Positions 1 to 45,801 of a stretch of 45,801 nt of DNA are shown in pieces. Source of the DNA: Rhodospirillales bacterium RIFCSPLOWO2_02_FULL_58_16 (lineage in GTDB: Bacteria > Pseudomonadota > Alphaproteobacteria > Rhodospirillales > 2-02-FULL-58-16); contig MIAA01000039.1 of assembly GCA_001830425.1 (NCBI GenBank), positions 48,185 to 93,985 on the forward strand. The letters are read 5' to 3'. How positions within the stretch are numbered: position 1 is the first letter of the stretch; each line of letters begins with the position of its first letter. The position numbers and the translations under genes were made by a program. Under the pieces are notes generated by a model. The model had not been told where the DNA came from. It searched no databases and was given only the letters and a program-made list of their open reading frames with translations.

Positions 1-756
1 ATGGAGCGGTTCGTATGGCGGCCGCTGGAGGATCATACCGAGCGCAATATCCCCAACGTCGTTCGCGTCTTCGGGTCGGTGATTATCTACAGCTTTGCAT
101 CCTTCGGCGTCATCGCCTTTGTCTATGATCAGCAATTGACCAGCCTGCTGGCGTCAACCGGCCTTCTTGCCATGATTGTCGGTTTGGCCATCCAGTCCAA
201 CATCTCGAATATATTCTCGGGCATCGTCATCAACATGGAGCGTCCGTTCAATGTCGGCGACTGGATCAAGATCGCCGACATGGATGAAGGCAGGGTGGTG
301 GACATCACCTGGCGGACCACCAGGGTAAAAACCACCAACGGATACGTCATCAGCATACCGAACGGCCAGGTCTCGGAATCCCATATCCATAACTACAATT
401 CCTTTGATTGCATGCGTCTGGAACTTTCGATCTATCTTGACGCCTTTCATTCGCCGGCGCCGACGGCCAAGGTCATGGAGGCGGGACTGGCGGTCGTCGG
501 CGATATACTGGACGAGCCGGAGCGGAATGTTCGGTTTAATTCGATCGAATGGAACCACGGGAAGTGGATCGCCAAATACAATATTTCATTCTGGATCGAT
601 GATTACGGCATGCGCGAAGACATATCAGAAGACGTCATGGAGAAAATCCATGACGAATTGAGAAAGAACGGCATCGCGCCCGCGCAAATACAGGGAAGCG
701 AAGAACCGGGAAACAACATTCCGCGACAAATAAAGGGAACGAAGGGAGCAAGCTGA
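1..756 (+). CDS. MscS-family mechanosensitive channel (5' end probably outside window)
   Basis: Small-conductance mechanosensitive channel family, an inner-membrane pore that releases solutes on hypo-osmotic shock. Visible are hydrophobic stretches at about residues 25-75, ending in a pore-helix-like segment (LLAMIVGLAIQSNISNIFSG). The soluble beta domain follows (ERPFNVGDWIKI, then a GRVVDITWRTTRVKT segment and SIPNGQV). After it comes an alpha/beta C-terminal domain and a polar tail. The ORF opens with ATG at base 1, so this may be an internal Met and the true gene may begin upstream with more membrane helices. The stop overlaps the next start (TGATG at 754-758), so the downstream gene is probably translationally coupled. 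Family assignment is firm; gating, partner and full length are unknown. Confidence 0.85.
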   Translation: MERFVWRPLEDHTERNIPNVVRVFGSVIIYSFASFGVIAFVYDQQLTSLLASTGLLAMIVGLAIQSNISNIFSGIVINMERPFNVGDWIKIADMDEGRVVDITWRTTRVKTTNGYVISIPNGQVSESHIHNYNSFDCMRLELSIYLDAFHSPAPTAKVMEAGLAVVGDILDEPERNVRFNSIEWNHGKWIAKYNISFWIDDYGMREDISEDVMEKIHDELRKNGIAPAQIQGSEEPGNNIPRQIKGTKGAS

Positions 757-1235
757 TGAAATGCCGTGAACTGATCGACATGGAGAAGCGGCAATTGAAA
801 ATTGCCACTCGTGAATTGCTGGACGAATTCGACAGCCTCCAGGACGTGGCCAACAAGTGCCGCATGGGCGCGGCGCGACTTTCCCAGTTTCAGAATTTTG
901 ATGCGCCGGCATTCATGCCGATTGATGTTATCTTTATCCTGGAACGCGCCGTCGGCAAGCCCATTGTGACTTCGACCGTTTCCAAGATGCACGGCGCCTG
1001 TTGGTCCATGCCGAACGGCGACGCCGCCTCGGAAGTCATGGACCTGCCTGCGGCCATGGGGGAGTTGACGACGTTCATCAAGGCGGCGATGTTAAAGGAC
1101 AGCCCGGGCGGGATGAAATTCACGGAAACGGAAAAACGCAGGTATCACGAGCTGCGGGCGCACCTGGAAAAGGAGCTGCGGGAAGTGGATTTGGCTGTTG
1201 AAAACGATCAAAGTCTGCATTTCCCCGGCTTATGA
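756..1235 (+). CDS. Phage CII-like regulatory family protein
   Basis: 159-residue soluble protein. The central part (about residues 20-80) runs LLDEFDSLQDVANKCRMG ... FMPIDVIFILERAVGKPIVT. This resembles the CII-like regulatory family of prophages and proteobacterial chromosomes, in which a helix-turn-helix region precedes an 'FMP-DVI-LE' segment. The C-terminal part (about 85-159) is charged and helical. The start overlaps the channel gene's stop by one base, so the two are co-translated. No other phage gene is nearby, so this is a domesticated or general regulator rather than part of a prophage. The link to channel function is inference only. Confidence is moderate, as the family call rests on a short motif. 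Confidence 0.55.
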   Translation: MKCRELIDMEKRQLKIATRELLDEFDSLQDVANKCRMGAARLSQFQNFDAPAFMPIDVIFILERAVGKPIVTSTVSKMHGACWSMPNGDAASEVMDLPAAMGELTTFIKAAMLKDSPGGMKFTETEKRRYHELRAHLEKELREVDLAVENDQSLHFPGL

Positions 1236-1246
1236 ATTAACGCGCT

Positions 1247-1510
1247 TTATATCCTGGCCATATTGCTTTTTATGATTTGGGTGATTTTGACGGACAGTCG
1301 GTCTTCGGCCACCGTTACTTCGCCGCGAGCGATCAACTGATCATTGGCAAAAAGTTCGATGTCCTCGGTCACCATCCGGTCAAGCTGGACAACGGCGCCT
1401 CGGCCAAGCTTCAACAGTTGGCTCACCGGCATGAAGGCGGAACCCAAAACAGCGATAACGTCTATGGATACGCCGTATACCGCCCCTTGTTCTTCGCTTG
1501 CGTCAGCCAT
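1247..1510 (-). CDS. fliN: Flagellar motor switch protein FliN (short form)
   Basis: 87-residue protein that is essentially one SpoA (FliN C-terminal) domain: VLGSAFMPVSQLLKLGRGAV, then L-D-R-M-V-T-E-D-I-E-L-F-A-N, then ARGEVTVAEDRLSVKITQI. FliN lines the lower C-ring of the flagellar rotor and takes part in direction switching and export. The N-terminal extension seen in enterobacterial FliN is nearly absent, as in several alphaproteobacteria. The start is well supported: AAGGAGA lies five bases before the ATG at 1510. It sits alone, convergent with the preceding gene and with no fliM, fliG or fliF beside it, so the main flagellar operon lies elsewhere or this is a second FliN. Confidence 0.85.
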   Translation of the reverse strand: MADASEEQGAVYGVSIDVIAVLGSAFMPVSQLLKLGRGAVVQLDRMVTEDIELFANDQLIARGEVTVAEDRLSVKITQIIKSNMARI

Positions 1511-1540
1511 CGGCGTCTCCTTGATCCGAATGTTAACTCT

Positions 1541-1637
1541 TTCCCCTCCTTGCCAAGGAGGGGTCAGGGGAGGTTGCCGCCGATACCCCCTCCACCTCCC
1601 CCTTGAAGCAAGGGGGAGGATTCTTCAGAGTCATTAA
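1541..1637. repeat. GC-rich dispersed palindromic element, empty copy
   Basis: Two back-to-back palindromes: CCCCTCCTTGCCAAGGAGGGG-type at 1543-1563 and CCTCCCCCTTGAAGCAAGGG-type near 1593-1618. They are separated by GGTTGCCGCCGATAC and end in TTCAGAGTCATTA. The same modules recur at 2869-3352, 13721-13884, 37222-37541 and 45687-45712. It lies between divergent fliN and the MFS gene. No ORF inside it is convincing. Confidence 0.8.
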
Positions 1638-1677
1638 TATATCACGTTTTGATCAGTAGTTAAAAGCGGTACAAATC

Positions 1678-2859
1678 ATGTCGAGCATTTCCGAACGCCT
1701 GTCTCTTGGGTTCTCCTGCATCGGTCATTTGTATTCCCATTTATTCGCGCCCGTTTTTTATGTCGCCGCCCTGACGCTTGAGGGCGATCTGTCGCTAACT
1801 CATGGCCGGGTCGTGACTCTTGTCGTGGCCGGCAATTTGCTTTTCGGCGTGGCGGCGCCGCTGGCCGGATGGCTCGGCGACCGCTGGAGTTCCACCGGCA
1901 TGATGGGGCTGTTTTTTATCGGCGCCGGCCTGGGCATGGTGATGACCGGCTTTTCTTCTTCACCCTTTCAGATCGCCATGTGGCTGACGTTTACCGGGCT
2001 GTTCGCTTCTATCTACCATCCGGTAGGCATCGCTTTTTTGATACGAAATTCAGTCAACCGGGGGTTCATGCTCGGCGTCAACGGCGTATTCGGAGGCGTC
2101 GGTCCGGGTATAGCCGCGTTAAGCGCCGGCATGCTCATAGAGTTCTTTGACTGGCGGGCCGCTTTCATCGTTCCCGGCGCCGTCATTCTGCTGACGGGGG
2201 CGGCTTTTTACGTTCTTCTGGCCCGAGGGATTATTGTCGAGAGTAAAATTGACCGCCGGCAGGACCCACCGAAATCACGGCAGGAGATGGTGCGGGTCTT
2301 TCTTGTTTTGACGGTGACAATGTTATGCACAGGAGTCATTTATCAGGCGACCCAGCCGGCCATGCCCAAGCTCTTCCTTGAGCGCATGGGCGATCTCGCC
2401 GACGGCGGCGTCCTTGCCGCGTCAACGCTGGTGGCGGTCGTCTATCTATTCGCCGGCGTCATGCAGGTGGCGGCCGGAATAATGGCCGACAGATACCGTC
2501 TCAAGGTCATTTACATACTGACCTTTGTCCTTCAGGCGCCGCTTCTGTTTTTCGCCGCCGGCCTGAGCGGGACGGCGCTGGTCGTGGTCACGCTGGTCAT
2601 GGTTACGATCAACGTCGGCTCGCTGCCCGCTGAAAACAGTTTATTGGCCCGCTACGCTCCCGGCAAATGGCGGGGCCTGGCTTTCGGCATGAAATTCATC
2701 CTGGCCTTCGGCGTCAGCAGCATCGGAGTGATGATGGAAGGAGCGCTTTACGATATGACCGGCGGCTTTAACCGTCTGTTCGAGGCGCTTGCCGCCATTG
2801 CCGTGGTCGGCATCGCCGCCGGGCTACTTTTACCGGATGAGAGAGAGACCCCCGCCTAA
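1678..2859 (+). CDS. MFS transporter
   Basis: 393-residue major facilitator superfamily permease with about 12 hydrophobic helices and a central polar loop near residues 183-205 (ESKIDRRQDPPKSRQE). The motif-A-like loop between helices 2 and 3 reads GWLGDRWSSTGMM, and a second one (MADRYRLKVIY) follows helix 8, as expected from the two-fold family repeat. Pro and Gly residues in YHPVGIAFLIR resemble the fosmidomycin-resistance-type branch of the MFS, but the substrate cannot be told from sequence. The gene stands alone. No strong Shine-Dalgarno precedes the ATG at 1678. Dispersed palindromes lie on both sides. Confidence 0.85.
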   Translation: MSSISERLSLGFSCIGHLYSHLFAPVFYVAALTLEGDLSLTHGRVVTLVVAGNLLFGVAAPLAGWLGDRWSSTGMMGLFFIGAGLGMVMTGFSSSPFQIAMWLTFTGLFASIYHPVGIAFLIRNSVNRGFMLGVNGVFGGVGPGIAALSAGMLIEFFDWRAAFIVPGAVILLTGAAFYVLLARGIIVESKIDRRQDPPKSRQEMVRVFLVLTVTMLCTGVIYQATQPAMPKLFLERMGDLADGGVLAASTLVAVVYLFAGVMQVAAGIMADRYRLKVIYILTFVLQAPLLFFAAGLSGTALVVVTLVMVTINVGSLPAENSLLARYAPGKWRGLAFGMKFILAFGVSSIGVMMEGALYDMTGGFNRLFEALAAIAVVGIAAGLLLPDERETPA

Positions 2860-2868
2860 CGCTCGGCG

Positions 2869-3352
2869 ATGGATAATACCAGCGGCCATAAAGAGTGACT
2901 CTGAAAAATCCTCCCCTTACGAAGGGAGGTCAGGAGGGGTTTTGTTTTTACCTCCCGACGCATCGGCTGCAAGGAAACGCCGTTTTTAAATTTGATATCC
3001 GTGTTCATCGGTGTTTATCCGTGGCTTTCTCATTTTATACCAATTCGCTTTCTATAGATCAGCATTAGAAGACGAAGTAGTATAACTCACGCGAAGACGC
3101 TAAGACGCCAAGAAAGGCAAAATGAAGAATGGGTCTAAACTTTGCGCCTTTGCGTCTTGGCGTGAGATTGTTTTTGATATTAATTTATAGAAGACAAATT
3201 GATATTAGTCAGCCACGGATGCACACTGATAAACGCAGATAGTGATTACATAAAAGACGCTTTTTCAGCAACCTCCCCCTGCCCCCTCCTTGGTAAGGAG
3301 GGGAAAGCGCAGGGGCCGCCACGGGTCAGTAATTAAGGCCGATGGCATAAGC
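2869..3352. repeat. Concentric array of four nested inverted-repeat families
   Basis: No gene in this stretch; it is built of repeats. The outer arms (about 2872-2945 and 3262-3352) are the two halves of the GC-rich element (CCTCCCCTTACGAAGGGAGG; CCCTCCTTGGTAAGGAGGGG; GGGTCAGTAATTAAGGCC). Inside is a second inverted repeat (2995-3027 with 3209-3241; ATATCCGTGTTCATCGGTGT against a reverse-complement copy). Inside that is a third (about 3034-3056 with 3179-3204; ATACCAATTCGCTTTCTATA). At the core is a fourth (about 3088-3112 with 3150-3176; CACGCGAAGACGCTAAGACG). All share nearly the same centre. Confidence 0.8.
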
Positions 3353-3436
3353 AGTATGCACAGGATAAAAATGAGGGAAAAATCCTGAATATCCTGTCTA
3401 TCCATGTTTGAAATATTTGCCTCGAAAACAGCGCAA

Positions 3437-3652
3437 TCATCCGTCCTTGATGGACCCGAAGGCCTTTTCGTGGGCGTCGAAGGCGGCCTCCATCTTTTCA
3501 GTAGCTTCCCGGTGGTCCTGCATATCGCCGCCGATCTGGGTCAGCTCCAGTTCCAGAGCCTCCATCAATAACCGGGCGATCATCTTTTTTTGCTCATCGC
3601 AAGCTATCCTGTGAGCGGCTATGGTTGCATCGCTCAGGCGTCGGCTAAACAT
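3437..3652 (-). CDS. Small hypothetical protein
   Basis: 71-residue charged, Ala/Glu/Met-rich helical protein (for example KMIARLLMEALELELTQIGG and EKMEAAFDAHEKAFGSIKDG). There is no signal peptide or membrane segment. I do not recognise a family. The start is set at the ATG at 3652 because GAGGT lies six bases upstream; a TTG at 3685 would add 11 residues but has no good ribosome site. It lies between the nested palindrome array and ubiX on the opposite strand. It is plausibly real because it has a good ribosome site and balanced helical composition, but coding status is not proven. Confidence 0.5.
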   Translation of the reverse strand: MFSRRLSDATIAAHRIACDEQKKMIARLLMEALELELTQIGGDMQDHREATEKMEAAFDAHEKAFGSIKDG

Positions 3653-3812
3653 GGCGGACCTCGTTGTTTCAGTCGAAGATATCAATACGCATAACTATAC
3701 ACCGCTTCGCCGCCCCGGCCAAGGCAAAGCGCGACACAGGGTAGATTGCCGCCTTGTCTAAAACGGCGGAAGCGGTCATGATCGCGGCGCCTGTTAACGG
3801 TTTAGGGTCATC

Positions 3813-4373
3813 ATGAAGCCAATCATCGTCGGCATATCGGGGGCCAGCGGCGCGATTTACGGCGTCGAAACATTGAAGGCCCTTAACAGCCTGGGCTGTC
3901 CGGCCCATCTGGTGATCAGCGAGGCGGGAGCGCTTACCCTGGCCTATGAGACCGGGCTTGGCATAGACGAAGTGAACGCCCTGGCGACCAAGGTTTACAA
4001 CGTCAAGGACGTGGGCGCGGCCATCGCCGGCGGCTCTTTCCGCACGGCGGGGATGATTATCGCGCCGTGCTCCATCAAAACGCTGTCGGCCATCGCCAAT
4101 TCATACGCCGACAACCTGCTGGCCCGCGCCGCCGACGTTACCATTAAGGAAAGGCGTCCGCTGGTGCTGATGGTGCGCGAGACGCCGCTGCACCAGGGAC
4201 ATCTGGAACTGATGGCCAGGGCCGCCGGCCTCGGCGCCCTGATCATGCCTCCCGTGCCGGCTTTCTACGCCAAGCCCCAATCCATCGCCGATATCGTTCG
4301 CCACACCGTCGGCCGGGCGCTTGATCTCCTGGGCGTTGAAAATCGGATGACGGAACCTTGGCAGGGTATTTAA
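3813..4373 (+). CDS. ubiX: Flavin prenyltransferase UbiX
   Basis: 186-residue flavoprotein. It joins a dimethylallyl group to FMN to make prenylated FMN, the cofactor of UbiD-type decarboxylases, here probably for ubiquinone synthesis. The N-terminal FMN-binding motif GISGASGAIYG is at residues 8-18. IIAPCSIKTLSAIANSYADN (about 83-102) and RRPLVLMVRETPLHQGHLEL (about 115-134) are the conserved active-site segments. Length is normal. UbiD is not in the window, but ubiB and ubiE are 11-14 kb away. The 3' end overlaps the convergent binding-protein gene by four bases. The ribosome site before the ATG is weak. Confidence 0.95.
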   Translation: MKPIIVGISGASGAIYGVETLKALNSLGCPAHLVISEAGALTLAYETGLGIDEVNALATKVYNVKDVGAAIAGGSFRTAGMIIAPCSIKTLSAIANSYADNLLARAADVTIKERRPLVLMVRETPLHQGHLELMARAAGLGALIMPPVPAFYAKPQSIADIVRHTVGRALDLLGVENRMTEPWQGI

Positions 4374-5542
4374 GCGTTAACGAACCGGTCGCCGTATTCA
4401 GCGTGGGCGGCGGTGTGCCAAGGCTCCTCGACCGGCCACCACCACAGTTTTTCCATGGCGCTGCCCGGATAAGCCTCGACGGCCTTCTTCTTTTTTTTCT
4501 TGTCTCCCTGAAACGTGGCGGCGCCGGCGGCGCAGGATGAATAGCCGGTCATGTCGGCGAGCCGGGCGCCGTTCCTGGGCGAATATTGAAATTTCAGGAA
4601 TTCATAAGCCTGATCGATATTCCCGGCACCGACAGGAATGGAAAGACCGGCCAGCCAGCCGAGCGCTCCCTCCATCGGAGCCATGAAGGCAATGGGATCG
4701 CCCTTGCCCGCCAGTCTGGTCGGCGGGCCGTTCCAGGTCTGCCCCAGCACAACGCCGTTGTTCTTGAAACCGTTGATCTGGGATTCGGCGTCTTCCCAGA
4801 ACATCTTGACCCACGACTTGCGCTTCACCGCGAAGCCGATGATTTCGTCCCAGATGCGCCGCATGCTATCTTCGTCCTTGTAGCAATCCAGCATCCGGTT
4901 GGAAGGAACCTTATCGACGCGGTCCAGATAAAGCCCGAGGGCCAACAGCATGGGAATCGGGCTGCCCATGATCTTGCCCTTCATCTCGGGCGTCCACAGA
5001 TCGCCGTAGGTCAAATCTTTGGCGTCCCTGGACCACTTGTCGGTGCGCCACGCCAATCCCTCGGTTCCCCATACGAAGGGCAACAGATGGACCTTGCCGC
5101 CCCACATTCCCGCCGACAGGGCCATGTCGAACATTCGCAGGTCGATGCGGTCCACGGGAACCTTTTCCATGTCCCACGGCTGCAATAATCCGTGTGTTCT
5201 CCAATAGCCCATGCGCCTGGACAAAGGGCTGATCAGGTCGAAGCCATGGCCCTTGAATGCCTTGATTCTGTGGAAGAGTTCTTCGTCGGAACCGTAAAGT
5301 GTCTGTTTGATATTGATGCCCGTCGCCTTGGTGAAGGCGCCGGAAACGGAGTCAGGCAGAAAGTCCGACCACATCATAATTTTGAGTTCGCCGGAGGAGG
5401 AGAAGGCGTCCCTGACAATCCATGGCCCGACGCCGGCGATTGCGCCGGCGGCGACGGCCCCCTTCAGAAGGGTGCGTCGGGTAAATGTCCGCGCCGCCCT
5501 GACGGTCGCCTTGGTGGAAAGCCTGTGCCCGGAAACCTTCAT
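4370..5542 (-). CDS. Tat-exported polyamine-type ABC transporter substrate-binding protein
   Basis: 390 residues. The N-terminus carries a twin-arginine signal (TFTRRTLLKGAVAAGAIAG, about residues 20-40), so the folded protein goes to the periplasm through Tat. The mature part begins ELKIMMWSDFLPDSVSGAF and has the fold of PotD/spermidine-putrescine-type binding proteins (extracellular solute-binding family 1): GFDLISPLSR, LPFVWGTEGLAWRTDKW, TYGDLWTPEMKGKI and AYEFLKFQYSPRNGA. Polyamine or another small cationic ligand is an inference. No permease or ATPase gene is adjacent, so it is an orphan component. A run of six lysines (codons around 4488-4506, T8 on the + strand) near the C-terminus is unusual and could be slippage-prone. 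Confidence 0.85.
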   Translation of the reverse strand: MKVSGHRLSTKATVRAARTFTRRTLLKGAVAAGAIAGVGPWIVRDAFSSSGELKIMMWSDFLPDSVSGAFTKATGINIKQTLYGSDEELFHRIKAFKGHGFDLISPLSRRMGYWRTHGLLQPWDMEKVPVDRIDLRMFDMALSAGMWGGKVHLLPFVWGTEGLAWRTDKWSRDAKDLTYGDLWTPEMKGKIMGSPIPMLLALGLYLDRVDKVPSNRMLDCYKDEDSMRRIWDEIIGFAVKRKSWVKMFWEDAESQINGFKNNGVVLGQTWNGPPTRLAGKGDPIAFMAPMEGALGWLAGLSIPVGAGNIDQAYEFLKFQYSPRNGARLADMTGYSSCAAGAATFQGDKKKKKKAVEAYPGSAMEKLWWWPVEEPWHTAAHAEYGDRFVNA

Positions 5543-5612
5543 CTTCGCAGCCCTTTATGGGTCTTGCCGCCTAATTACTTCCGGTTCAAGTAAAATTCAA
5601 GTAAAAAAGGCT

Positions 5613-5636
5613 GAATTTAATGAGTTTTGGCCCTAA
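5613..5636 (-). repeat. Solo end of the ubiE/ubiB inverted-repeat element
   Basis: 24 bases, read on the minus strand as TTAGGGCCAAAACTCATT then AAATTC, identical over all 24 to the left terminus of the element at 17139-17419. It overlaps the last codons of the Sel1 gene, and its TTAGGG supplies that gene's TAG stop. No second full terminus was found nearby. Confidence 0.7.
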
Positions 5637-6457
5637 TTCTTCTCCGGCGTCCACGCCTTTACGCGCCCGGTGACTTCCTCAACCACGTTCGGGGGCAGTT
5701 TTTTAAGCAGGACATTACGGTTTTCCTCGGCGGTTTTGTCTCCCTGATCGGCGGCCAAGGTTATCCAGAACAATGCCTCGGCTTCGTTCTTTTCGACCCC
5801 GTCACCCTTGGCGTAACGATTTCCGGCGTAGTTCTGCGCCTTGGCGTAGCCCTGTTTGGCGGCTTTCAGGAACCACCGGGCGGCGGCCTCCTTGTCGACG
5901 GGACCGGCGATGCCGTCGCGGCTGATCTTGCCCATGTTGTACTGGGCCTTGTCAAAGCCCTGATTAGCGGCCATTTCGATCCACTTGCGGCCCAATGCTT
6001 CGTCCATTTTTACGCCGTGGGCGTGCAGATACATCTTGCCCAGCGAATACTGGGAACGGCTGAGACCAAGTTCGGCGGCGCGAGTCATCCATTCCAGGGC
6101 TTTTTTGTGCTCGTTCTCATCGCCGCTGCCGAACAGATAGCCGCCGGCCAGATTGTGCAGAGCCATGGGGAGGTTTTTCTCGGCGGCCTTGAGCCACCAT
6201 GTTTTGGCCGTCGCCTTGTCTTGTTCAACCCCGTGCCCCCGGTCGTACATGACGCCTATGTTGTACTGGGCGCGGGCGTCGCCGGAATCGGCGAGGGGCT
6301 TCCATATCTTCAATGCGGTCGTGAAATCGGTTTGCTGATAGGCGGCGTTGCCTTCCTCGAAGGTTCCGGCCCATGACGCGCCGACGCCGGCAAAGGTCAG
6401 AGCCAGAGTCAGGCACGCGGCATTCAGAAATTTCCGCTTGAAATTCAATTTTTTCAT
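5633..6457 (-). CDS. Secreted Sel1-repeat (TPR-like) protein
   Basis: 274 residues with a Sec signal peptide (Lys-rich start, hydrophobic LNAACLTLALTFAGVGASWA, cleavage near AWA-G). About six Sel1-like repeats of roughly 36 residues follow (for example ARAQYNIGVMYDRGHGV, SRSQYSLGKMYLHAHGV, AKAQNYAGNRYAKGDGV). Sel1 repeats form alpha-solenoids that mediate protein-protein contacts; this copy should act in the periplasm or at the envelope. The start has a strong site (GGGAGGGAGGA). It begins 14 bases after the mlaC stop, so both are probably co-transcribed. The TAG stop lies inside a repeat end shared with the ubiE/ubiB element, so the C-terminus may have been trimmed by that insertion. Confidence 0.85.
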   Translation of the reverse strand: MKKLNFKRKFLNAACLTLALTFAGVGASWAGTFEEGNAAYQQTDFTTALKIWKPLADSGDARAQYNIGVMYDRGHGVEQDKATAKTWWLKAAEKNLPMALHNLAGGYLFGSGDENEHKKALEWMTRAAELGLSRSQYSLGKMYLHAHGVKMDEALGRKWIEMAANQGFDKAQYNMGKISRDGIAGPVDKEAAARWFLKAAKQGYAKAQNYAGNRYAKGDGVEKNEAEALFWITLAADQGDKTAEENRNVLLKKLPPNVVEEVTGRVKAWTPEKN

Positions 6458-6471
6458 ATTCCTCCCTCCCC

Positions 6472-7092
6472 TTAACCGGCCATTGCCGGGAATTTGGAAT
6501 TACGCATTTTCAGCATCTCGATCAGACCATTGACACCTTGTCGATTAAGAAGGGACTCGAATTCACGTTTCTGGGTTATCAGCATGGAGATGCCCTCAAC
6601 GTCGATATCGACGATCTTGTACTGGTCATTGACCTTGCGTATGCGCCAGGCGCAGTTGACAGGCTTGCCGCCGTTCGGCTGGTTGATGCGGGTGCGGACG
6701 AAGATGTCCTTCTTTCCGCTATCGACGGCGTTGAGGACCTCAAATTCCTGGTCCTTGTAGCCGCCGAGACGGGTCGAATATGACCTCAGTGTCCACTCGC
6801 TGAACAGCGTTTGGTATTCGCTCTGCTGTTCCGCGCTCATCTTCTCCCAGTGGGCGCCGACCACATAGCGACCGATGGTATCCATGGCAAAGCCGGCGGA
6901 CAGCAAAGCGCGTAACCGGGCTTCGCGGGTTTCGAGCGGCTTTTTATCGTCACGCAGCACCATGATTGCCTGTTCAGCCAGACTGCGAACGAACAGCTCC
7001 GCCTCTTTCTCATCGGCGGCGGCCGGCGAAATCATGAATAAAACCGCCAGACAGGCCGGAGCCAAAGGCGTAAAGCGCTTAAAAAATTTCAC
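6472..7092 (-). CDS. mlaC: MlaC/Ttg2D-type phospholipid-binding periplasmic protein
   Basis: 206 residues if begun at the GTG at 7092, which has GGAGG five bases upstream. The longer TTG reading (7104) would place that ribosome site inside the gene. A signal peptide (FKRFTPLAPACLAVLFMI ... AAA) precedes a domain typical of the MlaC family: DTIGRYVVGAHWEKMSAEQQ, LFSEWTLRSYSTRLGGYKDQ, then VNCAWRIRKVNDQYKIVDID and EGISMLITQKREFESLL. MlaC ferries phospholipids across the periplasm between the MlaA outer-membrane site and the MlaFEDB complex. No mlaA, mlaD, mlaE or mlaF is in the window. The adjacent Sel1 gene may encode an envelope partner (inference). Confidence 0.88.
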   Translation of the reverse strand: MKFFKRFTPLAPACLAVLFMISPAAADEKEAELFVRSLAEQAIMVLRDDKKPLETREARLRALLSAGFAMDTIGRYVVGAHWEKMSAEQQSEYQTLFSEWTLRSYSTRLGGYKDQEFEVLNAVDSGKKDIFVRTRINQPNGGKPVNCAWRIRKVNDQYKIVDIDVEGISMLITQKREFESLLNRQGVNGLIEMLKMRNSKFPAMAG

Positions 7093-7181
7093 GGATACCT
7101 CCAATTTTTGTCCGGTCGGGCCGATAGCCCCCCATATGTCCCGCTTATAACATAATATGCCTTGGAGCGCATCAGGATTGA

Positions 7182-7210
7182 TTAGGTTTTTGGATTGCTT
7201 CTAATATAAT
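7182..7210 (+). promoter_or_regulatory. Candidate sigma-70 promoter for cheZ
   Basis: TTAGGT at 7182-7187, a 17-base spacer, then a perfect TATAAT at 7205-7210. It sits 50-60 bases upstream of cheZ in an AT-rich gap between divergent mlaC and cheZ. The -35 is only partly consensus. Confidence 0.45.
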
Positions 7211-7269
7211 AGGATGTATAAATCGGTGCGGATGTTCGGGTTTAATTTTAGCGGATGGAGATAAAGCTC

Positions 7270-8019
7270 GTGTCGGAACATTTCCCGAAGCGGTTGTTCA
7301 GTGCTGAAATTCACCGGATGAAATCCCGGGGGCATGTCCTCGGCGCCGGCGCCGGCGCCGTTGTTTCAAACGACAAGGGCGCTATTGAGCGCCATAATCA
7401 ACTGATGGAGGCCATCAACAGCCTTGGCAATAAAATTTCCGGCATGGGCGAAGTCAGCACGACGGTGGTGGGCGACTTCAAGCGTGAAATCCATGAGGCC
7501 GCCGGCCTCAGGCAGCAATTGCAGGAGATGTCCAACGCCATTCTTCAGACCAAGAAGGAAATTGCCGCCTTCGGCCATATCGGAGAGGATGACGATCATA
7601 TCATCACCATGACCAGTCAATTGGACGCCGTGGTGGCGGATACCGAAAAGGCGACCAATGTCATTCTGTCTGCGGCGGAGAGCATTGACTGTCAGGCGGA
7701 AAGGATTCGCGGCCATGTCAAAGATGAAGAAGAGGCCGGATGGGTGGATGAGATCAGGGATCAGGTGGTCAAGGTTTTTGAAGCCTGTAACTTTCAGGAC
7801 ATCACCGGCCAGCGCATTAACAAGGTGGTTACTACCTTGAAGTTCATTGATGAACGGGTGACGATGATGATCGATATCCTTGGCGGGAAGAGTGAGTTCG
7901 ACGGCCTTCCCCCGCCCGATGAACTGCCGAAGGACGAGGACCAGAAGCTGCTTAACGGCCCACAACTGGATGAAGCAAAAAAGATATCCCAGAACGAAAT
8001 AGACAATCTTTTTAATTAG
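7270..8019 (+). CDS. cheZ: Chemotaxis protein phosphatase CheZ
   Basis: About 249 residues. CheZ dephosphorylates CheY-P. The long helical hairpin is visible as coiled-coil-like sequence, and the signature FQDITGQRINKV carries the catalytic Asp (codon 7798) and Gln (codon 7810). A linker rich in Pro and acidic residues leads to a C-terminal peptide ISQNEIDNLFN, which resembles the CheY-P-binding tails of CheZ and the FliM N-terminus. Start: GTG at 7270 is preferred because GGAG lies nine bases upstream; an ATG at 7255 would add five residues and has a poor ribosome site. No other che gene is adjacent. It overlaps the convergent membrane-protein gene by four bases. Confidence 0.9.
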   Translation: MSEHFPKRLFSAEIHRMKSRGHVLGAGAGAVVSNDKGAIERHNQLMEAINSLGNKISGMGEVSTTVVGDFKREIHEAAGLRQQLQEMSNAILQTKKEIAAFGHIGEDDDHIITMTSQLDAVVADTEKATNVILSAAESIDCQAERIRGHVKDEEEAGWVDEIRDQVVKVFEACNFQDITGQRINKVVTTLKFIDERVTMMIDILGGKSEFDGLPPPDELPKDEDQKLLNGPQLDEAKKISQNEIDNLFN

Positions 8020-8585
8020 ATCTGGCCGACCTTATGTTCCTTGCGGGATTTGGCGATCTTGGCGTCGATCTCGGCGTCCATTTTCTTTTTCCTTTCCGCC
8101 GCCGCTTTGTCATCAGCCGCCGCCTTGGTGGCGGCGGTCATCTGGGCCGCTTTGGCGGCGCGTATCTTGTCCACCCCGGCTTTATAGGCCGCCCGGTTAT
8201 GCTCGATTTTTTTCTGAAAAATCACATAGGTCAGTTGGGAGCCGAAATAGGCCAAGGCCGGGGCGGACACCAAGGTTATGGCCCAAAAGATAAAATGGGA
8301 CATGGTGATTTTTCCGAAAAGCACCGCGTGGAAATAAACCGCGAAAACAAGCACGAATCCCCATCCCAACAGAAGCAGCCGGAAGGATATCCGCTCTTTC
8401 AGCGGAACTTCTTTTCGCGGCTTTCCTTGAGCGAGAATGATGCTGTAAAGCAGTCCGCCGCAAAAATTGCTGAGAAGAAAAATAATGCCCAGGTTGGCTA
8501 TTATGAATTCGTATCTGTGGAATCCAAACAGTTCCCTTACAGATTCAACGACAATATTCATGGCCCACCATAGTATTCTGTCCAT
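8016..8585 (-). CDS. Hypothetical membrane protein with Ala/Lys-rich cytoplasmic tail
   Basis: 189 residues, family not recognised. There are three hydrophobic segments, roughly residues 26-50 (FIIANLGIIFLLSNFCGG), 68-92 (RLLLLGWGFVLVFAVYF) and 96-122 (HFIFWAITLVSAPALAYFGS). A highly charged tail of about 65 residues with many Ala, Lys and Asp (for example AERKKKMDAEIDAKIAKSRK) is probably a coiled coil in the cytoplasm. An internal ATG at the ninth codon is an alternative start; neither start has a strong ribosome site. It is convergent with cheZ, overlapping it by four bases, and no function can be assigned. Confidence 0.65.
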   Translation of the reverse strand: MDRILWWAMNIVVESVRELFGFHRYEFIIANLGIIFLLSNFCGGLLYSIILAQGKPRKEVPLKERISFRLLLLGWGFVLVFAVYFHAVLFGKITMSHFIFWAITLVSAPALAYFGSQLTYVIFQKKIEHNRAAYKAGVDKIRAAKAAQMTAATKAAADDKAAAERKKKMDAEIDAKIAKSRKEHKVGQI

Positions 8586-8643
8586 GAAATTTGCAAGTAC
8601 AAATTTCGGTATCGGGACGCTATATGTAGAGACCGGAATAATA

Positions 8644-9711
8644 TCAGATCGCGGACCTTTCGGCCATGGCGTCGTGTATTTCCTTGATGATTGAGCGGAT
8701 GTCGTAACTGTAGGTCCAATCGGGATAATGCGATTGAAAACGCCGCACGTCGCTGATCCACCAGATGTGGTCGCCGGCGCGGTTGCTCTCGGCGTAGCTC
8801 CAGTTCATCGGCCGCCCGGTCAGTTCCTCGCAAATCCTGATCGCTTCGATCATTGAGCAGTTGGAATGGCGCGAGCCGCCGATATTGTAAATTTCAGCCG
8901 AACGCGGCTTTTGGAAGACGCGCCAGAAGGCGTTGACCAGATCGAAGGAATGGATGTTGTCGCGGACCTGCTTGCCCTTGTAACCGAACACGGTATAGGC
9001 GTCGCCGGTAACGGCGCACTTGACCAGATAGTTGAGAAAACCGTGCAACTGCGCTCCGGAATGATTGGGTCCGGTGAGACAGCCGCCCCGGAAGCAGGCG
9101 GTCTTCATGCCGAAGTAGCGACCGTATTCCTGCACCATCAGGTCGGATGCCGCCTTGGATACCCCGAACAACGAGTGCATGGAATTGTCGATGCTCATGC
9201 CCTCGTCGATGCCGTGCAGGGCGTAGGCGTGCGTAGACGCCAACTCCCAGCGGGTCTCCATCTCCACCAGCGGCAAGCGGTTGGGGGTGTCGCCATAGAC
9301 CTTGTTGGTGCTGCAATGGATGAAGGGGGCGTCCGGGCAGTGCTTGCGCGTCGCCTCCAGCAGAGCCAAGGCGCCGTTGGCGTTGACGGTAAAATCGGTG
9401 TGGGGATCGCTTGCCGCCCAGTCGTGCGACGGCTGCGCCGCCGTATGGATCACCACCTTGATCGCCTTGCCCAGGCCGGCGAACAAAGCCTCGATCGCCG
9501 CAACGTCGCGAATGTCGATGTTCTCGTGACGATAGTTTTTCATATCCGCCTGAAGGCGTTCCAGAGACCGGGCGGTGCTGGCGCCTGCGCCGAAAAACAC
9601 CCGGCGCATGTCGTTGTCGATGCCGACCACGTCCATGCCCTTCGCATGGAAAAAACGGACGGCTTCGGAGCCGATGAGGCCGGCTGAACCGGTGATGACG
9701 GCGATGCTCAT
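8644..9711 (-). CDS. NAD-dependent epimerase/dehydratase (extended SDR, CDP-paratose epimerase-like)
   Basis: 355 residues. The N-terminal Rossmann motif [14 protein letters not shown] (about 8-21) and [11 protein letters not shown] mark an extended short-chain dehydrogenase acting on a nucleotide sugar. [20 protein letters not shown] and [20 protein letters not shown] are typical of the branch annotated as CDP-paratose 2-epimerase-like. At the expected YxxxK active site the sequence is F-G-V-S-K (Phe182, Lys186), so the catalytic tyrosine is replaced. The stop of the downstream-reading gene pair is close: the methyltransferase-glycosyltransferase gene ends 13 bases before this start, so both are likely one operon for cell-surface glycan synthesis. 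The exact substrate is unknown. Confidence 0.85.
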
Positions 9712-9724
9712 AAAATGGACCTTA

Positions 9725-11224
9725 TCATTTCCCGCCGAGATCAGGCAGCCTGGAGAAGCCGAAGTTGGTCATGCGGGCAAAGCGCCACAGCACCCGGACA
9801 TACCCCCCGCCGGAAGCCAGCACCTTGAATGACGAATGTCCCATATCGAAGGTGCGGTTGATCCACGAAATGGGAACTTCGCGCACTTCCCGCCCAAGCA
9901 GCGCCGATTGCAATCCTATTTCGGCGTTGGCGGCGAACCATGGCTCGCTGATGACCAAGCGGCGGGCGATGTCGGCGCTCATGATCCTGAGGTTGTTCGT
10001 AATGTCACGGCGTCCGAAACGGAAAATCAGATTGACCAGCAGGTGAAAACAGCGATTGGCGACGATTTTGCCGAACGGATAGTTGATCAGGACGCTGAGC
10101 TGCGAAAAACGACTGCCGAATACTACGTCGGCTCCTTCGGCGACGGCATCCATCATATCTTCCATTTCCGGCAGCAGATGCTGAAAATCGCAGTCCATCG
10201 ACATGACATAACGTCCGGTTGCCGCCATAAAGCCGTCACGCAGGGCGCGACCGACGCCGTTAGGCGGCGAACGGTGAATCGGCGTGATGCGAGGGTCCGC
10301 CGCCGCCAGACGGTCAATCGCCTCGCGGGTGGAATCGCTGCTGTTGTCGTTGACCAGCACGATCTGATGAATGTAATCGCCGAAATATGTGCGCAATCCC
10401 TCGACCAGCGGGGGAATGTTCATTTCCTCGTTGTGACAGGGAACGATGAACGAAATCGCTCCCATCAGGTCTTTGTGCCGACATAGCGACACCGGGGCGC
10501 GAGGAACGATGCGCGGCGGTTTTTGCGCATGAAGTATGATGCGTCCGGCCAGGTTTTGCACCAGCGGAGCGTTTTCCAGTAAAACGGACAGATTATGCAT
10601 AAACCGGGCGGCCATTGGCGTCGGCGCCAGCGGCGAATAGACAAAATCCGTAAAACGCGAGGAAACCCGGATGAAGCCGATTTCGGAATAAAGCTCGGAA
10701 AGCTGCGTCCGGTCCAGCAACGACTGCATATTCCGCAAGCCGAAAATCCGGCGGAAAGCGTTGCGGATCGTGTAGAGAAAATTCCAGGAATTGGACTCGA
10801 AGAAGACGGTTCGCCCGCCTTCTTCAAGCAGGTTGAACACTTGTTCAATGAGGGCGCACACGTTACGGCGATCAAGGACGCCGTCGGCGATGATGTAGCG
10901 GAAGGTTCGCCCTTCCAGGGCGCCGGGCAACCTGCTTACCGCCAGGGTCTCCACTCCGGGAATGACCGTTGCCGCAGGAGCGGCGGTGATGCTTGTGATC
11001 GGATTGCGTCCGCGTGTCATTTTTACAAGCGCGCGCGTAAATATGCCGCCCCCTCCGCCGATCTCCAGAATTGACTCGCCGGGCAGCAGATGCACCAGAT
11101 GACGGAAGGAATGAGCCTGCCACGATGATCGCTCGGTAGCGATCGGATCACGCTTTTCGCGGTAGTTATCGCGAAATCGTTCACGCTGTAAAAGAATTGC
11201 CAGGGTAGGCGAAAGCTCCGTCAT
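9725..11224 (-). CDS. Fusion of SAM methyltransferase-like domain and GT2 glycosyltransferase
   Basis: 499 residues from the ATG at 11224; a TTG 108 bases upstream would add an Arg-rich segment with no homology signal, so I reject it. The N-terminal half (about 35-235) has the class I methyltransferase motif [15 protein letters not shown] (52-66), an acidic post-motif and [20 protein letters not shown]. The C-terminal half starts at about residue 256 with [20 protein letters not shown], then [13 protein letters not shown] and the metal-binding DCD at 344-346, as in dolichol-phosphate-mannose-synthase-like GT2 enzymes. There are no C-terminal membrane helices. It precedes the SDR epimerase gene by 13 bases. 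A role in glycolipid or O-chain assembly is inferred. Confidence 0.8.
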
Positions 11225-11356
11225 CGTACATGTCGGGGAGCGACAACGCTCTGTCCGTCCTCTGAAAAAAGCAATTACGATGATCCTGATTGTGCGGCGC
11301 TTCTTCGTAACCGAAAAACACCCCCCGGTCAAATTGACATCCGATGCCTATACGTC

Positions 11357-11557
11357 TTAACAACAGCGGTTGGTCTTACCGTTGGCGCCGTAACGATTCT
11401 CCTGGCGTTCCCTGAAGAACTCCTCGCGGGACATGACCGGCCGGTCGGCGTGACGGGCAAGGCGGTGGCGGACATAGGCGTCGTAATCAGGCAGTCCCAC
11501 CATCAGAAGCAGGGTTTCCTTGATGTAACTGATCAGGGTCTTCTTGGTCTCAGGCAA
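11357..11557 (-). CDS. ybdD: YbdD/YjiX family small protein, partner of CstA
   Basis: 66 residues. It has the family core LLMVGLPDYDAYVRHRLARH, then SREEFFRERQENRYG, and ends in Cys-Cys, as do the enterobacterial YbdD/YjiX proteins. These short proteins are encoded directly after CstA-type carriers and appear to be needed for their function. The start lies within the last codons of cstA (overlap 11550-11557), indicating translational coupling. The gene ends 130 bases before the fusion-gene start. Family call is firm; biochemical role is known only by association. Confidence 0.88.
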   Translation of the reverse strand: MPETKKTLISYIKETLLLMVGLPDYDAYVRHRLARHADRPVMSREEFFRERQENRYGANGKTNRCC

Positions 11558-13610
11558 GGCCCGCCTCCATCGCCTCTTCGGCCTCGATCACGGTCGGCTC
11601 GTCGCTGGTCAGCGACTTGCGCACCGCCAGGACGCCGTGAACCAGAAGGGACGCCGTCACCACGATGAAGACCCCGGTCAGGACGGCGTCGACATGATCG
11701 TTGAAGATCACCCGGCGCATCTGGTCGAGGCTCGTGGTCGGGGCCAATATCTCGCCTTCGGCCAAGGCGTCGCTGAACCTGCGGGCGTGGGCCAAAAAGC
11801 CGATGGCCGGGTTGTTGTGAAATATCTTCTCCAGGCCGGCGGTGGTGGTGCAGACCACCAGCCAGGCCGCCGGCGCCATCGTCACCCAGGCGTAACGCTG
11901 CCGTTTCATCTTGAACAGCACGACGGTGCAGGTGATCAGGGCGATGCCCGCCAGCATCTGGTTGGACATGCCGAACAGCGGCCACAGCGTATTGATTCCG
12001 CCGAACGGATCGGTCACGCCGGAGTAGAGGAAATATCCCCACATGGCGACCACGCTGCCGGTAGCGGTCAGGTTGTTGGCCCATGATCGGGTGTTGCGGA
12101 ACGAGGGCGCCGCCGCGCCTACCATATCCTGCAACATGAACCGGCAGACCCTGGTGCCGGCGTCCAGGGCGGTGAGGATGAACATGGCCTCGAACAGGAT
12201 GGCGAAATGATACCAGAAAGCCATCATCGCCTTGCCGCCCAGCACATGGGAAAAGATATAGGCCATGCCTACCGCCAGCGTGGGAGCGCCGCCGGTTCGA
12301 GACAGTATACTGGTCTCGCCCACGTCCTTGGCCGCCCCCGTCAGCATTTCCGGCGTAACCGTGAAGCCCCATGATGAGATCACCGCCGCCGCCCTGACCG
12401 CATCGGCGCCGATCACGGCCGGCGAGCTGTTCATTGCAAAATAGACGCCGGGTTCGATCACCCCGGCCGCCGCCATGGCCATGATCGCCACGAAGGACTC
12501 CATCAGCATGGCGCCGTAGCCGATGAAGGGTATCTGGCTCTCGTTCTCCAGCATCTTGGGCGTAGTGCCCGATGAAATAAGGGAGTGGAAGCCGGAAACC
12601 GCGCCGCAGGCAATGGTGATGAACAGGAAGGGAAACGGACTGCCCGCGAACACCGGGCCGCTGCCGTCGATGAAGCGGCTGACCGCCGGCATTTTCATCT
12701 CGGGCATTACGATAACGATGCCGACGGCCAGTCCGACGACGGCGCCGATCTTGAGGAAGGTCGAGAGGTAGTCCCTCGGCGCCAGCAGCAGCCACACCGG
12801 CAGGACCGCCGCGACAAACCCGTAGCCGATGATGATCAGAGCCAGCGGTTCGGCCTTGAAGGTGAACAATCGGGCGAGTTCAGGATGCTCCGACACGGTT
12901 CGTCCGCAGACCAGCGCCGTCATCAACAGGACAAAACCGATGGCGCTCATCTCGGCGACGCGCCCCGGCCTGATGAAACGGCCATAGATTCCCATGAGAA
13001 TGGCGATGGGGACGGTGGCGAACACCGTAAAGGTTCCCCAGGGACTGTCGGCCAGGGCCTTGACCACCACCAGGGCCAGAACCGAAAGCAGGATGATCAT
13101 GATCAGAAAAATGCCGAGCATGGCGGAGGCGCCGGCGCCCGGCCCCATTTCCCAGCGGATGATCTCGCCCAGTGAGCGACCGTCGCGGCGGGTCGAAATG
13201 AACAGCACCATCGAGTCCTGGACCGCTCCGGCAAGAACCACCCCCGCCAGTATCCAGAGCGTCCCCGGCAGATAGCCCATCTGGGCCGCCAGAACCGGCC
13301 CGACCAGCGGGCCGGCCCCGGAAATAGCGGCAAAATGGTGGCCGAAAAGCACATAGCGGTTGGTCGGCACATAATCGAGGCCGTCGTTGTAGCGGATTGC
13401 CGGCGTGATCCGGGCGGGGTCGATGCCCATGACCCTGGAGCCGATGAACAGGGCATAGAAGCGGAAGGCGACCAGATAGGTGCAGACGGCGGCCGCCACC
13501 AGCCAGACGGCGTTGATATTCTCGCCGCGCCTGAGCGCGATCACTCCGAGGGCGACGCCTCCGAGAGCGGAGAGGGCAACCCAGCCGAGTTTTTTGATCT
13601 GACTTCCCAT
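11550..13610 (-). CDS. cstA: CstA family carbon-starvation transporter
   Basis: 686-residue polytopic membrane protein of the CstA family, which imports pyruvate and possibly peptides in proton- or sodium-linked fashion when preferred carbon is scarce. Diagnostic stretches are NDGLDYVPTNRYVLFGHHFA, AAISGAGPLVGPVLAAQMGY (about 94-113) and FHSLISSGTTPKMLENES. About 16-18 hydrophobic helices are spread through the protein. Length is typical. A short polar C-terminal tail overlaps the ybdD start. There is no adjacent two-component regulator of the BtsSR type. The gene is preceded by a GC-rich palindromic repeat about 110 bases upstream. Confidence 0.93.
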   Translation of the reverse strand: MGSQIKKLGWVALSALGGVALGVIALRRGENINAVWLVAAAVCTYLVAFRFYALFIGSRVMGIDPARITPAIRYNDGLDYVPTNRYVLFGHHFAAISGAGPLVGPVLAAQMGYLPGTLWILAGVVLAGAVQDSMVLFISTRRDGRSLGEIIRWEMGPGAGASAMLGIFLIMIILLSVLALVVVKALADSPWGTFTVFATVPIAILMGIYGRFIRPGRVAEMSAIGFVLLMTALVCGRTVSEHPELARLFTFKAEPLALIIIGYGFVAAVLPVWLLLAPRDYLSTFLKIGAVVGLAVGIVIVMPEMKMPAVSRFIDGSGPVFAGSPFPFLFITIACGAVSGFHSLISSGTTPKMLENESQIPFIGYGAMLMESFVAIMAMAAAGVIEPGVYFAMNSSPAVIGADAVRAAAVISSWGFTVTPEMLTGAAKDVGETSILSRTGGAPTLAVGMAYIFSHVLGGKAMMAFWYHFAILFEAMFILTALDAGTRVCRFMLQDMVGAAAPSFRNTRSWANNLTATGSVVAMWGYFLYSGVTDPFGGINTLWPLFGMSNQMLAGIALITCTVVLFKMKRQRYAWVTMAPAAWLVVCTTTAGLEKIFHNNPAIGFLAHARRFSDALAEGEILAPTTSLDQMRRVIFNDHVDAVLTGVFIVVTASLLVHGVLAVRKSLTSDEPTVIEAEEAMEAGLA

Positions 13611-13720
13611 GGTGTCTTCCTGAGCGTTCGCCGGACGGCCATTATTGCGGCCTCTCCGGGACGGTTCAAGGGACTTCGTTGAACACGCAAGGCGAAGAAA
13701 GGACGCTATCGCCTTCGTCC

Positions 13721-13884
13721 GGATGAATAAATCATACCAGCGGCCTTAATCATTGACCCATATGGCCCAAGCGCTTTCCCCTCCTTACGAAGGAGGGATT
13801 GGGGGAGGTTGCCGCCGATGAATCCGGGAGGCCAAAACCCCTCCTGACCTCCCCTTGGCAAGGGGAGGATTTTTCAGAGTCATT
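13721..13884. repeat. GC-rich dispersed palindromic element, complete empty copy
   Basis: The gap between cstA and the RHH gene holds one full repeat. It runs GATGAATAAATCATACCAGC, GGCCTTAATCATTGACCC, palindrome CCCTCCTTACGAAGGAGGG (about 13781-13799), GGTTGCCGCCGATGAATCC, CCCTCCTGACCTCCCC and a second palindrome (CCTTGGCAAGG core), ending TTTTTCAGAGTCATTC. It carries no inner insertion, so it shows the element's uninterrupted form. Confidence 0.8.
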
Positions 13885-13908
13885 CTTTACAACCGCCGGC
13901 ATCACATA

Positions 13909-14157
13909 TTACGGCAACTCATCCCCCGAACGCGGCGGGTCGCCCCCGTCGCACGTCAATATGCGCCGAAATTCGGCCATGTCCGCCCGCCCGGCGCGTT
14001 TTGCGAAAAAAGCCTCGGTATTCATGGCGGACAGCTTTTCCGCAACCGCCGCCGCCACAAACTGGTTGAGGCTGATGCCTTCTTCCTTGGCGATCTTTTC
14101 TACCGCCGCCTTGACGAAACGGGGCAGGCGTAAAGGATAGGTTGATGTCGTTCTCAT
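13909..14157 (-). CDS. Ribbon-helix-helix (HicB/Arc-like) DNA-binding protein
   Basis: 82 residues from the ATG at 14157, chosen because GGAGG lies six bases upstream. The N-terminal part, TYPLRLPRFVKAAVEKIAKE then GISLNQFVAAAVAEKL, is a standard ribbon-helix-helix fold: a beta strand with basic residues, then two helices with the 'SLNQFV' turn. Such proteins usually serve as antitoxins or autorepressors. The tail (RRILTCDGGDPPRSGDELP) is polar and could bind a toxin. The gene follows the MNT-HEPN pair by 52 bases on the same strand, so it may be the third gene of that operon. No separate cognate toxin gene follows it. Confidence 0.75.
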   Translation of the reverse strand: MRTTSTYPLRLPRFVKAAVEKIAKEEGISLNQFVAAAVAEKLSAMNTEAFFAKRAGRADMAEFRRILTCDGGDPPRSGDELP

Positions 14158-14209
14158 GGGTTTCCTCCGCAACGCCTCGAAAGGCTTTGCTTGATCATTC
14201 GGTCGCTCC

Positions 14210-14662
14210 CTAAAGGCTTTTCCTAAGAACGGCTTGCGCTTCGGGCGCCAATTCCGGCGGGGCCTTGGCGATTGCAGAAGCGAATAATGCTTCGACCTCG
14301 GGCAGGGCTTCTTTTACATCCGCAAGCCCCGGCATTATCTCCTCAATGCCGGGATAGCGGCTGATTATATACCAGCGCGAGGCATAGTCGAGTTTGAAAG
14401 GATTGATAACAATGGTTGGCCAGTGTTCTCTCGCCAATACGGCCAATGTTGCAAGGTCATGTGTCTTGCGAATGTCTTGGCGGGCCGCCACTAACAAGGC
14501 CTTCAAAATCTTTTCCGCCGCTTGCTGGATATGAAAAGCGGAGTGAGAGATGAACCCTTTTTGAATCAGCGCCCTGGAGACGCCGATATCCTCTGCCGCC
14601 CGCTCTAACCAGCGCAGAGCGTCCTGCCACTGGATGATGTCCTGCTCGTCAGCGCCGCTCAT
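14210..14662 (-). CDS. HEPN-domain protein (HepT-like toxin candidate)
   Basis: 150 residues of the HEPN family: helical, with SAFHIQQAAEKILKALLVAA (about 41-60) and the motif RKTHDL near residue 65, which contains the Arg and His expected for the Rx4-6H RNase site of HEPN toxins. It overlaps the upstream nucleotidyltransferase gene by 14 bases. In known MNT-HEPN pairs the HEPN protein is an RNase toxin and is silenced by AMP transfer from its partner. The C-terminal third is Pro/Glu/Ala-rich. The start ATG at 14662 has GGAG nine bases upstream. Toxicity is inferred from family and gene order. Confidence 0.82.
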   Translation of the reverse strand: MSGADEQDIIQWQDALRWLERAAEDIGVSRALIQKGFISHSAFHIQQAAEKILKALLVAARQDIRKTHDLATLAVLAREHWPTIVINPFKLDYASRWYIISRYPGIEEIMPGLADVKEALPEVEALFASAIAKAPPELAPEAQAVLRKSL

Positions 14663-14969
14663 AGACCGTTACTCCGTCGCGCAGCACGATATGGGCGAAT
14701 GAACCGATGGCCCGGGCGCGTGACGCCAGAATAGAGGCGCGGCAGGGAATGATATCGACGGGACGACGGTAGTTCCCACGCGCCGTTCGGATTGCATTTG
14801 CCGACAGCATCTCGGGCAAAACATCATCATCCAGTTCAACCAGCAGATCGATGTCGCTGTCGAGTCCGGTTTCGCCGCGCGCCCGTGACCCGAATAGAAT
14901 GATCCGGCGCGGATGAAAGCAGGCGACGACGGAATCCAGAAGCTCCGAAGGGATTGATGGGCGGCTCAT
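14649..14969 (-). CDS. MNT-type minimal nucleotidyltransferase (MntA-like antitoxin)
   Basis: 106 residues. The hallmark GSRARGETGLDSDIDLLVEL (about 27-46) contains the GSx10DxD signature of DNA polymerase beta-like nucleotidyltransferases, with both metal-binding aspartates. In MNT-HEPN systems this enzyme AMPylates a Tyr of the HEPN toxin and neutralises it. GAGGT five bases upstream supports the ATG at 14969. It is the first gene of a minus-strand set (MNT, HEPN, RHH). Homologues also occur as housekeeping-like pairs with unknown roles, so toxin-antitoxin function is likely but not proven. Confidence 0.85.
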   Translation of the reverse strand: MSRPSIPSELLDSVVACFHPRRIILFGSRARGETGLDSDIDLLVELDDDVLPEMLSANAIRTARGNYRRPVDIIPCRASILASRARAIGSFAHIVLRDGVTVYERR

Positions 14970-15121
14970 GCGCTACCTCGCCGGTCAGGAAGATTGAAGG
15001 CATAACGACAGCACAAAATACGCCACGATTTCATCTTATGCCGCTTGCCTCTGCTCAATGTATCTGATCCCCATCCGGAAAAGAAGAGGCCGTTCAATAT
15101 GGGGAAGCGGCGGGGTTTTCC

Positions 15122-15149
15122 TTGACAGCCGCAGACTCCGGTGTAGGGT
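15122..15149 (+). promoter_or_regulatory. Candidate sigma-70 promoter for panD
   Basis: A perfect TTGACA (15122-15127), 16-base spacer and TAGGGT (15144-15149) lie 34 bases before the panD start. This is the only good -35 match in the 213-base gap between the divergent MNT and panD genes. Confidence 0.5.
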
Positions 15150-15182
15150 TCGCGCCCTCAAGGTCGCAAGGAACCCCTCCGT

Positions 15183-15611
15183 ATGTTAAAGATTGTCCGC
15201 GCCAAGCTGCATTGCATCCGGATCACCGGCGCCGATCTCAATTACCACGGCTCGATCTCGCTGGACCCGGTTATCTGTGAAAAGGCCGGCATCCTGCCGC
15301 TGGAGTTCGTCAACGTCTGGAACAAGCATACGGGAGCGCGCATCAGCACATATGTGATCTACGGCGAGGCGGGATCAAGGTGTTGCGTGCTTAACGGCGC
15401 CGCCGCCCGCACCTGCCAGGTGGGCGACGAGGTGATCATCACCGCCGTCGAATATGTGGACCGCCAAAAGCTTTACGACTTCAAGCCGCCTGTGCTTGTC
15501 TTCGGCCCCGGCAACATCATCGAGCGCGTATTTCATTACGACGTATATAAAAGCAAAGACCGGGATTTCGACTTTCAGATCACCGAAGACGAAAACGAAG
15601 ACGAAGATTAA
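15183..15611 (+). CDS. panD: Aspartate 1-decarboxylase PanD
   Basis: 142 residues. PanD makes beta-alanine from aspartate for pantothenate and CoA. The proenzyme cleaves itself between Gly and Ser to form a pyruvoyl group; here YHGSISLD puts the site at Gly23-Ser24. Also conserved are Lys8 (AKLHCI), the substrate region [16 protein letters not shown] and [19 protein letters not shown]. The C-terminus is longer than the Escherichia coli enzyme and ends in a very acidic tail ([10 protein letters not shown]). The gene stands alone on the plus strand; its stop overlaps the stop of convergent ubiB. panB and panC are not in the window. Confidence 0.92.
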
Positions 15612-17137
15612 AGCACCAACAGCGCCACGGCGATTAGCGCCAGGGCGATCCAGGCAAGGCCTTGTGTTTTACTCCGCCCGCCCCCTTTTAATGCGCGAAC
15701 GGTGTCCGGGTGCAGTTTGACGCCGCCCTCGGCGAGCATGGCGAGGCCGTTGCCGATCCCTTCCATAATCTGAGGCAGGCGTTTGACGGCTTGCGCCACC
15801 TCCTCCGCAGCCTCGCGGACCCGCGCCTCGGCGCTCATTTTTTCAGCGATCCAGCTCTCGATCAGGGGACGCGCCACGAACCACATATTGGCATCGGGAC
15901 ATAATTTGCGCCCTGTGCCCTCGGCGACCAGCAATGTTTTCTGAAGCAGCAGCAACTGAGGTTGCGTCTCCATTCGGAAAGTCTCGGTGACCTGGAAAAG
16001 CTGGCCCAGCAGACGGGCGAAGGAAATCTCGTTCTGCGGCTTGTCCATGATCGGCTCGCCGATGGAGCGGCAAGCCTGGGTGAACGAGTCCAGGGAACGG
16101 TGCGACGGCACCCACCCCGCCTCGAAGTGGACCTCGGCGGCGCGACGGTAGTCGCGGTTAAGGAAGGCCAGCAGCATCTCGCCCAGGTGCAGCCGGGTGC
16201 GCCGGTCAAGCCGCCCCATGATCCCGAAATCGACAGCCGCCACCGCGCCGTCATTGACAACGAACAGGTTGCCGGCATGAAGGTCGGCATGAAAAAAGCC
16301 GTCACGGAACACCTGCATGAAAAAGGCGGAGGCGGCCTTTGACAACACTTCCTTCGGGTCGTGACCGGCGGCGATGACGGCTTCACGATCATCCAGCGGG
16401 ATTCCGGCAATTCTTTCGGTGGTCAGCACCCGGCGCCCGGTGCGCCCCCAATCAACGGCGGGAATGTTGAAAGTATCGTCATCGGCGAAGTTCCCGGCCA
16501 GTTCCACCGCCGCCGCCGCCTCGAAGCGCAGGTCCATCTCGATGATCACCGACTCGGCCAAGGTCTTTACCGATTCGACGGGTTTGAGGCGCCGCATTTC
16601 GGGGCGCATGGCTTCGATCGACTCCGCCACCCAGAAGAAAAAGTCGAGGTCGCGGGCGAACGCCGCCTCGATGCCGGGGCGCAAGACCTTGACCGCCACC
16701 TCCCGGCCCTCGGCAGTGACCGCGAAATGGACCTGGGCGATGGAAGCGGCGGCGACCGCCTGATCGTTGAAAGCGGAAAACATGGCCTCAACCGGACAAC
16801 CGAACTCGGCTTCTATGGCGGCGCGGGCTTCCATACCGCTGAACGGCTCCAGGCGGTCCTGAAGGTCTGACAGATCGGCGGCCAGTTCCTCGCCCAACAG
16901 GTCGGAGCGGGTGGACAACGCCTGACCCAGCTTGATGAAGCTCGGCCCCGCTTCCTGCAAGGCGCGGGCAAGCCGTTGTCCGGGCCGGCCTGGTTCATGG
17001 CGCCGGGAAAAAAGCCGCGCCGCCGATACGACGGCATCGGCGACTTCGAGTTTCTCAAGCAGAAACAAGGCGTCATGGCGGGCCAGGGTGCGGGCGATGC
17101 CGAGCAAACGCGCAATATTTTTAAGCGAGCGCAACAT
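15608..17137 (-). CDS. ubiB: Ubiquinone biosynthesis kinase-like protein UbiB
   Basis: 509 residues from the ATG at 17137. UbiB is an ABC1/ADCK-family atypical kinase/ATPase needed for ubiquinone synthesis and is anchored in the inner membrane. The family KxGQ motif is [16 protein letters not shown] (about 85-100). The A-rich loop replacing the kinase Gly-loop is [13 protein letters not shown]. The catalytic [11 protein letters not shown] and metal-binding [11 protein letters not shown] follow, and a C-terminal hydrophobic helix ([16 protein letters not shown]) ends the protein. The start is set by homology ([20 protein letters not shown]); upstream in-frame starts fall inside the repeat element at 17139-17419 and none has a clear ribosome site. 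The operon partner ubiE lies just beyond that element. Confidence 0.93.
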
Positions 17138-17138
17138 G

Positions 17139-17419
17139 TTAGGGCCAAAACTCATTAAATTCGTGAAATTCTGTGACATCAAAATGACTGAGGGACAAGG
17201 AGAATCGGCGAAGGCGGGCCTGAAGGCCCCCGGCGAGCCGATTTTCCGCCGTCCATTCGGTCATTCTGATGTCACCCTTCTCGGGCGCGGCGGAAAAGGC
17301 GACCGGACGTCTTCAAAGGCCTCAACCGTAGCAAATACTACGCTTTTCGGCCTTTTCATAGCCGGGCCGCCTTTTCCGCTTCGCGCAGAATTCATGGATT
17401 TAGTGAGTCTTGACCCTAA
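17139..17419. mobile_element. MITE-like 281-bp element with terminal inverted repeats, between ubiE and ubiB
   Basis: Left end TTAGGGCCAAAACTCATT continues AAATTCGTGAAATTCTG. The right end, read in reverse complement, is TTAGGGTCAAGACTCACT continuing AAATCCATGAATTCTG: about 35 bases of imperfect terminal inverted repeat. The interior holds a long imperfect hairpin (GTGACATCAAAATGAC at 17174 pairing with a copy ending near 17273) and a second one (GCGGCGGAAAAGGCG pairing with CCGCCTTTTCCGC). There is no ORF for a transposase. The right end provides the TAG stop of ubiE and the left end abuts the ubiB ATG. A solo copy of the end is at 5613-5636. Confidence 0.7.
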
Positions 17420-18180
17420 AGACGCCAGGCCGAGTGGATGGCGGCGATCCCGCCGGACAGATCGTGATATTTAACCCTATCCAGGCCGGCGGCGGCGATC
17501 ATCCCGGCGAAAGTATCCTGATCGGGAAAGCGGCGAATGCTCTCCGCCAGATAGCGGTAGGCGCCGGCGTCATCGGCGACCCACGCGCCGAGCGCCGGCA
17601 GCACCCGGAAAGAGTAAGCATCGTACAAGCCCTTCAGCAGCGGTTCGGCGACATGACTGAATTCAAGGCACAGAAAGCGGCCTCCGGGCTTTAGCACGCG
17701 ACGCGCTTCGTCAAGCGCCCTGTCGATCCGGGTGACGTTGCGTATGCAAAAAGCGATGGTGTAGGCGTCAAAGGAAGCATCGGGGACGGGCAGGTTTTCG
17801 GCGTCGCCGGCAAGCCATAAGATGCCCTTCAGGTATCCCTTGTCGATGGCGCGCTCACGTCCGGTTTCCAGCATCGCGGCGTTAACGTCGCAGACGGTGA
17901 CATAAGCGCCGCCGCGATCAAGAAAGCGGAAGGCGATGTCGCCGGTGCCGCCGCCCACATCAACAAGACGCATGTCCTTGGTGGGATTAAGCCGGTTAAT
18001 AAAGGCCGCTTTCCATAGCCTGTGAACGCCCAGACTCATCAGGTCGTTCATCAGGTCATAGCGGGAGGCGACGCTGTCAAAGACGTTGCGCACGCGGGAA
18101 GCCTTCTCTTTCTCGGATACGGTCTCGAACCCGAAATGAGTAGTTTTTTCAGCCGTGGAGCTGTGATGGTTTCGTGACAT
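17416..18180 (-). CDS. ubiE: Ubiquinone/menaquinone methyltransferase UbiE
   Basis: 254 residues from the ATG at 18180. UbiE is the SAM-dependent C-methyltransferase of ubiquinone (and menaquinone) synthesis. Signature regions are [20 protein letters not shown], the SAM-binding [39 protein letters not shown] and [18 protein letters not shown], with the terminal [12 protein letters not shown]. It is divergent from mutM with a 46-base gap, the arrangement usual in alphaproteobacteria, and is followed by ubiB. Its TAG stop is formed by the end of an inserted repeat element. The ribosome site is weak; three extra upstream residues (TTG 18189) are possible. Confidence 0.95.
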
Positions 18181-18226
18181 GACGCGCAACCATAGCCTAA
18201 GAGATTATCTTGCGCTACTTTGCCAT

Positions 18227-19069
18227 ATGCCTGAATTGCCTGAAGTCGAAAACGTGCGGCTGGGCCTCAAGCCGATACTTGAGGGCCGGGTGCTGGCGCG
18301 GGTCATCCTGCGGCGTCCGTCCCTGCGCCTTCCCTTCCCGCCCGACTTCGTTAAACGCCTGGAAGGACGCCGGGTTCTCAAGGTTGACAGGCGCGGCAAG
18401 TACCTGCTGTTCAGGCTTGACGACGGGTCGGCGCTGATAGCCCATTTAGGCATGTCAGGGCGGTTTTTGTTTTTTAACGGCGAGGCTCCGCCTCCCGGCG
18501 CCCACGATCATGTGATCATGGAGACCGACCGGAGCGTCGTCATTTACTATAACGATCCCCGCCGCTTCGGCCTGATGACGTTGGCCGAGGCGGATGAGTT
18601 GGACCGCCACCCTCTGCTTGCCAAGCTGGGGGCGGAGCCTCTCGACGGGGAAATCAACGGCGACTATCTGGCGGCGCATATAAAAAAACGCGGCGGACCC
18701 ATAAAGGCGGCGCTTCTGGACCAGGGGATCGTTGCCGGAATCGGCAATATCTACGCCTCGGAAATTTTATTCAGGGCCGGAATTTCGCCGACGCGCCCGG
18801 CTAATTCTATCGACGGCGCCTGCGCCGAGCGCCTTGCCGCAGCAATCAAGGAAGTCCTGTCCGAGGCCGTTGCCGCCGGGGGATCGACCCTGCGCGACTA
18901 CCGCACGCCGAACGGAGAATCGGGGTCTTTCCAGCAAAGCTTTGCTGTTTACGGGCGCTCCGGCAAACCTTGTTCCGGGTGCGACTGTGATCTGACGCGA
19001 ACCGGCGGCGTCAAGCGCATCACGCAGTCGGGACGGTCCACTTTCTATTGTGCGGAGAGACAGCGTTAG
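18227..19069 (+). CDS. mutM: Formamidopyrimidine-DNA glycosylase MutM (Fpg), altered zinc finger
   Basis: 280 residues from MPELPEVENVRLGL. After Met removal Pro is the catalytic nucleophile and Glu the acid. The enzyme excises 8-oxoguanine and nicks the strand. RRGKYLLFRLDDG holds the conserved Lys; QGIVAGIGNIYASEILFRAG is the helix-two-turn-helix. The C-terminal finger should have four cysteines (CxxC...CxxC). Here Cys249, Cys252 and Cys275 are present, but the last is Arg278 (codon AGA, 19058-19060); an additional Cys254 sits in CSGCDC. Longer plus-strand starts (18179) are rejected because the N-terminus must be Met-Pro-Glu-Leu. Confidence 0.95.
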   Translation: MPELPEVENVRLGLKPILEGRVLARVILRRPSLRLPFPPDFVKRLEGRRVLKVDRRGKYLLFRLDDGSALIAHLGMSGRFLFFNGEAPPPGAHDHVIMETDRSVVIYYNDPRRFGLMTLAEADELDRHPLLAKLGAEPLDGEINGDYLAAHIKKRGGPIKAALLDQGIVAGIGNIYASEILFRAGISPTRPANSIDGACAERLAAAIKEVLSEAVAAGGSTLRDYRTPNGESGSFQQSFAVYGRSGKPCSGCDCDLTRTGGVKRITQSGRSTFYCAERQR

Positions 19070-19085
19070 TGGTATAGCAACCGTC

Positions 19086-19472
19086 ATGAAGAGACGTTTT
19101 TTAAGATCGCTGTCCATTGCTGTCGTTGTTATCCTGACAGGGATGATGGCTGCTCCCGCCCATGCCGACGACGCTTTCGTCACCGGCATTGACGGGCTTC
19201 CCCTGATGCCGGGGCTGACCGAAAGCCCAGGGGCAGGAATGATCTTTGACACCCCTGCGGGGAGGATCGTCGAGGCCTACGCCACGGGTAACGTCGCCCG
19301 CAATCCGGTGATTGATTTTTACGCATCAACCTTGCCGCAATTAGGTTGGCGACATGACAAAGAGACCACCTTCAGCCGCGAGGATGAGGCGTTGACGCTG
19401 GAATTAAGCGGCGACGACAAACTATTGACTATCCGCTTTGCGCTGTCGCCGACCGGGTCATCCTTGAAGTAG
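19086..19472 (+). CDS. Secreted hypothetical protein
   Basis: 128 residues from the ATG at 19086 (MKRRFLRSLSIAVVV...). A Sec signal peptide (basic start, hydrophobic core, AHA-D cleavage near residue 28) is clear. The mature domain contains DGLPLMPGLTESPGAGMIFD, GRIVEAYATGNVARNPVIDF and YASTLPQLGWRHD, then a strand-rich end. I do not assign a family, but the PxIDFYxxTLPQLGW segment looks like a conserved alphaproteobacterial periplasmic domain. It begins 16 bases after mutM and may be co-transcribed with it. It is followed by a repeat-rich gap. Confidence 0.75.
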   Translation: MKRRFLRSLSIAVVVILTGMMAAPAHADDAFVTGIDGLPLMPGLTESPGAGMIFDTPAGRIVEAYATGNVARNPVIDFYASTLPQLGWRHDKETTFSREDEALTLELSGDDKLLTIRFALSPTGSSLK

Positions 19473-19514
19473 TTAAAGATCAGGGCAATCGACTGAAAGG
19501 ACTTGATCCTGTTT

Positions 19515-19720
19515 TACCGTCATGGCCGGGCGAAGACCCGGCCATCCACGTCTTCATCATGCTTTCGCGTCTTCGCGTGAAATATGATCGGTCACGCGAA
19601 GGCGCAAAGGCGCCAAGTCATTTTGGCCGCCGTCAAGTCCGCGCCGGGCCGAGCCTTGCCGTCTTTGCGAGGAGTGGAGCGACGAAGCAATCCAGTCCGC
19701 AAAGCCGCCACTGGATGATA
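19515..19720. repeat. Cluster of three dispersed palindromic repeat types
   Basis: No gene lies between 19473 and 19765. A perfect hairpin TGGCCGGG-CGAAGA-CCCGGCCA is at 19523-19544. A second inverted repeat (CGCGTCTTCGCGTGA, 19567-19581, with TCACGCGAAGGCGC, 19592-19605) is related to the core layer of the nested array near 3090-3176. A third module (TTTGCGAGGAGTGGAGCGAC then GAAGCAATCCAGT, 19666-19698) is related to the repeat at 45440-45538. Confidence 0.7.
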
Positions 19721-19765
19721 AGCCTTGAATTGACATCCCGCCCGCAGGGGCGCAGGATAACGGGC

Positions 19766-20002
19766 ATGGATAGTGATGTTAATGACCGTCTCTCCCGCAT
19801 GGAAAGCAGCGTTTCCGATATCAAGGCTACGCTGGCCCGTCTTGAGCCGATGTTGGTCAAGGTTTTGGAGGCTCAGGCGGAAATGCGGGGCGAGGTTCAT
19901 GGACAGTTCCATCAGATCGGACAGCGCATCAGTGATTTGAATGTTCGCTTGCCGGTGGCTCTCGGCGTCTTTGATCCTCCCGCCGGCAAGAAACGCGCCT
20001 GA
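19766..20002 (+). CDS. Small coiled-coil hypothetical protein
   Basis: 78 residues from the ATG at 19766; in-frame sequence upstream is repeat DNA, so the longer reading is rejected. The N-terminal 55 residues (DVNDRLSRMESSVSDIKATL, ARLEPMLVKVLEAQAEM) form heptads typical of a short coiled coil. The C-terminus is Pro- and Lys-containing (FDPPAGKKRA). No family is assigned. AGGA lies about ten bases upstream of the start. It ends about 100 bases before rpsT, and the rpsT promoter starts just after its stop. Confidence 0.5.
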   Translation: MDSDVNDRLSRMESSVSDIKATLARLEPMLVKVLEAQAEMRGEVHGQFHQIGQRISDLNVRLPVALGVFDPPAGKKRA

Positions 20003-20024
20003 GTTGCCGCCGTGTTGCAAAGGA

Positions 20025-20053
20025 TTGACGGGGATTGTCGCCGGCTATATAAA
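20025..20053 (+). promoter_or_regulatory. Strong sigma-70 promoter of rpsT
   Basis: TTGACG (20025-20030), 17-base spacer, TATAAA (20048-20053). Start of transcription would be near 20060, 40 bases before rpsT, as expected for a ribosomal protein gene. Confidence 0.65.
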
Positions 20054-20100
20054 CCGGCCTTCGCTTTAATGATTTTCTTGGATAACGGGTTTCGCAACAG

Positions 20101-20367
20101 ATGGCTAATATCAAATCGGCAAAGAAAAGAGATCGGCAGATCAAGCGGCGCGATGCGGTCAACGGCATGTGCGTGAGCCGCTTGCGCACTTATTTAAGAA
20201 AGGTCGAAGAAGCCATCGACGGCGGCGACAAGGCGGTTGCTGAAGCCGCCTTCCGCGCCGCCCAGCCGGAATTGATGCGCAGCGCTCAAAAAGGCCTTAT
20301 TCATCGCAACCTCGTGGCGCGAAAGCTGTCGCGGCTGACGGCCAGAGTCAAGGCCATGGCGGCCTGA
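20101..20367 (+). CDS. rpsT: 30S ribosomal protein S20
   Basis: 88 residues, the usual length. S20 binds 16S rRNA in the small-subunit body. The start [20 protein letters not shown] and the end [20 protein letters not shown] are characteristic, giving a bundle of basic helices. It has its own promoter (20025-20053) and is followed by a strong intrinsic terminator (20398-20428), so it is monocistronic. Its place directly upstream of dnaA is conserved in many alphaproteobacteria. Confidence 0.97.
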
Positions 20368-20397
20368 CGCTCAGTAGACAATAAGGCTTTGTTTATG

Positions 20398-20428
20398 ACC
20401 GCGATCCGAATGGGTCGCGGTTTTTTTT
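20398..20428 (+). terminator. Rho-independent terminator of rpsT
   Basis: Ten-base-pair stem ACCGCGATCC / GGGTCGCGGT (one G-T pair) with loop GAAT, followed by eight T. It lies 30 bases after the rpsT stop and insulates rpsT from dnaA. Confidence 0.9.
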
Positions 20429-20756
20429 ATGGGGCTTTTTCAGCGTATGGCGACTGCTTAATCCATGGATTTGGAGTCAAGCGGTTTATTTCGGTTTCTT
20501 TTTGAATTTTTCTTTTTGATTTTGTTGCCATGACCGGGTGCGCTGTGTAAGTTTGAGTCATCGGCGGCGGGGGGAGCAGGGTCTGGTGGGGGCGGCAAAT
20601 GGCGACCGGCCTGCTGCAACTGGTAGTTTTAGTGGTAATTTGCAATTTTGATTCTTGGTCAATAATGCCGGAGCGGTAATGCCGGGCGGGGTTGTCTGCT
20701 TGGGACGGCGGGTTGTTTATTCATTTTTTGCATGAAAACGAAGGCGGCTAGGCAAA
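20429..20756. promoter_or_regulatory. dnaA upstream region: T-rich tract, G-rich tract, GANTC sites
   Basis: This 328-base gap holds no convincing ORF. It has a T-rich tract (20485-20524), a G-rich tract (20562-20596, runs of six, three and five G) and three GANTC sites (20474, 20555, 20650), the CcrM methylation target of alphaproteobacteria. I found no TTATCCACA DnaA box, so I do not call it an origin. It must contain the dnaA promoter, but no clear -35/-10 pair stands out. Confidence 0.4.
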
Positions 20757-22151
20757 ATGGCAAGCGGAACGGCAGACACCCAGGTCAGTGAACAATGGGA
20801 GCGTGTTTGTGCTCACATGCGGGTGGAGATCGGCGAGGCGGCCTTTCAGAGCTGGCTTAAACCGATGTCGGTTCGTGAAATTTCCGACGGCGTTGTAAGG
20901 ATTTCCGCGCCTACCCGTTTTATGCGCGACTGGGTTGTCGCCCACTTTATTGACCGTCTGTGCGTTCTTTGGCGCAACGAAAATCCGGAAATTCATGCCG
21001 TTGACGTTTTTATTCAGCCGGAGCGCAGTCAACAGCGGGCGTCTGCGGCCAAGAGCGAGGCGCCGGCGCCTGTCATCGTCAAGGAAAAATCCGGACGCAG
21101 CGGGAGCGGCGAGAGTTACAGCGATGACATCAGCGCGCCGCTGGATTCGCGCTTTACCTTCGAGAAATTCGTCATCGGCAAATCCAACGAGTTTGCCTAC
21201 GCCGCCGCCCAGCGCATAGCGGAAGCGTCGAGGGTGACATTCAATCCGCTGTTTCTATACGGCGGGGTAGGTCTCGGCAAAACCCATCTTATGCACGCCA
21301 CGGCGTGGCGCATTCGCAAATCCACCCCTTCGCGCACCGTCATATATCTTTCCGCCGAGAAGTTCATGTACCGCTTCATCCGCTCCCTGCGGGAACAGAA
21401 GATCGTGGACTTCAAGGAGATGTTCCGCTCGGTTGATGTGCTGATGATTGACGATGTTCAATTCATCGGCGGCAAAGGCTCTACCCAGGAAGAATTCTTC
21501 CACACCTTCAATTCCCTGGTTGACCAGGGCCGCCAGATCATCATCTCCGCCGACAAGTCGCCCTCTGACCTGGAAGGCATGGAAGAGCGCCTGAAGTCAC
21601 GACTTAACTGCGGCTTGGTGGCGGACATACACGCCACCACCTATGAACTGCGCTTGGGCATTCTTCAGTCCAAATCCGAACAGCTTGGGGTCGAAATACC
21701 GTGCAAGGTTATGGAGTTTATCGCTCACAAGATCACCTCCAACGTGCGTGAGCTGGAAGGCGCCCTGCACAGAGTCGTTGCCCATGCCCAACTGGTGGGG
21801 CGCGATATATCGCTGGAGACCGCCCAGGAAGTTCTTCACGACCTGTTGCGCTCCAATGATCGCCGCGTCACCATTGAGGAGATTCAGAAGCGGGTAGCCG
21901 CCCACTTCAATATCCGTATTTCCGACATGCATTCGGCGCGTCGCGCGCGTTCCGTCGCCCGTCCGCGTCAGGTGGCCATGTATTTGGCCAAGCAGTTGAC
22001 CTCGCGCTCATTGCCGGAGATCGGACGCAAATTCGGCGGTCGCGATCATACCACCGTGATGCACGCGGTGCGCAAAGTTGATGAACTTCGTGAGAGCGAC
22101 GCCGCCTTCACCGAGGATGTAGAACTTTTGCGGCGGATGCTTGAAGGCTGA
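20757..22151 (+). CDS. dnaA: Chromosomal replication initiator protein DnaA
   Basis: 464 residues with the four-domain layout. Domain I (about 10-85, WERVCAHMRVEIGEAAFQSW) serves for oligomer and helicase contact. A short variable linker follows. The AAA+ core has Walker A GGVGLGKTHLMHA (about 168-180), Walker B VLMIDDVQFIGGKGSTQEEF and sensor segment RLNCGLVADI. The C-terminal DNA-binding domain has the signature GGRDHTTVMHAVRKVDEL. DnaA-ATP opens oriC. The gene heads the dnaA-dnaN-recF-gyrB cluster; dnaN begins 17 bases after its stop. Upstream GANTC sites suggest possible methylation-linked control, as in Caulobacter (inference). Confidence 0.97.
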   Translation: MASGTADTQVSEQWERVCAHMRVEIGEAAFQSWLKPMSVREISDGVVRISAPTRFMRDWVVAHFIDRLCVLWRNENPEIHAVDVFIQPERSQQRASAAKSEAPAPVIVKEKSGRSGSGESYSDDISAPLDSRFTFEKFVIGKSNEFAYAAAQRIAEASRVTFNPLFLYGGVGLGKTHLMHATAWRIRKSTPSRTVIYLSAEKFMYRFIRSLREQKIVDFKEMFRSVDVLMIDDVQFIGGKGSTQEEFFHTFNSLVDQGRQIIISADKSPSDLEGMEERLKSRLNCGLVADIHATTYELRLGILQSKSEQLGVEIPCKVMEFIAHKITSNVRELEGALHRVVAHAQLVGRDISLETAQEVLHDLLRSNDRRVTIEEIQKRVAAHFNIRISDMHSARRARSVARPRQVAMYLAKQLTSRSLPEIGRKFGGRDHTTVMHAVRKVDELRESDAAFTEDVELLRRMLEG

Positions 22152-22168
22152 AGGTATTGGTGTCAGGA

Positions 22169-23284
22169 ATGAAACTTACCATTGAACGGGCGGCGTTGCT
22201 GAAGGGGCTGGGGCATGTGCAAAGCGTTGTCGAGCGCCGCAACACGATTCCCATTCTCTCCAACGTCAAAATGGAGGCGCGTGACGGTCGCCTGACCATG
22301 AACGCCACCGACATGGACCTCGAAATTGTTGACGGGGTCGAAGCCGAGGTGATCGCATCCGGGGCGACCACGGCGCCGGCTCATACTCTTTACGACATCG
22401 CACGCAAACTGCCCGATGGGTCCCAGGTAGAACTGGAAAGCAGCGATAACGGAAACATGACGCTGCGTTCCGGACGCTCCAGGTTCATTCTTTCCTGCCT
22501 GCCCTGCGAAGATTTTCCGGTGATGTCCGGGGGTGATCTTCCTCACGCTTTCCAGATCGCCGCCGGTGATTTGTGCTCTCTTATTAACCGTACGCGCTTC
22601 GCCATCTCTACTGAAGAGACGCGATACTACCTTAACGGCATCTATCTGCACGCCGCCAAGCGTGACGGCATTGATGTCCTTCGCGCCGTCGCCACCGACG
22701 GCCATCGGCTGGCCAGCGTCGAGGCGCCGTTGCCGGAAGGCGCCGCCGACATGCCCGGCGTCATCGTTCCCCGCAAGACTGTCGCCGAGTTGTATAAACT
22801 CATTGAGGGAATCAGCGACGATGTGGAAATCAACCTTTCAGAAAGCAAAATCCGGTTCTCCTTCGGCAATGCGACGCTGACTTCCAAACTGATCGACGGC
22901 ACTTTCCCCGATTATGAGCGCGTTATCCCGTCCGGCAACGACAAGGAATGGGACATTGACCGCAAGCTTTTCGCCGAGGCCGTGGACAGGGTATCCGCCA
23001 TTTCCATTGAGAAATCACGCGCCATCAAGCTCTGCCTGAGCCGGGGCGCTCTGGTGCTTTCCGCCAGCAGCCAGGACAGCGGCAGCGCCACCGAGGAACT
23101 GGAGGTCGGCTACGATGGAGATACCATCGAGATCGGGTTTAATGCGCGTTACCTGCTCGAAATCATTCAGCAGATCGAAGGAGACAACGCCCGTTTCATT
23201 ATGGCCGACGCCGCCTCGCCGGCAATCCTTTGCGACGCCGGCGACGCCGGCGCTCTTTATGTGCTCATGCCCATGCGTATATGA
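22169..23284 (+). CDS. dnaN: DNA polymerase III beta sliding clamp
   Basis: 371 residues from MKLTIERAALLKGLGHVQSV, the standard start of the family. TTG (22157) and GTG (22160) lie just upstream in frame, and the GTG has AAGG five bases before it, so the true start could be three residues earlier. The protein has the three clamp repeats, with ERRNTIPILSNVKMEARDGR in repeat one and the C-terminal end ALYVLMPMRI. As a ring dimer it tethers polymerase III to DNA. The sequence around its stop (ATGAGGAGGAAG) carries the recF ribosome site. Confidence 0.96.
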   Translation: MKLTIERAALLKGLGHVQSVVERRNTIPILSNVKMEARDGRLTMNATDMDLEIVDGVEAEVIASGATTAPAHTLYDIARKLPDGSQVELESSDNGNMTLRSGRSRFILSCLPCEDFPVMSGGDLPHAFQIAAGDLCSLINRTRFAISTEETRYYLNGIYLHAAKRDGIDVLRAVATDGHRLASVEAPLPEGAADMPGVIVPRKTVAELYKLIEGISDDVEINLSESKIRFSFGNATLTSKLIDGTFPDYERVIPSGNDKEWDIDRKLFAEAVDRVSAISIEKSRAIKLCLSRGALVLSASSQDSGSATEELEVGYDGDTIEIGFNARYLLEIIQQIEGDNARFIMADAASPAILCDAGDAGALYVLMPMRI

Positions 23285-23296
23285 GGAGGAAGTGAA

Positions 23297-24526
23297 CTGA
23301 CCGGTTCACAAGGCTCGGCTATTCTTGAACGGCATACGGAATTTCCGCCCGGCAACATCCGTAACGGATGGCCCCTTTCCGTATCCCGCCTGACGCTTAC
23401 CGACTTCCGTTGCTACCGCTGCCAAAGAATAGAGACCGACCCGCGTCCGGTAGTGCTTACCGGATCGAACGGCGCCGGCAAGACAAACCTTCTGGAAGCA
23501 TTGTCTTTTTTGGTTCCCGGCCAGGGCCTCAGAAGGGCGCGTCTGGACGAAGTGGCGCGCCGCGAGTCCGGATTCGCCGATGGAGCCGGTAAGAGACGAC
23601 CGTGGGCGGTGGCCGTGCGCGTGAACACGCCCGACGGTGAAATTGATATCGGCACCGGATGCGAAGCGATCTCAAATAACGTTGTCATGAACAGACGAAT
23701 CGTTCACGTCGACGGTCAGGTCCGCAAGAGTCAGGCGGTGCTTTCCGAACTGCTCAGCGTTTACTGGCTGACTCCGTACATGGACAGGCTGTTCACCGAT
23801 AGCTCCGCTTCCCGGCGGCGGTTTGTTGATCGTTTGGTATTCGGCTTTGATCCCGCCCATGCCGGTCGCGTCAGCGCCTATAACCACGCCTTGAGGGAAA
23901 GGGCGCGACTTTTGCGCCATGGACGCGCCGACCCGGAATGGCTGGCCGCCCTGGAAGACACTATGGCAAGGAAGGGCATTGCCGTCGCCGCAGCGCGGCG
24001 CGAGACGGTTTCGCGCCTTGATAACATATGCTCGAAAGAAACCGGCCCCTTTCCCGGCGCCGGTCTGGCGGTTACGGGCGATATCGAGAATTGGCTTGAC
24101 GAGGGGCCGGCGCTTGAGGCCGAGGACCGTCTGCGCGCGGCGCTGGCCAAGGCGCGCCGTACAGACATGGAAAGCGGCGGCGCCGGGCCGGGCGCTCACA
24201 GGAGCGATCTTGTGGTAAGGCATCTGGCCAAGGAATGTCCGGCGGATCAGTGCTCGACGGGCGAACAGAAGGCGCTGCTGATTGCCGTCGTATTGGCCAA
24301 TACGCGCCTCCAGGCGGCGGAACGGGGAAAGATTCCAATTCTGCTGCTGGATGAAGTGGCGGCGCACCTTGATATTCGCCGCCGCGAAGCCCTGTTCTCG
24401 GAAATTATGGCGCTCGGCTCCCAGGCGTGGCTCACCGGCGCCGATGCTGGTTTGTTCTCAAGCATTTACGGCAAGGCGCAATTTTTCAATATTGAAGACG
24501 GCGTTGTGACACCGACGATCCGATAG
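23297..24526 (+). CDS. recF: DNA replication and repair protein RecF, probable CTG start
   Basis: RecF loads RecA at gaps and is an SMC-like ATPase. The conserved N-terminus (VSRLTLTDFRCYRCQRIETD, then PRPVVLTGSNGAGKTNLLEA) begins well upstream of the first usual start in this frame, a GTG at 23453 that lies inside that conserved block. From the in-frame TGA at 23282 to 23453 there is no ATG, GTG or TTG. A CTG at 23297 stands seven bases after AGGAGG (23284-23289), giving 409 residues with Walker A at 56-63. The ABC signature region is CSTGEQKALLIAVVLANTR, with Walker B ILLLDEVAAHLD. The start codon is inferred; a sequencing error is the main alternative. Confidence 0.9.
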   Translation: MTGSQGSAILERHTEFPPGNIRNGWPLSVSRLTLTDFRCYRCQRIETDPRPVVLTGSNGAGKTNLLEALSFLVPGQGLRRARLDEVARRESGFADGAGKRRPWAVAVRVNTPDGEIDIGTGCEAISNNVVMNRRIVHVDGQVRKSQAVLSELLSVYWLTPYMDRLFTDSSASRRRFVDRLVFGFDPAHAGRVSAYNHALRERARLLRHGRADPEWLAALEDTMARKGIAVAAARRETVSRLDNICSKETGPFPGAGLAVTGDIENWLDEGPALEAEDRLRAALAKARRTDMESGGAGPGAHRSDLVVRHLAKECPADQCSTGEQKALLIAVVLANTRLQAAERGKIPILLLDEVAAHLDIRRREALFSEIMALGSQAWLTGADAGLFSSIYGKAQFFNIEDGVVTPTIR

Positions 24527-24536
24527 TGCATAATGA

Positions 24537-27014
<2,478 letters not shown>

Positions 27015-27065
27015 CGACCGAATTCATTAACTCAATTCTAACCGTAATCATTGATCATTATTCCC

Positions 27066-28979
27066 ATGACCGCCAAAGGGAATAAGAGGACAGCCGCCTG
27101 TCGGCATCGGCTCGGGTCCGCGCTTAAGTCGGTCGCAACCTGGACGACCGTCGCCGCCGTTTGGGGCATCGTCGCCGCCATAGTGCTGACGGCGTGGTAC
27201 GCCTATGACCTTCCTGACGTGGACAAGGCGCTGGCGGCGACGCGCCGGCCCACCGTTACCGTCATCGCCGCCGACGGCTTTGAATTGGCAACCTTCGGCG
27301 ATCTTTACGGAATGCCGGTAACCGTCAAGAACTTGCCGCCGGCCCTGCCGCAGGCGGTCATCGCCACCGAGGATCGGCGTTATTACAGTCATTTCGGACT
27401 CGACGTAATCGGCCTTGCCCGCGCCGCAACAGCCAATGTTTTCGCCGGGCGCATCGTCCAGGGGGGCAGCACCATTACCCAACAGGTGGCCAAGAACCTG
27501 TTTCTGACGCCCGAGCGCACCATCAAACGCAAGGTTCAGGAGTTGCTTTTGGCGCTGTGGCTTGAGCGCAAGTTCAGCAAGGATCAGATACTTACCGTCT
27601 ATCTCAACCGGGTCTATCTGGGCAACGGCGTCTACGGCGTTCAAGCGGCGGCGCAAAAATATTTCGGCGTATCGGCGCAAAATCTTTCCACCTATCAGGC
27701 GGCGTTGCTGGCCGGTCTTTTGAAAGCGCCGTCGCGCTATAACCCGATCGCCAACCCCGGTTCGGCGGCTGACCGCACCGAGCAGGTTCTGGCCAACATG
27801 GTCGCCGCCGGATATCTCTCCCGCCGGGAAGCGGATAACGCCAAAGCACAAAAAGGCCGCGCCACGGCTGTTTTCAGAGGGCAGCATTACGCCCGCCACT
27901 TCGCCGACTGGGTGATGGAACAGGTTTCCGATTATGTGTCTCCCGGCGACAAGGATGTCGTGGTGATCACCACCCTTGACGCGGATATGCAGCGGCTGGC
28001 GGAAGCAAAAGCAAAAGACCTGCTGGTCAGGGACGGGGATAAGTTCGGAGTCTCCGAAACAGCGCTGGTGGCGATGACGCCCGACGGCGCCATACGCGCC
28101 ATGGTGGGAGGGGGCGACTATGAACTGAGCCAGTTCAACAGGGCCACCCAGTCCCTGCGTCAGCCGGGATCGGCCTTCAAGCCGTTTGTCTATCTGGCCG
28201 GCCTGGAAGCCGGGCTTACTCCCGAAACCCGCTTGATGGATACGCCGCTGCGGGTGGAAGGCTGGAGTCCCAAGAACTTTGCGCGGCATTTTGAGGGCGA
28301 GGTGAGCATGAGCGACGCCCTTGCCCGCTCCATTAACACGGTAGCCGTGCAGGTGGCCGAGAAAGCCGGTCGCAGTCAGGTCATCGCGGCGGCGCGACGG
28401 CTGGGACTGACCTCGAATCTCAAGGCTGACCCCAGCCTGGCGCTGGGGTCCGGCGAGGTCAGCCTGATCGAATTGACGGCGGCTTATGCCGCCTTCGCCA
28501 ACGGCGGATACGGCGTATGGCCCCATGCCATCGAGGAAATCCGCGATGCGTCCGGCCATGTGCTTTACCGGCGTCTGGGATCGGGTCCGGGGCGGGTGAT
28601 GAGCGCAAGCCATGCCGCCGCCATGACCGCCATGCTCTCAAGCGTAATCACTTCCGGCACCGGCCATGCCGCCGCCCTGTCGAGGCCGGCGGCCGGCAAG
28701 ACAGGCACCAGCCAGAATTTCCGCGACGCATGGTTCGTCGGCTATTCAGCCGAACTGGTTACCGGGGTGTGGATGGGCAACGATGACGGACGGGCCATGA
28801 AAAAGGTAACCGGCGGCGGCCTTCCGGCGCATTTGTGGCGCGGCTTCATGGAGGCGGCCCTTGTCAACTCGCCGGCAAGCCCGTTGCCGGGCGTGGACCG
28901 GCCGCCGGAGGCGGAACCCGTTGTCGAGAAAGGATTCTGGAGCAAGCTGCTCACCGATATCTCCGGCGGCAAAAGGTGA
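27066..28979 (+). CDS. Class A penicillin-binding protein (PBP1A/1B-type)
   Basis: 637 residues from the ATG at 27066 (a TTG at 27051 is an alternative; neither has a clear ribosome site). A cytoplasmic basic tail precedes one membrane helix (about 25-46). The GT51 glycosyltransferase domain has its catalytic Glu102 in ATEDRRYYSHFGLD and the motif GGSTITQQVAKNLFL. The transpeptidase domain has Ser369-x-x-Lys (GSAFK), Ser422-x-Asn and Lys545-Thr-Gly (AGKTGTSQNFRDAWFVGYS). It polymerises and cross-links peptidoglycan. It follows gyrB by about 50 bases and is convergent with the membrane methyltransferase gene. A specific mrc or pbp name is not certain. Confidence 0.93.
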   Translation: MTAKGNKRTAACRHRLGSALKSVATWTTVAAVWGIVAAIVLTAWYAYDLPDVDKALAATRRPTVTVIAADGFELATFGDLYGMPVTVKNLPPALPQAVIATEDRRYYSHFGLDVIGLARAATANVFAGRIVQGGSTITQQVAKNLFLTPERTIKRKVQELLLALWLERKFSKDQILTVYLNRVYLGNGVYGVQAAAQKYFGVSAQNLSTYQAALLAGLLKAPSRYNPIANPGSAADRTEQVLANMVAAGYLSRREADNAKAQKGRATAVFRGQHYARHFADWVMEQVSDYVSPGDKDVVVITTLDADMQRLAEAKAKDLLVRDGDKFGVSETALVAMTPDGAIRAMVGGGDYELSQFNRATQSLRQPGSAFKPFVYLAGLEAGLTPETRLMDTPLRVEGWSPKNFARHFEGEVSMSDALARSINTVAVQVAEKAGRSQVIAAARRLGLTSNLKADPSLALGSGEVSLIELTAAYAAFANGGYGVWPHAIEEIRDASGHVLYRRLGSGPGRVMSASHAAAMTAMLSSVITSGTGHAAALSRPAAGKTGTSQNFRDAWFVGYSAELVTGVWMGNDDGRAMKKVTGGGLPAHLWRGFMEAALVNSPASPLPGVDRPPEAEPVVEKGFWSKLLTDISGGKR

Positions 28980-28983
28980 TTTT

Positions 28984-29565
28984 TTATAAAGCACGCCATT
29001 TCCATGGGATAAAGGCCGGGACCTTTCGGCGGTAGTCGGCGTAATCCGCGCCGTAGGTTTTCAGCAGGCGGCGCTCCTCGAAGCAGGCTCCGACAGCCAG
29101 ATAAAGCGACGCCCATGCCGCCGTCGCCAAGCCGAACTCGTCATCCACCCGCCCCCAGATGATCAGCAAGGCCCCGGCATAGAGGGGATGGCGCACATAA
29201 CGGTGCAGGCCGTCGGTCAGCAGCGGCTCGTTTTCGGACCCGGTCGCCGTTCCCGCCAGCCGGCCGAGATCGTAGCCTTTGAGCGCCCACAGGAACGCCG
29301 CCCAGCCGAGAACATATATCGTCGTCAATGTGAATTGCGCCCACGGCGCCAATAAAAATGCCTTGCCGTCGGCGAACAAATAAGCGCCGACGGCAAAAAC
29401 CAGGGCAATGTGCACGGCGGCGAACAGATTATAGCCAAGGCGGTAGTAAGCCCCGAATGTCGGCGTCAGGCGTCTTTTTGCCCTATCGTCGGCAAGTAAC
29501 GAATGAACGAAACCGAAACTGACCCAGGCCAGGGCGTAAAGCGCGTGAGCGACAAAGGTGTTCAC
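28984..29565 (-). CDS. Membrane methyltransferase of the NnrU/MddA/isoprenylcysteine-methyltransferase type
   Basis: 193 residues with about five hydrophobic helices. The C-terminal block LLTDGLHRYVRHPLYAGALL and CFEERRLLKTYGADYADYRR is the SAM-binding signature of integral-membrane methyltransferases (PEMT/ICMT-like). The N-terminal AWVSFGFVHSLLADDRAKRR resembles NnrU and methanethiol S-methyltransferase MddA. The substrate is open: a thiol, lipid or protein cysteine are all possible. The gene starts five bases after the hldE stop, so it is the last gene of the ADH/MocA-gmhA-hldE operon, which favours a lipid or envelope role only weakly. Confidence 0.75.
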   Translation of the reverse strand: MNTFVAHALYALAWVSFGFVHSLLADDRAKRRLTPTFGAYYRLGYNLFAAVHIALVFAVGAYLFADGKAFLLAPWAQFTLTTIYVLGWAAFLWALKGYDLGRLAGTATGSENEPLLTDGLHRYVRHPLYAGALLIIWGRVDDEFGLATAAWASLYLAVGACFEERRLLKTYGADYADYRRKVPAFIPWKWRAL

Positions 29566-29570
29566 GCCGC

Positions 29571-31028
29571 CTATTTCGCCATGCGGGCGATGGCGCCGGT
29601 AGTGCTGTGTCCGGGTTTGAGTTCGGCAAGCAGCACCCGACCGCCATAGCTTTGCACCAGGTCCGCTCCCACCACCTTGTCCAGTTCATAATCGGAACCC
29701 TTGACCAGCACGTCGGGACGGATCGCCTCGATCAGTTTCAGCGGCGTATCCTCGCCGAAGATAATAACCATATCGACGGCGGCCAGCGACGCCATGACCG
29801 TGGCGCGGGCCGTTTCCATCTGGATCGGGCGGTCGTCGCCTTTGCCCAGACGCTTGACCGAGGAATCGCTGTTCAGCCCCACCACCAGCCGGTCACAGGC
29901 CTCCCTTGCCTGGGCCAGCAGCGAAATATGTCCCGGATGCAGCAGATCGAAGCAGCCGTTGGTGAAGCCTACTTTCAGGCCTTTGCGCCGCCATTGGCCG
30001 ATACGATCAAGGGCCTGCTTCAGCGCCATGACCTTGGCCTCGGCCCCGGACAAATCATGATGGTGCAGGGCGCTGATGATATCTTCGGGGTAAACTACCG
30101 CCGTCCCCACCTTGCCGACGACGATGCCGGCGGCGGTGTTGGCCAGCGCAGCGGCGTCGGACAAACCGGCGCCCACGCCCAAAGCGGCGGCAAGAGTCGC
30201 CGCCACGGTATCGCCGGCGCCCGACACATCGAAAACCTCCAACGCTTCGGTCGCCAGAAGAGCGTTGTCGCCGTCGGCGGCGACCAGGGCCATGCCGTCG
30301 CGGCCCAGCGTCACCAGGATCGCCTCGAACCCATGTTTGTTAATCAGGGCGCGGGCGGCTTTGATAACTTCATCGCTGCCGCCCACCGGCAGATGCGTCG
30401 CCTCGCCCAGTTCGCGGCGGTTGGGGGTAATCACGTCGGCGCCCTTATAGCGTCCGTAATCGGCGCCCTTGGGATCGACGATAACGGTTTTGCCGGCCTT
30501 GCGGGCGGCGGCGATAATCTTGGCGGCAACGCCGTCATCAAGCACCCCCTTGCCGTAGTCGGAGAGAACGACAAGGGCGCAATCGCTCATGGCCTCAACG
30601 GCGGCGGCAATCAGCTTTTCCCTGACCTTGGCGCCGAGCGGAGCGACGGTCTCTCTGTCGGCGCGCAGCATCTGCTGGCCGGCGGCGAGATAGCGGGTCT
30701 TTACCGAAGTTTTCCGTTCGTCATCAATCAGCGGAACATCGACGATCCCCGCCTTGGCGATTTCCCCGGCTATTTTTTCGCCTTCGTGATCGGCGCCGAC
30801 AACGGTAATGAAGCGGGCTTTGGCGCCGAGCGCCGCCAGGTTGCGCACGACGTTACCCGCGCCGCCGAGCATCGTGTCCTCGCGTTCCAGTCTCAGCACC
30901 GGGATCGGCGCTTCGGGGGAGATGCGCTCGACCGCGCCGTGGTGAAAGTGATCAAGGATAACGTCGCCGACGCACAAAACACGAGCCTTGGTCAGCGCCT
31001 CGGCCAGGGAAACAAGAACTTCCGTCAT
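29571..31028 (-). CDS. hldE: Bifunctional heptose-7-phosphate kinase / heptose-1-phosphate adenylyltransferase
   Basis: 485 residues from the ATG at 31028, which overlaps the gmhA stop in ATGA; a longer start (31061) is therefore rejected. The N-terminal PfkB-type kinase has VGDVILDHFHHGAVERISPE, EDTMLGGAGNVVRNLAALGA and the catalytic EVFDVSGAGDTVAATLAAAL. The C-terminal nucleotidyltransferase begins with KVGFTNGCFDLLHPGHISLL (around residue 355) containing HxGH. Together they make ADP-glycero-manno-heptose for LPS inner core. Both halves look intact. Neighbours gmhA and the dehydrogenase fusion support a lipopolysaccharide operon. gmhB and hldD are not in the window. Confidence 0.95.
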   Translation of the reverse strand: MTEVLVSLAEALTKARVLCVGDVILDHFHHGAVERISPEAPIPVLRLEREDTMLGGAGNVVRNLAALGAKARFITVVGADHEGEKIAGEIAKAGIVDVPLIDDERKTSVKTRYLAAGQQMLRADRETVAPLGAKVREKLIAAAVEAMSDCALVVLSDYGKGVLDDGVAAKIIAAARKAGKTVIVDPKGADYGRYKGADVITPNRRELGEATHLPVGGSDEVIKAARALINKHGFEAILVTLGRDGMALVAADGDNALLATEALEVFDVSGAGDTVAATLAAALGVGAGLSDAAALANTAAGIVVGKVGTAVVYPEDIISALHHHDLSGAEAKVMALKQALDRIGQWRRKGLKVGFTNGCFDLLHPGHISLLAQAREACDRLVVGLNSDSSVKRLGKGDDRPIQMETARATVMASLAAVDMVIIFGEDTPLKLIEAIRPDVLVKGSDYELDKVVGADLVQSYGGRVLLAELKPGHSTTGAIARMAK

Positions 31029-31603
31029 AACAACCCCAACTCGCTTTCCAGCGCCCCGCACAGCATATGGCCCAGGGTAATGTGCATTTCCTGAATACGC
31101 GCCGTGTCGCCGGACGGCACCAGCAAAATAAGATCGCAGATATCAGCCATGGCGCCGCCCTTGCCGGCGCCGAAACCGACGGCCACGGCGCCGATTTTTT
31201 TGGCCGCGATAAGTCCGTTGATGACGTTTATGCTGGTTCCCGAAGTGGAAAAGCCGATAACCACGTCGCCGGGACGAACATTGGCCTGGACCTGACGGGC
31301 AAACAGTTGGTCAAAACCGAAGTCATTGCCGATGGCGGTCAGGGTGGAGGTATCGGTAGTCAACGCCAGCGCCGGAATCGGAGCGCGGTCTTTTTTGAAG
31401 CGAACGGTCAGTTCGGTGGCCAAATGCTGGGCGTCGGCGGCGCTGCCTCCGTTACCGAAAAAAACGATCTTGTCGCCGGCCTTTGCCGCCATAAGGCATG
31501 CCTTGACCAGCTTTGCAAACGGTTCGCCCAAGGCATCGCGGGTGGCGGCCAACACCCTTTCATGTTCATCCAGTTGCGACTTGAAGAAAACGTTTAAGTC
31601 CAT
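31025..31603 (-). CDS. gmhA: Sedoheptulose-7-phosphate isomerase
   Basis: 192 residues, one SIS domain. It converts sedoheptulose 7-phosphate to glycero-manno-heptose 7-phosphate, the first step of the ADP-heptose route. Signature segments are KIVFFGNGGSAADAQHLATE, ALTTDTSTLTAIGNDFGF, VVIGFSTSGTSINVINGLIA and, near the end, QEMHITLGHMLCGALE with the metal/active-site Glu and His. It begins 12 bases after the upstream dehydrogenase stop and overlaps hldE by four bases, so the genes are co-translated. Cytoplasmic. Confidence 0.95.
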   Translation of the reverse strand: MDLNVFFKSQLDEHERVLAATRDALGEPFAKLVKACLMAAKAGDKIVFFGNGGSAADAQHLATELTVRFKKDRAPIPALALTTDTSTLTAIGNDFGFDQLFARQVQANVRPGDVVIGFSTSGTSINVINGLIAAKKIGAVAVGFGAGKGGAMADICDLILLVPSGDTARIQEMHITLGHMLCGALESELGLL

Positions 31604-31615
31604 CTCTACATTTCC

Positions 31616-33769
31616 CTAAAGGTCGATCCGTCCGCCGGTGCGTAAAGATTCAAGAACGGCGATGGTGGCGATGGATGTTTCTATCAGTTCCGCTTCATCC
31701 GTCGGGGCCGGCCCGCCGGCGGCGGAAGCCGCCGTGAAGGCTTTGAGAGCCGCCTTGAACCCCTTGTCCTGACTCTTGCGTTTGCCGACGGAGACCTTGC
31801 CGTTGCCGGCAACGGAGAGCGAGCGGAAGTTGTCGATGGTGATCACGCTTCCGCCGGCATAGGCTTCGATCAGCTCTTTGCCCATGGCGTCATCGCCCAG
31901 GCCGGTGTAGACGACGGTGGCGAGGCTGCCGTCGGCGAAGCGCAGGGTCGCCGACAAATCCTCACAGCCCCCGGAAACGGCGGCGGTGGCGGTCGCCTGG
32001 AGCGAAACAATCGGCGAAGCGACAAGAAAGCGGGCAAGATCAACGAAGTGACAGACCTCGCCGAGAATGCGTCCGCCGCCCTCCTCGCCGTCATTGATCC
32101 AACTGTCGGCGGGCAGGCCGCCGGCATTCACCCTGAGCAGCACGAATTTCGGCCCGCGCATCCCGGCCAGATGGTCGTGGGCCTCGATCGACATGGGAGC
32201 GAAACGGCGGTTGAACCCGACCTGAAAGAAGGCGTTTGATCCGTTGCGGGCCTCGACGATCCCGGCAATCTCTTCACGGTTCAGCCCCAGCGGCTTTTCC
32301 ACCAGCACCGCCTTGCCCGCCTTCAGGGCGCGAGCCGTCAATTCGGCATGACTGTCATGACGGGTGGCGATCAGCACGGCGTTGATGTCTTTATTGTCCA
32401 GCACCGCCGATTCATCGGCGGCGGCGTGAGCAAAACCAAAGGCGTCTCCGGTTTGCCCGGCGGACGGTCCATGCCGGGTGACAATAGTGTGAAGGGTCAC
32501 ATTATCCAGCTTTTTCAGTTCCGGCAGCAGCACCGCCTTGGCGAAGTTGCCGGCGCCGATGACCCCCAGCACGCAGCCGCCGACCCGCTTGACCTTCGGC
32601 GCCGCAAAGGCGGGCCGTGGATTCGACGGCGCCTTGTCCTCGTAGGTGAGAACGACGCCGAGATGAGGCTCGTCGGAATCGGTGACCAGGGCGTAGGCCG
32701 CTTCGGCCTCCTCCAGATCAAAACGATGGGTAATCAGCTTGCCGACATCGAGACGCCGGGGGGGCTTCAGCGACATCAGGCGCAGACACTCGACCATATT
32801 TTCGGTTTCCGTCCACCGCACCCAGCCCTCCGGGTACTTGACGCCGCGCTTTTCATAGTCGGCGTCATAGCGGCCCGGCCCATAGGAGCGCGAGACCACG
32901 ATATTCAGTTCCTTCTTCATAAACTCCCGGAAGGGGATGGTGGTCCCCGTCATTCCCGCCAGACAAACGACGGCCCGATCACGGGCAATGGCGGCGGCGG
33001 TCTCCAGCGGTTCGTTGGATTTTGTAGCGGCGGCAATAAGGACGCTGTCGCAGCCGAGGCCGCCGGTCAACGCCGATATTGCCGCTTCCGGCCCGCCGTC
33101 GTTGAGATTAAAGACCGCTTCCGCGCCGCATTGACGCGCCAACTCCAGGCGCCCCGGCAGGTAATCAAGAGCCACGACGCGAACTCCGGAAAGGGCCAGA
33201 AGCTGCACCGACAGTTGACCGAGAAGCCCGACTCCGATCACCGCCGTTACGTCGCCGAGGCCGGGGTTCAGGTTGCGCGTCGCATGCAGGGCGATTGCGC
33301 CCATGGTGGCGAAACAGGCCTCATCGTCGGGAACGCCGTCGGGAATGACGGCGGCCAGATTTCGCGGCACGACGTTGATCTCGGCATGATTGGCGAAGCC
33401 TGCTCCGGCGATGGCCACCCGTTGTCCGGGGAAAAACAATCCTTCCAGTCCGGCCCCGACTTCGATCACTTCGCCGGCGGCCGAATAGCCCAGCGGCAAA
33501 GGTTCATCCAGCCTCGCCCTGACCGCCGCCACGGCGGCGCCGATGCCGTCGCGCCTCGCTTTGGCCAGAACCTTCTTGACCAGATCGGGACGCTCCTTGG
33601 CCTTGCCGGCCAGACTCTTGCGGGCGAACGACACCACGGAGCGCTCGGTCCCCGCCGAAATCAGGGAGGACTGCGTTCTGACCAGCAGGCAGCCGGCCCT
33701 TACTTTAGGCTCCGGCGCTTCGCGCAACGAGAGTTTGCCGCTACGGGCGCTCTGAACAACTTGCTTCAT
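31616..33769 (-). CDS. Two-domain dehydrogenase: zinc-less-type ADH fused to Gfo/Idh/MocA oxidoreductase
   Basis: 717 residues. The first half (about 1-375) is a medium-chain alcohol-dehydrogenase fold: SLISAGTERSVVSFARKSLA, LPLGYSAAGEVIEVGAGLEG, AVIGVGLLGQLSVQLLALSG. The second half (about 395-717) is a Gfo/Idh/MocA-type NAD(P) sugar oxidoreductase: GVIGAGNFAKAVLLPELKKL, GKAVLVEKPLGLNREEIAGI (the EKP motif) and ILGEVCHFVDLARFL. Such fusions are common in polysaccharide and lipopolysaccharide loci and probably oxidise or epimerise a nucleotide-linked sugar; the substrate is unknown. It heads the gmhA-hldE operon and is divergent from the asnB-like gene, with a 94-base promoter gap. Confidence 0.88.
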   Translation of the reverse strand: MKQVVQSARSGKLSLREAPEPKVRAGCLLVRTQSSLISAGTERSVVSFARKSLAGKAKERPDLVKKVLAKARRDGIGAAVAAVRARLDEPLPLGYSAAGEVIEVGAGLEGLFFPGQRVAIAGAGFANHAEINVVPRNLAAVIPDGVPDDEACFATMGAIALHATRNLNPGLGDVTAVIGVGLLGQLSVQLLALSGVRVVALDYLPGRLELARQCGAEAVFNLNDGGPEAAISALTGGLGCDSVLIAAATKSNEPLETAAAIARDRAVVCLAGMTGTTIPFREFMKKELNIVVSRSYGPGRYDADYEKRGVKYPEGWVRWTETENMVECLRLMSLKPPRRLDVGKLITHRFDLEEAEAAYALVTDSDEPHLGVVLTYEDKAPSNPRPAFAAPKVKRVGGCVLGVIGAGNFAKAVLLPELKKLDNVTLHTIVTRHGPSAGQTGDAFGFAHAAADESAVLDNKDINAVLIATRHDSHAELTARALKAGKAVLVEKPLGLNREEIAGIVEARNGSNAFFQVGFNRRFAPMSIEAHDHLAGMRGPKFVLLRVNAGGLPADSWINDGEEGGGRILGEVCHFVDLARFLVASPIVSLQATATAAVSGGCEDLSATLRFADGSLATVVYTGLGDDAMGKELIEAYAGGSVITIDNFRSLSVAGNGKVSVGKRKSQDKGFKAALKAFTAASAAGGPAPTDEAELIETSIATIAVLESLRTGGRIDL

Positions 33770-33792
33770 GATGATGTTTTACCCTGATTTCA

Positions 33793-33820
33793 TTGCCGGA
33801 TGCAAAGACGGCGGTATGGT
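33793..33820 (+). promoter_or_regulatory. Candidate promoter of the asnB-like gene
   Basis: TTGCCG (33793-33798), 16-base spacer, TATGGT (33815-33820) in the short divergent gap. It would give a leader of about 35 bases before the ATG at 33864. It also argues against the longer upstream reading of that gene. Confidence 0.35.
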
Positions 33821-33863
33821 AAAAAGGCTTTATTCTTTAACTCATAGCCGGTTATGTATAAAC

Positions 33864-35639
33864 ATGTGTGGTCTTGTCGCTATATTCGCCTACCGGGACA
33901 ACGCGCCGCCGGTGGCAAAAACCGAGCTTGTCGCCGCCGGCGAAGCGATGCGCACCCGTGGTCCCGACGGCCATGGGCATTGGATTGCCGGCGACGGACG
34001 GGTAGGCATGGCGCACCGGCGGCTGGCGATTATCGACCTCAGCGACGCCGCCGCCCAGCCGATGGTCGCCGAAGACGGGCGCTGCCGGATCGTCTACAAC
34101 GGTGAAATATATAACTTCCGCGCCCTGCGCGAAGAGCTGGAAGCCAAGGGCTGCGTCTTCACGACCCAGTCCGACACCGAGGTGTTGCTGCATCTTTACC
34201 GGGCCGAGGGCGAGGCGATGGTTAACCGTCTGCGCGGCATGTACGCCTTCGCCATCTGGGACGAGGAACGGCGCGGCATGTTTTGCGCCCGCGATCCCTT
34301 CGGCATCAAGCCGCTCTATTATGCCGATGACGGCAACACGCTGAGAGTCGCCTCCCAGGTCAAGGCGTTGACGGCCGGCGGTTTTGCCGGCAAGGGGGAT
34401 AACGCCGCCGGACACGCCGGTTTTTTCCTTTTCGGATATGTGCCGGAGCCGCACACGCTTTACGAAGACATCAGAGCGCTGGAAGCAGGATGCAGCTTAT
34501 GGGTCGATGCCGACGGCGCCCGCAAGATAAAGCGGTTCTTCGATGTTGCCTCGCTGCTGGCCGACGCGAATGCGGTCGGCAAGGAGCCGGTGGACCTGCG
34601 GGAGCTGCTCAGGGACAGCGTGAAGCATCACCTGATTGCCGACGTTCCGGTCGGCATTTTTCTGTCGGCGGGCCTGGATTCGTCGGTTTTGACCGGTCTG
34701 GCCTCCGAGATGGCGAACAGCCGCCTCGAAACGATGACTCTCGGCTTCGGCGAGTTCAAGGATACCGGCTTCGATGAAACGCCGCTGGCCGAGGCGATAG
34801 CCGCCACCTACGGCGCGGCGCACACCACGCGGTGGGTGACAGGAAGCCATTTTCATAACGATATGCAGGCGCTTATGAAGGCGATGGACCAGCCGACCAT
34901 CGACGGCGTCAACACCTATTTCGTCGCCAAGGAGGCCGCCGCCCTTGGCCTCAAGGTGGCGCTGTCGGGACTCGGCGGGGATGAATTGTTCGGCGGCTAC
35001 AGCGGTTTCCGCCAGATTCCGTTTCTGGTCAATATCCTTGGCTCCATCCCCGGCGTGCGTTCTTTCGGCAAGGCCGTGCGCGTGGTGACGGCGCCCATCG
35101 CCAGGCGGATGACCTCGCCCAAGTACGCCGGTCTATTGGAGTACGGCGCCCGCTACGGCGATGCTTATCTGCTGCGCCGGGGTTTGTTCATGCCCTGGGA
35201 ATTGCCGACGGTGCTGGGCGCCGATATGGCCGAGGCCGGATGGATGGAGCTGGAGCCGCTGCTCCGTCTTGAGGACTGCCACAAGCCGATATCCGAGCCG
35301 CGCCGCAAGGTGGCGGCGTTGGAGATGTCCTGGTACATGCGTAACCAGTTGCTGCGCGACGCCGACTGGGCCGGCATGGCTCATTCTCTTGAAATCCGAA
35401 CGCCTTTTGTGGACGTTGAATTGTTCAGCCGTCTGGCTCCGACGCTGTGCCGCCACAACGGCCCCGGCAAGCAGGAAATGGCGCGCACCCCCAAAGAGCC
35501 GTTGCCGGAGGCGGTTCTTACCCGTCCCAAAACCGGATTTTTTGTGCCGATACAGGACTGGCTTCAGGGAGAAAACAACAACGCCGAGGAACGGGGACTG
35601 CGGGGCTGGGCCAAACAGGTGTACGCGGCGCAAACTTAG
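33864..35639 (+). CDS. asnB: Asparagine synthase (glutamine-hydrolysing)-like amidotransferase
   Basis: 591 residues from MCGLVAIFAYRDN; Cys2 is the glutaminase nucleophile, so the upstream in-frame starts are rejected. The class II amidotransferase domain holds MRTRGPDGHGHWIAGDGRVG, MAHRRLAIIDLSDAAAQPM and VYNGEIYNFRALREEL. The synthetase domain has the ATP-binding loop FLSAGLDSSVL (usual SGG-DS with Ala for Gly) and LSGLGGDELFGGY. It aminates a carboxylate, using glutamine ammonia. Members in surface-glycan loci often amidate sugar acids or peptides rather than aspartate, and the neighbourhood suggests that here. It is convergent with the radical-SAM gene, with overlapping stops. Confidence 0.9.
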   Translation: MCGLVAIFAYRDNAPPVAKTELVAAGEAMRTRGPDGHGHWIAGDGRVGMAHRRLAIIDLSDAAAQPMVAEDGRCRIVYNGEIYNFRALREELEAKGCVFTTQSDTEVLLHLYRAEGEAMVNRLRGMYAFAIWDEERRGMFCARDPFGIKPLYYADDGNTLRVASQVKALTAGGFAGKGDNAAGHAGFFLFGYVPEPHTLYEDIRALEAGCSLWVDADGARKIKRFFDVASLLADANAVGKEPVDLRELLRDSVKHHLIADVPVGIFLSAGLDSSVLTGLASEMANSRLETMTLGFGEFKDTGFDETPLAEAIAATYGAAHTTRWVTGSHFHNDMQALMKAMDQPTIDGVNTYFVAKEAAALGLKVALSGLGGDELFGGYSGFRQIPFLVNILGSIPGVRSFGKAVRVVTAPIARRMTSPKYAGLLEYGARYGDAYLLRRGLFMPWELPTVLGADMAEAGWMELEPLLRLEDCHKPISEPRRKVAALEMSWYMRNQLLRDADWAGMAHSLEIRTPFVDVELFSRLAPTLCRHNGPGKQEMARTPKEPLPEAVLTRPKTGFFVPIQDWLQGENNNAEERGLRGWAKQVYAAQT

Positions 35640-37186
35640 GGGAGCTTACCGGCGTTAGAACCGTTCAGCATCTTGGCGAAGCCGCCGTTTTTATCCAGCA
35701 GACCGTTGTTGACGGGCGCTTCGTTTTGAGAGCCTTCGGCGTCGGGGAAGTATATGCCGAGGTTGCGGATGGTGTTGCGCCGCCACTTTTTCAGTTCTTC
35801 CTGCGATACCCCGGCCATGCGGGCGAAGCGCTCCCTTTTTTCCGGAGTCTTGAAATTGATGCGGTCCCATTCCAGCGCCCTTAACATATGCAATTCCTCG
35901 GCCCGGAACTCGTCGGTGTTGATCACGCCCTTTCCGAAACCGAAGAACGCGGCGTTGCCGAAATCAAAACCGGCGGGAAGAAGCCCTTCCTTCTCGGCTA
36001 TGCGGTAGAGTTCGGTTGTCGGCAGCGGGGTGGAGATATGGAACAACACCATGTCCACGTCCAGTTCTTCGGCGAAGCGGAAGGTCTCGCGGATTTCGTC
36101 CCATGTTTCGCCGGGACTGCCGATGATGAAGTCGGCCGCCGTCTCGAATCCCAGCTCTCTGGCTTTGGCGACAACGGCGGGCGCCTTGTCGATTTTGAGC
36201 GGTTTCTTGAGAACCTCGTCAAGGACGCGCTGGCTGCCTGATTCGATAGCCAGGATAAGCTGATAGCATTTGCTTTCTTTCATCAACTCCAGGAGTTCAT
36301 CATCGAGCAGGAAGGTGGCGAGGTTCAGCGATTTCCAATGCAGATCGTAATCGCGTTCGATGAGGCCGTTCAGGATATTTATAAAACGAGGCCTGTTGAG
36401 GACCAGATTGTCGTCAAGGAAATTTATTTCTTTAACCCCGAACTCTCCAACCAGCCGATCAATCTCGGCCAGCACGCTCTTGGCCGAACGCCAACGCACC
36501 TTCCTGCCGTCGATGGCGTGGGTGGAGCAGTAGATGCACTTATAGGGGCAGCCGCGACTGGTCATCATGAAAGCGTAGGGTTGATAACGGGCGTTGGCGA
36601 CGACGGCGTACTGGTTGTTGGTGGAGAAATAGTCGACAAATCCGACCTTGGCGTAATCGGGGAAAGGGACTTCGTCCAGGTCTTTGATGAAAGTAACTAT
36701 GGGGTTGGCGATGATTTCGCCGTTCTTGCGATAGGCGAGGCCGTCGAAGGCGGAGATGTCGTCTTCTCCGCCGTCCAGCATTTTCAACAGGCGGGGAAAG
36801 CGGCGCTCGCCTTCTCCGAGAACGGCGAAATCCACGATCCCGTCGCGCATCGCCAGATCGGGCGAGGTAGTGGCGTAGACGCCGCCGACGACAATGACGG
36901 CCTGCGGCGCGGCTTTCCTGACGGCGGCGGCGAGCTTGTGAAGGCTGGGGGCGTACTCCAGAGACAGACAGGTAATCGCCACCACTTGCGAATCCGAGGC
37001 GGCGATCAGGGAAACCGTCTCGTCAAACCCCAGGTCGTTCCTGTTGGGATCAAGAACGCTTGTTTCGTAGTGATCGGGAACAATCGCCGCCAGGAGTCCC
37101 AGCGTCAGCGGCGGCGCGATCCAGCGGCGCTTGCCGAACCAGCCGGTGTTCGGGGTGGTTATCAGAATCCGGTTAATCGGTTTCAT
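35636..37186 (-). CDS. B12-binding-domain radical SAM protein
   Basis: 516 residues. The N-terminal Rossmann-like half (about 1-150) is the cobalamin-binding type (RILITTPNTGWFGKRRW, AITCLSLEYAPSLHKLAAAV, VIVVGGVYATTSPDLAM). It lacks the DxHxxG motif, reading LDPNRNDLG instead, so any cobalamin would bind without the usual His ligand. The radical-SAM core has Cys213, Cys217 and Cys220 in MTSRGCPYKCIYCSTHAIDG and later FIIGSPGETWDEIRETFRFA. Class B members methylate or rearrange unactivated carbons in natural products, lipids and sugars. Context (DegT aminotransferases, asnB-like, heptose genes) points to surface glycan or lipid modification; the substrate is unknown. Confidence 0.87.
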   Translation of the reverse strand: MKPINRILITTPNTGWFGKRRWIAPPLTLGLLAAIVPDHYETSVLDPNRNDLGFDETVSLIAASDSQVVAITCLSLEYAPSLHKLAAAVRKAAPQAVIVVGGVYATTSPDLAMRDGIVDFAVLGEGERRFPRLLKMLDGGEDDISAFDGLAYRKNGEIIANPIVTFIKDLDEVPFPDYAKVGFVDYFSTNNQYAVVANARYQPYAFMMTSRGCPYKCIYCSTHAIDGRKVRWRSAKSVLAEIDRLVGEFGVKEINFLDDNLVLNRPRFINILNGLIERDYDLHWKSLNLATFLLDDELLELMKESKCYQLILAIESGSQRVLDEVLKKPLKIDKAPAVVAKARELGFETAADFIIGSPGETWDEIRETFRFAEELDVDMVLFHISTPLPTTELYRIAEKEGLLPAGFDFGNAAFFGFGKGVINTDEFRAEELHMLRALEWDRINFKTPEKRERFARMAGVSQEELKKWRRNTIRNLGIYFPDAEGSQNEAPVNNGLLDKNGGFAKMLNGSNAGKLP

Positions 37187-37221
37187 TTAACGCCATCGAC
37201 ACGTTAATTATTGATCTATGA

Positions 37222-37541
37222 ATGATAATCTGAAAAATTCTCCCCCTTGTTTAAGGGGGAGTTAGAGGGGGTCGTTGCAGCAATCGAAGAGGGAATTATC
37301 GGCCTGTGTGTTTTGACCACAGAGGCACAGAGGCGCAGAGAATATTTTTCTCTGCTTTTTCTTTTTTCTCTATACCTCCTCTGTGTCTCTGAGCCTCTGT
37401 AGTTCATAAAACAGTGCTTATTCCAGTCAACGCGCCGGGCGTTAGGGGCATCGGCAGCAACCTCCCCTGGCCCCTCCTTGGTAAGGAGGGGAAAGCGCCG
37501 GGGTTGCCACGGGTCAATAATTAAGGCCACCGGCATAATCC
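37222..37541. repeat. Nested palindromic element, two layers
   Basis: This gap between the radical-SAM and DegT genes is repeat DNA. Outer layer: halves of the GC-rich element at about 37222-37280 (CTCCCCCTTGTTTAAGGGGG) and 37445-37541 (CCCTCCTTGGTAAGGAGGGG, GGGTCAATAATTAAGGCC). Inner layer: CACAGAGGCACAGAGGCGCA (37311-37335) pairs with an inverted copy at 37371-37402 across a T-rich loop. The right edge (37514-37541) encodes the last codons of the DegT protein. Confidence 0.8.
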
Positions 37542-38647
37542 CTGAAAAAAGCATTCACCAGTCCGCTTATATGGCGGATTTGATCTTCGGTCAGGAATTG
37601 GTGGTGGGGCAAAGACAGGATGCGCTTGGACTGGCGTTCGATTACCGGGAAGTCGCCCGGCTTGCCGCCGTACCGACGGGCCGCCGGTTGCAGGTGAATG
37701 GGCGTCGGATAGTGAACGCCGGTGGCGACTCCGTTGTCCTTCAGGTAGCTCTGAAGTTCATCGCGCCGGTCAAACTGGGCGACGAACATGGTGAAGGTGT
37801 TGTCTTCGTAGTCCTTGGCGGGCGGGATAAAAGCGTAATTCGGATCAAGCAGTTCCCGATAGACGGCGGCGTTGCGCTTGCGTATGGCGATTGTGCGACC
37901 AAGGCGCGGCAGGCGATAGCGCAGAATCTCCGCCTGGAGGACATCCATTCGCGAAACGTAGCCGAACTCCACCACCGTATCGCGGTCGATCAGTCCGTGG
38001 TTGCGCAGATGGCGGATGCGCTCGGCAATTTTATCATCGTTGGTAGTGGCCAAGCCGCCGTCGCCGCAAGAATTGAATATCTTTAACGGGTGCGCCGAAA
38101 AGCAGCCGACATTGCCGATCGACCCGGCCCTGCGCCCCTTGTACGCGGCGCCCATGGCCTGGGCCGCGTCCTCGATCACCGTCAGTCCGTGCTTGTCGGC
38201 CAGGGCGAGAACGGGGTCCATGTCGCAAACTCTTCCCGTCAGGTGTACCGGCATGATCGCCCTGGTTTTCGGCGTGATCGCGGCCTCGATAAGGGAGACG
38301 TCAATGTTCTGGTCGGGGCCTGCGTCGACGAACACCGGCACGGCGCCGAGGTTGGCGATAGCGGCGGTGGAAGCGATGAATGAGTTGGGCGGGGTGATCA
38401 CCTCGTCGCCGGGACCGATGCCGAGGCATTTCATGCCCAGCATCAGGGCGTCGGTTCCGGAATTGAGGGCGACGCAGTGCTTGACGCCGACGAAGCGGGC
38501 GACCTCTTCTTCCAGGCGGTCGATGGCCGGGCCGCCAACATAGTTGCCGCCGGCGAGAACGCTTTCGATGATCGGCATGATATCGTCGCGTTCGTCGGCG
38601 AACTGTTCGGCGATGGCGACGTATGAAATCTGCTTCGGTTCTTTCAT
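37514..38647 (-). CDS. DegT/DnrJ/EryC1/StrS-family sugar aminotransferase (A)
   Basis: 377 residues, PLP-dependent. Pyridoxal-phosphate attaches to Lys189 in FSAHPLKIFNSCGDGG; Asp160 in VIEDAAQAMGAAYKG holds the pyridine nitrogen. LNSGTDALMLGMKCLGIGPG and DEVITPPNSFIASTAAIANL are standard. The family aminates keto sugars bound to nucleotides. It starts one base after the stop of a second DegT gene, so the two are one operon and share about the same fold. The last nine residues (RDYAGGLNY) are encoded by the end of a dispersed repeat, so the C-terminus was probably rewritten by its insertion. Confidence 0.9.
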   Translation of the reverse strand: MKEPKQISYVAIAEQFADERDDIMPIIESVLAGGNYVGGPAIDRLEEEVARFVGVKHCVALNSGTDALMLGMKCLGIGPGDEVITPPNSFIASTAAIANLGAVPVFVDAGPDQNIDVSLIEAAITPKTRAIMPVHLTGRVCDMDPVLALADKHGLTVIEDAAQAMGAAYKGRRAGSIGNVGCFSAHPLKIFNSCGDGGLATTNDDKIAERIRHLRNHGLIDRDTVVEFGYVSRMDVLQAEILRYRLPRLGRTIAIRKRNAAVYRELLDPNYAFIPPAKDYEDNTFTMFVAQFDRRDELQSYLKDNGVATGVHYPTPIHLQPAARRYGGKPGDFPVIERQSKRILSLPHHQFLTEDQIRHISGLVNAFFRDYAGGLNY

Positions 38648-38648
38648 C

Positions 38649-39770
38649 TCATTTCCCCTGATAGAATTCGCCGACGGTCTTTATCACATAATCCTGTTGC
38701 TCTTTGCCGAGGTGTTGATCGACCGGGAAAGTGATCATTTCGCGGGCATGCCTGTCGGTCACCGGGAAGTCGCCCGACTTGTAGCCGAATTGACGCAGAC
38801 CTTCCTGTTGATAGAGGGGGATCGGGTAATGGACCTTGGCCTCGATTCCCTTTCCCAGGCAGAATTTCAGCAGGCGGTCCCGATCTTCGGCGAAGACGAT
38901 ATAAAGCAGAAAAATGTTGCGAACTTCGGGCTGTCTGGCCGGAATGCGGATTTGCGGTATTGCCGCCAGTCCCGCGTCGTAGTAGCGGGCGCGTTCAATG
39001 CGTCGGGCAACGATATCCTCGGCCCTGGCCAGCATCCACGAACCGACTATGGCTTGCAGGGAATCCAGCCGGGTGTTGCAGCCCATGATCTCGATTTCAT
39101 CGCGGGACTTGAGGCCGTGATTGCGCAGCAGACGGAGCTTGCGGTTCATCTCATCGTCGTTGGTGACGGATATGCCGGCGTCGCCCCATACGTTGATCAG
39201 TTTCAAGGGGTGCATGGAAATGCCGCCGGCTACTCCCCACGTTCCGGCCCTCTTGCCGTTATACTCTCCGAGCATGGATTGGCAGGCGTCTTCGATCACC
39301 GGCAACCCGTGACGATCGGCGATCTCCATCAGCCGGGGCATGTTGACCATGTAGCCGGTCATGTGCACAGGCATGATCGCCCTGGTTTTCGGCGTGATCG
39401 CCTCTTCCAGATAGCCCAGGTCCATGCAGAAGGTGTCGTCGCAGTCAATGAATACGGGGCGGGCGCCGGTCTCGTGGATGGCGCCGACGGTGGCGATGAA
39501 GGTGTGGGCGCAGGTGATCACTTCGTCGCCATGGCCGATGTCCAGCGCCTTCAGGGGCAGCTTCAGGGAATCGGTGCCGGTGCCGACGCCGACGGCATGT
39601 TTGACGCCGAGCAGTTTCTCGAATGATCTCTCGAACTCGTCCACCGGCTTGCCCAGGGTGAAGTCGCCGCTGCGCACCAGTTCGCGGATGCGATCTATGA
39701 TCTCTTCGGGATCGGCAAACTGCTGGGCCAGAGGAGAATAGCGGACCTTGATGTTCGGGTCGGTTGTCAT
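38649..39770 (-). CDS. DegT/DnrJ/EryC1/StrS-family sugar aminotransferase (B)
   Basis: 373 residues from the ATG at 39770 (MTTDPNIKVRYSPLAQQFAD); an ATG at 39794 would add eight residues, and neither has a visible ribosome site. PLP lysine is Lys190 in GISMHPLKLINVWGDAG, with Asp161 in VIEDACQSMLGEYNG. GVGTGTDSLKLPLKALDIGH and DEVITCAHTFIATVGAIHE are conserved. It is clearly a divergent paralogue of the following gene (same ITPKTRAIMPVHxTG segment). Two adjacent aminotransferases suggest a diamino or two-step amino-sugar pathway; sugars and order are unknown. The gene lies 69 bases after the cyclase gene's stop on the same strand. Confidence 0.9.
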   Translation of the reverse strand: MTTDPNIKVRYSPLAQQFADPEEIIDRIRELVRSGDFTLGKPVDEFERSFEKLLGVKHAVGVGTGTDSLKLPLKALDIGHGDEVITCAHTFIATVGAIHETGARPVFIDCDDTFCMDLGYLEEAITPKTRAIMPVHMTGYMVNMPRLMEIADRHGLPVIEDACQSMLGEYNGKRAGTWGVAGGISMHPLKLINVWGDAGISVTNDDEMNRKLRLLRNHGLKSRDEIEIMGCNTRLDSLQAIVGSWMLARAEDIVARRIERARYYDAGLAAIPQIRIPARQPEVRNIFLLYIVFAEDRDRLLKFCLGKGIEAKVHYPIPLYQQEGLRQFGYKSGDFPVTDRHAREMITFPVDQHLGKEQQDYVIKTVGEFYQGK

Positions 39771-39839
39771 AACGTTGTTTTCACGGATATGCATGAATAT
39801 GTCCGATTTTATAAGTTTGGTCCTGCGCGAAGTAACCGC

Positions 39840-42263
39840 CTATTTGCCGGTCATCACCCATACGCCCTTCCAGTCTTCGGGCGGGTTGGCCTCAAGGTGT
39901 TCGCACCGTTCTATATAGGTTTCCGACAAGGCGTCCTCGGGGTTTCCTTTAAGGCATTCTTTGAAGCAATGGACGGCTTTTTGCCAGTTGCCGGCGCGGT
40001 ATTGTTTGCGGCCTTCGTTAAAATAATTAACCACGTCCATCAGGTTGGGGAAGGTTTTGTCGGTGTGGTAGTCCAGCACCTCGTGCACCCCCACCGGCTC
40101 GGTCTTGCCCTTGACCACCACGTCGTCGATGTAGCGGATGCGGTAAGTTCCCTTCAGTTTTCTGAAGGTATGCTCACTGATCAGCATTTTCGCCGAGTAC
40201 TGCTTGCAGGCGCTTTCCAGACGCGCCGCGAGGTTCACCCCGTCGCCGATCAACGTATAGTCCATGCGTTTGGGCGAGCCGATATTGCCCGACACCACCT
40301 TGTCGGTGTTGATGCCCAGCCCCATCAGCACCGGCGGCAGGCCTTTGGCCTGGCGCGTCGCATTCCATTCATCCAGGCTGGTCAACATGCTGATGCCGGC
40401 GCGCACGCTGCGATCCTCGTCATCGGCGTGGGGGATGGGCAGGCCGAAGGCGCACATGATGGCGTCGCCGATAAACTTGTCCAGCATGCCGCCCTCGTTG
40501 GTGATGCAATCGACCATGATGGTGAAATACTCATTGAGCAGGGCGACCGTGCCCTGGGCGCCCAGTTGCTCGGTCAGGGTGGTGAAACTGCGCACGTCGG
40601 AGAACAACACGGATACCTCGCTGACGGCGCCGCCCAGCACGTCCTCGCCCTTGCCCTTGCCCAGCAACTGTTCGGCAATCGCCGGGTCCATGTAACGCGA
40701 CATGGTTGATTTCATGCGTTTCTCGGTGCTGATGTCCTCGATCATCAACAGGGCGCCCAGCATCTTTTTTTCGGCGTTGACCAGGGGCAGGATGGTGAGG
40801 TTGACCGAGATTTTCTCTTTTTCCTCGCCCGTTTCCTCATCGTCCATGCCGACCATCAGCGTGGCGTCCATCCAGATGCTTGCCTCGTGGCTGACGTTCA
40901 CCTGTTTGATCTTTTCCATCACCCATTCGTTAGGTCCGGCAAAAAAAGCCTCGGCCTGAACTCCGATAATTTCGGCGTCCTTGACCTTCAGGATGCGTTG
41001 GCCGGCGGCGTTGCAGGTGGCGATCTTGCCCTCGTCGTCCAGGGTGACGACGCCGTTGGACATGCTTTCCAGCATGCTTTCGGCGTATTTTTTCATATTT
41101 TGAACATCGTCAAACAGCTTGGCGTTCTCAAGAGCGATGGAAACCTGGCTGGTGAAGGCCTTGAGGCGCGATTCGTCTTCATCGGTAAAGGGGCCGCCGC
41201 GCTTGTTCAGCACCTGGGTGACGCCGATGGTCTGGCCTTTCTTGTTGACCACGGGCACGCACAGGATCGAGCGGGTGAAATAGCCGGTTTTCTTGTCGAA
41301 GGCGGGATTGAAGCGAAGGTCGGCATAGGCGTAGGGAATATTGACCGACTTGCCCGAAGTGTAAACGGCGCCGGCGATGCCGGCGGTGTTGGGAAGCCTG
41401 ATCTGGATGGCGGTCAGGCCGTCGCCCACCTGTGACCATAATTCGCCGGTCTTGTTGTCGTTGAGGAACAGTGTCGAGCGGTCGGCCTTCAACATCCGCG
41501 TCGCCTCGCCCATCACCCTTTGCAGCAGGGCGCTGAGGTCGATCTCGGAAGTGACGTCGGAAACGATGTCGAGGAATTCCAGCTCGGTCTCGCGGGATTT
41601 CCTCATCTTCTCCACATACTGGGTGCTTTGCAGGGCGACGGCGGCCTGGGTGGTCATCGCTTCCAGCAAAGCCAGATCGTCCTCGGTGTATTTGCCTTCC
41701 TTTTTGTTGAGGGCCTGGGCGACGCCGATAATATCGCCCTTGGCCGTGCGGATGGGGGCGCAAAGAACCTGCCTTGTTTCAAACCCGGTCTGCTGATCGA
41801 CGGAACGGTTGAAACGCTCGTCGGAATAGGCGTCATTAACGATCAGCCCCAAGCCGGTGGTGAACACATGGCCGGCGATGCCGCTGGTGTTCATTATCCT
41901 GATTTCACGACGGATTTCTCCCTGGGCGAAGCGCGAGTAAAGCTCTCCTGACTGCTCGTTGTTAAGGAAGATGGTGCCGCGTTCGGAGTTTGTCTCCTTG
42001 GTGGTGATGTCAACCAGCGTCGCCAGCACCTCGTCCACCGTCTCGATGCCCGCCACCTGCCTGGAAACATCCAGCAGCATTCTGGCCCGGCGCAGTTCAT
42101 GGCCGTGGATATCGACCGCGCTCTTTTTCTTGAGAGCCTTGCCGTGATCTTTGACCTCGACCTCTTTCTTGAGGGCGCCGATCATCTTTTTCAGCCTTTT
42201 CCTGCCGGAATCATCCGCATGAGGGACAGGGGCGGATTGCGCGCCCTTTGTATTATCGGCCAT
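39840..42263 (-). CDS. GAF-GAF-PAS class III adenylate cyclase with C-terminal TPR-like region
   Basis: 807 residues from the ATG at 42263. A basic, charged N-terminus leads to two GAF domains (about 70-225 and 240-395; both with NxxxG-type FLNxxxxGELxS strands and APIRTAKGDIIGVAQALNKK / VPVVNKKGQTIGVTQVLNKR). A PAS domain follows (about 415-535; SMSNGVVTLDDEGKIATCNA). The cyclase catalytic domain has metal Asp in VSVLFSDVRSFTTLTEQLG and GDAIMCAFGLPIPHADD, the base-selecting Lys of DKFIGDAIM, and Thr in RMDYTLIGDGVNLAARLES, as in class IIIb adenylate cyclases. A terminal helical repeat (YRAGNWQKAVHCFKECLKGN) looks TPR-like. No membrane helix. Translationally coupled to the coiled-coil gene upstream (11-base overlap). 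Confidence 0.88.
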   Translation of the reverse strand: MADNTKGAQSAPVPHADDSGRKRLKKMIGALKKEVEVKDHGKALKKKSAVDIHGHELRRARMLLDVSRQVAGIETVDEVLATLVDITTKETNSERGTIFLNNEQSGELYSRFAQGEIRREIRIMNTSGIAGHVFTTGLGLIVNDAYSDERFNRSVDQQTGFETRQVLCAPIRTAKGDIIGVAQALNKKEGKYTEDDLALLEAMTTQAAVALQSTQYVEKMRKSRETELEFLDIVSDVTSEIDLSALLQRVMGEATRMLKADRSTLFLNDNKTGELWSQVGDGLTAIQIRLPNTAGIAGAVYTSGKSVNIPYAYADLRFNPAFDKKTGYFTRSILCVPVVNKKGQTIGVTQVLNKRGGPFTDEDESRLKAFTSQVSIALENAKLFDDVQNMKKYAESMLESMSNGVVTLDDEGKIATCNAAGQRILKVKDAEIIGVQAEAFFAGPNEWVMEKIKQVNVSHEASIWMDATLMVGMDDEETGEEKEKISVNLTILPLVNAEKKMLGALLMIEDISTEKRMKSTMSRYMDPAIAEQLLGKGKGEDVLGGAVSEVSVLFSDVRSFTTLTEQLGAQGTVALLNEYFTIMVDCITNEGGMLDKFIGDAIMCAFGLPIPHADDEDRSVRAGISMLTSLDEWNATRQAKGLPPVLMGLGINTDKVVSGNIGSPKRMDYTLIGDGVNLAARLESACKQYSAKMLISEHTFRKLKGTYRIRYIDDVVVKGKTEPVGVHEVLDYHTDKTFPNLMDVVNYFNEGRKQYRAGNWQKAVHCFKECLKGNPEDALSETYIERCEHLEANPPEDWKGVWVMTGK

Positions 42264-42798
42264 CCGGTTTCTCCAGTTGGCCTCGAAGAGCCGAGACCGT
42301 CTCCTGCAAGTGCTTCGTTTCACTGCGAAAATCACGACTCATGTCGGACATCCGCTGCTGGTGGCTTGAATCGACTCGTTCCAGTTGAGTGCGCAGTTCA
42401 CGAGCCGTTTCCTTGAGTTGAATAATTTCGGCGCCGGTTTCGGCGATGACCTTCTGAACGCTTTCCTGCTTGTCGATTTTCATCTTCTCCATCTCGTCGC
42501 GCAAGGCCTGAACCGTAGCTTTGAGCTGAATTATTTCCGAGCTGTACTCGGCAATCGTCTTCTGAACGCTTTCCTGCTTGTCGATCTGCATCTTTTCCAG
42601 CTCGCCGCGTAATGCCTGCGCCGTGGCCTTGAGCTGAATTATTTCCGAGCTGTGCTCGGCGATCGCCTTCTGGACGCTTTCCTGCTTGTTGACCTGCGCG
42701 GCTTCCAGTTCATGGCGCAGGGCGCGGATGGTATCGACGTGATGGCGGTTTTCAATTTGAGCCTGATAAAGCTCGCTTGAATTTTCCTGAAGTTCCAT
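42253..42798 (-). CDS. Coiled-coil protein made of five 36-residue repeats
   Basis: 181 residues, all explained by one 37-residue and four 36-residue units. The three central units each begin KQESVQK-IAE and continue EIIQLK-TA-LR--LEKM-I; the DNA repeats with a 108-base period. The outer two units are more diverged. The protein is entirely helical and strongly predicted to be a coiled coil, with no signal peptide or membrane segment. I recognise no family. Its stop overlaps the start of the cyclase gene by 11 bases (ATGGCCGATAA), so the two are made together, and a scaffold or regulator role for the cyclase is a reasonable inference. The gap of about 120 bases to the divergent histidine kinase is AT-rich and should hold both promoters. 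Confidence 0.8.
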   Translation of the reverse strand: MELQENSSELYQAQIENRHHVDTIRALRHELEAAQVNKQESVQKAIAEHSSEIIQLKATAQALRGELEKMQIDKQESVQKTIAEYSSEIIQLKATVQALRDEMEKMKIDKQESVQKVIAETGAEIIQLKETARELRTQLERVDSSHQQRMSDMSRDFRSETKHLQETVSALRGQLEKPDGR

Positions 42799-42917
42799 TT
42801 AGAGCCTACTTGTGCTATCCGAGCGGATTCCTTCGCTATGATAATGATAATACGTTATTTTCCATAGTCCGCTAATTTAGTGTTAAACGATTCCAATAAA
42901 TTTTTCGGCGCCAAGCA

Positions 42918-43946
42918 ATGACCCCGGCAACAGTGATTTTACGAATAGCGATCATAATCTTCCTTGCGGAAGGCATGGTCATGTTCGGCCTTTCGGTGAC
43001 CGGGTCGATTTTCTCGCAAAATGTCGAGGCCCTGGTCGATGCCGTCGTCTTGACCGTGCTTTCCACGCCTTTTATATATTTTTGGGTCATCAAGCCCTTT
43101 ATCGAAGCCCGCAACCAGGCAATCAACGATATACAGAAGGCCCATGACAAGCTGGAGGCGCGGGTCGAGGAGCGAACCTTTGAATTGGCGGTGGCGCGTG
43201 ACGGAGCCGAGATGGCGAGCCGCGCCAAGTCGTCCTTCCTCGCCGCGATGAGCCATGAGTTGCGCACGCCGCTCAACGCCATCATCGGCTTTTCCGAAAT
43301 GATGAGCCGAAAGACCTTCGGCCCCCTCGGCGATTCCCGTTACGCTGACTACGCCAATGACATCAGGGCAAGCGGCCTGTATCTGCTGGACATGATCAAC
43401 GACATCCTCGACCTGTCCAAGGTGGAAGCCGGCAAGCAGGCGCTGCTGGAGGAGGAATTGAATGTATCGAGCATCGTTTCCTCGTCTTTGGAAATGGTCA
43501 GGGAACGCGCCAAAGACGCCAAGGTGGAAATGACGGCGGAATTGCCGGCGGATACGCCGAGGCTGCTTGCCGACGGCCGCATGTTCAAACAGATCATGCT
43601 AAATTTATTGACCAACGCCATAAAGTTCACCCCGGAGGGGGGCAAGGTGACGATCAGCGGGGATATCGGCGGAGACGGCAGCTTCTCGCTGAGGGTGACC
43701 GATTCCGGCATCGGCATCGCCGAGGAAGACCTGGCGGTGATTCTGTCGCCCTTCGGTCAGGTGGACAACGAGTACACCCGCAGGCACAAGGGATCCGGCC
43801 TCGGCATACCCTTGGTCAAGGAATTGATCGAGATGCACGGCGGCGCGCTAAAAATTGAAAGCGCTGTCGGGATCGGCACCACCATCATCATCAATCTGCC
43901 GGCATGGCGCATTATCAACCTCCCCGTAATTCCAACCTCCCCGTAA
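42918..43946 (+). CDS. Membrane-anchored sensor histidine kinase
   Basis: 342 residues. Two membrane helices (about 8-30 and 38-60) have almost no periplasmic loop. A coiled-coil linker (about 68-105) leads to HisKA with the phosphorylated His in FLAAMSHELRTPLNAIIGFS, then the HATPase domain with the N box (MLNLLTNAIKFTPEGGKVTI), the G1 box (VTDSGIGIAEEDLAVILSPF) and the G2 box (HKGSGLGIPLVKELIEMHGG). There is no receiver domain and no adjacent response-regulator gene, so it is an orphan. It is divergent from the coiled-coil/cyclase operon. The C-terminus was altered by a 17-base tandem duplication (43916-43949), which shifts the frame and ends the protein at INLPVIPTSP. Confidence 0.9.
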   Translation: MTPATVILRIAIIIFLAEGMVMFGLSVTGSIFSQNVEALVDAVVLTVLSTPFIYFWVIKPFIEARNQAINDIQKAHDKLEARVEERTFELAVARDGAEMASRAKSSFLAAMSHELRTPLNAIIGFSEMMSRKTFGPLGDSRYADYANDIRASGLYLLDMINDILDLSKVEAGKQALLEEELNVSSIVSSSLEMVRERAKDAKVEMTAELPADTPRLLADGRMFKQIMLNLLTNAIKFTPEGGKVTISGDIGGDGSFSLRVTDSGIGIAEEDLAVILSPFGQVDNEYTRRHKGSGLGIPLVKELIEMHGGALKIESAVGIGTTIIINLPAWRIINLPVIPTSP

Positions 43947-44057
43947 TTCCTACAAATCTATTTATCCGACTGTGATGTCCGTCACATACAAAGCTTCTTT
44001 GATATGGGATCATACGGTCAGTCTTAGGATTTCCCCTCCCGAGACGTTCCCCCCTCT

Positions 44058-44094
44058 CTCCCCGGCGCCCGAAAGGTTCCGGGGAGTTTTCTTT
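44058..44094 (+). terminator. Rho-independent terminator downstream of the histidine kinase (or of a small RNA)
   Basis: Stem CTCCCCGG (44058-44065) with CCGGGGAG (44079-44086), then TTTTCTTT. The 5' side is preceded by C-rich sequence (TTTCCCCTCCCGAGACG, 44029-44045). It lies about 110 bases after the histidine-kinase stop. It may end that transcript or a short C-rich RNA starting near 44015-44030. Confidence 0.7.
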
Positions 44095-44159
44095 CGGCGT
44101 TTATGAACGCCGGATGAACGGAGCGCTCAGGGCCGGTTCATGGCGGCTTGTTATTATCC

Positions 44160-44237
44160 GCCGATTATCGCTGCCATCCTCCTCCCCCCCCCCAACCCGA
44201 TGGCAGCTAAAACCCCGCCTCCCCAAGGCGGGGTTTT
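44160..44237 (+). ncRNA. Candidate small RNA with CCTCCTCCC loop (CcsR/cuckoo-RNA-like)
   Basis: Two stem-loops are in tandem. The first has a nine-base-pair stem GCTGCCATC (44170-44178) / GATGGCAGC (44199-44207) around a C-rich loop; CCTCCTCCC (44178-44186) overlaps the last stem base. The second (44209-44237) is a strong terminator, stem CCCCGCCT / AGGCGGGG with flanking A and T runs. This is the layout of alphaproteobacterial CcsR/'cuckoo' small RNAs, which show an anti-Shine-Dalgarno loop. The 5' end is a guess and no clear promoter was found. The second hairpin could equally be the terminator of the minus-strand gene ending at 44256. Confidence 0.4.
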
Positions 44238-44255
44238 TTCTTTCGGCGCTCCACC

Positions 44256-44897
44256 TTACAGCCCGAACTTGTTTCTTACCGCGTCGGCGAGGGCGGCGGC
44301 ATCGGCGATGGCTTCCTCGCGGGCTTGCAAAGAGGGGTCTTTGCCGGCCTCCAGCAGGGCTTTGGCCTTGAGAAGTTTCTTGAGGCGTTTTTCTTCGCCC
44401 TTGAGTTCGATTTCCATCTTGCGGATGCGTTTGTTCAGACCCTCTACCCGGTGGAGCGTTCGCGCCCGATTTCCGGCGGCGCGGCGGCGGAAGTATTTGC
44501 GTAACGGCCACTCGCCGATGACGGCGAACAGCCAGACGCCGGTGATCCCGAAGATAATGGCGACCACCAGAAAGCTTGCCTTCTGGAAAGCCATGACGGT
44601 TCCCCAAAAGCCGATGGTGACGGTGGCCGAGGCGATGGTAAACAACAGACGACGGGTGACGATGTAGTCATCCTGATAAGTTTGTTCGGCCTCGACAATG
44701 GCGCCGGCGATCTCGCTGCGCGCCATATCCTGCCATTGCTTGAAGTTCATCCCCTCGGAAATGGTGCGTCCGTCGCGGATGAATTGCTCTAACCGTTTAA
44801 GCACGAATTCAGCCCTCTGCTCGGGTGTCGGATGTCCGCCCTTGCCGGGAAGGTTCTTGGGGTCGTCCTGAAGAAGGTCAAATTCGTCCTTTGCCAT
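44256..44897 (-). CDS. Hypothetical membrane protein with C-terminal coiled coil
   Basis: 213 residues, no family recognised. The N-terminal 85 residues are polar and charged (GGHPTPEQRAEFVLKRLEQF). Two adjacent hydrophobic segments (about 84-104, LLFTIASATVTIGFWGTVM, and 109-127, FLVVAIIFGITGVWLFAVI) form a membrane hairpin. A basic, highly charged coiled coil follows (RVEGLNKRIRKMEIELKGEE, KRLKKLLKAKALLEAG), ending in ADAAALADAVRNKFGL. Both ends are probably cytoplasmic. It is flanked downstream by a strong bidirectional hairpin (44209-44237) and upstream by an extremely AT-rich gap shared with the next gene. Confidence 0.7.
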   Translation of the reverse strand: MAKDEFDLLQDDPKNLPGKGGHPTPEQRAEFVLKRLEQFIRDGRTISEGMNFKQWQDMARSEIAGAIVEAEQTYQDDYIVTRRLLFTIASATVTIGFWGTVMAFQKASFLVVAIIFGITGVWLFAVIGEWPLRKYFRRRAAGNRARTLHRVEGLNKRIRKMEIELKGEEKRLKKLLKAKALLEAGKDPSLQAREEAIADAAALADAVRNKFGL

Positions 44898-45009
44898 CCT
44901 GTGATTATAACAAAGCAGTTTGACGAATTGCGATGTTTAATAAAATTTTATGTAAATAAGTAATTAAATTTAAATTGAAGTATAGATAAAATAATAATAA
45001 ATAAAATTG

Positions 45010-45038
45010 TTGACAAAAACGATTATTAATTATACAAT
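45010..45038 (+). promoter_or_regulatory. Near-consensus sigma-70 promoter in AT-rich island
   Basis: Perfect TTGACA (45010-45015), exactly 17 bases, then TACAAT (45033-45038). It is embedded in an AT-rich block (about 44930-45045) quite unlike the GC-rich surroundings, which may act as an UP element or a nucleoid-protein target. It gives a leader of roughly 35 bases before the small membrane-protein gene. Confidence 0.75.
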
Positions 45039-45079
45039 TCCCATGTTGATCTGGAATATCTAACTAAGTGGAGCGCACA

Positions 45080-45322
45080 ATGGTCCGCAATGATTTCTTG
45101 GTAACCACTGTTTTGGCCATGGCGATTACCGTGGGAATCGCGGCTCACCTGATATACAGCAGTAAGTCCGCCGTTCAGGTGAATGTCGTTTCACAGGAAA
45201 GGGCGGCGATAAGCGACAAGGCGCTCAGCGCCGGAATCAGCCCCGGCGCCGGCAATAAACTCAGGCGGGCAAGCAGCATTCTTCTGGAGGATGTTTCCGT
45301 CATGGTGGTGAACAGCATTTGA
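45080..45322 (+). CDS. Small single-pass membrane protein
   Basis: 80 residues from the ATG at 45080, which has GGAG six bases upstream (a GTG at 45068 is rejected because it overlaps that site). One hydrophobic segment (FLVTTVLAMAITVGIAAHLI, about 6-25) is an uncleaved anchor or long signal. The remainder is polar (SAVQVNVVSQERAAISDKAL) and ends in a strand-like LLEDVSVMVVNSI. No family is recognised. The best promoter in the window stands directly upstream, so the gene is likely well expressed. Probably periplasmic-facing after the anchor; function unknown. Confidence 0.7.
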   Translation: MVRNDFLVTTVLAMAITVGIAAHLIYSSKSAVQVNVVSQERAAISDKALSAGISPGAGNKLRRASSILLEDVSVMVVNSI

Positions 45323-45439
45323 CGCCGATGAATAAACCGTGACATTCCCCAAAAATTTCAGCAAAAGCCGAAGGCAAGCTGAGGCGGGGCGTTGGGACGA
45401 CCCCCGGACTGAAAGTCAGGGATGCCGAAGATGCGCTTC

Positions 45440-45538
45440 CGTCATTGCGACCGCGAGCGTCAGCGACGCGGGAAGCAATCCAGATGACAACTAACGCTCC
45501 ATGGATTGCTTCGTCGGCTTCGCCTCCTCGCAATGACG
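45440..45538. repeat. Dispersed inverted repeat (CGTCATTGCGA type)
   Basis: Long imperfect hairpin: CGTCATTGCGA at the left end and TCGCAATGACG at the right end, with GGAAGCAATCCA and TGGATTGCTTC forming the inner arms. Part of the same repeat type is seen at 19666-19698. It fills much of the gene-free end of the window; nothing coding is convincing between 45323 and 45801. Confidence 0.75.
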
Positions 45539-45686
45539 GGCGGCTGGAAGAGTCTCCCCGAAAAATCGTCGTTTCACTTCAAAAAGGCAGATTCCAGAAT
45601 CACTTCAATGACTTGAATGTTTTGGGCTTAAGTTTTTGGGGAAGGTTCTGGATGAATAAACGGATTGACAGCCTGTCCGGTCGAAG

Positions 45687-45712
45687 CCCCTCCTGACCTC
45701 CCCTTTGTAAGG
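45687..45712. repeat. Fragment of the GC-rich palindromic element
   Basis: CCCCTCCTGACCTCCCCTTT then GTAAGG matches the right arm of the complete copy at 13721-13884 and is cut off after one arm. Confidence 0.6.
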
Positions 45713-45801
45713 CTATCGTATTCACACATCTTCGATTTTGATTCGAAATGGAACCCCTGATGGCCTTTTTCGATTCTTTTTGGAATGTGTAGCGCATGAG
45801 C

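Follow-up and report, generated by a model that had tools for sequence, protein, structure and literature searches.

In the genome of Rhodospirillales bacterium RIFCSPLOWO2_02_FULL_58_16, we found that a 471-base spacer between two genes holds four nearly concentric inverted repeats (positions 2877-3347 of the window, by which we mean the whole analysed stretch of 45,801 nucleotides). As the layers, designated A, B, C, and D from the outside, occur independently of each other and are flanked by short direct repeats, and as another nested family, F, has a parent insertion sequence, we consider it quite probable that the layers are short, non-coding, palindromic MITE-like elements that were successively transposed into short AT-containing targets near the middle of their hosts. 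Intermediates of the nesting, direct repeats, independent re-insertion at one spot, and nesting in the reversed order were all observed. Short TA-rich targets explain most of the nest; a hairpin-loop mechanism is unneeded, and a preference for the middle remains.

The nest in the window

The locus is intergenic: it lies between an open reading frame (ORF) at 1678-2859, MFS-like as judged by eye, and an ORF at 3437-3685, and the interval between these (2860-3436) has no ORF of at least 70 amino acid residues. The layers are centred at 3112 (A), 3120 (B unit), 3121 (C[D] unit, that is, C carrying D), and 3133 (D unit). Folded as a single DNA strand, the 471 nucleotides gave -89.7 kcal/mol, as compared with -54.4 +/- 4.6 for shuffled sequences (z = -7.65; 0 of 100 shuffles were as good). 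An earlier note on this DNA, made from the letters alone, had described four nested palindromic families with nearly the same centre, and both the centres and the fold bear this out. The third layer, counted there as one inverted repeat, is asymmetric rather than built of two plain arms: 3035-3085, on its left, is already a hairpin by itself, and the arm that follows D forms another, shorter one. Of the two copies of A regarded there as empty, one is indeed a complete A and the other is only a fragment (both in Table 1). The ungapped inverted-repeat finder gave no output for the nest region because the arms are imperfect or gapped, and the Rfam covariance models had 0 matches in the window. 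Elsewhere in the window (42391-42714), a 108-base unit is present in three tandem copies that are 69-76% alike.

Table 1. Coordinates of the layers, their direct repeats, and further copies of A in the window
Feature	Position	Strand	Basis
TAA, left target duplication of A	2874..2876	.	family-wide TNA duplications of A
Composite A[B[C[D]]], A ends TACCAGCGGCC...GGCCGATGGCA	2877..3347	+	about 83 perfect genomic copies of right hairpin
A left half, GC-rich stem-loops	2877..2972	+	
GCAA, left direct repeat of B unit	2969..2972	.	empty A form (13734-13905) has single GCAA
B unit with ATCCGTG-type arms, carries C[D]	2973..3267	+	
B left arm TATCCGTGTTCATCGGTGTTTATCCGTGG...	2996..3030	+	helix 2996-3030 with 3207-3241
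TTA, left duplication of C[D] unit	3035..3037	.	CTA at the empty site of L004
C[D] unit, ends TACCAATTCG...CAAATTGATA	3038..3204	+	second copy in L003
TAA, direct repeat on left of D (weaker; no independent fix for the D boundary)	3083..3085	.	same boundary in L007
D unit, CTCACGCGAAGACGC...GCGTCTTGGCGTGAG then ATTGTTTTTGATAT	3086..3180	+	
TAA, right direct repeat of D	3181..3183	.	
TTA, right duplication of C[D]	3205..3207	.	
B right arm	3207..3241	+	helix with 2996-3030
GCAA, right direct repeat of B	3268..3271	.	
A right half	3268..3347	+	
TAA, right target duplication of A	3348..3350	.	
Partial A, ends missing	1541..1637	-	matches positions 22-118 of A
Complete, empty A (A2 type) with TGA/TGA flanks	13734..13905	-	
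A carrying E unit (CTCTGTG-type arms), TTA/TTA	37224..37536	+	

Every layer in the window is flanked by short direct repeats: TAA for A, GCAA for B, TTA for C[D], and TAA for D. The duplications were judged on boundaries fixed by other copies or by empty sites in the case of A, B, and C[D]; the boundaries of D are the least certain. Since a 3-bp match arises by chance in about 54% of cases when both boundaries may slide by 3, the TAA repeat of D is weak evidence by itself. For A, the 3-bp flanks were equal in 14 of 21 rows versus 5.8 after shuffling (p = 0.0002), where some palindromic copies were entered in both orientations and the distinct copies are thus slightly fewer than 21; the flanks read TNA in 38 of 42. 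In a further family, E, equal flanks (TTA/TTA) were found in 18 of the 26 listed copies, including one outside A (L164). C[D] has TTA on both sides at two unrelated places, the window and locus L003, and an empty B site in L004 has a single CTA where C[D] would sit. Similarly, the empty A2 form has one GCAA and the filled form has two.

A, C, and E have 3-bp duplications of the TNA/TTA type; GCAA is not TNA, and B therefore uses another route. IS5-related elements use TNA-type 3-bp targets. The target duplication of PIF/Harbinger is TWA (PMC4482050), and mPing targets TTA, with a 3-bp duplication and an extended target preference (PMC2836001). The duplications of A, C, and E resemble IS5-related and PIF/Harbinger-type insertion, but we do not class these families there.

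Separate layers and partial nests in the genome

The genome itself (2.73 Mb, 53 contigs) was searched with patterns, and only the stretches around the matches were read. These searches, which allowed mismatches and miss old, diverged copies, gave about 83 perfect right hairpins of A, about 55 arm pairs of E, 21 arms of B, tens of arms of D, and few copies of C; F is present in ten paired copies as well as in single ends. An empty A is about 154-170 bp long and has the terminal inverted repeats TACCAGYGGCC and GGCCGATGGTA; those of C are TACCAATTCG and CAAATTGATA.

Empty copies of A are present in the same genome as the nest. One locus has A[B] without C and D (L004), another has C[D] outside A and B (L003), and a third has D alone (L005). 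In L025, the order is the reverse of that in the window, A lying within B. About 20 copies of A[E] were found, together with A[F] in L136, L134, and L183 (the host A is truncated in the last) and E[F] in L167. The full A[B[C[D]]] is present at two loci, the window and C52, which are 89% identical; in the C52 copy (L002, 1735-1911), F is inserted at the A/B boundary, which results in a five-family nest. Single layers, partial nests, and reversed nests in one genome therefore indicate stepwise nesting without a fixed unit or order, and the intermediates (empty A, A[B], C[D], and D alone) agree with the earlier proposal of successive insertion of separate small elements. The converse, a single four-layer element of fixed composition that is moved whole, would account for the two loci with all four layers; however, it is refuted by the layers that stand separately and in varying order, and we give it virtually no credence. 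Composites then moved as whole units, and the inner elements spread as passengers of the outer ones.

In the window, A would have entered the intergenic spacer with duplication of TAA, and B would then have entered A with duplication of GCAA, after which A[B] would have been copied. C, already carrying D, would have entered B at TTA, and the whole A[B[C[D]]] would have given the second copy elsewhere. The targets would be of the 3-bp TNA/TTA type for A, C, E, and probably D, and TA for F.

Other arrangements were also seen. Half of a C/D palindrome is joined to half of E in L006 (1550-1700), and half of E is joined to half of D' in L018 (1400-1530). Locus L020 (C7:28485-31009) has an array of several D-type arms, with units about 174 bases apart.

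Transposases and entry sites

F is about 200 bp long, with ends GCGCGTCAGGATTGAT and TA flanks. In L195 (C10:1593-2632), F-type ends lie about 1 kb apart around an IS630-type DDE_3 transposase (E = 4.9e-34), which lies in two overlapping frames; the genome has no other DDE_3 match. Since the ends and the TA target are common to F and this insertion sequence, F is an IS630 MITE and, judging from the sequence, would be driven by the resident IS630. No transposase with the ends of A, B, C, D, or E was found, which counts against our explanation; which transposase moves these five families is a matter on which we infer. The single Y1_Tnp gene in the genome (L060, 817-1659), of the REP-associated type, is flanked by GGGGTCAGGTCTTGCC-type inverted repeats that are unrelated to A-F and not by the palindromes of the nest; a RAYT/REPIN origin was therefore rejected. 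Y1 transposases are not known to make TNA duplications.

When copies of A were aligned to the consensus, 19 of 20 long inserts were at 51-83 of 159. The flanks of the paired E, F, and C[D] units placed the junctions at 59-80 of 154 (86-89 of 170 and 70-97 of 172 in the two longer forms of A), and none of these flanks gave a junction near the ends of A. The simple type of junction is at 59-64. E in A also has a long type of junction, with the left junction at A 68-79 and about 12-15 extra bases; one simple insertion does not account for this type, which likewise counts against our explanation. Three F copies lie in A at the same TA (59-61 of 154); as each is no closer to the others than to an F elsewhere or an inverted copy, contrary to what one shared event would give, and as one is in the opposite orientation, the three insertions look independent.

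In nine events, the distance from the host centre (0, centre; 1, end) was 0.00-0.35, i.e., within the inner 35%. The sum of the distances was below that of random draws among matching host motifs (p = 0.0005), and the events remained central when one was kept per inner/outer pair (7 collapsed events, p = 0.003), a result of moderate weight, as the events are few and were gathered post hoc. A candidate for an off-centre E in A (L033) was rejected: E lies beside a truncated A, and the other side is without the missing A end. Inner elements are therefore not placed at random but are more central than chance or the target motif predicts, and a centre bias remains that is partly unexplained. The earlier note had proposed a test for enrichment at loop centres; the central placement is found, but most E and F copies in A do not lie in a loop. 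E and F enter A mostly at TTA or TA, at 59-64 between the stem-loops, and in the fold of A this entry site (58-60) is in the linker beside the left stem-loop.

Insertion targeted by structure, into the loop or cruciform tip of a palindrome that is, e.g., single-stranded during replication, would account for the restriction of all scored insertions to the inner 35% beyond motif availability, for the lack of junctions near the A ends, and for the placing of two inserts in B, A (L025) and C[D], whose distances from the centre are 0.12 and 0.02 of the half-length. However, the entry of E and F is mostly in the linker, F has an IS630 partner, for which TA is normally sufficient as the target, 5 of the 10 paired F copies and several E copies are outside any recognised palindrome, and the repeats beside the single Y1 transposase gene are of another kind. 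As E and F enter mostly in the linker and not in the loop, a loop or replication mechanism is not required, and we consider targeting by structure unlikely. The hairpin loop as the target and movement during its replication, both suggested previously, are not supported, given the conventional partner of F, the ordinary 3-bp duplications of A, C, and E, and the transposition of whole composites. It is also rather doubtful that several unrelated transposition systems in this genome sense the palindrome centre as a structure (a cruciform or junction), with palindromic MITEs recruiting one another and growing inside out. The palindromes might instead recombine or switch templates in replication and thereby swap central segments without transposition, which would fit the chimeric junctions in L006 and L018 and the spacers enclosed by the B and the D arms, which have nothing in common from copy to copy. 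Against this stand the IS630 parent of F and, at unrelated places in the genome, exact target duplications and conserved element ends, and such swapping is very improbable.

Under successive transposition of MITE-like elements, the centre would be favoured as the place where usable targets spare the arms of the host, because mobility and survival are kept when the arms and ends stay intact. The bias may then be one of survivorship, in which insertions into the arms are lost or disable the host, and central ones amplify and stay recognisable. We give this reading somewhat less than an even chance: the composites that were amplified, A[E] and A[B[C[D]]], have intact ends, but the three F copies in A look like single unamplified events and are all central, although their number is small. 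Palindrome centres may, in addition, be modestly preferred as such, which the statistics allow; what causes the bias that is left is likewise something that we infer.

Related arms in other genomes and known systems

D-type arms (CTTNGCGNCTTNGCGNCTTNGCGTGA, 21 fixed bases) had at least 118 matching stretches in other genomes (L197-L314), where about 0.1 match is expected by chance according to our own arithmetic. By record title, the matches are from cyanobacteria, Bacteroidales, Planctomycetota, Verrucomicrobia, Acidobacteria, Anaerolineae, Geomonas, Sphingomonas, Methanothrix, and Methanoculleus; the family is patchy within the phylum (28 of 398 genomes). The D-type arm (window 3086-3166) consists of three 8-base repeats ending in GTGA. 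In 83 pairs of D arms, the five free positions were complementary in 228 of 415 cases versus 147 +/- 9.5 after shuffling, a contrast that is somewhat inflated because many pairs were counted from both strands; the two arms covary. The spacers of the pairs are unrelated, the shortest being 9 and the longest 198 in length. Among 150 genomes of the order, matches were found only to B-type stretches and to one C-type stretch, and none to A; an exact 20-mer of A had no match in the genome collection, from which near relatives were possibly left out. B-type arms (ATCCGTGTTC repeats) are present in several families of the order (L082-L105) with unrelated central spacers, some of which contain other palindromes (L103 and L105).

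Nests whose order can be read and whose junctions are exact form a natural record of the landing sites of small elements. In this genome they are numerous enough for one to ask if palindrome centres are chosen by structure or merely for TTA, which has so far been a hard question in bacteria. The D-type arms, almost unchanged in sequence from cyanobacteria to methanogenic archaea, point to a class of elements with an unexplained spread. Our literature search, limited to open-licence papers, gave no description of deep mutual nesting of non-autonomous bacterial palindromes, and the search for the arm sequences gave nothing relevant.

The present elements are like REPINs and BIMEs with RAYT (PMC3116915, PMC2817692) in having many intergenic copies of paired palindromes; unlike them, the Y1_Tnp gene lies among unrelated repeats and A has TNA duplications. 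REP elements are landing sites for insertion sequences (PMC1525189), and here, too, bacterial intergenic palindromes are repeatedly used as landing sites by several mobile families. REPs, however, receive autonomous insertion sequences, whereas the inserts here are themselves non-autonomous palindromes, which go into one another and take along those that they already contain. As in MITEs in general, the elements are short and non-coding, with terminal inverted repeats, target-site duplication, and many copies per genome. The likeness to IS630-family MITEs holds for F only, which has the TA duplication and shares its ends and target with the resident DDE_3 insertion sequence; the ends of A to E differ from these, and their repeats are of 3-4 bp. 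The closest precedent is the nested Tourist and Stowaway MITEs of grasses, reportedly described by Jiang and Wessler in 2001 (cited in PMC2836001). Like these, the present elements are short non-coding palindromes with TTA/TAA (TWA) or TA duplications that have inserted into each other, a likeness that does not extend to a PIF/Harbinger-type protein, none being shown here. Unlike the grass MITEs, which are eukaryotic, they are found in a 2.7-Mb bacterial genome, in nearly concentric nests with a depth of up to four or five.

Follow-up and report, generated by a model that had tools for sequence, protein, structure and literature searches.

Does the small repeat protein encoded directly ahead of a multi-sensor adenylate cyclase work with that enzyme, and if so, as what? 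In the window (the whole stretch of 45,801 nucleotides that was analysed) the two reading frames overlap on the minus strand, and a sequence-only reading had suggested that the coiled coil could set the oligomer state of the cyclase or its place in the cell, which we consider plausible. Our preferred reading, at a probability of roughly 0.6, is that the small protein is an obligate subunit of the cyclase, a rod that serves to scaffold or place the enzyme. The features concerned are as follows.

42253..42798, minus strand: coiled-coil repeat protein of 36-residue units (ORF of 181 aa; single helix in AlphaFold; upstream of the cyclase throughout the testable clade)
42411..42697, minus strand: 108-bp tandem array, DNA counterpart of the central repeat units (Tandem Repeats Finder)
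42253..42263, minus strand: overlap of 11 bases between the coiled-coil stop and the cyclase start (from the sequence; recurs in relatives)
39840..42263, minus strand: GAF-GAF-PAS-class III adenylate cyclase-TPR-like protein, CyaB1/CyaB2-like (807 aa; Pfam, 1ykd match)
42105..42263, minus strand: cyclase residues 1-53, a variable, lysine-rich N-terminal linker from the start to the pre-GAF helix (pLDDT, tblastn)
41172..41207, minus strand: NKFDE cyclic-nucleotide motif of GAF-B, residues 353-364, NKRGGPFTDEDE (105-ortholog alignment)
42799..42917, no strand: intergenic region where the promoter of the pair and that of the divergent kinase would be expected (from the sequence)

Gene overlap and the two proteins

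The cyclase reading frame is open from a GTG at 42335, and because the ATG at 42263 is the start that fits, we place the enzyme at 39840-42263 (minus strand, 807 aa). This ATG lies inside the end of the coiled-coil ORF, with 11 bases common to both genes (42253-42263); the same 11-base overlap is found in many relatives, −11 being the commonest offset between the two genes. Overlapping pairs occur in 52 of 72 scorable relatives, which supports the translational coupling proposed earlier, and in most loci stop and start overlap with a Shine-Dalgarno-like sequence inside the upstream ORF. A sigma-70-like match in the intergenic region (minus strand, 42886-42857) is weak, at 9 of 12 positions.

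At the DNA level, the 108-bp array in the coiled-coil gene is by far the strongest repeat of the whole window (2.7 copies, 83% matches, score 378). In the protein, conserved LR..(L/M)E anchors lie at residues 27, 63, 99, 135 and 171, in exact steps of 36, and since the 181 residues hold four full repeats with a half unit at each end, the earlier description of five 36-residue units is a fair one. We aligned 350 units from about 90 proteins, permitting anchor spacings of 32-40, and neighbouring LR..LE anchors were spaced by exactly 36 residues in 343 of 343 cases. Core positions advance by 4,3,4,4,3,4,4,3,4,3, that is 7+11+11+7 (two heptads and two hendecads), the period corresponds to ten turns, and the strongest hydrophobic harmonic falls at 3.60 residues per turn, in agreement with the earlier remark that 36 residues make about ten helical turns and no heptad multiple. 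As this value is close to the pitch of a free alpha helix, a bundle of such helices should, from coiled-coil theory, be almost straight. AlphaFold predicts one helix over residues 2-176 (175 residues, mean pLDDT 92.8). Polar residues are also conserved at fixed positions of the unit (R4, E8, Q19, E28, Q31).

Many family members have merely 3-4 units, and the coiled coils of close relatives differ by exactly 36 residues (223 and 259 in L049 and L058, 258 and 222 in L060 and L069); length may therefore vary while phase may not, as expected for a rod whose ends keep a fixed relative orientation. For the coiled coil, most pairwise dN/dS values lie at 0.05-0.2, near the cyclase value in the same pairs, and purifying selection at the amino-acid level is strong. 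Pfam returned sub-threshold matches to assorted coiled coils with none over cut-off, every NCBIfam match was under cut-off, and the family profile had no match in the PDB at E below 0.001. By these searches the predicted partner lies outside every database family tested (Pfam, NCBIfam, PDB): the enzyme is, on its predicted domains, of a known kind, and the partner is new to the databases tested.

Pfam places GAF, GAF, PAS and Guanylate_cyc over cut-offs in the cyclase, with the two GAF stretches at E 9.8e-39 and PAS_4 at residues 398-516 (E 4.3e-7), between GAF-B and the catalytic domain. Of the domain order GAF-GAF-PAS-cyclase-TPR given earlier, the first four elements hold, whilst the C-terminal TPR stays under the Pfam cut-off at a place where AlphaFold shows three C-terminal helices. 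Neither the sequence nor the AlphaFold model shows an evident transmembrane segment, so that the enzyme does appear to lack a membrane anchor, as had been stated. Six residues are invariant among 105 cyclase orthologs (D556, D600, K596, T670, N677 and R681); from what is established for class III cyclases, we take D556/D600 to be the metal aspartates, K596/T670 the adenine-type residues and N677/R681 members of the catalytic set, and the predicted catalytic residues are of class III, adenylate type. The NKFDE residues of GAF-B are nearly as constant in the same orthologs (N353 105/105, K354 90/105, F359 105/105, D363 105/105, E364 104/105). The tandem GAFs match those of Anabaena CyaB2 (1ykd) in PDB sequence (E 6.8e-43) and as the second-best fold match, and they also resemble mammalian PDE2/PDE5 in sequence and fold. 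Two points escaped the sequence-only reading: the predicted enzyme groups with tandem-GAF cyclases of the cyanobacterial CyaB1/CyaB2 type, and a predicted cyclic-nucleotide-binding motif is present in its GAF-B.

Distribution and origin of the pair

Co-occurrence of the two genes, proposed earlier as a check, was scored on full-length cyclase orthologs and on coiled coils detected by profile A1 (E at most 1e-10) in an order sample of 101 genomes: 57 had both genes, 44 had neither and none had one. In 55 of the 57 the genes adjoin on the same strand with the coiled coil first, and in the other two they lie at contig ends. A phylum sample of 299 genomes gave 24 with both, at neighbouring coordinates in each, and 275 with neither. 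Among named public loci the coiled coil is directly upstream in 77 of 80, which is 77 of 77 testable, as L057, L062 and L079 have <330 bases of upstream DNA and could not be scored; in a Verrucomicrobiota sample it accompanies five of five full-length cyclase orthologs. The unit profile matches 51 of 473 neighbouring ORFs, each of which precedes the cyclase on its strand; of 470 window ORFs it matches only one. The genome collections share members, so these samples are not independent. Non-conservation even in close relatives, named earlier as grounds for refutation, is decisively contradicted by these counts, and the postulated link between the two proteins is supported by perfect co-occurrence, conserved order and one natural fusion.

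The genome of the window encodes eight class III cyclase domains and one coiled coil, and the coiled-coil protein is present once per genome where examined. No coiled coil occurred without a cyclase in the order and phylum samples, apart from one distinct type: G022 (L112:4689-5591, minus strand) and G043 (L113:4525-5463, plus strand), of one family, encode a second protein with similar coiled-coil repeats, an N-terminal region that looks non-helical and a dCMP-deaminase-like gene nearby. With a different architecture and no adjoining cyclase, these were rejected as members of the pair. A plasmid collection held no cyclase ortholog at E 1e-100.

A phylum sample around genome G395 contained eight full-length cyclase orthologs, five with the partner (five of five at at least 58% identity) and three without, the latter forming a separate clade at 52-53% identity. 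These three (L164, L165 and L166) have a 50-residue N-terminal extension and lie near a site-2-protease-like gene. Four further cyclase-domain paralogs (L168, L169, L170 and L176) are only 40-48% identical and were not accepted as partnerless orthologs.

The unpaired sister clade offers a comparison for where the partner may bind. In the window's cyclase, residues 1-53 are predicted to be disordered (AlphaFold pLDDT about 30) and the tblastn matches of nearly all orthologs start at residue 40-60; because these residues are not conserved, a sequence-specific docking site is not evident among them. Where the paired clade has this short variable linker, the unpaired clade has its conserved-looking extension, and in the inter-GAF helix (213-241) five of seven conserved positions are changed in the unpaired clade, compared with 42 of 311 elsewhere (post hoc test on three related sequences only, p about 0.001). 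Extension and helix changes may be hints, no more, to the site of binding.

When 87 cyclases were placed on a FastTree tree, those with the partner fell into one clade (support 100) that requires just one change of state, and it is a fair statement that the pairing was gained once and has never been seen lost or separated. As all the co-occurrences go back to one evolutionary gain, they are not many independent events, and a Fisher p computed on them makes the evidence look stronger than it is. Members of the clade are labelled Alphaproteobacteria, Magnetococcia, Betaproteobacteria, Mariprofundus, Thermodesulfobacteriota, Myxococcota, Verrucomicrobiota and Planctomycetota; MAG labels can err, and lone odd labels (Scalindua, Anammoxibacter, Asaia) carry little weight. 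In one genome (G133, locus L148) a single ORF of about 900 aa encodes coiled-coil units, a proline-rich linker and then the cyclase; this fusion, although a single MAG sequence with a degenerate third repeat, speaks more directly than anything else for a physical association of the two parts. An automatic check suggested L051 as a second fusion, which was discarded on account of a stop between the two frames.

Proposed role of the coiled coil and rival readings

Because the coiled coil lies upstream in every testable clade member, it is very probable that it is a dedicated physical partner of the cyclase, undescribed so far; physical association, taken alone, is perhaps to be called likely. 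In the preferred reading, the small protein would be a dedicated, obligate cyclase subunit. Its 175 helical residues would make an extended alpha-helical rod, almost straight and about 26 nm long, which would self-associate and also bind the N-terminal region of the dimeric cyclase. Serving as spacer or scaffold, the rod would set the oligomer geometry of the cyclase and its place in the cell, and GAF-B probably binds cAMP and would feed back on activity as in Anabaena CyaB1/CyaB2, cAMP feedback through the GAF domains being likely by analogy with CyaB2.

Two other readings are serious rivals. The coiled coil might form cytoskeleton-like filaments or a polar scaffold of its own, with the cyclase as a client held via another surface, and the exact 36-residue period (about 5.4 nm), the conserved polar residues at fixed unit positions and the tolerance of whole-unit length changes would all suit such a filament. 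However, each genome examined has one coiled coil, none stood without a cyclase in the order and phylum samples (the L112/L113 type aside), and many members, at 3-4 units, are short for a filament protein, so we regard this as unlikely. Bacterial coiled-coil scaffold proteins such as crescentin, FilP and DivIVA are long helical rods; the window protein is likewise a predicted long helical rod that probably self-associates, but it is tied to one enzyme, has an exact 36-residue period and showed no relation by sequence to scaffolds of this type in Pfam, NCBIfam or the PDB. Equally doubtful is a role as input adaptor, in which the coiled coil would hold the cyclase at one end and a receptor, membrane or signalling protein at the other and transmit a signal between them: a repeat number that varies with register kept would fit, as would the altered inter-GAF helix of the unpaired cyclases (post hoc, three related sequences), yet no third gene is conserved beside the pair, and a CHASE2 cyclase is found in only 19 of 80 loci.

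Two simpler accounts are practically excluded. Were the small ORF a mere leader, whose translation sets cyclase expression by coupling and whose product has no function, the stop/start overlap and the internal Shine-Dalgarno-like sequence of most loci would be explained, but strong amino-acid-level purifying selection, an exact 36-residue register across phyla, the fusion of the coiled coil into the cyclase in one genome and the loci with non-overlapping genes make this very improbable. That the two genes are accidental neighbours in related genomes can draw on the single origin and nothing beyond; it is contradicted by the co-occurrence data: in lineages from several phyla, whose flanking genes differ, the pair is nowhere lost or split, and we give this reading next to no credence.

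For cyclic-nucleotide feedback, tandem-GAF adenylate cyclases serve as textbook models, and they have been studied as single polypeptides. Anabaena CyaB1 and CyaB2 share with our enzyme the N-terminal GAF-GAF, the PAS before the catalytic domain, the class III catalytic domain itself and the NKFDE motif, whereas the window clade adds a separate, translationally coupled coiled-coil gene throughout. In CyaB2, cAMP stimulates the enzyme via the GAF domains (PMC4411481), and the same paper, on which this comparison is based, mentions no partner for CyaB2. The S-helix, a coiled-coil element linked to cyclases and other signalling enzymes, spans about 40 residues with heptads and an ERT signature and lies between domains of one protein (Anantharaman et al. 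2006; PMC1592074); the window coiled coil differs in standing alone in 36-residue units at 3.60 residues per turn, and with a unit profile of period 36 that contains no ERT it was not classed as an S-helix. PADLOC matches to Pycsar pyrimidine cyclases reflect the homologous class III fold and cover the cyclase domain only; an assignment to Pycsar was rejected, as the locus has no TM or TIR effector gene, its sole strong partner is the coiled coil, and the purine-type K596/T670 are invariant. No publication on the coiled-coil/cyclase pair was found in the open-access literature, in keeping with the earlier statement that no described system with this pair was known.

Within the testable members, a large clade of tandem-GAF cyclases in several phyla never occurs without its specific coiled-coil partner. 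We tentatively suggest that this could be a new class of second-messenger complex, in which the obligate partner of a cAMP-feedback cyclase is a modular, near-straight rod of exact ten-turn units; through the number of its units the rod would be set to a given length, and so place or space the cyclases in the cell. With this pair, the placement and assembly of cAMP sources in bacteria can readily be tested, and protein design may profit from straight coiled coils of exact period that occur naturally in a range of lengths.

Genes around the pair

Across the 80 named loci no third gene is constant beside the pair, and flanking genes differ between lineages. After the coiled coil, the gene most often found nearby is that of a convergent CHASE2 cyclase (19 of 80 loci), which does not adjoin the pair in the window; at L041:7384-9804 (minus strand) and similar loci this CHASE2-class III cyclase brings two cAMP sources together. 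The best other cyclase match in the window's genome is on another contig.

Shared control with the divergent histidine kinase, raised in the sequence-only reading, finds no support, as related loci have no comparable kinase gene in that position. Further upstream, a 213-aa protein (44256-44897, minus strand) that ends in a coiled coil and probably contains membrane segments had no Pfam family over cut-off. On the other side of the pair, 35636-39794 holds two adjacent DegT/DnrJ/EryC1-type aminotransferase genes and then a gene for a B12-binding radical SAM protein, which together probably serve sugar or polysaccharide biosynthesis. An ORF at 37216-37513 looks spurious, with translations of the SPLNKG/LLTKEG type that are typical of dispersed intergenic repeats. 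The kinase itself (42918-43946, plus strand) is an orphan HisKA-HATPase sensor kinase, at whose 3' end lies a perfect 17-bp tandem duplication (43916-43950).
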